The position numbers and the translations under genes are program-made. Of a stretch of DNA of 64,000 nucleotides, positions 1 to 64,000 are shown piece after piece. Every line of letters begins with the position of its first letter. Within the stretch, counting starts at the first letter, position 1. The stretch comes from Schizochytrium sp. TIO01 (Eukaryota; Sar; Bigyra; Thraustochytrida; Thraustochytriidae): positions 2,527,102 through 2,591,101 of the forward strand of contig SMSO01000025.1 in the NCBI GenBank assembly GCA_004764695.1, in the 5' to 3' direction. The notes beneath the pieces are model-generated. The model saw only the letters and a list, made by a program, of their open reading frames with translations. It did not search any database and was not told the DNA's origin.

Positions 1-2205
1 AAACCCATTTGGATAGGGTCCGAAATGTTCTACACAAGCGTTACCAGATCTTGGTTTGCAACGCTCTCGTACGCGATGAAGCAGGTCAGCACTGAGATCC
101 ATCTTCGAGTTCATAATATAGTGAGTCTTAAAAACTTCCATGATGCGCTTATATAGAACCTCTGGTTGTGGGATTCGGGTTTCAACAGCTTGATTGATAA
201 GCCGATCTTTTGTGAAGTTGCTCTTACTCTTATGTTCCTGTTGAACCTGCTTCACTCGCTTGTGGTCGCGCTGAAGAACAGCGTTTGCTAATGCAGTCAT
301 GAATGCAGTACGAGGTGCTCGGCTTTCGTTGCTGCTTTTCACCATTATTTGCTCCCAACGCTTGAGCCAGTGAAACAAATCGAGCTTGATGGGGACTCCC
401 TTGAAAATTTGTGATAGGCATTTATTTAATTTTCCACAACATGTATCTGTCCAAATACATTCAGGCCGGTAATCCCGACCATGCATTTCCTGGCGTAGCT
501 TGACGAATCGTCCTAAAGCTTCTCTTATTTCCCTCTCGTTCTCACTGTTCGCCAACCCACAATAGAATATAATCTGGTTGTGTTCGTTACTGATTGTGAG
601 TAGGGCTTGATATGGCTGGTATATCCTAAAGGATTTGTCTTGGTCTTGGAATCGAAGTTTACAGCGCTCGGGAAACCGGAACGTGCAATCGATAGCGATA
701 TACCTGGCGCTGTATGACGCAATTTCGCGAAGCAAAGGTCTTGCCTCTCCTTTAAACTGGTCAATACATAATTCGTCGAGAAATTTGGAGCTTAATCGAT
801 ATCCGTTGTACTCCATGTCGAAGTTGCCAAAATTTTCAGGAGCCGTGATTGATTTCTCTTGCGTTTCTTCTTCATTTGAGCACGATGCTGATTGATTTGT
901 CTGGTCGACCTGTTTGCTCGCTTGCTCAGCTGCTTGCTCGGCAGATTCTTTATTGATCTTGTCTCGGGCAAGTCGCTCGTTGCGCTGCTGGATAACCATT
1001 CGAGCATACTCCACGCTCAGTAAGTCCTTTTCTCGGAGTATCTGGTTGATTGTAGTCTCCAAAAGTTCTTTCCAACCCTCTATAACCCTCGTTCGGTCCC
1101 TCTCACGTCGAGCAGTGCTGAGTTGCTTGATTTTCTCGCCGTTTTTTGTATCTAGGATGTTCTTAAGCTCATGGAAGACATCAACAACTGTAGAGATATT
1201 GAGAGCAGACTTTAGGATTTTAATCTTTTTTTCTCCCAAACTCTTGATTTGCTTTAAATCAAATTCCAGTAATTCACGAGCAGCCGTCTCCTTTCTCAAA
1301 ACCTCAGCAGAACATTTTTCGGGCTGGAATTGAATCTTAGATTTGAGCGTATTTGTCGAGTTCACTGCTTGCTTTTGAAAAAAACTTGGGATTGTATTGG
1401 GGCCAGCTTCATCGAAGCGCCGAGTGTGTTCTCCTAAGCTTGATGCATAGTAAAAGTACTCTAGACGATTATGGTTCCGTACCTGAGCCTCATTGAAAGC
1501 ATCTGCAGCCCACGCGGGACTTTTCAACCACAATTGGCTGAGACGTTGGCTAACCTCTGTTTCAATCCCGTGGCGTGGGGTTAAGGTCAGGCCAAAGCGT
1601 ATCCGTACGTCAGCAGGGCACAAACGAAGAACATCCTCACTTGTATTGCGAAACTCTTTATTGCACTTTTTACATTTATACTTTCGAGCCACGAGAAACC
1701 AATTTGCAGTCGCACCAGCAATCTCTCGGTAATTTGGTGCCCAGAAGCCATCGTCACCAGAGACGCTGACAAGAGGTTCACCCAAATGCGCTTTTTGGTT
1801 GCAGTATGGACATGGCATGCGATTGTTCATCGACGCATACATTTTTGCTGGATGCCATAACCCAACGCTGCGCTGGTGAAAGTACTCTGGTGCAATTTGT
1901 TGACCTCTTTTTACTTTCGGCAGTTTGGGTTTCTGGAGCCAAGTGATTGTCCCATCAGGAACAATGTCGTACAGGGACTGGCATGTTTTGATATCCATTT
2001 TATCAAGTGTGTCTTTGCAGCTGTCGATAAATTTTTGTTGGATTAAGGTGATCGTAGTCTCGCGCTTCTCCTCATCTACATTAGCGCTTTCATTTAAGCC
2101 TTCCAGATCCTTTCTGATATCCTCATGACTCAAGGATTCCTGATCATTGTCCCCGGGAGTGGCTGTCGCCTGGCGAAGCTTGCAACGTGATGAAAATTGC
2201 ATCAT
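1..2205 (-). CDS. DUF6729-like, transposase-like protein, 3' end outside the window
   Basis: The frame stays open for 735 codons from an ATG at 2205 to the left edge, so the C terminus is missing. In-frame stops lie immediately upstream of that ATG, which fixes the start. A zinc-ribbon pattern is visible as CPYC (residues 132-135) and CKKC (178-181), in a setting that resembles DUF6729 (SGDDGFW, then the cysteines after WFLVARKYK). A helix-hairpin-helix-like stretch follows at about 316-340, then a charged coiled segment to about 460. A third region looks RNase H-like: IDCTF with Asp506, then WTDTCCG with Asp587 about 80 residues on, followed by LFHWLKRW. Proteins of this kind are typical of protist and fungal mobile elements, so I infer a transposase-like role; catalysis is not demonstrated. 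The long undamaged frame suggests the gene is young or still maintained. No terminal inverted repeat was recognised on the side that is visible. Confidence 0.72.
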   Translation of the reverse strand, partial: MMQFSSRCKLRQATATPGDNDQESLSHEDIRKDLEGLNESANVDEEKRETTITLIQQKFIDSCKDTLDKMDIKTCQSLYDIVPDGTITWLQKPKLPKVKRGQQIAPEYFHQRSVGLWHPAKMYASMNNRMPCPYCNQKAHLGEPLVSVSGDDGFWAPNYREIAGATANWFLVARKYKCKKCNKEFRNTSEDVLRLCPADVRIRFGLTLTPRHGIETEVSQRLSQLWLKSPAWAADAFNEAQVRNHNRLEYFYYASSLGEHTRRFDEAGPNTIPSFFQKQAVNSTNTLKSKIQFQPEKCSAEVLRKETAARELLEFDLKQIKSLGEKKIKILKSALNISTVVDVFHELKNILDTKNGEKIKQLSTARRERDRTRVIEGWKELLETTINQILREKDLLSVEYARMVIQQRNERLARDKINKESAEQAAEQASKQVDQTNQSASCSNEEETQEKSITAPENFGNFDMEYNGYRLSSKFLDELCIDQFKGEARPLLREIASYSARYIAIDCTFRFPERCKLRFQDQDKSFRIYQPYQALLTISNEHNQIIFYCGLANSENEREIREALGRFVKLRQEMHGRDYRPECIWTDTCCGKLNKCLSQIFKGVPIKLDLFHWLKRWEQIMVKSSNESRAPRTAFMTALANAVLQRDHKRVKQVQQEHKSKSNFTKDRLINQAVETRIPQPEVLYKRIMEVFKTHYIMNSKMDLSADLLHRVRERCKPRSGNACVEHFGPYPNGF

Positions 2206-4104
2206 TTTCGTGTTTGATGTTTACCTCGTTGTTGAGTTTCGCTACCTCAAAGTATCATTTAATATGCCCTGATCATCCAGTGAATATTTCCAAGTCTCTT
2301 TGCACATGTATTCGAGCCCAAGGAATACGAGCTTAACCACCATCAAAGTCCAGTATTAAATTGCATCAGTGAAACGTCGGCGTAGTATTCGTTGAGGTGG
2401 ATGTGCCAGTTTACCAGAAATATGTAACATCCTTGTGAGGAGACCCAGTGGTGATACACTTAATTATTTTCAGTGGAATTAGAGGAAGATTATCACTGAG
2501 TGTTCTTGCTAAAACCAGTAACAAAATTCATAAAGAGTTTTAAATTAAAAGCTAAATGTCATGCCGCGTCCCACAGTTAAAGCCATATATCTTATAAAAT
2601 GCATATCAAAAAACTCGCCAACACAATGATTTTGTGAGGAAAAGTAGAATTTCCCCCCAGATTTTCGCCTGTTCTCTCCTATGTTCTCTCCCCCCCCCGC
2701 GAGTTTTTTTTTTGAGCTCACGTCAGCATGGCAGATGAGCCCTTTGCTCTTTGGTGTCCCTCTCGTAAAATCTAAACTCTTCTTATCGTTGGTCTACACT
2801 TGCACACGATTTCACTGATTGTGCTATGCTTTAAACGAACCTGGGTTTTCACTCAAGCAAACAAAGGCATTGATTGGAATGGCCTCTTGTTAATGCTGTA
2901 CTTATGAAAACCAAGACTCCATACAACTGATATATTCTAATTAGTTAGGTTTTTATTGAAAAGAGAGGTTAGGTAAGAAAATGGAATGGCCAAGGAACCA
3001 CAAGCTCCAAAGACTACAAGTGAAGGAAGTAAACCTTCAATACAAACCAGCAAAGTACTTGAGCCAGGAGTTTGGTGTCTCAGCAGGTGCCTTTCGGGAG
3101 CCTCCCCGGAGGCGATCGCATAGACGCAAGTGATGACGTTCAGCGTGCCTATGAATGAGGTGTGTGCCGGCGGCCGCGAGCAACACAGCACAGAACTGCA
3201 CAGCACAGCAGCGCTGGCCGTACGATTAAATGTCCTCCGCCAAGCAAAACGAGAGTTTTCAATGCCAGATTGGTGACCTACTTTTAGCGTGCCTACCGAG
3301 GCGCATCCGCCGTCTCCAAAGACATCGGACCTCAGAAGGGCGCCTACTGAAAAGCGAGATTCACCGCAAGCTTGGACTTTGGCTCTGTGAACGCCTCTGT
3401 GTCATGCTTTAGCCTAAACCTGAGACTTCGACAGGTGAACAAGGTGGATCAAAGTCAAGAAAACTCGAATGCTGTATCGTTCGTTGGCCTCTGCCAGTCG
3501 CTCACTCACAACGCCGAGGTTTCCCCTGGTGTAAACTGGTTCTTCGCCGAGCAGAGTACACCCGCAAAACGTGCAATGAATGTGGGCACTACCATCCACG
3601 ACAAGCTTGCAAGATCCGAGGGTTTCCAAGGCCTAAAATGCAAACAAAGACGTAGTCGATCATGATATCCACGCCACCAGAGGTATCCTCTGCACTCCAA
3701 GGAAGGATGGGATAGTGACGATGTCGTGCCTCGGAGTCGATTCGCGGGTTATTGTTTTGACCCGCGATTAGGTTATGCCACCGTAGGTAATGCAAGTTCT
3801 GCGAACCTTACAGGTTAGATGCTAAGTAGGAGTATAGGTGGACCGAGGTAGGTGCGAGGAAGGGGTGTGTAAAGGTACTAGTCTTGACCTAAGTGTCGGG
3901 GGGGGGAGGCTTTAGACTGATAGAACTTCTTTGTAGTCTGTAAGAACAAAGTTTGTGTGTAAGCTTTTCCTTTTAATCTTGGGAGCGAGGTAGGTGAGGT
4001 CTGGCACTTGATGGGGAGTCTGATCAAGGCAGTCAGCAAAACTCAAACGCAGCCTACTTCACGCAAATTGCACGCAATCTACCTCACGTAAATCGGAATA
4101 AACG
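2206..4104. other. Intergenic stretch with one dispersed repeat and no credible gene
   Basis: Short open frames here (up to 97 codons, for example 2937-3206 minus and 3372-3665 plus) overlap each other and show no recognisable domain. It contains one copy of a dispersed repeat (2581-2741) and homopolymer runs (C/T around 2685-2715, G around 3899-3907). The last ~145 bases before the ankyrin gene (from about 3960) share the phrase cttgggagcg with an AGGTAG tail, and several short CACG-rich motifs, with the leader of the second ankyrin gene near 11,190. Confidence 0.5.
2581..2741. repeat. Dispersed ~155-bp repeat, copy 1
   Basis: This segment matches 10,551-10,706 in the same orientation at roughly 85-90% identity by eye. 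Shared landmarks in order are AGCCAT, CGCCAACACA, TTTGTGAGGA, AAGTAGAAT, ATTTTCGCCTGTTCTCTCCT, a C-run of variable length, a T-run, and GAGCTCACGTCAGCATGGCA. The two copies differ mostly in homopolymer length. No coding frame is shared. It may be a short non-autonomous element or a relic of a larger one. Confidence 0.8.
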
Positions 4105-7100
4105 ATGGAACACTATGGAAATCAACACGTGGATCTAGACGATCCGAGTTGCATCGACACGGTGGAGGGGCTTGATCCAGACGAGAATGAGCCCAGTGTT
4201 CAGAATGACACAAAATGGACGTTGCTGCATTCTGCCGCTTCAAATGGTTTTCTCGACACAGTGAAGCAGCTTATTCAATACGAAAAGATAGATCCCAATG
4301 TCCAGAACTGCAATGGACGGGCGCCACTGTATTTTGCCGCTAAGAATGGGCACCTGAGCGTAGTTCAATGGCTTGTCGATAAAGAAAATGCAAACCCTAA
4401 TGTCAAAGATAACGATGGGTGGGTGCCGCTGCATCTAGTCGCTCGGAACGGTAGCCTTGATGTGGTCAAATGGCTTGTTCAGGAAGGACATGCAGATCCC
4501 AATGTCAAAGATAACAATGGATGGGCGCCGCTGCACCAGGCCGCTGCACATGGTCGCCTCGACGTGGTAAGGTGGCTTGTTCAGAGAGGAAAAGCAGATC
4601 ATAATGTCAAGAATACCTATGGGTCGGCGCTGCTGCACTTTGCTGCTGCAAATGGTCACATTAACGTGGTTGAGTGGCTTGTCCAGAAAGGAAATGCAGA
4701 TCCCAATGTCAAAGATAACAATGGATGGGCACCGCTGCATCAGGCCGCTCTGAATGGTCGCCTCGACGTGGTAAGGTGGCTTGTCCAGAAAGGCAATGCA
4801 GATCTAATAATGGATGTATGCTGCTGCATTCAGCCGCGCAGAATGGGCACCTCAACGTGGTCGAGTGGCTTGTCCAGGAATTTAATGCAGATCCCAATGT
4901 CAAAAAAATCAACGGAAGTATGCCGCTATATTCGGCCGCGCAGAATGGGCACCTCAACGTGGTCGAGTGGCTTGTCCAGAAAGGAAATGCAGATCCCAAT
5001 GTCAAAGATAACAATGGGGGGGCGCCGCTGCACCAGGCCGCTCTGAATGGTCGCCTCGACGTGGTAAGGTGGCTTGTCCAGAAAGGAAATGCAGATCCCA
5101 ATGTCAAAAATAACAATGGAGGTATGCTGCTACATTTAGCCGCGCAGAATGGGCACCTCAACGTGGTCGAGTGGTTTGTCCAGGAAGTTAATGCAGATCC
5201 CAATGTCAAAGATAACAATGGAGGTATGCCGCTACATTTAGCCGCGCAGAATGGGCACCTCAACGTGGTCGAGTGGCTTGTTCAGAGAGGAAATGCAGAT
5301 ACCAATGTCAAAAAAATCAATGGAAGGGCGCCGCTACATTCAGCCGCGGAGAATGGGCACCTCAACTTGGTCGAGTGGCTTGTCCAGAAAGGAAATGCAG
5401 ATCCCAATGTCAAAGATAACAATGGAGGTATGCCGCTACACCAGGCCGCTCTGAATGGTCGCCTCGACGTGGTAAGGTGGCTTGTCCAGGAAGTTAATGC
5501 AGATCCCAATGTCAAGAACACCAGAGGGTGGGCGCCTCTGCACCATACCGCTCTGAATGGACACCTCAACGTGGTCGAGTGGCTTGTTCAGAGAGGAAAT
5601 GCAATTCCCAATGTCAGTACTAACAACGGAAGTATGCCGCTACATTTAGCCGCGCAGAGAGGCCACCTCAACGTGGTAAAGTGGCTTGTCCAGGAAGTTA
5701 ATGCAGATCCCAATGTTAAAAATAACAAGGGAGGTATGCCGCTACATTCAGCCGCTGCAAATGGTCACCTCAACGTGGTAGAGTGGCTTGTCCAGGAAGG
5801 CAATGCAAATCCCAACGTTAAAAAAAACAATGGAGGTATGCCGCTACATTCAGCCGCGGAGAATGGGCACCTCAACGTGGTCGAGTGGCTTGTTCAGAGA
5901 GGAAATGCAGAACCCAATGTCAAAAATAACAATGGAAGCACGCTACTGCATTTAGCCGCTGAGAATGGGCACCTCAACGTGGTTGAGTGGCTTGTCCAGA
6001 AAGGCAATGCAAATCCTGATGTCAGAAACAACAATGGAAGCACACCGCTGCATTTAGCCGCTGAGAATGGTCACCTCAACGTGGTTGAGTGGCTTGTCCA
6101 GAAAGGCAATGCGGATCCCATTGACAGAAATACCGATGGGTGGACGCCGCTGCATTCAGCCGCTTCAAATGGCCATCTTAACGTGGTTGAGTGGCTTGTT
6201 CAGAAAGGCAATGCAGGTCCCAATGTCAAAAACACCAATGAGTGGGCGCCGTTGCACCTTGCTGCTGCAAATGGTAATCTCAACGCGGTTAAGTGGCTTG
6301 TCCAGGATGGCAATGCAGACCCCAATGTCAAGGGTAAGAATGAAAGTATGCCGCTACAATCAGCCGCTTCAAATGGTCATCTCAACGTGGTAGAGTGGCT
6401 TATCCAGAAAGGAAATGCAGATTCCAATGTCAGGACTAACAAAGGGTCGGCGCTGCTACATTTAGCCGCTCAGAGTGGTCACCTCAACGTAGTTGAATGG
6501 CTTGTCCAGAAAGGCAACGCAGATCCTAATGTCAGGACTAACAAAGGGTCGGCGCCGCTGCATTTTGCTGCTGCAAATGGTCACCTCAACGTGGTAGAGT
6601 GGCTTGTCCAGAAAGGCAGCGCGGATCCCAATATCAAGAATAACAATGGGTTGGCGCTGCTGCACTTTGCTGCTGCAAATGGTCACCTCAACGTGGTTGA
6701 GTGGCTTGTTCAGGAAGGCAATGTAGATCCTATTATCAGGAATAACGATGGGTGGATGCCGCTACAATCAGCCGCTTCAAATGGTCATCTCAACGTGGTA
6801 GAGTGGCTTATCCAGAAAGGAAATGCAGATTCCAATGTCAGGACTAACAAAGGATCGGCGCTGCTACATTTAGCCGCTCAGAATGGTCACCTCAACGTAG
6901 TTGAATGGCTTGTCCAGAAAGGCAGCGCAGATCCCAATATCAAGAATACTAATGGGTCGGCGCTGCTGCACTTTGCTGCTGCAAATGGTCACCTCAACGT
7001 GGTAGAGTGGCTTGTCCAGGAAGGCAATGCAGATCCCAATGTCAAGAATAACAATGGGTCGGCGCCGCTGTACTTTGCTGCTGCAAATGGTCACCTCAAC

Positions 7101-8363
7101 GTGGTTGAGTTTCTTGTCCAGGAAGGAAATGCAGATCCCAATGTCAAAAATAACGATGAAATTACGCCCCTGCATTCAGCAGCTGAGAATGCGCACCTTG
7201 GCGTGGTTGCATGGCTTATTCAGAAAGGTAATGCAGATTTCATTGTCAGGAATAACGATGGGTTGACGCCGCTACATTCAGCCTCTTCAAAGGGCCATCT
7301 CAACGTGGTTGAATGGCTTGTGCAAGAACGTAATGCAGATCCTAATGTCAAGGATAACGACGGGTGGACGCCGCTACATTCAGCCGCTTCGGAGGGTCAT
7401 CTCAACGTGGTTGAGTGGCTTGTGCAGGAACGCAATGCAGATCCTAATGTCAGGAGTAACAATGACGGTCGAGTGCCGCTGCACTTGTCAGCTCTAAATG
7501 GTCACCTCAATGTAGTCGAGTGGTTCGTCAATATCGCAAACGTTTCTGTCAATACTCGAGCAAGGAATGGAGACACACCTCTTCACGATGCCGCCTGGAA
7601 TGATCACCTTAACGTGGTTGATTGGCTCATTGAAGTGGGCAAGGCACCAGTGGATCTGCGCAACAGAAAGGCCCGTACGGCTCTAGACAAGGCTGTTATG
7701 AATGGCCACATCAACGTTGCAAAACGTCTGGTTAAGGATCGCAAAACTGAAAAGCATGCATGCGTTAGTGAGGAATATTCGTTGCTACACAAAGCCGCCT
7801 GGAATGGTCATTCCAATCTTGTAAAGTGGCTTATCGAAGATGCCAAGGTTGACATCAACAGTCTCTCCAAGTGCGGAAGGACACCGCTTCATAGTGCTGC
7901 CATGAACGGGCACGTTAGCATAGTCGAATTGCTTGTTGAAAAGTACGGAATAGATGTATCAATTTGCGCGAATCTTGGAGGAATGACTGCACTGCACGAA
8001 GCCGCCCATAAGGGCCACCTCAACGTGGTCAAATGGTTTGTTAAAAATAGCGAGGCAAGTGTGATGGCCAACAAGAAAAGGGGAAGGACAGCACTACACT
8101 TTGCCGCTGAGAGAGGTCAATGCGATGTGATAAAGTGGCTTGTCGAGGAGGGTTATGCGGACGTAAATGTATCTGACAAAAGAAAAGTGACAGTGCTTCA
8201 CGAATTCGCACGAATGGGCAATTTAGAGATGGTGAAGTGGCTTGTCGAGAACGCCAAAGCCGATGTGAACGTTCGCACAAACAATGCAAATACAGCATTT
8301 CAGCTGGCTGCTTATAATGGTCATGCTGATGTGGCCAATTATCTCAAAGAAAGGACAAAATGA
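4105..8363 (+). CDS. Large ankyrin-repeat protein, reading frame broken once at ~4804
   Basis: The coding signal is about 41 consecutive ankyrin repeats of 33-35 residues, mostly 34, giving a DNA period of 102 bp. A short acidic leader (residues 1-35) precedes them and the last repeat ends at ...NYLKERTK before TGA. The typical unit begins HLAAQNGHLNVVEWLVQ. The first six repeats (4105-4803) lie in one frame and the other 35 (from 4806) in another. At the junction, 13 bases that every neighbouring repeat has between GCAGATC and TAACAATGG are absent. Continuing in the first frame gives nonsense until 5046; the second frame's own first ATG (4725) lies in noise. Upstream repeats are nearly identical in DNA, while the last nine or so (from about 7500) are diverged, which suggests recent expansion from an old C-terminal core. 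Ankyrin stacks bind other proteins; no enzymatic or membrane domain accompanies this one. It is either a frameshifted gene or an assembly error inside a repeat. Confidence 0.85.
6348..6933 (+). repeat. Recently duplicated 408-bp block inside the ankyrin array
   Basis: The sequence starting ATGCCGCTACAATCAGCC at 6348 recurs at 6756, exactly 408 bp (four 102-bp units) later. It stays almost identical for about 180 bp, including the unusual HLNVVEWLIQKGNADSNV version of the repeat, which occurs nowhere else. This is direct evidence of a multi-unit duplication within the array. Confidence 0.85.
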
Positions 8364-9149
8364 TATCTTGCTGTTGATTCGGCCGCGTTTTAATCATTCA
8401 CAGGGCTCCTCGCTGGTATCTTACCCGTTGGGCTCCAACAGTTAGTGTTCTTTCCTTCCAAAACGAAAAAATCAAGCTTTTCACCTACAGCTTTCACACT
8501 TTTGAGAACTTCCCCTTTTTAGAAAATCATAATTCATGTTATGGCGAATCTAGGTCAGATTCTAGGTAGGACCTCTTAATATGTTGAAGCAAAGCGAGAC
8601 ACAGCTGAGAAAATTACATGTGATATCTCAATGCTCGAAAGCTTACGCTTTTTTATCTGTTAAATGCTAATCCCTAGGCAGCCTTAAGTTGGCTGGGAAG
8701 ATGAAGGGAAGAAGCTTGGTAAGTATGATAAGACTAAGAAGTCCTTACGACTAATAGAGTTAACGATATGCTGCCTTTGGAGGTAACACCCCAAGTGGGC
8801 TGGTTCACCTTTTAAATAGGAGACTAAGATAGACCTCATTTGTTTTATGCAAAGCTCAAGGGTTTTGGTTAACTCATTGCCTCTACCACTAAATTAGGTA
8901 ATCCGTACATAATCCCTTGGTTATGCAGTGCACTTTTACTCTTGAGTTTCCTTGGTCTCACAGCTTCGCTTCTAATGGTCGCATTCTATCATATGCAAGC
9001 CCTATTAGTTTAGGATTTATAGTAGAGTCCCAAGGGCTTTGCTATCGTCTTGTCCACATGATCCTTCGATTCGTAATGTTAGCACCATCCTTGGCTCTAT
9101 TTGAGTGTGAATATTGTTGGTCTGATACTTTAAGGATTTAATTACGATG

Positions 9150-9390
9150 CCAAGTTTCAACAAATTTTTGTTTTCCGTTTTCGTCGTATGTTACGCTTGA
9201 ATTTTCTTAGATGCTTAGACTTCAGAGACCTGTGTCATGCTCCATGAGCGCAATTGCCGCCATGAAGCGCTGCTAAAGGAAGCGATGTTGGATTTCCAGA
9301 AATGCCTTTATAGCTTTTGACGAAGATAATTTTTTTGGGGGAGGGTTAATATAAACTTTCTGGGTTGCTAAAGAGTACGGAGATAATCGG
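9150..9390. repeat. Duplicated ankyrin 3'-flank block, copy 1
   Basis: This block parallels about 12,940-13,165. Shared landmarks include TTGAATTTTCTTA, CATGAAGCGCTGCTAAAGG, GCAATGTTGGAT or GCGATGTTGGAT, a TTTTTTGGGGG run, and CTGGGTTGCTAAAGAGTACGG. A further block at 8500-8650 parallels 12,310-12,465. Order and orientation are the same downstream of both ankyrin genes, so a segment wider than the coding region was duplicated. Confidence 0.75.
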
Positions 9391-10550
9391 GAATAGGGTT
9401 CAACTTGGATCCAAAATTCCATCTTACGTTTGAGTTGGGCTTAACAGAACTCATCAAATTTCAAATGTCTTGCTTTGAAGAAAGTAACTTCGGAGAGGAA
9501 CAGTATGAATAAGTAATACCTAGTCCGTGACTAAAAGTACAGCTATTAAAAACACTAGTAGAACAGCCGCGGTAGGAAGTTTCTTTGGGTGCTTGAATTG
9601 GACTTAATATTTTGATACCCAATCTAGCTGCAAGTTCAATTTATCTCACATTTATTGTGGAATATATGACTTGTATTAATTAAGTGTGTAAATTAGGGTT
9701 TTCAAAGTGCTGGTGTGAAGTATGTAAGGAACTATACATCTTCATATCCATACATTATATTAAAATATTAATATGTAGGTCAGCATTGATATTTATAATA
9801 CTAGGACAGTCCAATGATATTTTTTTCAAAAGCAGCTAAATTTAAGAACAGAGTATAATGGAGCTTAATGAAGCAGAGGTTAAGTGTCCCTATACAAACA
9901 TCTGTTCAACATCCCCAATAAAAGTTTGTGAAGGCCCCCCAAGTTTATGTTATATAGTTTTAAGATTCAAGAAGAATGGATTTGTTTTTAGAGGGTTCTA
10001 TGTAACAATTGATGATATGTTGGCTTGTCTTAAAGTTATAGAGTACAACAAGCTGTTCTTTTGACACTTATAGTAAACAATAAACCATCGCTAGCTGCTG
10101 GTTTAAGTAAATTTTAAAATGTAACTCTGTATAAAATGCATATTGTTGGAGAATTATTCCGGAAAGGTTTTTCTCCCCAAAGAAGCGCTAGGTACGCGCA
10201 CTTCAGATACTTCAAATAATACTCCTTCTACTTCAAGTTGAGCAAAGAAGACAAGGTATGAACAGCCGCTACATTTTGATAATCTAAATACCTCCCGTGC
10301 GATCATCTAAATTACCTCTGGGCTATTCCTTGAGATAATCGAGACTATCACGGTAATAGGTATACTCCTGTTTCAAGTTGAGTTCAAAGATATATGTTTT
10401 GACTTGGAGTTTTATCCAAGGATAGTCGGGTGATGAATTTCAATTCAAGTGAAAGAACTTCAAAGGAATTGTCTTTGATGCACCGTGACGCACCAAGCTA
10501 GAGATAGCGAATAATAGACATACCTATTGTCACTGCTACGCACTATTAGA

Positions 10551-10706
10551 AGCCATTGATCTTATTAAATGGATATCAGAAAACCCGCCAACACAGTGGT
10601 TTTGTGAGGAGAAGTAGAATCCCCCCCCTGATTTTCGCCTGTTCTCTCCTATGCTCTCCTCCCCCCATGAGTTTTTTTGAGCTCACGTCAGCATGGCAGA
10701 TGTGCC
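10551..10706. repeat. Dispersed ~155-bp repeat, copy 2
   Basis: Same orientation as the copy at 2581-2741, with shorter C and T runs. It lies between the two ankyrin loci, 8 kb from the first copy. It has no convincing terminal inverted repeats and no visible target-site duplication. Confidence 0.8.
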
Positions 10707-11315
10707 GATCTCATTACAGAATAGCTCTACTAAGTGATTCCTAACGTTTACAAGTTCTGTTCTTCAACATTTTACTATCACTTTCCCTGTGTTCTTCCGA
10801 GCCATACTTTACTGAAATGTTCTTTCCTACTTTAGAGACCGTTCTGCTCTCATTGAGTGCTCTAGAATTTAACATTTAGACGAGCAAAGGCTATTCTCAA
10901 CCCAATGCATGGCCACAGTATCATACAAAAGAATAAGATTATTTATTTCTCGTTTTCGTTTCAATTTTCAATTTGGTCATTTACCGTGAACGTGGCAGAA
11001 CAGAATCTGAAAATTGAAAATTAAAACGCGCACTTCAGACCGTGGCTTGCCCACCCGACTATATATAGTAAACACGGTTTTGTCCAGAAATAGCATTTTA
11101 GTACACTTTCCAATTTAAGTCGTAGTACTTTGAAAAGTACTAGTAATACATATATTTTCCTTACCACTCTGGAGTGGCTGCACTTATTTTTAAAACTTGG
11201 GAGCGTAGGTAGTTAACGAATGCACGTCACATGAACTAGAAAGTGTATTCACGATAGACATCGTTCTCTCTTCACACGCACGTCATTAGCTTCACGCACA
11301 AGAGGAGGAACCTAG

Positions 11316-12218
11316 ATGCTGCACTATAATGTTGCCACCAAAGAAGGCGAGACTCATGCGCATGTTTGTGATATCGATGGAATTGTGCTGCTAAGCTCGG
11401 CGGATGAGGATTGTAACCTCAACGTAGCCAAGCAGCTCAACTATGGTTGGGCATCGCTAGACTTCGCAGCTCATGCGAGTCACCTTGGTGTGGTCGAGTG
11501 GCTTGTGAACGAGGGCAATGCAGATCCGACTGCCAGTAACAACAATGGAACCATGCCGCTGCACAAAGCCGCCAAGAAAGGTCACCTTGGTGTGGTTGAG
11601 TGGCTTGTGAATGAGGGCCATGCAGATCCCAATGCCAGAGACAACAATGGAAACACACCCCTGCACAAAGCCGCCAAGAAAGGTCACCTTGGTGTGGTTG
11701 AGTGGCTTGTGAATGAGGGCCATGCAGATCCCAATGCCAGAGACAACAATGGAAACACACCCCTGCACAAAGCCGCTCGTGAAGGTCACCTTAGTGTGGT
11801 TAAGTGGCTTGTGAAGGAGGGCAATGCAGATCCCAATGCCAGTAACAACAACAGGAAAATGCCGCTGCATTTGGCAGCTCGGGGAGGTCACCTTGATGTA
11901 GTTGAGTGGCTTGTGAAAGAGGGAAATGCAGATCCCAATGCCAGTGGCAACAATGTAACCACGCCGCTTCACAAAGCCGCTCGGGAAGGTCACCTTGTTG
12001 TGGTTGGGTTGCGTGTTCAGAAGTTCGACGCAGACCCGGATAGCAGTCATCGCTCAAGTGGGCTCCGTGGAAATGGTACAATTAATCGTAGGACGTCTCT
12101 ACAAGCATTCCAAATACGACACTTTACCTGGTTGCTTGCAGTAGTAATCTTGATTTGGTCAATTATCTCATTGAAAGTACAAAATGAGATCTTGCTCTTG
12201 GTCAGGTCGATTTTTTGA
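11316..12218 (+). CDS. Short ankyrin-repeat protein, decayed paralogue of the large ankyrin gene
   Basis: A 300-codon frame with six recognisable ankyrin repeats of 34 residues (about residues 45-245). The unit reads HKAAKKGHLGVVEWLVNEG and is clearly related to the upstream array. Repeats two and three are almost identical at DNA level (starting near 11,568 and 11,670), a fresh tandem duplication. The first repeat is shortened (SSADEDCNLNVAKQL runs straight into the next). After about residue 245 the ankyrin pattern is lost and the predicted tail becomes hydrophobic (HFTWLLAVVILIWSIISL). That tail is probably an artefact: reading the same DNA in another frame recovers the family's normal C terminus (see 12,113-12,187). 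The gene is therefore probably a truncated, frameshifted copy. If expressed, it would make an ankyrin protein with an altered tail. Confidence 0.7.
   Translation: MLHYNVATKEGETHAHVCDIDGIVLLSSADEDCNLNVAKQLNYGWASLDFAAHASHLGVVEWLVNEGNADPTASNNNGTMPLHKAAKKGHLGVVEWLVNEGHADPNARDNNGNTPLHKAAKKGHLGVVEWLVNEGHADPNARDNNGNTPLHKAAREGHLSVVKWLVKEGNADPNASNNNRKMPLHLAARGGHLDVVEWLVKEGNADPNASGNNVTTPLHKAAREGHLVVVGLRVQKFDADPDSSHRSSGLRGNGTINRRTSLQAFQIRHFTWLLAVVILIWSIISLKVQNEILLLVRSIF
12113..12187 (+). pseudogene. Out-of-frame relic of the ankyrin C terminus
   Basis: Read in the frame beginning at 12,113 this codes for NTTLYLVACSSNLDLVNYLI then ESTK and TGA. The large ankyrin gene ends NTAFQLAAYNGHADVANYLK, then ERTK and TGA. 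Matching residues and an identical stop position show this is the original end of the paralogue, now out of frame with the repeats upstream. The shift must lie between about 12,030 and 12,112. Confidence 0.75.
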
Positions 12219-14615
12219 TAATTTATAAGGTATATTGTCGGTTGGACTCGAACATGTATTGATTTATACGTCGCGAGTAGTGCTGAAATTTCGCCCTCAG
12301 AATCATTCTCTTAAACTGCTTCACCTCGTAAGAAAGTTATAATTTCAAGTTATGACGATTTAAAGTCAAAATTAAAAGTAGGATCTCTTATGGTGTTGGA
12401 GCAAAGGAAGGCACAGCTTCAATGAGCATATGCGATACCTCAAAGGTTGAAAGATTATCACTTACCATCCTTGATTCTATGTTATACTTGATCGTGAGTA
12501 TATACAGGTCTAATATTTCAAGGATTTAATGATGACGCCGGATGTGATAAACTATTATATCAGTTTCAAGAAATCTCCATGTCACATGTTTAGATCTCCA
12601 ATCGAAGGAAATAGTGGAGAAGGCATTACCAGAGTTCTAGGCATTACTCTCGAGTATTTAGAACTTCTATAGGAATAGGAGTTTAGAACTAGACTAGAAG
12701 AGGGCGACTGTGAAACCATGAATCAAAAGTGACGCATTCGCTCGAATCAAGCATGGTAGAATCTGAATTTATCGTTGAAGAGAAAAGTTAACACTAACCT
12801 AGTTGGTAATCTCTAACATTAGTCGGTCTACCTTGAAATTTGGTTCAAATGACAGTGGATCTCTACCCCTTCAAGCCTTTTTAAAATTAAGCACTCCTAA
12901 GCGTTCACTTAATCTCTTGCGTTTATCTTTCTACAACATCTAGCTACCCAGAGTCATCTAGATTGAATTTTCTTATTAGAATCTTAGACTCTCGAGACCT
13001 GTACCTTGATCTACGAGCGTGATTGCCATCATGAAGCGCTGCTAAAGGTAGCAATGTTGGATATACCAGAATAGTGTTTTTACTTCTAGACTAAGATTTT
13101 ACTATTATTTTTTTGGGGGGGGAGGGGGGTATAAACTCTCTGGGTTGCTAAAGAGTACGGGGGCGAAATTGCACAATTAATGCTTGAAGAAAGCAATTTT
13201 GCGTCTCTTGAGATTACTACAAATTAAAAGGCTAAAGAAAATAGAACAGTTTATGCTTGTGAATAGGCAAACGGATAATCTTGGGAATGGCCTTCAGAGA
13301 AGTCGATTGTTTATGTAATATAGTGGAATTTGACCTCCTGCCTTGATATCTCGAGAGGTTTGGTATCTGTGAATATTTTCAACCATCGATTCTGGACCTG
13401 ACTAGCTAGACTTTATTAGGTTCTTATGAGCCTGTATTGAATACACTCCAAGCTTATTTGTCACCTGTAAAATGCATACCCATTCTCATGAGCGGGTCGA
13501 ATCGTTCTTGGTTTTAGAGAGGGTTGATGGGAGGGCGGGTCTTACTGCATCGCTCGCATCTAGGTTTCTTGGAATTATGATCTTAGTGTCTAGCTTTAGA
13601 AAAGGTTATGGTGTAGTTCAAAAGTATGGATTACTAGTCTTAGCAATAAAGTTCTCCTTCCGAAAGATACTGTGATTTTAGAAAAAGCGTTTAAATGTGC
13701 GTTAGAAGTGTTGCTTGGATCTCTCTCTATACCCGGATGTGTGATACTGCTAATTCAGATCAAACATCATATGATGCCATCTGAGATTTGAAGCTGTAAA
13801 TGAAAAGCCGAACTAAATATCATGCATTAAAAAAACATATACCTAGGCAGTTTAAACTGAGTGGTTACTTCGGAGAGATGTTTCCTGAACTTAAGACCAA
13901 CCACGCTTTGGTGATAGTAACTTTCTCGGACTCATAGTCTCAACTTTCATGTTTACTAATAAAAGAAACATTCAGGATTAGTTTTTGATAAGCAAAATAA
14001 TCTCCTTCCCACACTGACGTCTCAGAAAGTAAGATCCGTGTTGACGAATTTCTTTATGTTTAAAAAACCCTCCAAAGAGGAGAGATGTGTGTGTTTAATC
14101 AGCTTCCTAATCTCTTCGAACTCTGCTTGAAACAAATTGTAGTTTATTAGATTGGCTTGGTACATGCTCAGCCACATTGGGACTTTAATCAGGTAACGTT
14201 GGTAATTACCACGAATTGCCAGATGCACTTCAAAGCGCATACAAGCGACAGTGTAGAGTTTCCGAATACGTGCATAATAAAAAACTGTCATTCACATTCA
14301 CGCAGATAGATATAGATAGTATAAAACAAGATGGCGCACATATATTTATGGAAAAGAATGCTCAGACCTCAAATTTAGAAGGTATGATTTTGCAAAGAAA
14401 ATCTAGTAAGATACAAGAAGCAAAGCTTAGGAATGATGTAAGGTGCACAAGAGCAGGAAATGAAAATTAAACAAGCGCATTGTTTTTCTTTAAAAAATCT
14501 CAAAATCTCAAAATATAGCATCTCAGCCATGATCATAGACACAAAAGCGTATATATGGACACACTATGTTGATGTTTGTTTCCTGGTTTCCAAACGTCCA
14601 GAAATCAGGAATAAT
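12219..14615. other. Intergenic stretch without a recognisable gene
   Basis: The first ~950 bases carry the duplicated ankyrin 3' flank (about 12,310-12,465 and 12,940-13,165, the latter with a G-rich run near 13,113-13,130). The rest is AT-rich. Frames at 13,472-13,675, 14,022-14,291 and 14,216-14,470 are short and show no domain. Nothing else was seen. Confidence 0.5.
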
Positions 14616-17009
14616 CTACTGTTGCTCCTGTTCCTTGGCAGCACGACGCTGAGCACGTGCCTTAGAAGGGGGGAGACCAACGGGAGGACGAATCGAAGAT
14701 GTAGTTGACACAGATGCGCCATCAGCCGTAGACTTACGGCTCTTACGAAAGCGTGACTCGACAGGGTCAAATCCCTCCTCCGCAGCTCCCCACATTGCCC
14801 ATTCAGGAGTATCAGCAAGGTAGTCCTTAGACGTAAATGTTTTCTCACCTCCAGACGCCTTGTATTCTTGAACAAGCTCGTGGAAGCGGTCGTAGTTGAT
14901 CCATGTACGCCAAGTTTTGCCATCTTCGGCCAAATAAGTATCCGTGCGTGCCAAGAGTGTGCAGCAGGAGTGTACATGCTCAGAGGCAGTACCGTAAGCA
15001 CCATTGGTCCGCTTGGAAATAGCTTCAGCAAACATGCGGACCTCCTCGTGCCATGGCACATTTTCCATGGTAAGGTTAGAAGCATCGGACTTGCCGCAGT
15101 AGGTAACAGCCTTGATCTCGATAAGGTCTGGCTGACCAAGCTCAATGAGTTTGGCGTAGCCTTCGAGCTCCTCCTCCATCATGTTCCACTGTTTCACCAG
15201 TGTCAATCTATACACGGTACGTTGGCCCTTGTCACGAAGTGCCTCGAGACTACCTGTAAAGCGTTCCCAGAAGTCTTTGAAGAGAGGGCGGTCCACTTCA
15301 CGCAGAGCGTCCTTGGTTGCAGCATCTACACTGACATAAAGCTGAGTTACAGGCTGAAGGTTCTTGATTGCGTCAGGGAATTGGGCATTGGTGACCAGAA
15401 AGGTGGAGATCTTGCGCGCATGGAGCTCATCGACAAGTTCATTAATACGCGGGTACATGATGGGCTCACCAACGAGGGAGAGGGCACAGTGGCGAACGTT
15501 GAAGGCCTCCTCAAGACGCTCAGGTTGGACTCCCGGAACGCCCTTCATCTGTTTAATCATGCTACAGTGCAGATCGACGGCCTGGCCAACGATGTCTGCA
15601 GGGTCATCCTCCTTCCAGCGCCACTCGCGACCAACGGGGTTCTTATGATGCCGCCAGCAGAAGACACATTTGTTTGCACACGCCAAACTCGGAGTGGCCT
15701 CCATGCACTGGTAAGAGGTGATACCGTAAAAGGTGTGCTTGTAGCAACCACCACGTCCACGTAGCTGATGCTTGGTCCAGCGGCAGAGCTTGACGGCAGA
15801 GTGGGTTCCAATAATCTTGTATCCTTCCTTTGTCAGGGCCTTGCGCTGAGAGCTGGTGACCATGTCAGGGCGCTCCGCTCCGGGCTCATTCGAAGTGTTT
15901 GTGCCGACAACAATGATATCCTCCATATCAGCAAGCATCATCTCGTTGATACGATCCTCCTCGTCATCAAGCGGTGATACAAAGTCCTCTTCGAGAGGGG
16001 ATTCAATTGCAGCTTGTTTGTTGGTCTGGGCCTTGCCATTTGCGGGTCCGCGTTTGGTCGGGGCGCGCTCAGGAAGTGCGACGTTCTCATCACGATCAAT
16101 TGCCGCGCGAACACGCCCACCGAGGTTGTCGATCTTGGCACGGGAGTCAGAGTCATCAACAAGGATCGGAAGGCATAAACGACGTCCTCCGAGCTTGCCA
16201 AGAACGTCGTCAAGGCGCCAGCCAGTGCGGCAGAAGAGACCCTTTTCGTACTCGCGGCTGCCAAGAGCCACGACTGCAAAACGAAGATTAGACAGGTAGC
16301 GAGCCTTATCCACACGAAAGTCCAAAGCCATATCCTCGAGCCAAGCCAGCAGAGGCTGGCCAACTTCAGGCGCCTCACCATCAGTCCATGTGGGCATGAC
16401 GAAGATGACAACCTTCTCCTCCTCGAGATCGTCCGCAAACTCGTAGTTTTCAACGGCGATGGCCTTGGCTCCAGGAATTCCGGTGGCAACAATATCCGCA
16501 ATGCGCCGGGCAGTTCCGGTGGTCGTGGCGTAGATAATCTTAATCTTGGCTTTGCGGCCTTCTTGGATAGCGGCATTTGTGTTAAAGCCCTCGGCATCAA
16601 ATTCGTCGATTTCCTCATCATCCTCGTCGACGTCTGTGTCATCGTTGTTGCTGCTGTTCTTGACAGCGTTTACAGCTGCATTTGCGGCAGAGTTTGCAGA
16701 CGCAATGGCTGCACTGAGCTTGTCATCGACGGTATTCTTCACATTCGTTGCAGCATCGGCAGCAGCGTGAGCCCACGAGTTGAGGTTTTCCGCGACTCGT
16801 TCCCGAGCCTCCTGGAGGGCCTCAGCAGTCTCGTCTGCTAGCTCCAAGAAGGGCTTCTCGAGAGACTTGTCAGAGTTTCCACGCGCATCTCTGTAGCGTC
16901 TGTGGCCGGCCACAGCAGCCGCGGCCAACGCCACGGCACCTGCCGCAAAGGCCAATGCCGTCGCGCCTGAGCTCTGTGACATCCTGGTTCCGAGTTTGCC
17001 ACCAGTCAT
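14616..17009 (-). CDS. TYW1: tRNA 4-demethylwyosine synthase (flavodoxin + radical SAM), TYW1
   Basis: TYW1 condenses N1-methylguanosine-37 of tRNA-Phe with carbons 2 and 3 of pyruvate to form 4-demethylwyosine, the second step of wybutosine synthesis. The 797-residue product has a hydrophobic Ala-rich segment (about 18-35), likely a membrane anchor, then an Ala-rich and acidic linker. A flavodoxin-like FMN domain follows (about 155-290, with YATTTGTARRIA and VVALGSREYE). The radical-SAM domain carries Cys444, Cys448 and Cys451 (CANKCVFC), the CX3CX2C ligands of the 4Fe-4S cluster, followed by a segment with LSLVGEPIMYP. The TYW1 signature near the C terminus (SEHVHSCCTLL, then WINYDRF) is present. 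Length matches yeast Tyw1 (about 810). The two-domain layout is the eukaryotic form; archaeal enzymes lack the flavodoxin part. A second Met at residue 10 is a possible start. The gene has no intron. Confidence 0.96.
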   Translation of the reverse strand: MTGGKLGTRMSQSSGATALAFAAGAVALAAAAVAGHRRYRDARGNSDKSLEKPFLELADETAEALQEARERVAENLNSWAHAAADAATNVKNTVDDKLSAAIASANSAANAAVNAVKNSSNNDDTDVDEDDEEIDEFDAEGFNTNAAIQEGRKAKIKIIYATTTGTARRIADIVATGIPGAKAIAVENYEFADDLEEEKVVIFVMPTWTDGEAPEVGQPLLAWLEDMALDFRVDKARYLSNLRFAVVALGSREYEKGLFCRTGWRLDDVLGKLGGRRLCLPILVDDSDSRAKIDNLGGRVRAAIDRDENVALPERAPTKRGPANGKAQTNKQAAIESPLEEDFVSPLDDEEDRINEMMLADMEDIIVVGTNTSNEPGAERPDMVTSSQRKALTKEGYKIIGTHSAVKLCRWTKHQLRGRGGCYKHTFYGITSYQCMEATPSLACANKCVFCWRHHKNPVGREWRWKEDDPADIVGQAVDLHCSMIKQMKGVPGVQPERLEEAFNVRHCALSLVGEPIMYPRINELVDELHARKISTFLVTNAQFPDAIKNLQPVTQLYVSVDAATKDALREVDRPLFKDFWERFTGSLEALRDKGQRTVYRLTLVKQWNMMEEELEGYAKLIELGQPDLIEIKAVTYCGKSDASNLTMENVPWHEEVRMFAEAISKRTNGAYGTASEHVHSCCTLLARTDTYLAEDGKTWRTWINYDRFHELVQEYKASGGEKTFTSKDYLADTPEWAMWGAAEEGFDPVESRFRKSRKSTADGASVSTTSSIRPPVGLPPSKARAQRRAAKEQEQQ

Positions 17010-18249
17010 CAGTTATAAGATGTAAGCAGTAGGACATAATACTGTAGAATAAGCAAACCTACTATAGGTTATAAGCCCGTACTATGCAGTATACAAATTT
17101 ACTATAGACTAAAGCCTTCAGAGAAGTCATCCCTAAGCCTGCTCAGTTCTTAGCAAGTTCCTCGCAGCCGCAAAATACAGAGACCTGTAGATGGACCATA
17201 TCCTCCTTTCGATGTGTTTTACAACTCAGTCGGTATACTTGTGCCAGCATTGGGGTGATCTCTCTTGGCATCTTCAGAAAACGAGACGAACTCGAGACAA
17301 CTTGTACCACAACTATCAAAAGAGACAACAGAAGGCATTTCTCTTCTTCTTCTTAATCTACACTAGCCTAGATACTCCTATCGAAGCATTAGGGACTCCT
17401 AATATCCTATTTTATGCCCTTAAAGAGGCCATCGTAGTATAACTAAGCTAAGTACTACGCCTAATATTGCCATCACCAGTTCCCAGGTTCTGAGCCAGAG
17501 GCACTTTCGTGTAAAACGGCGATGGCTCACGCTCATGTCAGCGCACCATTGCAGTGGGGATCTAGTGCTCTCGACCTTCCGCATCCCAGGCCATTTTACT
17601 CTGCTCCGCTGCAATCCGACTGCTGAGAAATTCTCAATGGCCAAGCGAATTCTGCAGAAGAACTACTGCAAATCGGCCCTAGTTCAACATCGTAGGTATC
17701 TGCTAGCAGGCTGCCTCGATATCTGCCTCCTATGTTAATCCCTAACAGTCCCCCCTTCATGCTACCCTTACCGTGGGCCTACCGCTCACCTACCATATAC
17801 TTGCCACCTAAGTAAACCTTATCCACTCTTACATGGGAGTCTCTGTACTAGATTCCCGTATTGCCGCTATGACTAACATATATGTTACTGTAAATACTAG
17901 CAACACCTGAGCTCCTATTGTGGTGCTATGAGTATCTGCTAGGTACGTACCTACTTCGGTATTAACACACACTCACGAGTGAAGAAGGAATTAGGAAAAC
18001 AACTCAACTCGAGTTGACTATTATCTGTAGGTATTGCAAACTTACTGCGAGCACTGATAGATACGCATAGGCTCGTAACTTGATAGCAATGGGTCATCCC
18101 TCTCGCTTTATCATACGCTATAAACACTTCTAAACCTGAGCCCCAAAGCTCAGGCTGAGCAGGAGATAGACTATCAATTTACATATTTTTCATCTACTGC
18201 TACTGCTAACACATACTTAACCACTCCTATGTTTGGCCTTCATTTTTTC

Positions 18250-18298
<49 letters not shown>

Positions 18299-18319
18299 CA
18301 TTCATTCATTCATACTTTC

Positions 18320-18360
<41 letters not shown>

Positions 18361-18387
18361 CTCATTCATTCATTCATTCATACTTTC

Positions 18388-18424
<37 letters not shown>

Positions 18425-18963
18425 CTCATTCATTCATTCATTCATTCATTCATTCATTCATACATACATTCATTCATACATACATTCATTCATACATACA
18501 TTCATTCATTCATTAATGCCCTATAATGCCGTCGATCTCTATGTGTCCCTCTATGATAAACAGTATTGGTCCCTATTGCTCCACTCATCGAGCCGTTCAA
18601 AACCACCCGTTCTCACGTTCTCCCGTTCTCCCACCCCGTTCCAGGAATTCCTTACGTTCCACACGTTCCTTTGCAAAACCCCTTTTAGTTCCCCGCTGCC
18701 CCCCTTGAGCCGCAAGCAACTAGGGTTAGGGCACGGAATTATAGTACAGGGTAGCTGGATTCTAGGCGAGGCGAAGGCGGCGCGATGGGGGGGCAGCGCG
18801 GAAGCAGCGGTGGAGAAGAAGACTTGGCGGAGCAAGGGGCGGCAATGAGGGGGAACGCGGGGAACAGGGAGGGCGGCCGAGGAATGGAGGGCGGGAGAGC
18901 AGCAGACGACTTTGCTCTGGCTGGAGGCTCCGGTTTGCTTTTGGCGAAGACAAGGCAGCGAAG
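17010..18963. other. Intergenic stretch: AT-rich, a tetranucleotide satellite, then the GC-rich RPL8 leader
   Basis: 17,010-18,250 shows only short unsupported frames. 18,250-18,515 is a tetranucleotide satellite. From about 18,700 the base composition turns strongly G-rich on the plus strand and stays so into RPL8 exon 1, so this is probably the RPL8 promoter and leader. Overlapping open frames here (18,739-19,455 minus; 18,785-19,294 plus) reflect composition rather than genes. Confidence 0.5.
18250..18515. repeat. Nested tetranucleotide satellite (ATTG)n/(ATTC)n
   Basis: Runs of ATTG alternate with runs of ATTC and, toward the end, ATAC. The marker ATACTTTCA ends one ATTG+ATTC block at 18,320 and the next at 18,388, giving a 68-bp higher-order unit of tetranucleotides. 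The third block expands its ATTC part and degenerates into CATACATA steps. The apparent peptide read through it (SFIHSFIHSFIH) is not a gene product. Confidence 0.95.
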
Positions 18964-20431
18964 ATGGGCCGCATCATCCGCGCGCAGCGTAAGGGTTGCT
19001 CGCCGGTCTTCAGAGTACGTGGCTCGACGCTTGGTGGCCCGCTGCGACGTGCGGCGGCTGAGCTGGATGGCAGGCATGGCGGCATGGATGGATGGAGGCG
19101 AGGAGGAGGAGGAGCGGCGACCGAGACGAAAAGGCGCGCGCTGGACTACTCCTCGGAAAGCTTGGGAGGGACCAGGAGGCGAAGGACAGGGGCCGCGGAG
19201 TCGCACGGCGAAGACGACGTGGTCTCCAAGGCCGCCCCAGCAATACGCCGGGCGCGTGAGGAAAAAATGCGAATTTCTTCCAATGGCCTCGTAAAGTCCT
19301 TTGACGAACGGTAGCCCAATCGAGTAGCAAAAACAACGCAGTTGCGATGGAGAGGGAAAAAGAGGAGCCAGAAACGCAGGGATACTCCGTGCGCAAGAAG
19401 TTCTCCTTTGACCTCCGTTGAATTCTGTCGTAGTACTTTGGGAGACTGAAATCACGTGTCCGTGATGTTCGTATGCACATATGTAGTTTATTTATATATA
19501 TACATACATACATTCACACAAGAAACGCTGAGGAAGGTTTATGCCAAGTGCAAAACTTTTGCAGACCTCGTTCTGAAATACATGAATGCCTGACAGAGAG
19601 ATCAGCCGCGACGCATTGTCCTTGTGTGGCATGTTCGGTTATTGAAAGGGTGAGAGAGATATACTGACGTAAAAACTATTGGTTTTCTGCTTGTTTGTTT
19701 GGTGAATTGCACAGTCGCACACCCACACTCGCAAGGGTGCCGCAAAGCTCCGCGTGCACGACTACAGCGAGCGCCATGGCTACCTCAAGGGTGTCGTGAA
19801 GGACATCATCCACGACCCTGGTCGTGGTGCCCCCCTTGCCGTCGTTGCCTTCCGCAACCCGTACAAGTTCAAGAAGGACAAGGAGCTTATGGTCGCCACC
19901 GAGGGTACCTACACCGGTCAGTTCATCTACGCTGGTGCTAAGGCAAAGATGGATGTCGGTAACATCCTCCCCCTCAGCGCCATGCCCGAGGGTACCGTTG
20001 TGTGCTGCCTTGAGCAGACCGCCGGTGACCGCGGTAAGATCGCCAAGGCCTCTGGTGAGTACTGCACCATCAAGATCCACGACCTCGACAACGGCAAGAC
20101 CCAGGTCGCCCTCCCCTCCGGCAACAAGAAGATCCTCCCCTCTGCATGCCGCGCCATGGTCGGCCTCGTCGCCGGTGGTGGCCGCATGGACAAGCCCCTC
20201 CTCAAGGCCGGTGCTGCCTTCCACAAGTACCGCGTCAAGCGTAACGAGTGGCCCAAGGTCCGTGGTGTTGCCATGAACCCTGTTGAGCACCCTCACGGTG
20301 GTGGTAACCACCAGCACATTGGCCACGCCTCCACCGTCAAGCGTGACGCCCCCGCCGGTAAGCGTGTCGGTCTCATCGCTGCCCGCCGTACCGGTCTTCA
20401 CCGTGGCCGTACTGCTGCCAAGGACGAGTAA
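18964..20431 (+). CDS. RPL8: 60S ribosomal protein L8 (uL2), two exons: 18964-19014 and 19715-20431
   Basis: uL2 is a core protein of the large ribosomal subunit near the peptidyl-transferase centre. Exon 1 (18,964-19,014) encodes [17 protein letters not shown], the near-invariant eukaryotic N terminus. Exon 2 (19,715-20,431) resumes with [13 protein letters not shown] and continues through [14 protein letters not shown], the [11 protein letters not shown] segment, [10 protein letters not shown], and the functionally essential [18 protein letters not shown] loop. Splicing gives 255 residues against about 257 in animals, with no gap at the junction. The donor is AGA|GTACGT and the acceptor TGCACAG|TCG, phase 0. 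A frame caller limited to one exon would start wrongly at a GTG near 19,754. Codons are strikingly C-ending (GTC, CTC, AAG, ACC), unlike the neighbouring genes, as expected for a highly expressed gene. The stop lies 140 bases from the stop of the convergent dynein gene. Confidence 0.96.
19015..19714 (+). other. RPL8 intron, 700 bp, GT-AG
   Basis: It begins GTACGTGG and ends TTGCACAG. The 5' part is GC-rich like exon 1; the 3' part is AT-rich, with a TATATATACATACATACATTC stretch at about 19,492-19,513 and T-rich sequence (CTGCTTGTTTGTTTGG) just before the acceptor. It is very long relative to the 51-bp first exon. Position directly after the N-terminal 17 codons is a common arrangement for regulatory introns in ribosomal protein genes, which is an inference here. 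Confidence 0.9.
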
Positions 20432-20571
20432 ATGTCTCTGGCTTGACGTGGCGTTGTGGTGCTTGATAATGGCTGCGGGCTCAGGTGCTGTCAGATCAAT
20501 ACTTGGGCGTGTGTCCGCCGTTTATTGCTTTTCCACATCACACAAGAACCATAACAAAAAACAAAATGCTT

Positions 20572-23500
20572 TTATTGGTGCGGATCCATTACTAATACTG
20601 TTTGCAAAAGTACCCATTTTTGGGGCGGGTGTAGCTTGCTAGATAAATTGGCCGTAAAAATGTAAGTCTCTGCGCGCCTCTGCGTTCGGTATACCGGTGT
20701 TTGGTAAACCTGAGCATTTCGAGTAAGATCCTCATCTTTTGGAACTGCTCGAATGTTGATGACTGGCATTGCTTGAATAGTTTCCTTGGGCTTGGATGGC
20801 ATCAATGTTCCATTGTTGGTGTCCCATGCCGCACCTTCTAGGTACAGCCCTGTGATGAAGTATCCATTGTGAGACGCTTGATCCACATCTTGTAATTCGC
20901 GTTTCGTCACTTCGGTGACAATGACGAGCTTATCAAGCTCAGTTTGGCCCTGACGAGCTGAGGCTTGCAGAATTGCTGTCAGGAACGCATTTGGATTAAA
21001 GAAACCTGAAATCCATGTGCACCGCACTTCTCCTTGAGGGTCCACGCAAAATTCTTGTAGTTGAGTAATGCGAACTTGCAAATCAGCCAACCAGGCGCCC
21101 AAGGGGCGTTGCGTTGGGTAAGACACCCGTTTCCATGCGTTTGGCACTTGGTCTAGATACAAGGCTTGCATCAAGCGCTCCATCGCATCTGTCATGATTA
21201 AATCTCCCTTAAAACCAAGTTCTAGCTCGGTAAGTGAGCTCACCATTTCTGTGAGGAGGGATTGCATCCGCGAGCACTCTTGTAAATACATGTTCTGAAA
21301 TGGAGTTATCTCTTCATCCTCCAGCATTGCGCGTGCTCCAGGGATGTCAAGATGCAAGTCACGGTATGTCTCTAGCATATCTTGTAGCATTGCCTCAGCA
21401 ATATGTTGTGCCGATTGTCCATCACCCTCCTCTTCATGATCACTAGGCTGGAGAGACTGCAACAAACTGAAGATGCGAGCATTTGCATCCGTGCGAAAGC
21501 CAATTTCAGCGTTAGGGTGAAGACCATAGGCCAATGGAGTCTCTTTACTGGTGAGGTTGGTGTGAATGTGGTCTAAGTATCGTTCGTGAGTCTGCATGGA
21601 AGAGACGACAAAACTGTTCATTGAACCATGCATGCCACCCGATGCACCACCATTATCCATGCCGTCACCATCCATACCAAAGTCATCCCCACCGTTGTTA
21701 GCACTCCCATTGTCGTTGGCAGAAGTTCGGTGTGCATGCTTATCAACATACGGGAACATCTGCATATCATCAAATAGAGCATCACGCATGTAGTACGAAA
21801 GGTACACATTACAGACCCTGCGATCAAAGTCGTCAATAATATGGCCTCCATACATGATCTCGCCAAACAAGTATCTCAAATCGTCCCATGGAACACGAGT
21901 CGATGTGTGTGCGTCCATATAGTTATGCAGAACCATTGCGCACGCAGTGAGGTCTTGATTACTGAACGGATACTGTAAATTGAAGCCCTTGCTAAGGTAG
22001 GTCTTGCGCTCCAAGAGAACCGAATGAAAGTAGCATAGCCCAAAGAGAATACTCCTCGACTTTGCATCAGCATTGTCAACCTCTTCAGGAGGGAACTGAG
22101 CCCATGCCCTTGTTAGGTTGGCTTTCAATCCCGACGGAGGCTCATTTGTCAACCGGATGCTCCTATCTAAGAGACCAACAGGAATATGTGGGCATGGGTC
22201 TGAGCTCAAAAAGAGACGGAAGTTATCATGTTGACCCATTCGATTGAAATTATCAAGTTTCTTGACAAGTTCATTCAACCAACTGGGCATGAGATGCAGG
22301 TTATTGAGAAAGACCCACCCGCCCTTTTTATTTGCATTTTCGAGAGCTTGAATCGCCACCGTGTCTTGCCCTTGACCAAGACTTATATTAGCATACATAT
22401 TGTTCTTGTCCAGTCCTTTACGCTTTGCAAGACGTTCTACATCAACCGCAACATTTGACCCCGGGCTGAGCACAAAGTAGATTGGCGTATCCGAGCGACT
22501 ATCGGCAAACACTTGTTCAAGAAGTTGATAAGAGTTGAGCTGAGAATCGCAGTCAGTGAATTGATCTCCGTTCGGCAACGTTTTCCGAACAAAGCTTTGC
22601 AAAGCCACCATAACTCGATCTGGACGTAGCGCTCGTATAACTAATATTTTCATAAAAGGCTTCTTTTCGAGTTCGCGCCAATCAAGTGGCAGTTTCTCGG
22701 TCTCCGGGCACACACTATTGTACCATTCTCTGAAGCGAGGTGCAGATTCAATCATATCTGACGGAAGATGCTCAAAGCCTGGAATTTCAGCCAACGCACA
22801 TACGCGTTGCCACAGCATATCCGGAAGCCAATCAATCTCATTATCAAGGTCGAATCGTTGCGGAGCGCGTAAAAGAAAATTGAGCGCTTCTGCATCAAAT
22901 CGATCCTCCGGGTGCCTCAACTTGATAATACCTCTCCTTAAGAGACTAAACGTTAGTTGGGCTAAGAACACCGTTTTGTGCGTTTCGAACAATCCTCTCG
23001 ACACCATCTTAAAAATTGTGGCTCGTACGGATTTAACCAACGCTAGCACCCGAGCTTCTTCGGCGTTTTCGCCCTCACCAGGCTCAGATGACCGTGCAGA
23101 GGATTTAGTTTCAGTTTCTTCGTCTCCAGCTTGTTCGTCTCCTTCTGCCAAAACAGAAGAGTTGAGATCATGAGAATACGTTGCACCCCGAAGCGCCTTA
23201 TCAAAAAAGCGAATAAAGATGTCCAGAGAGTACTGGTACATGTGATTGACGGAGGGCAATTGCAAAAGCATAAAGTAGAGCATACTAGATTCCATGGCTA
23301 CTGCACGATAAACCTCACGCGCTTCGTTGATGCCTTTTTCGGTCTGATGTCCACGCTCAACAGCCTTGGCCACATCATCTGCAGTCGCTTTTGTGGCTTC
23401 AAGACTTTCAATAAGAGGTACATCTGATAGAATATCAGGAGGCGCATTAGACAGCTTCTCGAGGAGAGTGTTTTCTAACTCAACCAGCTGTATCTTGTAC

Positions 23501-26500
23501 TTGTTAAACGCGAGTTGAAGATCTTGTTTCTCCTTTTCTAATTCAGCTTTCTCGAAGCTTACAACGCGCGCCAGCAGTTGGTCCTCAAGACCAGCTTCAG
23601 TAACAATGAAATTAATCAGCGTGCACTGCGCAAGTAATTCAGGCTTGAAATGCGGGTTACTCATTCGAGTAGTGAGGATTAATCTGAACTTGGAATCAAA
23701 TTCTACCTCGTGACCTCCGATTTGGAGGAATGGCTGTCGACCCTTGAAGATAAATGAACGTGAAAGAAGAGGCTCTAATGTTGCATCAAGCTCTTGAGGG
23801 ATATTTTCAATGAGCACAGTACGACCACGCTCAATTGCACTTAATAAGGTTGGAAGCAAGTGAGGTGAAGAGGCTTGTATCTCCATAAGCAGCGGAAGAT
23901 CTTCCATGACATCACGCTTGCTCATAAACTTGCTCAGCTGCTTACCCTTTGCACCAAGAAACCGACTTGACAAACGGCGAGCATCTGCACCAGGAGAAGT
24001 AACCCCGAGACCGTTTTTGGAAGCCTTGAAAGAGCGCACCTCTTCTTTACCGTTCTTTGGAGCGCTACCATCACCAAAATGCGTACGTAACCATGATAAG
24101 ACCTGCATTTGAGGATCAATGATTAGTGGCCAGCGAGTATTGGAACTGGCAATGATGGCTCCATTCTCCAAAGAAAAGCTGTCCACAGGCAAACCCTCCA
24201 TACCCCACTGAGCAAGCGCAGAGTCTGATGCAAGAACTGCAAGCGGTGTGATTCCTTCTGTAAGAGGTATTTCGCGAGACAGAATGTCATTGGTCCAAAT
24301 ATCACGCCATAAACTTGTTCGCATGCTACTATCAAATGCTCCAATGTAAGAAACAAAGGCTGCTGCTAGTAGTGTATCTCCAACCAGGGTCTCACGTCGA
24401 TTCTCAAGAGCCTGTACTTGTTTTTCCCACCGAGTGTTTTCACTAGCAAGGCCATTTACCAAACGTTCGGCAAGTTTTAGCCGATCTGTGCAAATTGCAG
24501 CTTCAGCTTCAACCTTGGACTTTTCATTCGTAGCTAACTTAAAATTCTGTTGAAGCTCATCCAAACGAACTTCTGCATCCTTCAGCTGGGATTCGACTCT
24601 GGCGAGGTCAGACATCGCTTCTTCACTATCACTCCGAGCTTCTTCGAGGCGATCCATCAAGGGCTTCACCTTTTTGTAAATCTTGTTATACTCACATATG
24701 TTGATCACCCAATTCGCCATATTAGCTGCTGCAGACGACTTCTTAGAAAGCTTTTCAAAAGTAAACTCCGGGTCGCTTACGATAGGAGCAATGCGATCAA
24801 TAAGGTCTTCAGGAATGTTTTTGGCATCATACTCCTCAAGACTTTGCTTGAATTTGTCAATGTTATTCATCATTCGTTTCGCATTATCCCAGCTGAAGTT
24901 ACGCTTTTCGTTTTTGATCATCATCAGAACACAGGTGGTTACTTTGTCAACACCAGCCGGTGGTTTGGTCAAGGATTTGAGTTCTGTTAAACTAGCTTTT
25001 GTCAGACAATTGACTGCCTCCTCGGCTTGATCCATAGCCGGCTGCGCAGCAGCAAGCTCCGTTTCAGCATCTTCTTCAATTTCCTTGGCTTGCTTTGCAA
25101 AAGTTTCAGCCCTGATTCGTTCCTTTGAGGCGACCTTTTGCTGAGCCTCCGCATCGGCCCGCTGCTGAGCCATTTGTGCTAGAAGTTCGTCGGTAGCTTC
25201 CTTTCTTTCTTCAACACGAGACAAAGTCTCCTTAAGATCTTGCTGAAGATCTGCTACGTCATGAGCAGTGCTGCGTAGAGTTTCTAACCCGCCACCAAGC
25301 CTTGTGAGATTTTGATGCAAGGACGTTCGTTTCTCTTCAAGGAGAGAGCGGTAGAAACTTAACATCTCCAGGAAGCTCTTCGGAGTAACGTAGTTGTACC
25401 TTTTCTGCGTATCAAAGTAACGCTGGCTCATTTCTGTCACACTGAGATGAACTTCGGCAATATGATGCATTACGTTTTCGGCCACATCATCATTTGCAAA
25501 GCCTGCACCTCGAAGAAACCGGCCTGCGACAGCAACGAGAGCATCGCGAGGCCATGGATGAAACCAATCAATCGACGTACAATTGATAAGTCCCGGGAAG
25601 CGGCGAGCTCGAACTCGGAGCGCTTCGCCAACAGGAGAATGACATAGAATGATATGCAAGGTTCGTTTGACACGTGAAATGAAAAAGTCCATCATATGAG
25701 ACTTGCTGGTTGTAGGCACACCAGCAAGTTTGGCCTCTGACCTCAGTGATGCAAAAATGCCATCTAATTCATCTGACGCAAAGAGGTCAGGAATTAGACC
25801 ACTAGAAAGAATGTCATTTATGTAAACTAAGAACCTTTCGTCGATGATCTGGTTTTCCGTAAGAAGCAAAACCACAGGAGAGTTTATTCGTAGGCCTGCG
25901 CGCCTGTACAATCCTTTAAGGCTTTCTTTAAAGTCAGCGAGTCCGTAGCCACTAGTCACTGGTATCTGTACGATGTCATACCTGCAAATAAACGCGGCCA
26001 GCCGAGATAGGCTCTGCTTTCCAGAACCACCTACACCAACTAGAAGAGCATTTCCACCCGGCGTGCCGATGATGCGTGCAATACGACAGACATGTTCAGC
26101 AGCTAATTTAAAGAGGACCAGATCCATCTTTGCTTTTGATTGATTGTAGCTTTGAAGATGATCTTCGAGGCAAGCCTGTACATCATTCATTGTAGCAGCT
26201 CCAATGTACGGGCCAGCACGTCTTGTTGTTGATCGATTTGCTCCTTCTGAAACCTGGCTACTGTCGAGGGTTGCTGCATCAACGCTCTCATCGTGGACAC
26301 CAGAGGGTAAAATTGAGCCATCTACTCCTCCAAGACTAGAGCTTGCAGCGGCAGCGCTTTCTACAGCAGACGCCGTAAGTAAGGCCTGTGAGGAAGGGCG
26401 TACAAAATCTGCATAAATCAATGGTTCCTCAAACATTTCATCTTGCTCCTCCTCAAAATACTTCTTTGAGACACCAACAATGATTGAGCGAAAATTAGAT

Positions 26501-29500
26501 AGATCCTTATCACAAACGAGACGGTCTGAAAAGACACGCATAGCTTCGTGTAGAAACAAGCGCACAAATGACAAGGAAGTGGTATAAGCATCATTTGTGG
26601 ATCGACAAAGACCTTGAACAACCGCAGATAGGTTTCGCATGTTAAAGTTGTAGTGGAACTTTGTTGCAGTCGGCTGAAATTTCGCACACATAATTTCATG
26701 AAGGTCAAGTAATGCATCAATACATTTGGTAGCCTGAGATTGTACTGGAAGTACAAAATTGTCAAGGTGTGAGGTAAGAATCGTGCCGTAAATCCGCTGC
26801 AAATCAGCATTCGAAGGCATCTCTGATGCAAGCACAGCCATGTGTCGTTGTAAACGTGGGTTAATAACAAATGAGCCTGACTTGTGATTCATCGCCGTCA
26901 CGAGCTGGGTATCCCTCAATTCCTTTTTCACACTCAAATCACTCCGATCAAACCATTGTCCATAGTCAAGATATTGCCGAAGCAGTGCGATTGGTGTCTG
27001 GGTTCCAAATTCTTCAACTAAGGGCATGTTGAGATCATCGACAAAATAAACTAAGCCTTTCTCGCCTGCTGGGCCATAGATTTTGCCTGAGCGTTTATCG
27101 ATATGTTGTTCAAGCTGCAGTTGTAAGCTAGCTGCATCTGTATAGTAGTTCATATTAATCGTTGCGCTAGACAACCCTCCGCTTACGCTGCGCAAAAACT
27201 CCCGCACGATAGTTGTCTTGCCTGATCCTGCGGAACCAACAAGGCATATTGGGTGATGGTGGCTTACAAAGCGCTGCAACATGTAGGTTCCCTGGACAGA
27301 ATCGACTGTAGGGATCACGATATCGCGAAAATCAATGTCAGCAAGTGGTGTATTCCCGTCCAAAAGGCTAGACCATGGTAGGAGCATCTGAGCTTTAGTA
27401 CAAAAGTAAAAGTCAAAGATGTTAATCTGCTGCTCTGGAGTTGAAGCAGCAACGATGCCAAATTGACGTGACGCTTCGCTTACACTTCCCGCATGCATAT
27501 CATTAATGCCTTCTTCAACATTAAGTTGTGTACCGAGAGTGATAAACCAGGTAATTCCTTGATCAGAAAAATGTCCTACCCAAGCTTGCGAAAACTTTTT
27601 ACGATCTAAAATCGAGCTAGCAGTGCCCCAAACGACTGCAAATGCAAAAAGTTGCTCTAGAGCAGATTTGCTTAAACCATCTGGGTTTACAATCTCACTC
27701 AAAAGAGCATGGAGAATTCGGCACGTGGATTGTACAAGATCAACTTTACCACGTGGTACAATATGATCAAGACCTGGTGTTTCGTCAATTAAAGCCAATG
27801 TTGGTTGTAAGTACGTGTTGAAGAGTAACTGCAGGTGAGCCACAACCCGGCTGCTTTGTTTGCAAACTTGCAACCAAGAATCCACCAAGGGGGCCCACCC
27901 TATGTCTTCTTGGTTAATGTAAAGTATACCAGCCCGAGAAACAGTTGCAGGTGTGGCATTGGTGAGCGAGCTGACTTCGAACAACATACGCATTTTATGC
28001 GTTAGTTGAATTCGCTCGTTACTTACAAGCGTCAGGACTTTATTGTCGTCCATTACAGTATTCATTGACTCGATCCAGATTGCATCAATATCACCATCTA
28101 GAACAACCCAATGGTGTCTTTGATATGGATGATACGGAGTGAGCTGTTTACTCATATTACGCATAATAATACTCAGCGCACCATCCCGCCAGTCGCGTTG
28201 AAGAGTCATATAGCCGTATAGTTCGTTACTTGTCAGAGCTTTGGGGTTAAGTACTTCTGTGACGCACGTCGGTTTTACTTCTCCATTGTTATGTGCATCT
28301 GCAAGAGTTTGCCAGATGGATGTCTTTCCACACCCAGGAGGCCCAAGTAACATGACTGAATGTCTCACCTCAAGAAGTTCTTGCAAGTTGACTACCTTAT
28401 TGAGAAAATCCTCCTCAGGTTGAAGTACCCCTTGCCGCGCCGCTCCGACTGATGGTGGCAGAGGAACTTCTGTATCGTCTTCCTCTTCAAGATCTCCAGA
28501 AAATTCCTCACTTGGTTTGAACGTATGAGCAGTGGCATGGGACCTAGGGCTGTTCATGGACGAGGAAATAAGGTGTGCACGTCGATTACAAGCAGCCTTG
28601 GCACGGTCTTTAAGACTTTCGTCAAATCTGGGCGCAATATCGATGTTCGGAAATAAATCTTCGACTAGCTTCAGAAAGATAGGCAGATCAAACGCAGGCA
28701 ATTTAGGAACGTTGAAATCTCTCAAGGCTCTCATGAGAATCGCTGTTTCATCCACATCAAGCTCTGCACGGCGCAATATACCTGCGACACGTAGTACAGA
28801 CTTGACATTGCGCAAGCCCCAATCATAGTGTGGCTGCTGAGATAGGAGCTCTGAACTCAACTTGTACAAGGTTACGAACTTGATTGAGAGCGGAGCAGCA
28901 TTGACAAATCCCTCAGCCATAAGCATATTTTGACAAATAGGCTGGAGGTCAGGTCGGATCATGGCGCATGAACGAAAATGAGCCTTCAAGTTTTCGGGTA
29001 ATTCTGAGCGCCCTGCATATCCGGGATTCATTGTGATAAAGAAACCTGTCGTAGGTATGAGTCGAATTTCCTTGCCCATGAAATCAAGATTGCCTACAAT
29101 AACTGGCGGCTTTCCTGCTGGAACTCCAGTGGCATAAGCCGCAGGGCGATTCACAGGATCCGAAAATATGCGAATAGCATCTAGAATAGTCTTCACCTGA
29201 GTTGCTACCACAGAAAGAACCTCGATTGGGATGCGATTAAATTCGTCGAAACATCCCCACGCACCAGTTTGAGCAAGACCTTTGAAAATGTCTCCAATAG
29301 TCTGATAATTCATCTGATCCGAGCAATTGAACACATAACAAGGTACACCTAGGCATTTAGCTAAATCTTTAGTTGTTTCTGTTTTGCCTGTTCCAGCTGG
29401 GCCAGCTGGTGCTCCTCCCAAATTCAAGCGCAGTGCCATAGTTAAAGTAATGTAACATCGATCTGTGAGGGGCGTGATCACTAAACGTTCCACATTACCA

Positions 29501-32500
29501 ATGTACTCGTTCGAATATTGTGTATTAAAATCAGTGATGCTGATGCTACAAGTCTCGTCTTCATCTTTCCAGTAGTAGCGGAGCTGAGAGCGCCATGCAA
29601 AGTCATCGATTGATTCGATTTTTCTTTTGATAAGGTTCTCCACGACTTCTTTCCCATGTACATCAAGCGTTAGCAGCGCAATTACCTTTGCTCGTTCTTC
29701 CGTACTAAGCGGAGTCTGTACGAGCTCAATGAGGTCGCGCAATCGGTCATTACATACCTTTAAGTATTTTTCTAATGCATTTTCTTGTCCGTTCTCGAGC
29801 TCCTCAATAGCATTTCTACATTCATCAGTCCAGACGATCTGCGAGGCAAGCTGGACAACTTGCGCGGGAAATTCTAAGACCCACTTATGTCGAGGCTGTT
29901 CTCTGCTCCAGCTTGCAGTTCGACTTAAAGCTCGCGAAGTCTCGCCCTGGAGAGTTTGTTGCATGGTTTTTGATAGATCATCTAACCAACGCTCCACTGG
30001 TCCAGTCAACTCTAAAGGCGATACAAATTCAACGCGTTCGCCATCACCTGCAACCATTGCCGTGGCGGTGTCCCAGACTTGTCGGACACTAGAAACGCGG
30101 CGTTTACTCTTGGAGCGCTTTTGATCAGCCGCTAGAGGCTGGACCGGGGCCTTACTAGGAGCTTCAGCTTGAATTTCCTGAGCAATAAAATCGAGAGTGC
30201 TGATTCCATGAAAGCAAGATCCGAGATGCGGGGTGATTTTTCTGGGTTCATTGCCGTTTGAAAGGATATCCAAAAGGGCTAGGTTGGAGACGAAGTAGAA
30301 TCGCGGGAATATGTTCTTCTTCTGATCTAAGTACTCGTTCAACGCTTTCTGACATTTCTCCAAGATATGCCACATTCCATCTAGCGCCGTATAGCGGCCA
30401 GGGTGACAGCATGCCATTTTTGCATTTGGCGACTCACTGGCTTCAATCATCAGGGTGCGAAAGTTCGTATCAAGATCCTCGAATCGCCGTGTGTCTTCAG
30501 GGAGCTCAGAACGAATATCAGAGCCCGAAAGGAAAATTGTTTCAAGAGAAGCCCAAGCCCGCTGCACGCGAAGCCAAAGAACAAGAGTGGATTCAATAAT
30601 GCCTAAAGTTTTTTGCCACATCGCCACCCGCTCACGGAAGTACTCCATGAACTTGCCAAGACCTGCAAGAGTTTGCAATTGAAGTTGATGTTCTTCGAGG
30701 ATATCAACTGTAAACTCGGCAGCAGTAATTACCTTAAAATCAGGTTGAGATGATTTGTGCGGCTGAAAGCAAAGATCGTGTTTCGCCCATGCATCCTCAA
30801 TGCTCTTGAGCTTCTGGTCAATCTTGAGTTCTTTATTGGCCACTTCTACAACCTCAGATACAGCATCAACATATCGGTGAAGCTGCAGGTCAAGGGCATT
30901 CGCAAAGCAAAACTGCGAAGTTTTCTCAACCTGGCTCCCAGTGATAGCCATAACTTGTTTCCAGTGCCGGTCTCGCATTGCTGGGGAATGCAACTCATGA
31001 ACTAGAGGAATAACAGTTGACATGTTTGATACGCGGTTGTGCAAGTTCGTATAGACTCCCCAGTTGTACACTTGGGCAGGTAAGGAGTTCTCCACAAGGT
31101 TTGTGAGACGTCGAACTTCACTTTCAAAAAGGTCCGTATCGATACTGTCCCACATTGTGGGCTTCCAGGAAGTAAAGACCTCATCGACGATTTGATTTGT
31201 ATCCCACACGCGTCGCAACATATCTAAATCCGTAAATATCTCGTCGAGCTCAATGGCCTTACTGATGTCTAGCTCAAAGAGTTCTTCGAGTGCACGCAGC
31301 TCCTTGAATTCCTCACGCAACTTATTTGCTTCTGTTGTGTAATGGCCAAGCATTTGGTATGCAGATTTAGCAGACAACATGAGATTTCCATCATTGCCGA
31401 AGGGGTCTTTCTCTAGAAACTCCTTTCGGAAGCTTTTAAGACGGCGGTCTAGTTCAGCAGACTTCGCTTTGACTTTAGTTGCCATCAAGGTTTGCCGCGG
31501 TTGTATCCGCTCCCTGGCCTTGAACGCACTATTGACTGTTGAATCCCAAAGCTCGGGTGCATGCTCAAGAAAGTCCAAAATTGGTCTTCCTCCTATCTCA
31601 TCTGCTTCAAAGGAAATTCCGTACTTGCGCAAAAGTCCAAGTGTCTCCCCCAAGGGCTGAAATAAACGTTCAACTGAACTCATGCGGGCGCGAACATTTG
31701 CAATGTGGCGCATTACGGCCATAAGGGCTTCGTCGTCGAACTCTGGTTTACCCATATCAAATGAGAGTCCCCTCTCTACATCGCTTACAAAGTCTTGGAG
31801 TTGCTGGAGTCTGGAAATGACCCAATCATGAAGATATTGTGTATAAAGGTATATCCACTTGGTCACCCAAGTTGACAAAGCTTGTTTGATTGGCTGGGTG
31901 TTTACCCTTAAAAAGCCGATGTTTTTACTTGGAACAAGGTCAGAGATTTCTACTCGAAGAGCTTGAAAATAATTGATGCGCTCGTCAAACTTTTCCAGAA
32001 TAGGTCGATCTCCCTCTGCAGGACCTACACCAGGAATATCGGATGGTTTGCGAGCTGCACGTGGGGTTTCAAGATCATCATCCTCGTCTTCTTCCACGCT
32101 ATTACTATACTCTTCTAGTTGAGACTCTTCACTATTACCCTCGTTGGAATCAGTACCTCTACTGCTTGAACTCTCTTCCGTAAGTACGCTATCGCCCTGG
32201 GGAGGAGTCTTAGCCTTTCTGGATTTCTTTGGAATGTGGAACGCAGCTGACAGGAAGGTAGCAAACATTTGATTGAGATCGGTAGTCCAAAGATATTGAT
32301 ACTCCTCATACTCATGTTGTAACTCCTCGGCAAGCTTAATGGTGTCATCCAGACTACAATGGATAGATGCAATGAGGCGCATCACAGGAGGGTCTCGAGT
32401 TATTTCTTTAGTGTACGTACCTGTTGGCGAGTCAAGGCGCTTAAACAGAGTACCAATAGTAAAGATAGAGTCTATCCATTTTTCTACTTCATCACGAATA

Positions 32501-35500
32501 CCATCCACTTTGGAGGTCATATCGAGTGACGGAGAGAAGAGCACCAGACGGCTACTTAAGATAAGATCAACTTCGATAAGTGGAAGTTTAGCTTCGTTTT
32601 GAATAACTTCCAAATCTAGCTCGCGGCTCAAATATGTGAGACTCACACAAGCAGTTTGACAAAGACCACCAATGACGATTGTGTTCACAAAGTCCACATA
32701 GGTTTTCCAGTCAGGAAGACCTGCACTTACTTTTAGCTTTTTTACTACCTCTTTCAAGAGCTTATGAATCTCTCGTCCACCATCTGTAATTAATTGGTAT
32801 TTATTCATGAGATCTCTTTTGGCATTTAAGTTAAATTCCTCCACGGAAACTGCCTTCGCTACGCGGTGAAGCATTGACGTTTCTTGCCAGCGTTCCAAAA
32901 GTTCTTCAATATATGTCATGTTTTCTTTCATGGTAGTAAGAATTTCATCTGCCTCTTGTACAGTCCCAGTGGCCTCAGTGATAAATGACTCGATTCCATG
33001 TGACTTCCAAGTCAATGTTCGCAGTCCTTGACTTAGTACTTTGTCAATTTTGTGAAGGTGTTGCCGCAACAAAGGTTTTTCTACAGGTAATAGAGAAGCG
33101 TGCATTCTATTATATTTTTGCACTATAAGCTCCAGGTTACCTGTATCCCGACGAAATTGCTCCACTTTTTCATAGATCTCGAGTGCATTCGAAGGCACTT
33201 CAAGCTTAAGAAGCTTAAAGTACTTTACTTCCCTGAGTAGGTGAACTAAAGCTGGATCAAAGTTCACAATGAGCTGATGCGAATCATCATTTCGCCTTAG
33301 CAGTGGAAGCTTCAGCTTGCTGATGGATGATAATTCAATACTAGCCTCCCACGCCTTGATGTGAGCATGTTCATATTCGGCTAAATTTGCAATCAACGAT
33401 GTGTATGCCTTTATTGTGTCTCGGGTGCTTTCGCGGTCAAGAATAGCAGTGTTAAGCTCCCTTAGCTTGCTCATGGGCATGCTTACACGGTCCAAGAGTC
33501 CTCGGCACCAGGCAAGAGCTCCTGCGGTTGGTGGCATATTCCACCCAGTTGGGGGATCTTCGCGAAGTTCCTGGAATTCTTGCTGTACAACCTCTAAATC
33601 CTTACCAAATGTTTCAAGGAGAACGACGTGCTTGTTTTCAAGCTCGTCTTGAATGACTGGGCGCTCGAGAAAGTGCTCAAAGGAGTCCAGCAACTTGAAC
33701 CTACCAGTTATTGTCGCGCAATCTTCGAATCCTTGTGCAAGTACTGAAGCAATGCGACGCTCCAGTTCCTTGATTTTCACTCGAAACTCATAAAAGTCGT
33801 CATCAAAGGCTTTCGCGTCAACATCAATAACATCATATGAGACTTCTTTGATCATCAGAACACTGTTTTCGAAATCTGAATGCACTTGGTGAACAGATGT
33901 TGTTAACGTTTTCCCTTTTGTACCTCCAATTTCAATCTTGTTCAGTTTGCTGAAGTGCCAAATGGTTTGTGTTAGGTCAAGCAAATCATGACAGCGCTCA
34001 AGGAAAGCATCAAGGCGTGTGAAAAGTGCTGCGTTCTGAACGCGCCATGGGTTTGTAATACACTCCGCATTTGCACGAGCTTTGTAATCAAAATATGTGG
34101 ACTTGAAGGTTCCAATCACACGCAGAATATTCTTCAGCATGAGGTTAGCTTTTGTATGGTCATCACTTTCGATCATTCGGAAGAGCATGGGTCCATTCAA
34201 ATATTCCATACATTTAGTAATCACTCCATTGGCAAGTTCACGCATGAGAACTACAAGGCGAGGAATTGTATTGTAAAACTCTGAGTTCTTCCAAATGAGC
34301 ATGATAGTATGAAGAATAGGTCTGAACAATTGCGGAAGGTCCTCAAAGCTTGACGGCTTAGCAAGCCGCAAAAGCCACGAATGTAAAGGGCGCAAAAAGT
34401 TAACATTACTATTTGCTTCGTCTCGGGCATCGAATGCCTCCTTGCACAGTTTTGCAAATGGTTCATTATATGTTGATTTGGAGGAATCCAGATAACGAAG
34501 AACTTTCCGAACACGAGGGGTTTGTAGTTGCTCAAAAATGGAATTAAGGTTTGCAGCTTTATATTTCCAGAATGAGATTTCTTCAAGTGGACCTGGGTTC
34601 TTATTCTGCTTCAGCTTGGACTCCGGGTCAAGTCTGAGTACGTTCTTAATTTGTTTTGTCCAAGTAATCAGACAACCTTCAAACACATGAATGCGCTCCT
34701 TTTGACGGATAGTGGTGTAGTCTTCAGAGAAATTATTACCACTAGCAGCAAGTCCAAGCCCTGGCAAGGCAGGTGCACTTGCTGTTAATTTTGGTCCGTT
34801 GCCCGCGCTAGTGAATAAACTCAGAGCAGCTTTAGCCTTGGCGTTGACCTGTAAGCTGGAAATTCCATCCGTTTCTTCGCGGCCTCGGCGCCCCTCTGTA
34901 TCCTCTGCTGCTGGGGATTTCTCCTCCTCAGGTAGCAATGCAAGATTAGGCAATGGAAGGAAGGTCTCGCCGCGCATCAGTCCAGATGTAATCTGTACAA
35001 TTGAGACAAAACTGTGAATGTTATCCATCATATCTTTGCGCATAGTTGCTGACCACGATGATTGGTTCGCGGAGTTACTAAGTAGGGGCATATAGATATC
35101 CTGGGTCACAAGTTCGAGTTGATGCACTGGGTCTACGTTGCAGTCTCCCACGATAATCTCATTTGCAAAGTGTTCCAAGGAGACCGGTCTGTCAATGAGT
35201 TTGGTAAAGTAAAGCATGCGCTCCCCGCGCCGCTCTGAGGGTGCATCAGACACAATTTTCAATGAGGAGCCCTGCTCCATGATGAATAGTGTCTGTACCC
35301 CATCAGAATTAAGTAGAGCTTTAAACTTTCGCAGCGTGGTTTCATCTTGCGCAAATTCATCAAGAGTATGAGACCTGAAGAAATCACTAATTAGACCCAA
35401 CACCCATGTGATCCGCACGTCCTGTTGCTCTTTATGAGAAACTCCCCCTTCGCCCTGAGCCCCATTTTGTTGTAGCTGTCGGAAGTCTGCCACGCTCTTG

Positions 35501-35544
35501 TTTCGCTTTTTAGGTGAGCTTTTAAGCTTGAAAGACTGCTCCAT
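20572..35544 (-). CDS. Axonemal outer-arm dynein heavy chain, beta-like (DNAH9/11/17 class)
   Basis: This is the motor subunit that slides axonemal microtubules to beat the cilium. One uninterrupted 4,990-codon frame holds the N-terminal tail, linker, six-AAA ring and C-terminal domain. Walker A motifs are at residue 2048 (AAA1, GPAGTGKTE), 2401 (AAA2, GPPGCGKT), 2770 (AAA3, GSAGSGKT) and 3170 (AAA4, GVGGSGKQS). AAA1 carries CFDEFNRI. The stalk coiled coil and microtubule-binding domain span about 3400-3800, including [13 protein letters not shown]. The C terminus holds [13 protein letters not shown] and TPVYRT. Phrases such as [20 protein letters not shown] and [15 protein letters not shown] point to the outer-arm beta class; assignment to one member is less certain. 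Family length is about 4,500; the excess comes from low-complexity inserts at about 1108-1171, 3051-3113 and 4605-4642. It is head-to-head with IFT139 (698 bp apart). Confidence 0.96.
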   Translation of the reverse strand: [4990 protein letters not shown]

Positions 35545-36242
35545 CGTCGCGGCTAGAACAAGAACCAGGACGATGGCCTCGCCTCAGCGCTCAGCAAGCT
35601 GTCCAACCTTGGACACCAAGGGACAGCACGTCTCTCAGACGATTTACACAAGCTAGACCCGCCTCAATCCCTCCAGCCTTATGACAAGCAGAGGCAGACC
35701 AATGCCAACTCTGTACAAAGCGTGTGTATAGGTGGTCATGGAGCCCAATTCCGTTGCAGAGATAGACCTTTTTACTTTAAATAAAAAAGGGCCAACGGTA
35801 ATATAAAGAGGGGCTGAGGGGACTGAAGGCTACTGACTCATTAATGGTCAGATGAGGAAAAGACAAGCCCGCCTATGTGCAGGTTCTTCATGTAAGCGGA
35901 ATATAAGCACAATATTAAGCACAATAGCAAGGCTGGAAACAGTATTGTTTAAGTAGTGGAGGACGAAGGACAATAGCAAAGCAACAAGGGGCTTGCTCCA
36001 CTTGCAGAATTCACTCGCAGGGCGTCGCAAGCTGCGGCACATTGTGGGCTGGGCTGCAAGTGTCAGATACTGCAATATTAGGCTTGAGTGAATTGGTTGG
36101 CCTGCGTTTGTTCACGTAGAAAGCTAAAGAACCTAGGTGAAGAAGCTTCTTTGTGAAGTCCTATTTTTGCGCAAAGTTGCACAAAAGCGTGCCGTACGAA
36201 AGGCGCTAGGAGACAGAACTCCAATTTGGTTTCTAGAGCAAT
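35545..36242. promoter_or_regulatory. Bidirectional intergenic region between dynein heavy chain and IFT139
   Basis: These 698 bases separate the start codons of two divergently transcribed ciliary genes and must hold both promoters. No RFX X-box or other named element was recognised by eye. Short frames inside (35,848-36,075 minus) show no domain. Joint control of the two genes is an inference from layout. Confidence 0.55.
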
Positions 36243-39200
36243 ATGACTGATTTTGATGCTACAATTAACTACTTTGCAAGCGAGAAGCTCTACAAACAAG
36301 TTCAGACTGTTTGTGAGGACGCTGCAGCAAAGAGAGGCTGGGATGGCAAACTCATTTTCTGGAAGTGCTTTGGTTTGGCACAGGAAGGCAATGTAAATCA
36401 AGCTATCCGAGAGCTTGAAGACCTACGTCAAAAGCGCGACTTCGAGTTTGCTGCAATTGAAGCACTCCTTTACTTACATGGGAATGTCAAGCTTCAGGAC
36501 CATGCAGCAATCGCAGAACTTGAAGATGCGCGTAGTAGTGCCCAGGATCGCGCTTCGGATGTTGCAGTTCTCCTCACAGGTTCCTTTCTTATGCATATCA
36601 ATGATTTGAGTCGCGCACGTCGTCTTGTGGACCGCGTTCTTGACAAAAATCCCATGAACATCAAAGCAGCCACGCTTCGTGGATGGATTGAAATCCGTGA
36701 TGCCGAGTCACAGGACTCACAGAGTGGTGAATCCCGGCGGGATGCAAAAAAGTCCACTGCACTACAATACTTTGACCAGGCACTGAATAGTGATCGCTCC
36801 GGCAAAAAAGACCTTGATGCTTTGATGGGGCGTATTGCTGGACTTCGTTATGAGAGCAAATACCCAGAAGCCCTTGAAGTTCTTGATCATGTGAGCATTA
36901 CCTATTCTTGGTTTCTTCCTGCTATCGTCGAAAAGGCAAAGCTTTTAATGCTTCAAGGTAGCTGGGACTTGGCACTTGAGCTTGCAGGAAGAGTTCTTGA
37001 AGAGGATCGTAGTAACATTTCAGCGATGCAAATTACAGCCATGTACAAAATTGTCAATACCAATGAAGTGTCTGATGTGTGCTTGGCAATTCAGACCTTT
37101 GCCGAAGCTCTCGAGCAGCAAGAACCCGAGAATCCGCTCCTGTGGGTGAACAGCATGAAGCCTTTCGCACGTTTGGCAGAGCGTAACACTGAGATTTTAC
37201 GCCGTACCGTTCGCGTAGTAGAACGTGCCAAACGTAAGTCCCCGGAGAGTCTTGAGATTGCTACCGAATATGCATACCAGCTTGCGCTGGCCGGAAAACT
37301 CGATGCAGCATTTTCGGCATACATGAGTGCTTCACAACTTGATGAGTCAGACAGTGCTGCATTATTTGGACAGATCTATTGTCTCGTTCAAAGGGGTGAT
37401 CTTGAAGAGGCTTCTCAACAGCTCGAATTTCTCGCTGTTTTGCAAGAAACAATTGGGCGAAACGCCCAGATGGCCTTTTTAGAAGCTCTATTGAGCTGGA
37501 AACGCGACAAGAACCAACGTAAGAGTCTTAAGTTGTTGAATGAGACAGTTCAAATTCATGTTCGAGCGTTTCAGGCACAGAAGGGGTCATCCGTCTATGA
37601 TAATATTGTTCGCTTTAACCCAGATTTCATGTTTGAAATCGCTCGGGAGTATTTGCAGCATGCAGGAACTGAGCCACTTGATGCAAGTGAAAATGTACCC
37701 CAGTATCTATTGAATGGTATCAAACTTCTCGAGAAGGTAACAAAGTTTGTACCATGCATGTTATCTGCTTTGCTCGCTCTAGCTCGCGCAAGATATGTTG
37801 CAAACAACCTTGATGCTGCAACCAAGACAGTTCTTCAATGCCTTCGTCTTGATGCCAATTTTGCAGATGCCCATCTTGTTATGGCCCAAGTTCAACTTCA
37901 TCGGGAGGACTTTCAGGGGACACAATCATCCCTTGAACAAGCGCTGTCGCTTAACTTTAATGTTCGTGAAAGCATTACTTACAAGCTTGTAAAAGCTCGT
38001 TGTCTTCATGCGACTGGGGATATCGGGGAGGCCAAACTTCTTCTTGAGGCTGCTCTCATGTCTCCAGGGATCCGATCTGAAGCCACCGCGACTGATTCTG
38101 ACCTCGATAAGCTATATGCGGGAGAAAATAGCTCTGCCAATGGAAACGCAACGTCAAAATCTAGCACGCGCCGCAGAAACTCTACAAGGCGTAACTCCCA
38201 GCTTGGAGAGGATGTAATAGTCAGCATGCACGACCGTGCATCGGTATTTGTAGATCTTGCTTCTGTATATGTTGCGCTGAAAGAGATGCGGAAAGCTAAA
38301 GTTGTAATTCGTGCAGCCAGAAAGGAATTTACTGGTACAAGTGAAGAAGTCCGCATTATCATTGCTGATGCAGAAATTGCGCTTAAGCGTAGCGACGTCA
38401 AAGGAGCCTTGCGCATGCTTTCTGAGGTGTCTCCTGACTCTCCAGCATTTACCAGGGCGCACCTGTTCAAGGCCAAAATCTACCTCGTTCATCGTAACGA
38501 CAAAGATGCATTCATCCAATGCTATGTGGAGCTTGTTGAGAGCAGCCTTTCGTCCCAGGGGCATGTTCTACTTGGTGAAGCATATATGCGTGTAAACCGA
38601 CCGGATGAAGCCATTGCTGCTTTTAAAGAAGCCCTCAAACGGAATCCAAAGGATGCAGCTTTGGCTCAGCGAATTGGGAAAGTTCTAGTTGCAACTCATG
38701 ACTATTCTCGAGCTGTTGACTATTACAAGTCTGCTCTTCGTAGTGGAGACAACGGCGCTGGACGCCACTCCTTGCGTTATGATTTGAGTAAACTATACTT
38801 TGACTTGGGCAAACATTCGAAGGCCGAGCGAGAGTTGCAAGCGTCTTTGTCTGAGCTAGAAAATGAAGGTGGTGATGTTGAAGAATCGAAGAGTAGCCGC
38901 CGTTCAAGTGCTGCTCGAGGTGATATAGGACTCGACAACCTTCTTGCTCAGGTCAGTGCTTTGAAGCTAATGGCTAAAGTGCACGAGGCTGCTGGAGAAC
39001 AAGAAAAGGTTGTTGAAGCTCTAAACCAGGCACGCACTGTTCAAAATCGAGCTGTGAGCATGAGAAGAGATGTACTTGGTTCCGAAGCCATGCGTCGCGC
39101 TAAAAATGAGCTGGCTTCAATCACTTTGCTGCTTGCACAACACTTTGAGCGGGTTCAAAAGGACGAAGATCAAGCTATTGCTCTCTACAACGAAGCTCTT

Positions 39201-40391
39201 CGCCATGATAACAGTAATGTTTCAGCTATGCTTGCATTAGCAAAGTTGCATCTACGCTCTGGAGATTTAGAGCGCTGTAATTCGCAGTGTGTCACGATCC
39301 TCCGTGTAGACGAGCAGAATGAAGAAGCTTCAATGATGCTTGCAGACCTTATGTTTCAGAGAAATGAATTTAAGGTCGCTATTTACCACTACCAACAACT
39401 GCTGGAGCGAAACCCAGCCAACTTCCCAGCTTTAGCTCGGTTAGTTGCGCTCCTATATCGTGCTGGTGAGCTTGGTGATGCAACACGCTACTTTCAGCTT
39501 GCTGAATTTCGATCCCCGCAAGTGGTTCATGCTCCTGGGTTTGCATACTGCAAAGGCCTCTTCCACCGCTATGGAAACGCAATCACAGATGCGATCTCGC
39601 AATTTAACAAAGCTAGGCGTGATGTCATCTGGGGCGAGCGCGCTCTTACTCATATGGTCGAGATTTACCTGAATCCCGATAATGCTAATCTGTGGGAGGA
39701 TGAGGGATCAATTGTTGATGCTGCGGATGATATTACTCAGCAAGAAGCAGTCAAAACTGCTGAAAAGCTCTTGGAAGAGTATCCAAATCAAGAAAGCATA
39801 AATTTTCGCATTTTGTCTTGTTATGCCACTATGGCTACCAAAAAGCGACCTGATGTTGAGCGTGCGTTTCAAAAACTCGTTGAAATCGTCCAAGAGAACC
39901 AAGATCATGTTCCTAGTCTCCTCGCATTGTCAACTGCCTTAATGATGATGAAACAGACTCCTAAAGCGCGCAATCAGTTGAAACGTATCTCAAAAATGCC
40001 TTATGACCAAGAACAAGCCGATGCTTTTGAAAGGTGCTGGCTGCTTCTAGCTGATATCTTTGTGAGTGCAGGCAAGTACGATCTTGCGCAAGATCTTTGT
40101 AAACGTTGCCTACAATACAATAGGTCATGCGCAAAGGCATGGGATGTCATGGGTGTAATTATGGAGAAGGAGGCATCATATGCTTCAGCAGCAGAACATT
40201 ATGAGCAAGCGTGGAAATATGATTGCATGGCATCTGCAACAGTAGGATACAAGCTGGCCTTTAACTACCTGAAAGCGAAGCGCTACGTAGAAGCTATCGA
40301 TATTTCTCAACAGGTCCTCAAGCAGTATCCTCAGTACCCAAAGATTCGGAAAGAGATTCTAGACAAAGCTCGGGCATCAATTCGCGCCTGA
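36243..40391 (+). CDS. TTC21B: Intraflagellar transport protein 139 (TTC21B), TPR repeat protein of IFT-A
   Basis: IFT139 is a subunit of the IFT-A complex, which drives retrograde transport in cilia and helps import membrane cargo. The product is 1,382 residues (human TTC21B about 1,316) and is TPR-like helices from end to end. The N terminus (INYFASEKLYKQVQTVCEDA, then KCFGLAQEGNVNQAIRELE) follows the TTC21 pattern of an opening helix pair. Typical TPR units include RPDEAIAAFKEALKRNPKDA and EDQAIALYNEALRHDNSN. An insert of Ser, Arg and Asn at about 625-655 (STRRRNSTRRNSQ) is a likely disordered phosphorylation patch. A second short Ser-rich insert (ESKSSRRSSAARG) follows near residue 885. 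The gene has no intron. A possible polyadenylation hexamer AATAAA lies at 40,404, 13 bases after the stop. Confidence 0.93.
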   Translation: MTDFDATINYFASEKLYKQVQTVCEDAAAKRGWDGKLIFWKCFGLAQEGNVNQAIRELEDLRQKRDFEFAAIEALLYLHGNVKLQDHAAIAELEDARSSAQDRASDVAVLLTGSFLMHINDLSRARRLVDRVLDKNPMNIKAATLRGWIEIRDAESQDSQSGESRRDAKKSTALQYFDQALNSDRSGKKDLDALMGRIAGLRYESKYPEALEVLDHVSITYSWFLPAIVEKAKLLMLQGSWDLALELAGRVLEEDRSNISAMQITAMYKIVNTNEVSDVCLAIQTFAEALEQQEPENPLLWVNSMKPFARLAERNTEILRRTVRVVERAKRKSPESLEIATEYAYQLALAGKLDAAFSAYMSASQLDESDSAALFGQIYCLVQRGDLEEASQQLEFLAVLQETIGRNAQMAFLEALLSWKRDKNQRKSLKLLNETVQIHVRAFQAQKGSSVYDNIVRFNPDFMFEIAREYLQHAGTEPLDASENVPQYLLNGIKLLEKVTKFVPCMLSALLALARARYVANNLDAATKTVLQCLRLDANFADAHLVMAQVQLHREDFQGTQSSLEQALSLNFNVRESITYKLVKARCLHATGDIGEAKLLLEAALMSPGIRSEATATDSDLDKLYAGENSSANGNATSKSSTRRRNSTRRNSQLGEDVIVSMHDRASVFVDLASVYVALKEMRKAKVVIRAARKEFTGTSEEVRIIIADAEIALKRSDVKGALRMLSEVSPDSPAFTRAHLFKAKIYLVHRNDKDAFIQCYVELVESSLSSQGHVLLGEAYMRVNRPDEAIAAFKEALKRNPKDAALAQRIGKVLVATHDYSRAVDYYKSALRSGDNGAGRHSLRYDLSKLYFDLGKHSKAERELQASLSELENEGGDVEESKSSRRSSAARGDIGLDNLLAQVSALKLMAKVHEAAGEQEKVVEALNQARTVQNRAVSMRRDVLGSEAMRRAKNELASITLLLAQHFERVQKDEDQAIALYNEALRHDNSNVSAMLALAKLHLRSGDLERCNSQCVTILRVDEQNEEASMMLADLMFQRNEFKVAIYHYQQLLERNPANFPALARLVALLYRAGELGDATRYFQLAEFRSPQVVHAPGFAYCKGLFHRYGNAITDAISQFNKARRDVIWGERALTHMVEIYLNPDNANLWEDEGSIVDAADDITQQEAVKTAEKLLEEYPNQESINFRILSCYATMATKKRPDVERAFQKLVEIVQENQDHVPSLLALSTALMMMKQTPKARNQLKRISKMPYDQEQADAFERCWLLLADIFVSAGKYDLAQDLCKRCLQYNRSCAKAWDVMGVIMEKEASYASAAEHYEQAWKYDCMASATVGYKLAFNYLKAKRYVEAIDISQQVLKQYPQYPKIRKEILDKARASIRA

Positions 40392-40583
40392 TTTCTGACA
40401 AAGAATAAAGAGAGCAAAATTAACAACTTTGGTCCTATTTTAAAATTCAATTTAATTTTTTATGAGCTATCTTGCTCTGAATTTGTGCCAAGAATTTTCG
40501 AGCCGTAGACATATTTCAAAGGCAATGCTCGGACAAATTGATTCAAGTTATCCTGAGTTTAAAAGCGGCAATTAGGATTATAT

Positions 40584-40811
40584 TCAACCATTAAATGGGT
40601 ATGAGGGCTTGAGAACGGTGGATCTTTTGACCTTGAAGGGGCTCTCAAAGGTCTCCAGCGCGATTTTAGAGCGAGCTTCTTTTACTTGGTCGATTTTGTT
40701 GTCGAGCTCTGCGACACGCTTAGAAAGTTCGTCAATTCGATCCTCCATTTTGCCAACTTTTTGCCCAGGGAAATACACATCACTCCAGTTTTCGTACCAT
40801 TTATCGGTCAT
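40584..40811 (-). CDS. Small coiled-coil protein, 75 residues, function unknown
   Basis: The frame begins MTDKWYENWSDVYFPGQK, has a heptad-type helix (MEDRIDELSKRVAELDNKID, then QVKEARSKI), and ends with a basic, Pro-containing tail (VKRSTVLKPSYPFNG). The regular heptads and aromatic head look protein-like, and codon choice resembles the neighbours. I do not recognise a family. It lies tail-to-tail with IFT139, 192 bases apart, between two ciliary genes, so a small axonemal or basal-body protein is possible but unproven. It may also be the only visible exon of a longer gene. Confidence 0.55.
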   Translation of the reverse strand: MTDKWYENWSDVYFPGQKVGKMEDRIDELSKRVAELDNKIDQVKEARSKIALETFESPFKVKRSTVLKPSYPFNG

Positions 40812-41749
40812 GACCTTTTCATTTTGAGTTCATTCCGTTGAATACAAGTGCTTGCATTGTTAGTCTCCAATTGATTTTAGAATGCAGTAAATAAGGCATG
40901 GCAGGGTACATGACATCATTTAATCGTCATGCCTACATGCCGAGGCCCAACAGCCTAACTTACCATTTCCTTTTCGCAATGCGCCGCCCATTGTTTCATC
41001 ACGTTGATGGGATTCGGTTGTGAGCTAGAAGCAGCATGGTTGCGAGACATCTTCTATGCGATGCTTAAATTCGGAGTTGCAACAAAGGTCTAATACCTCC
41101 TTAGCCCCTTCCTGTTCCTCGATGCGCTCCTTTCGCTTGCGGCTCTTGCGAAAGCAAGAGCAGCTTTATCCTAACTTGAATATTGGTCGACGCAAAGAAA
41201 TTGGCGAGTAGAAGTAAGTCTCTATAGTATATGTATTGTGCGTGTTCTTACATTCAGCAATGCAAGCATTCAAAGTTCTTCCATTCTCATATGTGAGTGT
41301 GCCATTACTATGTCTAGCCTGTGCACTGTTCCTCAAGTTTAAGAGCTACTTTGAATGATCTTCTTTTTCAAAAAGAAAAAGTGGTTCCTATCAGAAACTT
41401 AATATTCGTAAGACCATGCAGAAAACTTAGAATTTTCAACGGATCATTTTAGAGAACTTAGGGTGTGTACCTGTCCTCAAGATTTAGGGTCACATATAGC
41501 AAATAGCTTACAGAACACAATCCAAAAGCTTATACATTGCCTACTAAATTTAAGTATGAAGAAATTGTCATTGCAGCGCTTTAGCCTAAACTCAAGCTTA
41601 AAGAGTTTAAAGTGCCTGTTGACAAGAGAAGCTGAGGCTAATATACTGGAAGGTGCAAACGGTTTGCAGAAAGTACTGTCATCCGTACTATTGGCGCCGC
41701 AGTTTCACAGTTGACAAAGTAGGTGGTAGCTTCATAGCGAAAGCACATC
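40812..41749. other. Intergenic stretch without a recognisable gene
   Basis: The stretch is AT-rich. A frame at 41,463-41,714 has no domain. It lies between two divergently transcribed genes and presumably holds both promoters. Nothing else was seen. Confidence 0.5.
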
Positions 41750-43405
41750 ATGCTTGCTGGCAGAGTCAGTGTCACCGAAGCGTTGCGTCGGAAACTTGAC
41801 CTCTCTGTAGGTAGGCCAGAAACGCAGCGTGAAGAATGCACCCACTACATCACTCGAAACCAAGAGTCTGTTCGAAAGATAGAGCTTTCTGGGGATTCGA
41901 AAAGGGCAAATGAGCGTGCTATGGTGCGCAGAGAACAAGCAGAGTTTGAAAAGAGGCTTCAGCAGCTCCGTCTTGTTGAGGATTCAGATTCAGATTCAGA
42001 TTCAGATGTAGAAGGTGACGACAATGAAACCAAGGGTATTCATTTAAAGAAGTCCCTTAGTGCTATTCCTCGAGGAAGGGTTCAAGCTGACTTGAGTTGG
42101 AGCGAACAAGCGGAAGAACTCGATGTGGCTATTAAAGGCCGAAGAACAAAATCAAAGGCACGATTCTCAGAAGTTTGTAAACGGCTTCGTACTCTCAAAC
42201 TGCGTAATTGCGGTATATTAGAAATGGATGATGGTCTTTTGAAGCTAAGTACGCTTGAAGAATTAAACCTAAGCCGCAACAAACTATATTGCGTTCGTAA
42301 CCTTCCTCCTTCATTGCTCTCGTTTAATGCGTTTGACAATTCGATCAATCGCCTTGAGCTTAGTGACTCTATTGCTGCAAAACATCTTCTGCATCTGGGA
42401 CTAGGGTACAATCACGTTTCCAGTGTGGAGCCATGGATACAAGATTGCTCCTCCTTATTGTCTTTGGATCTTAGTTACAATTGCATTTGTAACTTGGAGG
42501 CTACACTTGCGGCTTTATCATCGTTTGTACCACGCTTGCGAATTTTGCATCTTCAAGGGAACCCCATTGCTCTTTTGCCTAAGTATCGAACACAGGTGCA
42601 TCGGCATCTTCCTCAGCTCAAAATTCTTGACGATGTAAAATTTGAAGAAGAAGATACAAGCGAAGCTCGGGGAGAGGAAATGCTTGACGTTGATGCCTCA
42701 ATTCAGGTTCATTGCACAGTTTCTTCAATGAATATAGTGCTAGTTCCAGCAGAACCGTTGATAGAGGGCGAAGAATCAGAATCTAAGGAAGACGTAAGCG
42801 TAAATGCAAGTGAAGAAGAGAATAATCATGAGGAGGTTCCGTTTGAACGCCGTAAACTTTTCGTTCGGATGGTCTTCCCTCATGAGGAATTCAAGGACTC
42901 ACAGCTTGTAGAATTTCGTATTCCCCAAGACGAAGATGAGGCGAACGCAGAAAGCGATGGAATCCTGAACTTTAGCTTTGAAAATTATGCCATGAATTGT
43001 GCATATCGTCCTTCAGTACAACTTCGAGATATGCTTGAGCTGAGAGGTATCTATTTTGAGCTCTTCTTGGTCTCTGAGGTATGTAAATATTCGAAAGATA
43101 ATGTCGCTGATGCGGCTGCGGAACACAATGAGAATGAAGAGCCTGACTCGGCAATAGACGCAGAATCAAAGCTTATTGTGTGTAAGAGTCATGAAGAGCT
43201 TGTCGCTTCTGGAGCGCTTAGTACGCTAAACTGTTTGGCTCCAGAAGTGATGTCTTCTGTCGAATCCCTTGACGAAAAAGTGCCTCTTATATGTATGAAA
43301 TCGGCTACTGATAAGCCTGCCATAATTAAGGAAGTTTCTCTGAAAGTATCGTTTTCTCTGAATGCGCCAAGCCAAAATTCAGCAGGGGAGGATAACATGC
43401 CATGA
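41750..43405 (+). CDS. Leucine-rich-repeat protein, LRRC43-like
   Basis: A 551-residue protein. The N-terminal part is charged and includes an Asp/Ser run (SDSDSDSDSDVEGDD, residues about 78-92) encoded by a GATTCA tandem repeat at 41,981-42,007. Five or so leucine-rich repeats follow at about 145-290 (LRTLKLRNCGILEMDDGLL, LEELNLSRNKLYCV, LLHLGLGYNHVSSV, LLSLDLSYNCICNL, LRILHLQGNPIALLPKYR). They are capped by LPQLKILDD, a typical LRRcap ending. The C-terminal half is acidic with beta-rich segments (KLFVRMVFPHEEF). LRR spacing, the GNPIALLPKYR cap and the acidic C-terminal region recall LRRC43, a protein associated with motile cilia in animals. Its position beside dynein and IFT139 agrees. The assignment is tentative; other ciliary LRR proteins share much of this pattern. 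Confidence 0.65.
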   Translation: MLAGRVSVTEALRRKLDLSVGRPETQREECTHYITRNQESVRKIELSGDSKRANERAMVRREQAEFEKRLQQLRLVEDSDSDSDSDVEGDDNETKGIHLKKSLSAIPRGRVQADLSWSEQAEELDVAIKGRRTKSKARFSEVCKRLRTLKLRNCGILEMDDGLLKLSTLEELNLSRNKLYCVRNLPPSLLSFNAFDNSINRLELSDSIAAKHLLHLGLGYNHVSSVEPWIQDCSSLLSLDLSYNCICNLEATLAALSSFVPRLRILHLQGNPIALLPKYRTQVHRHLPQLKILDDVKFEEEDTSEARGEEMLDVDASIQVHCTVSSMNIVLVPAEPLIEGEESESKEDVSVNASEEENNHEEVPFERRKLFVRMVFPHEEFKDSQLVEFRIPQDEDEANAESDGILNFSFENYAMNCAYRPSVQLRDMLELRGIYFELFLVSEVCKYSKDNVADAAAEHNENEEPDSAIDAESKLIVCKSHEELVASGALSTLNCLAPEVMSSVESLDEKVPLICMKSATDKPAIIKEVSLKVSFSLNAPSQNSAGEDNMP

Positions 43406-44343
43406 CTTAGTAAAGTAGACGTAACATACATACATTGAATATATCCATACTTGTATAAATTTGCCTACAAATTTTGTGCTTTCTTATTTGCTTTCACCAA
43501 AAGAATCTTCATATTTCCTCTCATATATGTGCACCAAAACCTTTCAAATGGACGTGTGTTTCGGAATCCAAACTCCTATTTCTCTCTGTCTTTTTTGTAT
43601 ACAGTCTCCACTATGCAGCCGGGAGGACTGTCTTCCTGTAGTCAAGAAAAAATCAACACTCAATATTCTGTTTTTCCCTACACGTCTTTCATATCTTGGT
43701 GCATTTGCTATGCACAGGAACGAGCTGTCTCATCAGCCTATAAACGCCATTGCCGTGTCGAATAATCTCTTCGCCATGCCACAGTCTCAGAGATTATCCG
43801 CTCTCCATCGCATATTGACCCACACTCCACTAGCCTAGCCACCGCGGAAGAAGAATTGACCCGAATGGTAGTGAACCAAAGTCTTTGCTTCCGCCGAATC
43901 ACCGCCTCCAAGTTTGCTGCTCTGGATAAGACTTGTCTAAGGCCTTCTTATGCGCAAACTAACAATAATGATGCACGATGGCCAAACTAATCGCTATTTT
44001 TTGCAATGTTTAGACAGGTATATCCCGCCTGACGCAGCTACGGTTCGTGTTTTATAAATGATTGCTTGATAATGGAAACTTAGCGCAGCAAACCTCGTAC
44101 AGCAAATTACCATTGCTGAAGATATGTTGGAGGAGTATGAATCGTGGCTAGACAATAACATTCGTTGACATATATTGCTTGGAAGAAGATTTATAAAATC
44201 TGTAATTAGTCAACAGTAGGACCTCTAGAGAGGTAAAGCGGCAAACTTCAATCTTCAAAGGCAAACATCGAACCATAGAATATCTTTCTGCAATCCTTCG
44301 TCGGGCGACTTCTCGGAAGACTTCATAGCCGCCAACTCACACG
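43406..44343. other. Intergenic stretch without a recognisable gene
   Basis: The frames at 43,451-43,765 and 43,461-43,838 overlap each other in different frames and show no domain. No tRNA-like fold was found. The last ~100 bases should be the leader of the C2 gene. Confidence 0.5.
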
Positions 44344-45609
44344 ATGGCGCACTTTGCAGAGGCCGGAAGGTCTCTCTTCGTGGAGGCTGTAGGCTCAACG
44401 GCTCACGCCGTAGGCGGAAACTTTGATGAATGGCACGCTTGCATCCGCATCATCGGAGCTTACGACCTGCCCAAAGCCGATGGGATGTTTGGCAAAATTG
44501 ATCCTTATGCGATCTTGCGAGGAGACGTCGCGTCCTCTGCAGCCAGAACTCATGCTTTGCAGCGCAATTATAACCCCGTGTGGAATGCAGATGCCATTAT
44601 CACCTCGTCGGATCGCGGTGCTTCCCTCGACGTTTGGGATGAAGACACCATGTCAAATGACGACAAGGTTGCCACTGTGAGGTTACCTGCCATTTCCACC
44701 ATGGTTATAGGTCAGCCGATATCGCTAGATCTCTCCCTGCTCAAGGGAAAGCCCCGGGGCAAAGCTCGTGTCGAAGTGCAACTCGTTTGGCGTGTAAGGA
44801 CCGCACGCGCCCTGGCTGAACGCAGCCCACATGCAGTCCTTGCACAGCCCAACATCGTGAACTTTCGTCTCCCGGATTTTGAAGGCCAGGGCCCGATGTT
44901 CTTGAGTCTTGAATTTGAGAAAGGTGGCAAGCGAGCAGATGTTCGCATCATCGAGACCAGCCCGCCAGAGCAGCATTCACAGTGCTGGGTCCAAATGTTT
45001 GGAGTCCCTGGAGATGATCATGATAAGATCAGATACCAAAGCATGAAGCACGAGCCAAAGCAGGTATGCGGTATTTCCTGCTGGCGTGAAACCAAGCTTG
45101 ATGACGTGCCTTCGTTTGCACTTTCTCGTATTTCCGTCAGGATCTCTCGTGTTGCAACCGTAACGTATGCGGATACTCTTAGTGCACTCTCACAAGAGCA
45201 TGGTTGGCGGGGAATGCTCAATTATCAGGCAGCAAAACGAACCCTAGTCAACTGTCAGTTTGATGATGACCATCAGTATGCGTACTTTGTTGAAGCAGAC
45301 AAGGGTTTCGCATTTCAGAACGATTGGGATTCTGATAATTGCGACTTGACCATCTTGGCGTTTGACACTTACGTGCAGGCAGGGTTTGTTGTGGATATGA
45401 CCCATAAGAAGACAACTAAACGGACGCATAGGATCTATCGTCCTGGCCACCCCAAGCTTCTAAAGGGTCTCCATGGCCTTGCTATTGGTCAACTTGCTAG
45501 TATTGATGACCTCCCCATGCCTATGGCACATGCTGACCTCACGATGTCAGTCTTTCAGCTCTACTCGGGCCCAAATGAATACACAGTTGGCCAACTCTTA
45601 CCGATGTAG
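44344..45609 (+). CDS. C2-domain protein with an unrecognised C-terminal half
   Basis: The product is 421 residues. Residues about 28-150 form a C2 domain: IRIIGAYDLPKADGMFGKID, then YNPVWNADAIITSSDRGASL and VWDEDTMSNDD. Acidic ligands expected for calcium are present (Asp46, Asp53, Asp99, Asp101, Asp107), so calcium-dependent lipid binding is plausible. The rest (about 160-421) is a globular-looking region with many aromatic residues (CWVQMFGVPGDD, HQYAYFVEADKGFAFQNDW, HRIYRPGHPKLL) that I do not recognise. There is no signal peptide or transmembrane segment, so the protein is probably cytosolic and recruited to membranes. One exon; the ATG follows a CACACG leader. Confidence 0.75.
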   Translation: MAHFAEAGRSLFVEAVGSTAHAVGGNFDEWHACIRIIGAYDLPKADGMFGKIDPYAILRGDVASSAARTHALQRNYNPVWNADAIITSSDRGASLDVWDEDTMSNDDKVATVRLPAISTMVIGQPISLDLSLLKGKPRGKARVEVQLVWRVRTARALAERSPHAVLAQPNIVNFRLPDFEGQGPMFLSLEFEKGGKRADVRIIETSPPEQHSQCWVQMFGVPGDDHDKIRYQSMKHEPKQVCGISCWRETKLDDVPSFALSRISVRISRVATVTYADTLSALSQEHGWRGMLNYQAAKRTLVNCQFDDDHQYAYFVEADKGFAFQNDWDSDNCDLTILAFDTYVQAGFVVDMTHKKTTKRTHRIYRPGHPKLLKGLHGLAIGQLASIDDLPMPMAHADLTMSVFQLYSGPNEYTVGQLLPM

Positions 45610-46775
45610 TAAGCTCCTCGAAATCTTGTGGTTGCATGCACAGGCTAAATGCAGACGGAAGGGAATGTCAATAGTAACAAATCCCAGAGTTAAAACTGAA
45701 CACATTTTTTCAATGAACTAAACGTTGAAAACACAATCATCAATATTTCCATTTATCAAACTTGTTATTTTACATCCTTGACTAGCAGTAACAGCAAGTC
45801 TGGCGTGCTTCTTCGTGGCTGGTTCCCTACCGTAATGACTTTTCGCGCTCACACTCCAGTTGATTGGAAAACCTACTTTTTCCTTACTAAGTAGAATCGA
45901 ACGTAATTTACCGAGAGACACAGTGGTAAACTATACCTTCTTGATGGACTCCTCACGTTAACTAGTCTGACGCATGCGTTAGGTACTGGGTGTGACAAAG
46001 GAATAATCCCTCTCAGAAAATGCATCCACCTCAAAGCCTAAGCACTCTCGAAAAAACAAAATAACAATTGGAATCCAGTACCAGTACAATTAGTGATCGT
46101 GCACGACTCACAATACCTACCTTCTTCAGTTTCACAAACACATAATCTGGACCGAGTATCAGTTCCAGCGCAAGACAGTATTGCACCTCCTTGAGAAAAG
46201 GGTCTCGACCATGATGAAATAAAGTTAAATAACCTATGAGGAATTTAGCTAGTCGTGTGGGACACCATCAGATTTAGATGATGGAGTCGCACTGTGACTC
46301 CGATCCTATATGCTGTTTCTTTTTCTTTTTCTTCTTTTCGATGTTTAAACATTTCTCATTTGTTCTTTTATTACCTAGACACTACCTCTCTACTATTTAG
46401 TACTACCTACCTACGCCCATACAATTTATTAGCCTGTAGTCTGAAAGCTTGAATAGAAAATCATGCGGCAAACAACCGACCGATAGACACCGCCTTCGGT
46501 TTAGGCCTCGAAACATACCTCACCATCTAGTCTCAAGGCACTTGAAAGCAATTCGTAGCCTCTAATTTGTTTTTAGTCTAATTTTGGGCGAAGAAAGAAC
46601 TTTGGAAGAAAGGAATTCCATTCAAGATTTGCCTTGATATTTGATACTGAGGGAGCTAATAGAGAAAGGTTCTACCTAATGAGATAGGAGTATTAGAAAA
46701 AAGAAAAAAGAAAATGGAATAGAACAAAAGAGGGTAAAATCAGACGAAAGCATTCGTAATGACGACGAAGGTGGA
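45610..46775. other. Intergenic stretch without a recognisable gene
   Basis: Only a short frame at 45,718-45,921 (minus) is present, without a domain. A pyrimidine-rich run (TTTCTTTTTCTTTTTCTTC) lies at about 46,316-46,336, and a purine-rich run (AAAAAAGAAAAAAGAAAA) at about 46,695-46,714, just upstream of the hydrolase start. Confidence 0.5.
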
Positions 46776-48449
46776 ATGAGGAGAGCCTCGCTACAAGTTC
46801 TGGCACAGCAAACCTCAATTGGCTCAGAGCGCCTTGCCTGCAGACGCTCAGCACTTCGTGCCAGAACACGTGCAGTTAAATTGGGCCAAGGGCAAGTTTC
46901 CCCGGAAGCTGTGAAGATGAGGATTCTTGCGCTCCATGGATGGCGCACCAACAAGGACATCCTGGCGTTCCAGCTAGGAGGTCTTTCGAAGGCCTTCAAA
47001 GAAACTTCAGACAAGGATGCAGAAGGGTCAGATGCGATCGAAATTGTGTGCATCAATGCTCCAAAGGATGCCAGCGGTCCGCCCTATCCTGAAGTCTCCA
47101 ATGCTTTCGGTGATGACCAGCCTTACTATGAATGGTGGGATGCGGAGAAACATGCTGATGGAACTCGGGTCATGCATGGCATGGAGGACAGTGCAGGGTT
47201 CGTCATTGATTACATTATGCAAAATGGACCTTTCGACGCTTTGTTGGGATTTTCGCAGGGTGGAGCCATGGTGTCGTATCTTCAAGCCCGTGTAGAAAAT
47301 GACCCCTCGATAATCCCAACACATTTGCGCTGGCGCTGCTGCATTTTCATCGCAGGAGTTCCTGTTTTTGACACAGAACGTCGTGAACAGTATTTCTTGA
47401 GCCCTGAAGCCACCAAGGAGCGCGGAAAGTGGTGTCCGACCATTCACATGATTGGCGAAAAAGACCAGTACAAAGAATTATGTGGGATGCTTCACAAGCA
47501 ATACCACGAATGCGCGCCAGACTCGACCTCGTTGATTGAATTCCCGGAACCTCACCACCCACCCACCTGGAGGCGCTCCTCGGGCCAGCTCTTGCGAGCA
47601 GCCAAGCTTATCCGCCGCACGTTGTTCCAGACCAAGCTCTGGTGGGCTTTTGATTTCGATGGGGTTTTATGCCATAGTGCAAAGGAAACATGTCTCTCGG
47701 GACTTCGTGCTGGGCACGTATTACTTCCAGATCTCTTTACAGACGAGGTCATGGCAGAAAATAGTGACATTGTTGACGCCTTTGTAAACCACTCAAGGCC
47801 TCTTTTGGAGCATGGTTACCACTCAATCATTCTATCTTACATGTTCCTCTCTCGCGCCCAGAAACTTGGACGTGATGCTATGCCCGAAATCCTGAAAGAT
47901 GTGAACAGTTGCATTCGTTTATCTGGTTTCGGCCCAGTGATTGAGGAGCTCGAAGACCTCGGGGTAACGGAAGACGACCTTAAACAGGAAATGCGCAATG
48001 CTCGAGATCAGTGGATTGAAGAGGATCTTGAAGGCTGGCTTTCTGCTAACGAGTACTATGAAATTGCTGTTCGTGCAGTCTCGAAGTTGATTGCAGCAGG
48101 AGAATCGGTGTATGTGATCACTACTAAACATCAAGATTATGCCATTCAGTTACTGAATCGCGCGGGTCTTGAGCTCCCAGAGGACCATGTTTTTGGTGCC
48201 GGAATGGGTGCGAAAGAGACGGTAATTGAGTCCATTGCTGCCAATGAAAAAGGCAGAATTTGTTTTTTCATCGAAGATCGGGTTGGAACGCTTGAGCGAG
48301 TAGCTCCAAAGTTGGACTGTCCATGCCGTCTGGCTTTTGCACAGTGGGGTTACAACACTGACGAAGACCTTGCTGAGGCCAAGAAAAACAAGTTTGAAAT
48401 CCTGACAGATCAAGTCGACTTGGCTGATGTCGTGCGTGGCCAGCTTTAA
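46776..48449 (+). CDS. FSH1-type serine hydrolase fused to a HAD-like phosphatase domain
   Basis: A 557-residue two-domain enzyme. Residues about 48-280 form an alpha/beta-hydrolase of the FSH1/OVCA2 family: MRILALHGWRTNKD, nucleophile Ser160 in LLGFSQGG, Asp230 in IGEKDQYK and His260 in FPEPHHPP, a complete triad in the right order. Residues about 288-555 form a HAD-like domain: DFDGV with Asp293 and Asp295 (motif I), Thr450 in VYVITTKHQD (motif II), Lys480 (motif III) and Glu500-Asp501 in FFIEDRVGTL (motif IV). All catalytic positions are present in both halves, so both may be active; substrates are unknown. The first 47 residues are Arg- and Ser-rich with few acids and may target the protein to mitochondria. 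Met48 at 46,917, directly at the FSH1 domain, is an alternative start. It is convergent with RAD54. Confidence 0.85.
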   Translation: MRRASLQVLAQQTSIGSERLACRRSALRARTRAVKLGQGQVSPEAVKMRILALHGWRTNKDILAFQLGGLSKAFKETSDKDAEGSDAIEIVCINAPKDASGPPYPEVSNAFGDDQPYYEWWDAEKHADGTRVMHGMEDSAGFVIDYIMQNGPFDALLGFSQGGAMVSYLQARVENDPSIIPTHLRWRCCIFIAGVPVFDTERREQYFLSPEATKERGKWCPTIHMIGEKDQYKELCGMLHKQYHECAPDSTSLIEFPEPHHPPTWRRSSGQLLRAAKLIRRTLFQTKLWWAFDFDGVLCHSAKETCLSGLRAGHVLLPDLFTDEVMAENSDIVDAFVNHSRPLLEHGYHSIILSYMFLSRAQKLGRDAMPEILKDVNSCIRLSGFGPVIEELEDLGVTEDDLKQEMRNARDQWIEEDLEGWLSANEYYEIAVRAVSKLIAAGESVYVITTKHQDYAIQLLNRAGLELPEDHVFGAGMGAKETVIESIAANEKGRICFFIEDRVGTLERVAPKLDCPCRLAFAQWGYNTDEDLAEAKKNKFEILTDQVDLADVVRGQL

Positions 48450-48927
48450 AATTGCTACTCATTTAAGAGGCAACTTTCAACTCCAACATGAACAGCATTT
48501 TTATAAATTTAGATCAAACTTAGTTCAATGCATTAGGCAATAATGGGTTCTGAAAATAGCAATACAATAGCAAACTAAGAAATGTTGAAAACCTCCAATG
48601 CAAAGTTGTCTGACCTTCTAAGACCTTATGCCGATAGCTTGGTTTAAAGTCTGCTGTCCTCAATTTTTAGTTCATCAAGGTAGGTATTATTTCTATCCAG
48701 ATGCGTATCCTTTTACCGCTTATATATTCGAAAGCAGAGACCAAACGTAAGTATACCATATTATTATTATCAAAATTTATATTTTAAAGTATGTAATAAT
48801 GCATTTCCTGGTTGATAGAGGGAACCTCTTTCTCAAGGGGATTCTTCTAAATGCAAAGCTGCTGATAGAACAAAACTAACGACAAACCTTCGAATCAAGA
48901 CTCGTCTTAGCATGTCTTTCTAGTTGA
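48450..48927. other. 3' spacer between convergent genes
   Basis: This is an AT-rich region of 478 bases between the stop codons of the hydrolase and RAD54. It must contain both polyadenylation sites. No frame of note was seen. Confidence 0.5.
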
Positions 48928-51900
48928 TTACTCATAGTCAGACTCCTCATCATTATTATCCTCTTCATCTTCATCTTCATCTTCATCTTCATCTTCCTCT
49001 TCATCATCATGTTCTTCTGAGCTTCCATCCTCACTGTCAGCATCGGATTCTTGCTCACGTTTTGCTGCGGTTGCCTTGTTTGAAGGTGGAGAGGTCTTGT
49101 TGCTTGAGAGCTTGCCTTGCGAAGCAGCTGCATTTGCTCGGTTATGGTTTTCTTGATTGCTCACTTCTACCTCATCAGAAGAACCCTCGTCACCACTGAT
49201 AATCTCTTCTTCATTGTCAATTTTACCTGATGATTTGCGAACGGGAGTCTTAAAGCGCGGGGGTGTGCCTTTGACGGTTGCGTCTTCAGGGGTACTACCC
49301 TCGCTCTTGCTACTGCAAGAGTCTTCATTAGCTTTCTTTTGCGCATCTAAGGCGGCTTTACGGGCCAAAGACTCTCCGTCGATAGCTTGGCCAAAGACAA
49401 ACGAAACTATGCCAGCTCCAGCCTTACGTAAAATCACATCATCAACGGAGGCGCTACCAATATGGTGTGACCATTCGCAGAGGTCACCTTCGTTTGGTAG
49501 ACTGATTTGTGGAGCGTCTACAGGAATCTCAGGAGGGGGGTTATAAGCCTCACCCTTCCCGGATACACAAGCGCGTTTCTGGCGACGAGCTAGAGGCCTT
49601 CGGCCATTTCCGCCATTTTCATCAGACTTGCTCGAACCCGCCTGATCATTCGCAGCCTTCTGTCTTGCCTCGTCTTCACGATCTACTCGAGCAGCCTCGT
49701 CGAGATCAATTTCCAAACATGAATGTGAAATCTTTTCAGCACTGCAACGCTCGCATTTGTACTTTTCATGGGTGTCAGAAATAGTATCCTCTCGCAGACG
49801 AAACAGATCCTTGAGCTCATTGATGGAAATGGCGCTTTCCAAAGATTGTTCCTCAGCCACCACACTTTGCAGACCTTCTTTAGAAAGCTGGCGTTGAAAG
49901 ACTTTCTCCTCGATGGATCCTGTCGCCAGAAAGCGATATACATAACAACGCTTTTTCTGGCCATCACGCCAAACGCGAGCAGCAGCCTGCTTGTCGGTAG
50001 CAGGGTTCCAGTCAGGATCGAACAAAATCAAACGATTGGCACCGATTAAATTGAGACCGCAACCACCGGCTTTTGAACTCAACAGGAATACGAAGACATC
50101 ATCTGTGGGGTCATTTAGGCGATCAACCATTGCTTGACGACGTTTGGCTGAGCATGAACCATCGAGACGAACGAAAGGGAAGTCATTTTCTGAGCACATC
50201 ATCGAAAACAGGTCCAGTGTCTGTGTATAATTGGAGACGATAACCATTCGATCACTCGTCTCTGCGCGTAATCGTTGTAAAAGTCGCAAGCAAAGCATAA
50301 ACTTGCCAGACCATTCACAATTAGAATGCTGGGAAGAGTACCCAGGAATGTCCCCACCACTGTTGCGACCGATTCTGCGGCTACCTCCGGACGAACCACC
50401 GAACCCAGGGGGGAAGAAGTCGTTAATGGTTTCTAGGCCGTAGCCTTCTTTGCGACCACTTGCCTTCTTTTCTGCATAAATTGATTTGGGTTTGTACAAA
50501 AGCTGAGGGTGATTACACAGTTTCTTCAACGCATTAATGGAATTCAACGCTTGTGCAGAAATAGCAGTTTGACCATTCTCTTTACTTGATTTTGATTCTT
50601 TTGCTTGCTCTTCCTTGCTGTAAATCAAGTGTTGATACATCCGCTTCTGCATATCCGTCATGTGCACACAAACAATTTGTGTTAATTTCGGGGGAAGATG
50701 TTTGGATAAAAGTGAGTTAGTGCGACGCAAGATGAACATATTGACAATGTCAGAGAGTTCTTGACTTCGCTCCTCAGATTTACGGACTTGTTCATCAGTT
50801 GCATCTGGCTCGCGACCAAGAAGAATTGGGTTCTGATATTTACGACGGAATTGGGAGACTGTACCGAGAACTTCGGGATTACAAAAGTTTACCATTGCAA
50901 AGAACTCCTCCAAATCGTTCTGCATTGGCGTGCCACTTAGAAGGATACGACGTTTTGTTTTTAATTTATCCAGAGCTATGCTTGTCTGCGTTTGGTCATT
51001 CTTGAGACGATGCGCTTCATCGCAAATAAGCAAATCGCAGGCAGAGTCCCCAGTAAACATTGAAGCGTTAATGCGAAAAGTATCATAACTGATGACTAGG
51101 ACATCGTATTGGCGTGTCGAAGTGAAAGCGCGAATGCGTTTTTCGTTTTCTGATTTGGATGACTCAGCAAGTGCCAAGCACCGGACACGACCCTTGAGCC
51201 ACTTTTCGATTTCATTATCCCAGTTTCGAACAAGACTAGTCGGTGTGACGACAATGACACGTTTCGCAATAGACTCTTCACTTGTGAGACCTTGTCTCAA
51301 AACCGTATACAAAAGGGTAATTGACTGCAAAGTCTTTCCCAGACCCATGTCATCGGCCAAAATACATCCGCATCCATTGAATTCTCTTAAGCCGGCAATA
51401 CATTCAAAGAGGAATTGTATTCCTTCGCGCTGATGTTCGCGGAGAAATTTGCCAACAATAGGCTCAACTGTGATTTTATGATTGGTGGCGGGGTCTTCAT
51501 ACAATACCACAGGATCCTTCTCGTACTTGAGAAAGAGGTCGTCCTGGGCTTCCTCAAATTTGGGTGCACTAGGATCTTCGTTTTCTTCACCAGCCAATCG
51601 AAGAGGCTTAAATTTCGATGGCGTGCCTGTGAGTTCAATGGGTTTCATTCGACGCATTCCCAACGATTTTCTACCCGCGTTGCGGCGCCCTAGGCCAGCC
51701 TCTGCAGCTGGCATTCTCCAACCTTTCGGACATGGTGGTCGGAATGCTTGGGCTAAGGTGCTGTTTGGCACCGTGAGGAATCGAAGCACAGGTGCTCTGT
51801 GTACTACAATATCACCGTCCCGCATTGTCTTTTCATTAAATCTTCTTGACGCTTCCTGGCTCAAATCTCCATCGCCATTACTGCCATTCGCGGACTCCCC

Positions 51901-51951
51901 ATCATCAAATTCACGCTTCTTTACAGCGCTTGGCGCCACTGACCTGCGCAT
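48928..51951 (-). CDS. RAD54: DNA repair and recombination protein RAD54 (SNF2 ATPase)
   Basis: RAD54 is a double-stranded-DNA translocase that works with RAD51 in homologous recombination. I choose the ATG at 51,951 because MRRSVAPSAVKKR there matches the conserved RAD54 N terminus (MRRSLAPS in animals); an in-frame ATG at 52,020 adds 23 residues of no family resemblance. Counted from 52,020, the helicase motifs are I at about 222-230 (ADDMGLGKT), II at 334-337 (DEAH), then LLSGTPMQNDLEEFF. The C-terminal lobe has SNYTQTLDLF, SSKAGGCGLNLIGANRL, FDPDWNPATDKQAAARVWRD and GQKK, diagnostic for RAD54 rather than other SNF2 proteins. The DTHEKYKCERC region also matches. Beyond it is an unusual ~230-residue extension, Ser- and Lys-rich, ending in an Asp/Glu run. 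From Met24 the protein is 1,007 residues, against about 750 in animals. Confidence 0.96.
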   Translation of the reverse strand: MRRSVAPSAVKKREFDDGESANGSNGDGDLSQEASRRFNEKTMRDGDIVVHRAPVLRFLTVPNSTLAQAFRPPCPKGWRMPAAEAGLGRRNAGRKSLGMRRMKPIELTGTPSKFKPLRLAGEENEDPSAPKFEEAQDDLFLKYEKDPVVLYEDPATNHKITVEPIVGKFLREHQREGIQFLFECIAGLREFNGCGCILADDMGLGKTLQSITLLYTVLRQGLTSEESIAKRVIVVTPTSLVRNWDNEIEKWLKGRVRCLALAESSKSENEKRIRAFTSTRQYDVLVISYDTFRINASMFTGDSACDLLICDEAHRLKNDQTQTSIALDKLKTKRRILLSGTPMQNDLEEFFAMVNFCNPEVLGTVSQFRRKYQNPILLGREPDATDEQVRKSEERSQELSDIVNMFILRRTNSLLSKHLPPKLTQIVCVHMTDMQKRMYQHLIYSKEEQAKESKSSKENGQTAISAQALNSINALKKLCNHPQLLYKPKSIYAEKKASGRKEGYGLETINDFFPPGFGGSSGGSRRIGRNSGGDIPGYSSQHSNCEWSGKFMLCLRLLQRLRAETSDRMVIVSNYTQTLDLFSMMCSENDFPFVRLDGSCSAKRRQAMVDRLNDPTDDVFVFLLSSKAGGCGLNLIGANRLILFDPDWNPATDKQAAARVWRDGQKKRCYVYRFLATGSIEEKVFQRQLSKEGLQSVVAEEQSLESAISINELKDLFRLREDTISDTHEKYKCERCSAEKISHSCLEIDLDEAARVDREDEARQKAANDQAGSSKSDENGGNGRRPLARRQKRACVSGKGEAYNPPPEIPVDAPQISLPNEGDLCEWSHHIGSASVDDVILRKAGAGIVSFVFGQAIDGESLARKAALDAQKKANEDSCSSKSEGSTPEDATVKGTPPRFKTPVRKSSGKIDNEEEIISGDEGSSDEVEVSNQENHNRANAAASQGKLSSNKTSPPSNKATAAKREQESDADSEDGSSEEHDDEEEDEDEDEDEDEEDNNDEESDYE
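48961..49000. repeat. TTCATC hexanucleotide repeat encoding the acidic RAD54 tail
   Basis: About six copies of TTCATC on the plus strand read as an Asp-Glu alternation on the minus strand (EDEDEDEDEDE). The repeat lies close to the stop codon, so copy-number changes in steps of six stay in frame. Confidence 0.9.
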
Positions 51952-53503
51952 TTTAGTCAAATGATTTAGACTGTGGACACACAAAAACGAGTTAAAGTTT
52001 TGGTTCCAGCCTTGCAGCAACTTGCGTCAGAAACCGCCTCAGAACAGCACTATGATGCAGAACGCGGTCCCAATCAGCAGCTTGGCTTCTAGTGATCCCC
52101 TAAGTAACTCCTATACAGCTCTACTACCGGAACCCGAGCCAGATCGGTACCTCTCGCTGATCTCCGTAGCCGTCGGGTTCTTCTCCTCACAGGTCCGTTG
52201 GGAGGCTCTTTACAACAAATTCTTTCCGTTCGAAGCTGCCAGTTGGACCATATACTCTGCTCCTGGTTGGAATTACTGAATTGCCTTCTGCACAGGAAAT
52301 GGCCAAAGAGATCCGAATAAAATAAAGCCCAAATCCACAAAAACAAGAACACTAAGAAGAAGAGCGAAAGATCTGCAGCACTTCTTGGTATGCCTTTGCG
52401 TAAACAAACCCCGAGCAATTGGCACCACAGCACACAGGCTCAGGTGCTGGAGTTGTTCACGATCGTCTTCACTGAGAGGAGTGAGTGGGTTCCGCACGCT
52501 GGTCTTGATTTCGAAGGTTTACTCGCTTGGAAAATCGGGTTGATCGGCAGTGGTGACACGGGCTCCAGTTCGTCGAATACGACACTAGCACCACGTCTGC
52601 TCGAAACCCAAGTTGATCGATAGCCTATCAGCAGATGCTTCGAAAGAGGCCCAGCACAAGTTCTGCTCGCTTGCGGGTCTGCCGTCTCGGCGGAGCCAGG
52701 CGCAAGCAAAAGGCAGTTTGCATCCCCTATTTGTACTTTGTTTACCTTCTCCATTCCTAGAAGGTAGATAGGGGCTACCTTACAACTATGTAATCTTTTC
52801 CTACACGAACCCCATTAAAATACAATAAGAGTACGCTAAGAGTGCATCAATTAAATACGGTCCTCGCTTTCATAGTAAAAAAGCGGAGGAGGAAAAACTC
52901 TTGCCTCCCCGAAAAGGCTATCTACTCCTACCCAGGTCCTACACCTGCACCTCTGTGTCTCTTATTTCCAATCTAAAGGAGAATATGCATAGAGTACACC
53001 CGGTCTTGTGGTTCCTTCTACCCCCATTCCCATAGCCGTCGTTAGAGGGCGACGGCGCGTTCTCTCGTTCCCATACACACCGCGGCGAGCACGCACCAAT
53101 TTTGAAAAGGGCTTGATTAATCTAGGTTACTGGGAGGATGGATACCCACCGCGGCGAGGACGCAGAGGGACAACGGCGGATAGTGCCCTAAGGTCCCTGG
53201 GTAGCAAAATGCATAGCAATGGGGATGGAATTCGAAGCTAACAGTATCTATTGGAAGGAGTAAGCGAAAGAAGGATGAACTAACAGACGATTTAAGAAGC
53301 CAGGTCGAAGGAGAGCAACAAAGCAGCGGAGCAACAGAGCGGAACCTTGAGGTCAAGGCTGCAGTGCTGGGAAGGATCGCAGGACGTCTCTGCGTAGTGA
53401 TATGAAGTGGCTCCTGCGGTACCATAGAACAACAGAGAATCTGGAACAGAGGAAGGCTTCTGGGGCTGGAACTCGTTGAATCTGTGCAGCGTCGTTTGGG
53501 GAT
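51952..53503. other. Intergenic stretch between divergent genes
   Basis: This region should hold the promoters of RAD54 and of the thioredoxin-fold gene. Frames at 52,089-52,433 and 52,440-52,754 (minus) and 53,117-53,527 (minus) show no domain. A short direct repeat, CACCGCGGCGAG followed by CACGCA or GACGCA, occurs near 53,078 and 53,147. A T-arm-like sequence at about 53,498-53,510 was examined and rejected as a tRNA. Confidence 0.5.
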
Positions 53504-54616
53504 TTGAACCACAACAAACCAGTACAAGACAAGGAAGGCGGCATGGGTGCGCGCCGAGCCGCGATGAGGTTGACGGGGAACATGGAGCGGTTAAGGTTGT
53601 GGACGCTAAGCAAAAAGTCTGGATTAGTAGCTTTGGCAGTTGCTGTAATCAATGTTTTAATGCTATGTGTTGTCTGCCCTGTTAATGCGTTAGAACGAAT
53701 GCATCACCAACATCCAGGAGAAGGTGCACTTGAAGAAGCAGCAACCGAAGCAGATCTCTCAGCAGCAACTATCATCTCGGGAATCCTTGAAAAGGATGTA
53801 TTAGAGTTCATTGCAACAGGGTATCTATCATGGGATCTTGGAAAGGAAATCGTAGCTTCACCTGACCAATTCGAAATAGAAGGAATTGAGAGAGATGCGC
53901 GGGCTGCACTTGTTCTCTTCACAGTCGGCGATTCTGAAGAGCGCCTCGAGCGCTCTTTGCGTACCATCGAGGCGAGTTTTGCACTTGATCAACTTCAACA
54001 AGGGGTTCACCCGTACTTTGTTGCTGGCATCGTTGATGCAAAGAAACACTACGGCTTTGCTCGCACGTATGGCGTGGCAAGTTTTCCTTCTCTGGTGCTA
54101 TTTTGGAAACCACAAGGTCAAGCTTCATCACCTTCACCAACTTTGTCTACTCAGTGGGAATTGATCGAAGACCAGACCCTTTTTAAAAGCGTGAATTTGA
54201 TTAGAATGATTAATGAGAGGATACAGAGGTCCGCACCATTATGGGATGTTCCATCTAATGTATTGCTCCTTGACATGAGTACATATGATGCTTTGGTCGA
54301 AGATCCGAATTCTCATATTTTGGTTGTTCACTGCTGCGGAGGTACCACCCGTGACCAGGTCTCTTTAGCTTTAGAATCAGTGGCAAACAAACCTTTTTAT
54401 GATGCTCCAAAGTTTGCACTATCTGATGACCATATGCTTTGCGAGCGGCTTTCGATTAACCCAGGTGTGCTTGCAGCAATTTACTATGGAAAGGGAGGTG
54501 CAAAAAAACCAATCATTGCAGCCTCTGTACAGGCCGAGGAAGAATTAAGTCATTTAATAAGCGAGATCATGGTATTTCTTGCTGAGGAGGTCTCTGCAGA
54601 GGGCAAGTGCGCTTGA
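53504..54616 (+). CDS. Secretory-pathway thioredoxin-fold protein without CxxC (PDI-like)
   Basis: A 370-residue protein. Residues 41-62 are hydrophobic (LVALAVAVINVLMLCVVC) after a basic stretch and end VNA, so this is a signal peptide or signal anchor. The true start may be Met14, Met21 or Met27, which would shorten the leader. Residues about 88-205 resemble a thioredoxin fold: a strand ALVLFTVGDSEERLERSLRT, a helix, and the cis-proline loop GVASFPSLVLFWK (Pro195). The active-site CxxC that should follow the first strand is replaced by GDSEERL, so this domain cannot do thiol exchange. A second, weaker thioredoxin-like unit spans about 245-365 (NVLLLDMSTYDALVEDPNSH, then ILVVHCCGG). Its adjacent Cys-Cys is not a CxxC site. 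It may be a redox-inactive chaperone or scaffold of the endoplasmic reticulum, like non-catalytic PDI domains. No clear KDEL-type tail (ends GKCA). Confidence 0.7.
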   Translation: MNHNKPVQDKEGGMGARRAAMRLTGNMERLRLWTLSKKSGLVALAVAVINVLMLCVVCPVNALERMHHQHPGEGALEEAATEADLSAATIISGILEKDVLEFIATGYLSWDLGKEIVASPDQFEIEGIERDARAALVLFTVGDSEERLERSLRTIEASFALDQLQQGVHPYFVAGIVDAKKHYGFARTYGVASFPSLVLFWKPQGQASSPSPTLSTQWELIEDQTLFKSVNLIRMINERIQRSAPLWDVPSNVLLLDMSTYDALVEDPNSHILVVHCCGGTTRDQVSLALESVANKPFYDAPKFALSDDHMLCERLSINPGVLAAIYYGKGGAKKPIIAASVQAEEELSHLISEIMVFLAEEVSAEGKCA

Positions 54617-57600
54617 CCTTTTCATACAAATGTTGAAAAAAAGATACTATTATGTAGATTTTTCTTTTGTAAATTGTAAAATTATTCGTGTCATTTATAG
54701 TTCACATATTAACAGATTAATGTGCTGTGCAAATCAAGATAATACTTCTTTCTACTCGTAGATAGTATGTTGCCTTGGTCTTGCAATCCCCGAGTTGTCC
54801 GAATATCCATTACCCCTACTCAGAGGCTACTCTATCAATCATTTGACTTGGTTTGGGTAAAAACCTAACCAGTAATGTCAAATACAGGCTCAAATTCAGT
54901 AGATATTAAGAAATTTCTTTGATGCCTTCCGCTTCCCTGGCATCGTCATCACAGCCAACAGCCTACATAGCCTCCCGTCATAACGTTCCACAAAAGGCCT
55001 CGTAGTACGTACTATCCCTGAAGAGTATACGCAATGAAATGCTTCAGGCCTGACGCTCTATAGAGGCATGATTGATCTTGATCACAACTCATGGAACAAG
55101 TATATTTACTATTTCCCTTTCCAGTGAGGCCGCGACAGAGAAGCAGAGATAGGTAAGTACCTTGAAAGGTTGTGGTACTAGATAAGAGCCGAAGCAGATG
55201 CGCGCGCATTTATGCTGTGTAAGCATTCAACCATTGACGACGCAGTTGATCCTCTCGCTTTGTAAAGCACTCATCAACTGTGTGAGGAGAAGTTAAGTTG
55301 CTCAGAACAGTTAAGAGGTCCCTCCTGACCAACTGAAAGGGAACTCGCCCTCTCCCACCTGAATCGACCTGAAGACAAAAACACTTGCCGCAAGTTTACT
55401 AACTGATATAAAAAGAGTGGCTTTCCAGGCTCCTCTGGGGCCAATCAAGCCTGGAGAGCAACTTACCCATGCCTCAGCTTGGCACCTACATAGAGCTCAG
55501 CGAGCGTCTCATAGGTCCTCATCACTGACCGTAAAATATATTTATACAAAATTTTCGCCTAAAAATACCAACTCAAAAGATGAACTCCAAATTCGAAATT
55601 CAAATTTGCAAATTTGACAAAGAAAAAAAGGGATTAACCTTTGGACCTCGCAATCCAAAACCCAAACTCCAAAGGGATGAGATGGGCATGAAAATCCAAG
55701 TTCGGCGGCCGGAGCCTCCGAAGCCCGCAAGAGCAAGTGCTTCATAGACCACAGCTGCCTTCCGGGTGCAAGGTTCGTCCGCGGCGGCTCACCCACCCAC
55801 CTCAGTACCCGCTCTTTGCTCCGCTTTGTCCGCAACACACAGCAGCAAAGTTGAAGAAGCCGTGTAGACTGCAACAATGACACAAGTGACGAGCTCCAGG
55901 CTTCCTTTCGTTGCGGCTTTCAGCCTTGGAGTTTGATGTAGCCACGACTAAGGAATCCAGCGGGCTCAGCGCAAGCTCGACTGGGAGGAAGCGCGTCTCA
56001 TTGCTGTGAAAGCGCATGGTTTGAGTGTGCTCTGATTGCTTCAGAACTGGGCTCGCGCCGATTGAAAAGATAAAAGGTCTTATTCTCTGGCGGCTCCAGT
56101 CATTTTCTTTTCGGATATCACGCTTGGCTTGGTCCTGTTTTAGGAGTGCTTGTCTCTCGCAATGTACCTATGCTGCACACTCTGGGCCTCGGAAAAGCCT
56201 AGATACCCAGAGGCGTGGACGATGACTCGTTCACGAATGCTCAAGGTTTGCCAGAGGAGAAGCAATCGTTATGGCGTATTCCTCACTGCGATTCTCTTGG
56301 TTCTGCCTTTGGGTGTACATAATACCAAGCAAAACGAGCCTCCTGAAAACTTTGGCAGGAAGGCTGATTGCAATAAGAAGGCTACAGTTCACTGTTTTGA
56401 GTCCTTACGTGCAGATGTTGGGGTGTATGTATGCTTGTTTTGGTTTCCATCATCACCCAAGAAGCAGCGAATGAGGAAAATCATGAACACCATTTTCGCA
56501 ATCAGTGGGATTGCTCTTTCATACCACACAAAACATCGTCATCAACTTTGAAAGGTGCCTTCACTGGCTACCAACTGTTCGCCTACCAAACTTACAAACC
56601 ACGCGGAATTCTCAGCGAATTTACCTCTACTTTGAAATCACAATGAAGAACCTTGGCGTCTGTATTTTGTATTTAGGAGTCAGCACTGAGAATCTTCAAA
56701 TGGGCCTCCTTGCGGCTGAGGTCATTACCATGCAAGGATGATATGATGGAAGGATGCTTCTTCAGTGAACCGCAGGGCTCAAACAGAAGTAGCACGACGA
56801 GGATGAGGTACCTAGTGTGCTAGCTAGCTATAGCACTTCACTTCCCTGTCCCTCTCATCCACCACTTTCATTCAGCCTCGCACTTTCACCTGCACTTCTT
56901 CGCCATCTTTTGGGTGTCTTCATTTAGTTCCACCACTCAGTTGGGTTTTCAAGTCGCTCCGCCGGCGTAATGAAAACTTTCGCATGGAATTATGATACTA
57001 GTGCTTGCTTACATCATCTTCGTTACGAGTAGGTATTGAGAAATCGTGATTAGATTAATAAATATGCAAGCAAAGCAAGCTCCGAGGCCCCATCAGCAAT
57101 GCACCAAAACGCTTCACGCAGAGAAGCTCAGAAAGTCATGCAGGTCTTGATATTCTGGGACTCCTGGTCCTGCCCCTTCGAAGCTCAGAAACCCTTTCCA
57201 TGCTTGAAACTTAAGCTCTTCTCTTGATCTTTGACCTGTCAATATCAAGTCGACAGAGTTTAACTTCTTATCCACCATCGCATTCGAGTGCCTAAGGTAT
57301 TCAGAAACCTACCTACCTGCCTGACTAGGTACAGCTTCAGAATTTACTATTGTCATCATTATATATATGAAAAGTAAAAATGAAATAACTCGAAAGCGAA
57401 AAAAACAAAAAACAAAAAAAAAACTTCTTGTATTTTCAGGACCGTGCGTCTTCGACCCTGGAGTTGCCTTCATCTGAATCTGCGGAGCCCCTCGCGGGTG
57501 GTTAGGAGGGACTGGAAGCCGTTTGCATGATAGGCGTCTTTAAATCACTTATAATACCATATTGGTGCGCGGTGTAAGGCAATAAAATACGCACTCGAGG

Positions 57601-60302
57601 AAGGGGGAAAAGCAAGCCAGACTCGCTTGAAACGAAGGAGCCAGGAAAGCACCATCGTTACTTGCTTGTTTATTCGCTTTTGGCTATTTGCTTGAGGCTG
57701 CGTGGTTGGCGCCTCAGAACACACCAAGTGCAGCGATCACGAGGAGGTTTCTCGTGGCTGCAGGCACCGATGAATCTGCGAATCCATCAATCGAAAGCCG
57801 GCTGTTTAGATCCACATTTGATATCGCTGCTGCGATCGCTGACAAGAAAGATTGCGATTTCATAACTCTTTTTGTTCTTTTTTCTCTTATTCTCTGTAAA
57901 AAAAATAATATTTCTTTTAATTTCTTTTAAACTTTAAAACAATAAATTTAGAAAAAGATAGACAAATAAAGGCTATCTCTTCTTCTGCTAAATATGAAGA
58001 AAGAGCAAAGCAACTAACAACGAAAAACGTGAAGATCAAGGCCCAAACTCTGATGTTTTGATGCTGTAGACGCAACCCACGCGAGAATCTGTGACAGCCA
58101 TTGCTGCGTTCTCAAAGCTCCACCTCTTCTCGAGAAACTCCAGCCTCAAGTCGGAGTCTTGGCCTCTAAAATGAACATACAGCTAGCTGCTTGCTGGCTA
58201 AGGCGTGCTCATTGCATTGTCTCTTTCTTTCTGTGGCGCGTGGCGGTGCGAATCCTCTCAAAATCCAATGCTCAGGCTTTTCATAGCACAGTCAGCGCTT
58301 TCGATGTGCCTGTGATCAGCATTCATTATCACCAGACTGATTGCTGGCTCCAAGATAGTTTGGGGTTGCGTGTATGAATGAATGAAACTCGTTCGCAAGT
58401 TTGTAGTATGAAGAGCCACGTATCTGAGTTCTGGTTTGCGCGAGCGTCTTTAAAGAAGCGCACGTTTGGAGGCATCTTTGGCGCCTATGACTAATATGTG
58501 GAGTACAGATCGCGAAGAGAACTTCATTCAGAATGCATCTGGCTCGAGCATTTTGTTCAGGGTTGTTGCATTCATAACCAAGGCCAAATAGCACAGGGTG
58601 GGCGTGGGCGAGGACACGCATCACTCGCTCCCTGGCGCTTGGCGAGCGGCTTTCGACCTTTGTTTGTGTCGAACCACATCAATCATTCGGACAAGCTTTT
58701 GATGATGCTTTTGCAAGATCATGAACCTTAGCAAAAGATTGTTTTTTTATTTTTATTTTAATAAATTTTAATTTATAATTATTAAAAAGAAAAGAAAAAA
58801 GAGTTGCCTTTTTAAAGAAGAAGAAGAACAGCGAAAAGTGAGTGAGGCTGTAGCTCCTATGAACCCTTAAGTGCCCCTTAGAGGCTATCTTTCTAGGCTC
58901 GCTTAGCTTTCAGGTAAGGTAGCGACGTATTAGGCAGTTAGTTAACCAAATACCCATCGTCAGTTGAAGATCCCGCTTCTCTCAGCTGTCTATGTATCCA
59001 TCTGTCTTTGTACCTGTATCATCTTTGTACTTTGTACAGAGACCAATCTATGAGTCGATGTATCTGTCTGTGTATGTATCTTAATGCATTTGCTGTCCCG
59101 TTTACCGCCAAGACAAGCAAAGCAAAACCATCGAGGAGAGATGAGCCCTGTTCTTTCTACGTTACTACATCTTCGATTGTTTTCTGTTTTGTCTTCCAAT
59201 CTATATTGAAAGTTTTATGAAGATGCTCTGTATACGGCCCATAGGGACTTCTATGGACCAGATCGATGTGGGATACAGAAACAATGCAATCAATACCTAC
59301 AATATGATAGATAGTATGTTGGATTGAGAGATGAAAAGTTCTTACATTTTGTTTGTTTGTTTGATTAATTGAAACAAAGAAAAGAGGCAAAAGGAAAAAA
59401 GGAAAAGATTGATCCTTAAACACTTTCGGCAGCAGAGCTAATTATAGGAGTTCCTATAGGAACTATTAAAAAAGAAAAAGAGGTGAAAACATGTTTAAAT
59501 AATTTTGTTTAATTAAAAAAATGAGCAATAAGGTAATGAGGCGATGAAAGCCATTTGAAAAGAGAGAAAGAAAGAAAGAAAGAAAGAAAGAAGAAGTGAC
59601 TTTCGAACAGAGTGAGGAGGACAGGAGGCAGAAGGCAAAGGCCGCATCGCATCGCATCCTTCGCACGGTCGGCGAGCTCGCCGGAGTGCGCCCTCCGGAC
59701 GAGCCCGGGGGATTCCTTGCATCCCTGCTTGGTCAGGAAGAGTCTGTTAGCTGGGCGTGCAACCCACGACCCTCGTGGAACCGCTCGAGCTTGGCGCATC
59801 ACGGGCGGCACCAAGCTTGATCGAATCAGCTAGCCTAGCTAGTAGAGACCAACTAAGAAGATAGCAATTGCCAGAGCTTGTTAGCGACCTCGAGCGCGAG
59901 ATCTGCTGTACCCAATAACTCTTTGGACCTAGTTTAGTGGTCTTTGGACTCACGTCAATATTCTTTCAGTGTCCAACTCTATCTGCGGTCTGGGGCTGTA
60001 CATCACCCTGGAGATTGGCTCTGGGAGCGAGCCGACCACTTGTGGACGCGCCAGGGGCCGCTCGGACCGCATAAAATATCTGCTCTCAGATTCTGAACAA
60101 TAAGGTCGCGCCTGCGTTTAGCTGAACGCCGCTCTACCCTTCAGCCTTTTGCTTATTTAATCATTCGTGTCTGATAGTATAGACTGAGAAGTACTCTACC
60201 TCTGTTGTATTTGAGTTGGGTTCCTCAGATCTTACGCACTTGGACTGCATCAACATCTTGCATTTTGCTCAAGAAGGGAAGATTTTTTGATAGATTAGCA
60301 AA
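54617..60302. other. 5.7-kb gene-poor stretch
   Basis: No frame longer than about 135 codons occurs and none shows a known domain. The longest (56,150-56,551) has a hydrophobic patch but no other support. Features seen are a palindrome-like CAAATTTGCAAATTTG at about 55,602-55,617, an A-rich run with CAAAAAACAAAAAAAAAAC at 57,405-57,424, an AT-only stretch at 58,741-58,800, and a GAAA microsatellite at 59,563-59,594. The final few hundred bases should be the promoter and leader of the SCAMP-like gene. Multi-exon genes with short exons cannot be excluded by eye. Confidence 0.45.
59563..59594. repeat. GAAA tetranucleotide microsatellite
   Basis: GAGAAAGAAAGAAAGAAAGA continues as seven or so uninterrupted GAAA units and ends in GAAGAAG. 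Frames read through it on the minus strand (SFFLSFFLSFF) are artefacts. Confidence 0.9.
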
Positions 60303-63300
60303 ATGGGCGGCAGAAATTCCCGGTACGCGGGTTCGTTTCATCAACGCCCAAGTCGACACGCATGGAGCAAAATCCAAGATGTGAACTATGACGACGAAGT
60401 TGAGGAAAACAGCGATGATGATTACGCATGGGACGTAGATCGGCGCGTTCTAGACGAGGAGGCGGATTGGCCACGTATGTGTCCGCTTATTCACTTGAAT
60501 ATCCAAAAGGATTTTCCACTCGAGAAACAACGATCTCTCGTCCGTGCCATGTATAGATTTTGGCAAATGAGCTTCGTCTCTTTACTAGTCAACTTCGTCG
60601 GCACAATGGCCACTCTTCTCACATCAAATGTGACAAACCCGTCAACCATGTCAACGAGCTTCATTATTGCAATCATTTATTTGTTTGCTGAGTTTGCTCT
60701 GGTTTTCCGCCCAGCGTAAGTTGTAATGTTTTGTAAAATGCTTCCCCAATCGATTAAAATGCCATGGTTACGAAGTCTAGCTAGCTTAGAATTCTGTATT
60801 ATATTATGCTATGGAACCAAATCAAATAGAGATGAGCAGCTCGAGCTAACTTTCCTCGTATTCAATTTACTCACAATGGAATTTACACAAAACAACAAAT
60901 GTTGCTTTGTCAAATCCTCTTTTTTACTGACGGTGCATGAATATGGTTATACCTCTTACCTTTTCATTTTACAAAAATACAGGTACTGGGCACTGCGTCT
61001 AGAGTCGAACGTTCTCTTTATCTGGTCTTACATCATGATTGTCGCATTGTTTGCACTCTTTGGTTTTCTACTCTCCCAGGCGCTCGGCCTTGTTAGCGTT
61101 CTAGCTGAGCCTCTGTCCCCCGGAAGCAGCCTTCCGGTGAAAGTGAACCCTATCTTCCCGGTTACCATGTTTAGTATTTTTGCTGGTCTCGCCCTGGTCA
61201 ATATCGTATGGCTTATTTACTTTTTCAGCCAGCTTTTCAAATTTCACACCATGAGTGACAAGAAAAAGCTTGAACTCTACAAAAAACAACGCCGGAAGCC
61301 GTGGCTTGCAAAATGGTTTGGTGGTGGCAATGAAGACGGTCTTCTTGACGATTCGGGAAGTGGTAAACCGAAAAACGTTTGGCCGTGTATTATGCAATAT
61401 GAGCAGGTGGATCGCGACGTTATCGACTCGGATGATGAAGATGATAAAAAAGGTGGCAAGAAGAAGAAGAAGAAGAAGCCTCCCTCTGAAGCACGTCAGA
61501 TGCTTACTATTCCTGGAACCTTAGCTCTTTTCACAACAGAGCGCAAGCTGACCTTTCGATCAGAAGAGGCCATCTTCAACAATCTTTTCAAGGTGACTGT
61601 CATGCTCATTAACATTAGTGCTATTAAAAAAGTAGGTGCTACGACAGTGACTATCATGGAAAACCTCAGTGAAGAAGCCTTCGAAGAAGATAGGAAGGAG
61701 TATCGTACCATGCAAGCTCGTTGCTCTTCTGTTGAACAAACCTTTCGTGAGATTAAGGTCGAGTTTGATACCGCACAAAGCCGCGACGAATGCCTTAAAA
61801 AAGTGACTTCTGCCTGGAAAGCAGTTAAGAAGAAGGAGAAGATTTATCTTGCAATGGATGAAGAGAGCCTCCGTCAGATGCGTCTTCGCATGAGTCGTCG
61901 AGCCACAGAGCGTGCCTCTCAGCACCTTTTGACTCACAAGGACTGGAAACTCATGGTCAGTCTTGTATACCGTCGCACATACAAAGCAGGTATGCTGATT
62001 CTCTCCAAGGGTACCCACTTTCAACATCTATTCCACGTTACGGAAGGTGCGGTCACAATTTATTTGGAAACTTCGCAAGAAGCAGCCAAACGTGGCGGGG
62101 GGGTCTCTGTAATGGATGAGGATGAATTCGATTTGCAGTCAGCACTTTTCCCGGCTACTGATCAGGATCATCTCATGGACACGATTCGGGAAGACGAAAC
62201 ATTAAATCAGGTGAACATGAATCGCGCCCTTAATAGCGGCCTTGATATTCATGATAATACTACTCCAGTCTACTACACAATTAAGTTTGAAAAACGAAAG
62301 CTAGGATTTTCGTACATGAAGAAAAAACGTTCGTACAATCTAGCTGATTTCGAAGATTTGTCTCAGAAACACTACCAAACTGTGATGGGACGCCGAGCCC
62401 AGTCCCGACGCACTTTTAAGAATAACTATGCAGCTGTGGTCCATAGTGTCAAGGATGGAAGTGACGCCGCTCGTAAGGGTGTGCAAGCCGGCGATGAGTT
62501 GGTCAAGGTTGGTTTTTTTGATATCGAAGAGGCCGAGCTGTCCCAGGAAGGTATCACGTCCTTCATTCGTGATAACCGCTATCCTCTCAATATGACGTTC
62601 CGTCGTCCTCCCCGTATTGATTTCCATACCGATGAAGCTGGATTTGTTACACCTGATGCGAATTTAGTTCCCACAGAGGTTCGACAGGCTATGCGTGAGC
62701 ACGATCAGATAGAAGAAGACTATGGTGCTATGCCCACTGTCATGCTTGCCCCTATTCAGCCGAGCTCTCTGACCAGTTCCAGAGCATCCATAATGAGTGG
62801 TAAAATTGGTTCAGCTTCTGTGCTCAGTGGTGGCCAAGATGAGCCTCGTTTGCTGAGTGCTTCCGCTCATCCTTTTGGCACTGGGTATGACACAAGCGAT
62901 GAGGAGGATGACGAGGAGGATGACCACCTTGTGGGTCTGCAGCCAGATGATGGTGACCTTATTTCGTTTGATGATGACCCTTATATCCGTCCGAAGCAAC
63001 CTGGTTTGCCTACAGAGAGTCCACAGGAAGACTTTTCGATGCGTCCGCGTAGTGTAGCACAACAGCGGATGGCTTCACGAGCTCAGCAAGACACTAGCTT
63101 TGCTGCTTCGTCTCGTGGTCGTGGGGGGTCTACATCCGCTGCAGCGATGTCTGCAAACACTGGTGGTCCTCGCGGGGGAGTCTTTGAGATGTCCCGTCTC
63201 GATTTGGCTGAAGAATTTGCAGCTCATCAAGATGATTTCCGGACCACCACCGGTGAAGTTACCGAGTTTCAAGCACATTCTGCACCTCTCATGGAATCTG

Positions 63301-64000
63301 ATCCCCGTCGTTTGTCTGATCTAAACCCCTTCACAGAAGCACAATTACGCCGCGCTGGCCACTACCCAGCACCGAAGGGGGATGGTGATGATGATGGTCT
63401 TGTAGCGGTCAGACCCTCTGGCGGTGGGCTTCTGGCTCGAGGCCGAGCCTTTCTGTTTGGCCATGCATTTACCTACGACAAGCTTGAAGAAGATGAGATG
63501 CGTCGCCGCATGGCTCCGATTGAACCGTCCCACCCAGAGTCACTTGCAGACTCTATTTCTATTATTGTGGAGGGTGACGATGACAGGAATAGCTACACTG
63601 GCATGGCTGCCGGTGAAGACGGCGGGATGTTCATGGAAGAGGATGAGGATGAGGATATCTTTGCATCCACACAAACCTACGAACCTGTTGGACGTTATGA
63701 AAAGGGAGATACATTTGGTATTATTCCCTGGATTCTTAACCATCCGGTCTCAGTGGTGCAGCTTACCGCAAAGACCGATGTGACTTTGCATATGATCGAT
63801 GTCTCCGAGCTTTCGCGCCTGTTCCGTCGCAATCCAACTCTTGCCCTGGCATTCTTCAAATATGTCGCATCGGCAATTGGCGAACGTGCCGATCGTGATG
63901 AAGAAGTCCTTTGTGACCAAATCTCTGATAATCTTAAAGACCGTGATGCTAAGGTGGCAACCAACAGTCAGCTGACCCGCCTGCTAGACAACAAACCAAT
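60303..64000 (+). CDS. SCAMP-like tetraspan protein fused to GRAM, split CNB fold and PDZ domains; exons 60303-60715 and 60983->64000
   Basis: The spliced frame gives at least 1,143 residues and is still open at the window edge. Residues 55-225 follow the secretory-carrier-membrane-protein (SCAMP) pattern: DWPRMCPLIHLNIQKDFP, then four hydrophobic helices (about 88-107, 119-135, 148-170, 199-221) with the post-helix-2 loop VFRPAYWALR in place of the SCAMP WYRPLYGAFR. Next come a Lys run (AAG repeat), a GRAM/PH-like region (about 309-410, IPGTLALFTTERKLTF), and the front half of a cyclic-nucleotide-binding fold (about 465-501, YKAGMLILSKGTHFQHLFHV, then TEGAVTIYLE). A PDZ domain (about 620-682, KGVQAGDELVKV) and acidic linkers follow. 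The back half of a CNB fold is at about 1044-1108 (GDTFGIIPWILNHPVSVVQL, then LFRRNPTLALAFFKYVAS). The Glu and Arg that bind the cyclic phosphate are not seen. I infer a membrane-trafficking scaffold; ligand and function are unknown. Confidence 0.8.
60716..60982 (+). other. Intron of the SCAMP-like gene, 267 bp, GT-AG
   Basis: The donor is CCCAGC|GTAAGT and the acceptor ATACAG|GTACTGG, phase 2. Reading straight through meets a TAA two codons past the last complete exon-1 codon; splicing joins RPA to YWALRLES and restores the conserved SCAMP loop between helices two and three. The intron is AT-rich. Confidence 0.9.

Follow-up and report, generated by a model that had tools for sequence, protein, structure and literature searches.

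A SCAMP tetraspan with a long tail of putative PDZ, GRAM-like and CNB modules in a thraustochytrid and its relatives

Introduction

SCAMPs are regarded as small trafficking proteins, and their regulation is poorly understood. In cyclic-nucleotide-binding (CNB) domains, a glutamate and an arginine of the binding cassette classically hold the phosphate and ribose of the cyclic nucleotide. Degenerate CNBs that do not bind cAMP are found in PDZ-GEF/RapGEF2, a GEF without a SCAMP part in which a PDZ domain lies beside the CNB in one protein.

The arrangement closest to the one reported here is that of Dictyostelium GbpC and GbpD, where excerpts of PMC11988041 place a GRAM domain between two CNBs, while an excerpt of PMC1273635 counts three cNMP domains in RasGEFU (GbpD). 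The Popeye (POPDC) proteins span the membrane with three transmembrane (TM) helices and carry a single Popeye domain; their CNB-like fold lies in the cytosol and has an atypical cassette, and one model gives them a part in membrane trafficking (PMC6726836, in part). In the regulatory subunit of trypanosomatid PKA, the cassette arginine is replaced and the ligands are now purine nucleosides (PMC10959531, in part). For an architecture of SCAMP, GRAM, CNB and PDZ, a search of open-access literature listings found no description, in agreement with the initial annotation of the locus, which knew of no described family of this kind.

Results and discussion

A SCAMP fusion conserved in sequence and order

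The window (the whole stretch of 64,000 nucleotides analysed, from Schizochytrium sp. TIO01) contains an ATG at 60303 that opens a SCAMP-fusion gene, the reading of which passes the window end at 64000. The initial annotation had recognised an unusual fusion, incomplete in the window, that joins a SCAMP tetraspan to a CNB fold, a PDZ domain and a very long tail. Extension of the contig to the right reached the end of the gene (Table 1), giving two exons and a spliced product of 1540 aa, and the extended contig, Pfam and profile matches and seven homologues confirm the fusion and show that it reaches beyond the window. The SCAMP is followed by a polybasic stretch, a weak GRAM/PH-like region, CNB-A (split around a PDZ domain and a lengthy acidic linker), a second weak GRAM-like region, CNB-B and the CaaX box, with a tail of ~1300 residues beyond the SCAMP core. 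The position of the PDZ domain inside the first CNB, the second GRAM-like region and CNB, and the CaaX end go beyond what had been read from the window.

Table 1 Features of the SCAMP-fusion gene, in window coordinates.
Feature	Position	Strand	Basis or remarks
Exon 1	60303..60715	+	N-terminus MGGRNS, motif PSRH.W..(I/V)QD, TM1, TM2
MGGRNS, Gly2 and Ser6, candidate N-myristoylation site	60303..60320	+	sequence, alignment
SCAMP core, residues 55-226, four hydrophobic clusters	60465..61247, intron 60716-60982 within	+	Pfam PF04144
E-peptide-like loop LVFRPAYWALRLESNV, TM2-TM3	60699..61013, spans intron	+	R..YWA.R
Intron	60716..60982	+	GT-AG; open frame and splice sites
Exon 2	60983..64000 in window	+	open to window end; stop at window-equivalent 65190-65192
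Polybasic stretch KKGGKKKKKKK, after SCAMP core	61446..61478	+	sequence
GRAM/PH-like region 1 (weak), residues 309-431	61494..61862	+	PF02893 20.1 bits, cut-off 23.6
CNB-A N-terminal half, residues 447-502	61908..62075	+	profile positions 1-36
Motif FDLQSALF at insert start	62127..62150	+	F, D, L, L, F invariant in 8/8
PDZ domain region in CNB-A insert	62259..62642	+	family profile A5 vs PDB PDZ chains
Acidic, poorly conserved linker	62670..63656	+	15/331 positions invariant
CNB-A C-terminal half, residues 1037-1113	63678..63908	+	profile positions 41-89
CNB-A altered phosphate-binding cassette GDTFGIIPWILNHPVSVV	63705..63758	+	alignment, 8 proteins

Three protein searches, in each of which ~8000 candidates were scored, yielded seven homologues besides the window's own protein (40-72% identity), among them a Hondaea protein and P0008 from the clam parasite QPX, which we take to be a labyrinthulomycete. 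The domain order, sought elsewhere as the initial annotation had proposed, is kept in all seven, and SCAMP, cNMP_binding and GRAM each matched in 8/8 whole proteins (own plus seven homologues) at E<=1. Because the seven homologues show the same order, a chance origin of that order is excluded. These comparisons point to one conserved protein, which Hondaea and QPX so far place among the labyrinthulomycete protists. The two homologues that bear names, P0002 and P0003, are called simply SCAMP 3 and SCAMP 4, and the tail is therefore unnamed there. A search with a rotated tail alignment for SCAMP-less relatives returned four proteins, namely three of the eight known and the C-terminal fragment P0009; this 808-aa query reached proteins of up to about 1414-1416 aa, five longer known members and any longer SCAMP-less relatives being out of its range.

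An assembly or gene-model chimera, in which different genes would supply the SCAMP exon and the domains after it, might be read from the intron between TM2 and TM3 and from the plain SCAMP names of P0002 and P0003. However, both parts are present in the seven homologues, and P0008, which derives from a transcriptome (MMETSP0098), extends from TM1 as far as the CaaX box and reads across the equivalent of the SCAMP/tail exon junction. Moreover, the intron divides the SCAMP core itself, while exon 2 is an uninterrupted frame in which TM3 and TM4 are carried together with the whole tail. We therefore rejected the chimera, which is extremely improbable.

SCAMP core and predicted lipid anchors

N-myristoylation follows the rule of a Met-Gly start with Ser, Thr or Cys at position 6. 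Gly2 is present in 6/6 intact N-termini and Ser6 in 5/6 (own included), a fit to this rule that makes N-myristoylation a probable, predicted modification. The exon 1 motif PSRH.W..(I/V)QD is conserved in the alignment with five other family members that have an intact N-terminus. At the other end the protein closes with CAIL, a CaaX box with Leu as X, and CxIL ends 9/9 proteins (the P0009 fragment included). The same genome holds one NMT match and three prenyltransferase-beta matches, and the signalling tail is probably lipid-anchored.

On the spliced protein, PF04144 scored 54.9 bits (cut-off 27; E 1.6e-14), and a simple Kyte-Doolittle scan placed hydrophobic clusters at residues 89-107, 117-135, 148-166 and 192-225, as for four TM helices. 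A borderline fifth hydropathy peak was seen at residues 333-351 of P0001, within GRAM-like region 1, and further borderline peaks occur in P0003, P0006 and P0007. The R..YWA.R motif of the TM2-TM3 loop is present in 8/8 proteins, the Pro of RP in 3/8; the E peptide of SCAMP2 is given as CWYRPIYKAFR (PMC7906166, in part). No NPF repeats, a trait of SCAMP1-3 only, were found in the first 60 residues of the 6/8 proteins with an intact N-terminus, and excerpts of the same paper describe SCAMP4/5 as also being without N-terminal NPF repeats (PMC7906166). Single NPF motifs occur farther downstream in P0001, P0002 and P0004. A single further SCAMP match was found in this genome, a 346-aa open frame counted from its ATG.

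GRAM-like regions

A Lys/Arg-rich stretch follows the SCAMP core in 8/8 proteins, though it is more scattered in P0007. The GRAM/PH-like region that the initial annotation placed in the window stood in part: the window holds a weak match and a better-supported second one lies beyond it, but both cut-outs score below the cut-off. Region 1 is matched in 3/8 proteins at E<=1; region 2, at residues 1161-1301 just past the window end, is matched by more family members, with its cut-out reaching 19.3 bits. The whole spliced protein scored 25.8 bits for GRAM (cut-off 23.6), with its best stretch at residues 1190-1231, outside the window. Searches of the PDB gave no match for either region at E<0.1, and profile comparison found no likeness between the two.

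An apparently split CNB fold with a PDZ-bearing insert

Against the spliced 1540-aa protein, the cNMP_binding model gave three matching stretches and 57.6 bits (cut-off 27.5). The CNB of the window covers the whole model only once its two halves are brought together (profile 1-89; 45.0 bits, E 1.1e-11), and in 6/6 proteins joined in this way, of the eight, the match starts at profile position 1-3 and ends at 88-89 with 32.8-45.0 bits. CNB-B scored 31.1 bits, above the same cut-off, and the CNB fold proposed at the outset is upheld. The insert between the CNB-A halves measures 418-534 residues across the family.

That the halves are unrelated half-domains, rather than one split fold, is a reading to which the 534 residues between them in the window's protein lend some weight, but it is very unlikely: their profile coverage is complementary, joining gives a nearly full-model match in every protein so treated, and gaps of 31-141 aa lie near the same profile position in 6/7 pairs of incomplete CNB stretches at other places in the genome, pairs that come from 27 hand-picked stretches out of 113 and were counted without reading each one. 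A frame at C31:4153800-4158200 (TPR-like/CNB), considered as a further split CNB, was set aside on reading by eye as two separate CNBs. CNB-A thus appears, from its profile matches, to be one CNB fold opened by an insert that holds a PDZ domain.

The PDZ domain was borne out by the family profile, whose best PDB match, covering 34 of its 127 positions at E 3.6e-5, is a PDZ tandem fragment; chain 2omj_A matched over 60 positions at E 0.0014, though Pfam stays below cut-off. PDZ_6, PDZ_2 and PDZ are all sub-threshold, PDZ_6 being matched in 4/8 whole proteins at E<=1 and in the P0008 cut-out at E 1.7e-5 (24.9 bits, cut-off 27). Single-sequence and whole-profile PDB searches gave weak PDZ and CNB matches only. 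The acidic linker that follows is probably disordered.

Conserved cassettes without the classical residues

The cassette Glu (of FGE) and Arg (of PRAA) occur in 0/8 proteins in either CNB. In CNB-A, the Glu position is Ile in 8/8 and the Arg position is Val in 6/8, His in 1/8 and Leu in 1/8, whereas the 30 best-scoring CNB stretches found elsewhere in this genome, a set picked by score in which canonical ones are favoured, have Glu in 28/30 and Arg in 27/30. Because both residues are absent from both CNBs in 8/8 proteins, the second-messenger sensing suggested in the initial annotation is not supported in its canonical form, and a canonical cAMP receptor was rejected on the same ground. For CNB-B, NCBIfam TIGR03896 (46-47 bits, cut-off 161) was also discarded, as a general CNB signal with 29 matches in this genome; matches were also found in 9/14 control genomes.

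A SCAMP gated by cAMP or cGMP through an atypical cassette, and so regulating secretion, would find a setting in this genome, where 20 cyclase-domain and 113 CNB stretches suggest active cyclic-nucleotide signalling, and a parallel in the POPDC proteins, which bind cAMP despite a cassette divergent from that of PKA (PMC6726836, in part). We nevertheless consider it decidedly unlikely, given eight proteins with neither classical residue in a genome where the best-scoring other CNBs mostly keep them, and given that replacement of the cassette arginine accompanies the change of ligand to nucleosides in trypanosomatid PKA (PMC10959531, in part).

The cassettes are nonetheless more conserved than the domains that contain them, with 10/18 (CNB-A) and 13/21 (CNB-B) positions invariant versus 33/80 and 74/173; in the family alignment overall, 317/1539 positions are invariant. 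Such conservation could be purely structural.

A ligand-free role for the CNB folds, as structural or dimerisation modules in a PDZ/lipid scaffold that sits passively on SCAMP vesicles, is a possibility that we hold tentatively and think somewhat unlikely. It would accord with the absence of both residues from both cassettes, with the insert borne by CNB-A and with the precedent of PDZ-GEF/RapGEF2, but the invariance of the cassettes seems to exceed what a free structural loop would need.

A putative scaffold on SCAMP vesicles

On balance, we think it probable that the protein is a conserved SCAMP tetraspan whose membrane-pinned scaffold of ~1300 residues, with repurposed CNB pockets, gates vesicle traffic, an interpretation built on sequence comparison. 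SCAMP topology would leave both ends in the cytosol, and the tail would therefore be pinned by TM4 on one side and a prenyl-cysteine on the other, while the N-terminus probably carries a myristate. So anchored, the tail may run along the membrane of a carrier, either post-Golgi or endosomal, where the polybasic stretch and GRAM-like modules could read acidic phosphoinositides and the PDZ domain could hold the C-terminus of a partner. Binding of a non-canonical ligand by the two CNB folds would then change the shape of the scaffold and thereby gate docking, fusion or recycling of vesicles.

In a bolder and doubtful version, which we regard as unlikely, the protein would be the founding member of labyrinthulomycete-specific vesicle sensors, with a doubly lipid-anchored CNB-GRAM-CNB unit on a SCAMP and CNB pockets for a ligand other than cAMP or cGMP, in which the PDZ-opened CNB-A couples partner and ligand binding mechanically. 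If this were true, the sensor might help membrane to flow into the organelle peculiar to labyrinthulomycetes, the bothrosome and ectoplasmic net.

That one chain has retained two CNB folds and a scaffold domain alongside a tetraspan and putative lipid readers suggests what kinds of input a SCAMP might respond to, and at this locus a CNB barrel apparently accommodates a folded PDZ domain. As the cassettes are conserved yet lack the cyclic-nucleotide residues, the question of a new ligand is directly testable in culturable protists.

Comparison with known systems

Each of the described systems shares some features with the thraustochytrid protein. Compared with PDZ-GEF/RapGEF2, the PDZ domain here lies inside a CNB and is joined to a SCAMP.

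The order CNB-A, GRAM-like (weak), CNB-B recalls that described for GbpC and GbpD (PMC11988041, in part), a likeness of domain order that does not by itself show common descent. In contrast to those proteins, the PDZ domain splits the first CNB, a SCAMP is attached and the classical cyclic-nucleotide residues are missing, and the RasGEF, DEP, Roc and kinase domains were not found in the window's protein (Pfam; RasGEF none at E<=10).

With POPDC proteins it shares the membrane setting, the CNB-like fold and the atypical cassette, but it differs from their three-helix, single-Popeye build, and the Popeye domain gave no Pfam match in the window's protein at E<=10. The trypanosomatid PKA subunit is likewise comparable in its replaced cassette arginine; however, it is a kinase regulator with other cassette changes, including a conserved Glu in place of an Ala (PMC10959531, in part).

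The likeness to the SCAMP family itself lies in the four-helix core, which scores over the Pfam cut-off, and in the basic and aromatic R..Y.A.R loop between TM2 and TM3, comparable to the SCAMP2 E peptide (PMC7906166, in part). Whereas SCAMPs are short and lack sensor domains, that core, without N-terminal NPF repeats, is here part of a 1540-aa protein, 1300 aa of which form a tail of CNB, GRAM-like, PDZ and CaaX elements.

Gene structure and domain architecture

The gene at the right end of the window encodes a conserved SCAMP fusion with a PDZ-split cyclic-nucleotide-binding (CNB) domain, a second CNB domain and a CaaX end, so the initial annotation of a SCAMP core fused to a CNB and PDZ tail both stands and grows. 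That annotation also took the gene to be incomplete in the window, which was borne out when the contig was extended rightward as L002 (window = C24:2527102-2591101 of a 64 Mb genome in 37 contigs; window coordinate = L002 coordinate + 59898; overlap verified identical) and the stop codon was reached only on the extension. The spliced product comprises 1540 residues. As the intron lies inside the SCAMP core, at the TM2/TM3 boundary, TM3, TM4 and the entire tail occupy one unbroken frame.

Features of the fusion gene and its protein (Pfam profiles run on the full 1540-residue protein; cut-offs 23.6 bits for GRAM and 27.5 bits for PF00027)
Feature	Position	Strand	Basis
Exon 1	60303-60715	+	spliced gene model
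Intron	60716-60982	+	267 bases, GT/AG ends
Exon 2	60983 to stop at window-equivalent 65190-65192	+	open frame on extended contig
SCAMP	residues 55-226	+	Pfam 54.9 bits, E 1.6e-14
cNMP_binding	three stretches of the protein	+	Pfam 57.6 bits
GRAM	best stretch residues 1190-1231	+	Pfam 25.8 bits, barely above cut-off
PDZ	residues 619-654	+	Pfam, below threshold
Second GRAM-like region (outside window)	residues about 1161-1301; L002 4152-4574	+	
CNB-B, second CNB (outside window)	residues about 1341-1513; L002 4692-5210	+	
C-terminal tetrapeptide CAIL (outside window)	L002 5280-5291	+	

The proposed GRAM component fared less evenly: the whole protein clears the cut-off, but single cut-outs fall below it (20.1 and 19.3 bits). 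At E<=1, GRAM-like region 1 was matched in three of eight proteins and region 2 in all eight. A profile search found no PDB relatives of either region at E<0.1, and direct comparison found no resemblance between the two.

Homologues and conservation

Searching 5.8 billion proteins recovered eight. One, P0001, is the protein of the window itself, shorter by a single Lys; the seven homologues are P0002 from Hondaea fermentalgiana (Labyrinthulomycetes, Thraustochytriidae; 72% identity), P0003, labelled Durusdinium (51%), and P0004-P0008 (40-52%, the figures for P0006 and P0007 coming from a local match of less than half the query). SCAMP, cNMP_binding and GRAM were each matched in 8/8 proteins at E<=1, the alignment of all eight runs from the SCAMP core through the C-terminus, and the domain order is kept in all seven homologues, including that of Hondaea; the N-terminus is missing in P0004 and P0008. 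P0008 comes from QPX, a labyrinthulomycete, and starts in TM1 and ends at the CaaX box. One transcript-derived protein thus crosses the equivalent of the window gene's exon junction, in agreement with the fusion initially annotated. Its label, MMETSP0098, is identified with the QPX transcriptome in PMC6011583.

A ninth relative, P0009 (label MMETSP0964), is a 595-aa C-terminal fragment; apart from it, protein searches (length-bound, about 8000 candidates scored each) yielded no relative without a SCAMP part. Terminal branches are long in a tree of these nine proteins (maximum 1.2 changes per site), and the architecture is retained in all eight long ones. Within it, P0003 groups with P0001, P0002 and P0004 (support 100/98). 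Durusdinium being a dinoflagellate, P0003 may reflect thraustochytrid contamination of the assembly; transfer is less likely.

A CNB domain split by a PDZ-containing insert

In the window's protein, the two pieces of the first CNB fold (CNB-A) cover PF00027 positions 1-36 (20.4 bits) and 41-89 (21.0 bits), and when joined they cover 1-89 at 45.0 bits (E 1.1e-11). Joined CNB-A exceeded the cut-off in all six of the eight proteins in which the halves were joined (32.8-45.0 bits), spanning positions 1-3 to 88-89. The insert, 418-534 residues long across the eight proteins, sits at the presumed beta4-beta5 turn. It contains the PDZ domain, for which a family profile matched PDZ chains of the PDB (best E 3.6e-5). 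After the PDZ domain comes an acidic linker with 15/331 invariant positions. The motif FDLQSALF at the beginning of the insert (window 62127-62150) has five positions invariant in 8/8 proteins.

Partial-CNB pairs also occur elsewhere in the genome. Among seven drawn from 27 hand-picked of 113 CNB rows, six have a gap of 31-141 residues near CNB-A's profile position (for example, C5:1378165-1378851, C7:493876-494289 and C30:5296230-5296787) and could each be a single interrupted CNB. The seventh, the only one inspected singly, proved to be two CNBs and was rejected.

CNB pockets and the ligand

For each of the eight proteins, joined CNB-A and CNB-B were aligned with the 30 best-scoring of 113 genomic CNB stretches, a choice that biases the controls toward canonical domains; in these controls, the glutamate of the phosphate-binding cassette is present in 28/30 and the arginine in 27/30. 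At the Glu position CNB-A has Ile (8/8) and CNB-B has Val (7/8) or Leu (1/8), while at the Arg position CNB-A has Val (6/8), His (1/8) or Leu (1/8) and CNB-B has Ser (8/8). With these replacements, neither domain is likely to be a canonical cAMP/cGMP sensor. Nor do they look like decaying domains, as the cassettes are more conserved than their surroundings: 10/18 positions are invariant in the CNB-A cassette versus 33/80 in the CNB-A C half, and 13/21 in the CNB-B cassette versus 74/173 in the CNB-B domain (whole alignment, 317/1539). The second-messenger sensing initially proposed is thus weakened in its classical form, with Glu and Arg missing from both CNBs in 8/8 proteins. Precedents exist for both an altered ligand and retained cAMP: the regulatory subunits of trypanosomatid PKA, which have another residue in place of the cassette arginine, are described as having nucleosides as ligands (PMC10959531), and POPDC proteins as binding cAMP despite a divergent cassette (PMC6726836).

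Links to the membrane

SCAMP termini are cytosolic, and a CaaX box with terminal Leu favours geranylgeranylation. The fusion protein ends in CxIL in all nine proteins (the window's own included) and has Gly2 in all six with an intact N-terminus; searches of the genome for lipidation enzymes matched N-myristoyltransferase once and prenyltransferase-beta three times. The SCAMP part has four hydrophobic clusters, an extra borderline peak falls outside it at residues 333-351, in GRAM-like region 1, and a Lys/Arg-rich stretch lies beyond the core in 8/8 proteins. An E-peptide-like loop, R..YWA.R, is likewise present in 8/8; the SCAMP2 E peptide, CWYRPIYKAFR, is reported to interact with PI(4,5)P2 (PMC7906166). 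The TM3-TM4 loop (residues 177-198, VLAEPLSPGSSLPVKVNPIFPV) is invariant at 13/22 positions, strong conservation that suggests it has a role at the membrane's opposite face. The protein's function, ligand, partners and cellular place are inferred.

Genomic setting

Besides the fusion, the genome has a single SCAMP match at E<=0.001; it lies in an open frame of 346 aa (C6:787990-791439, minus strand) and, read by eye, is without the R..Y.A.R E-peptide pattern retained in the fusion. The genome GRAM search gave one match elsewhere and missed the fusion gene itself, indicating low sensitivity. PF00027 matched 113 stretches at E<=0.001 across the 64 Mb, several in multi-CNB frames, and CNB proteins are apparently greatly expanded in this genome, which also has 20 cyclase-domain stretches. 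About 78 kb right of the window, a frame at C24:2669413-2671986 carries two cyclase catalytic domains (E 8.6e-55 and 8.6e-42). Immediately downstream of the window, a convergent neighbouring frame (L002:5950-8289, minus strand) encodes an EXS domain (E 6.8e-60), a domain of XPR1/PHO1-type phosphate exporters.

Comparison with known systems

Among the titles listed by an open-access library for SCAMPs in thraustochytrids, in the ectoplasmic net or combined with the tail's domains, none concerns such a protein, and the main text of the Aurantiochytrium ectoplasmic-net proteome (PMC12221091) contains none of the terms secretory, PDZ, tetraspan and cyclic nucleotide. The nearest published arrangement is that of Dictyostelium GbpC and GbpD, described as having a GRAM domain between two CNBs (PMC11988041), with three cNMP domains in GbpD/RasGEFU by the count of PMC1273635.
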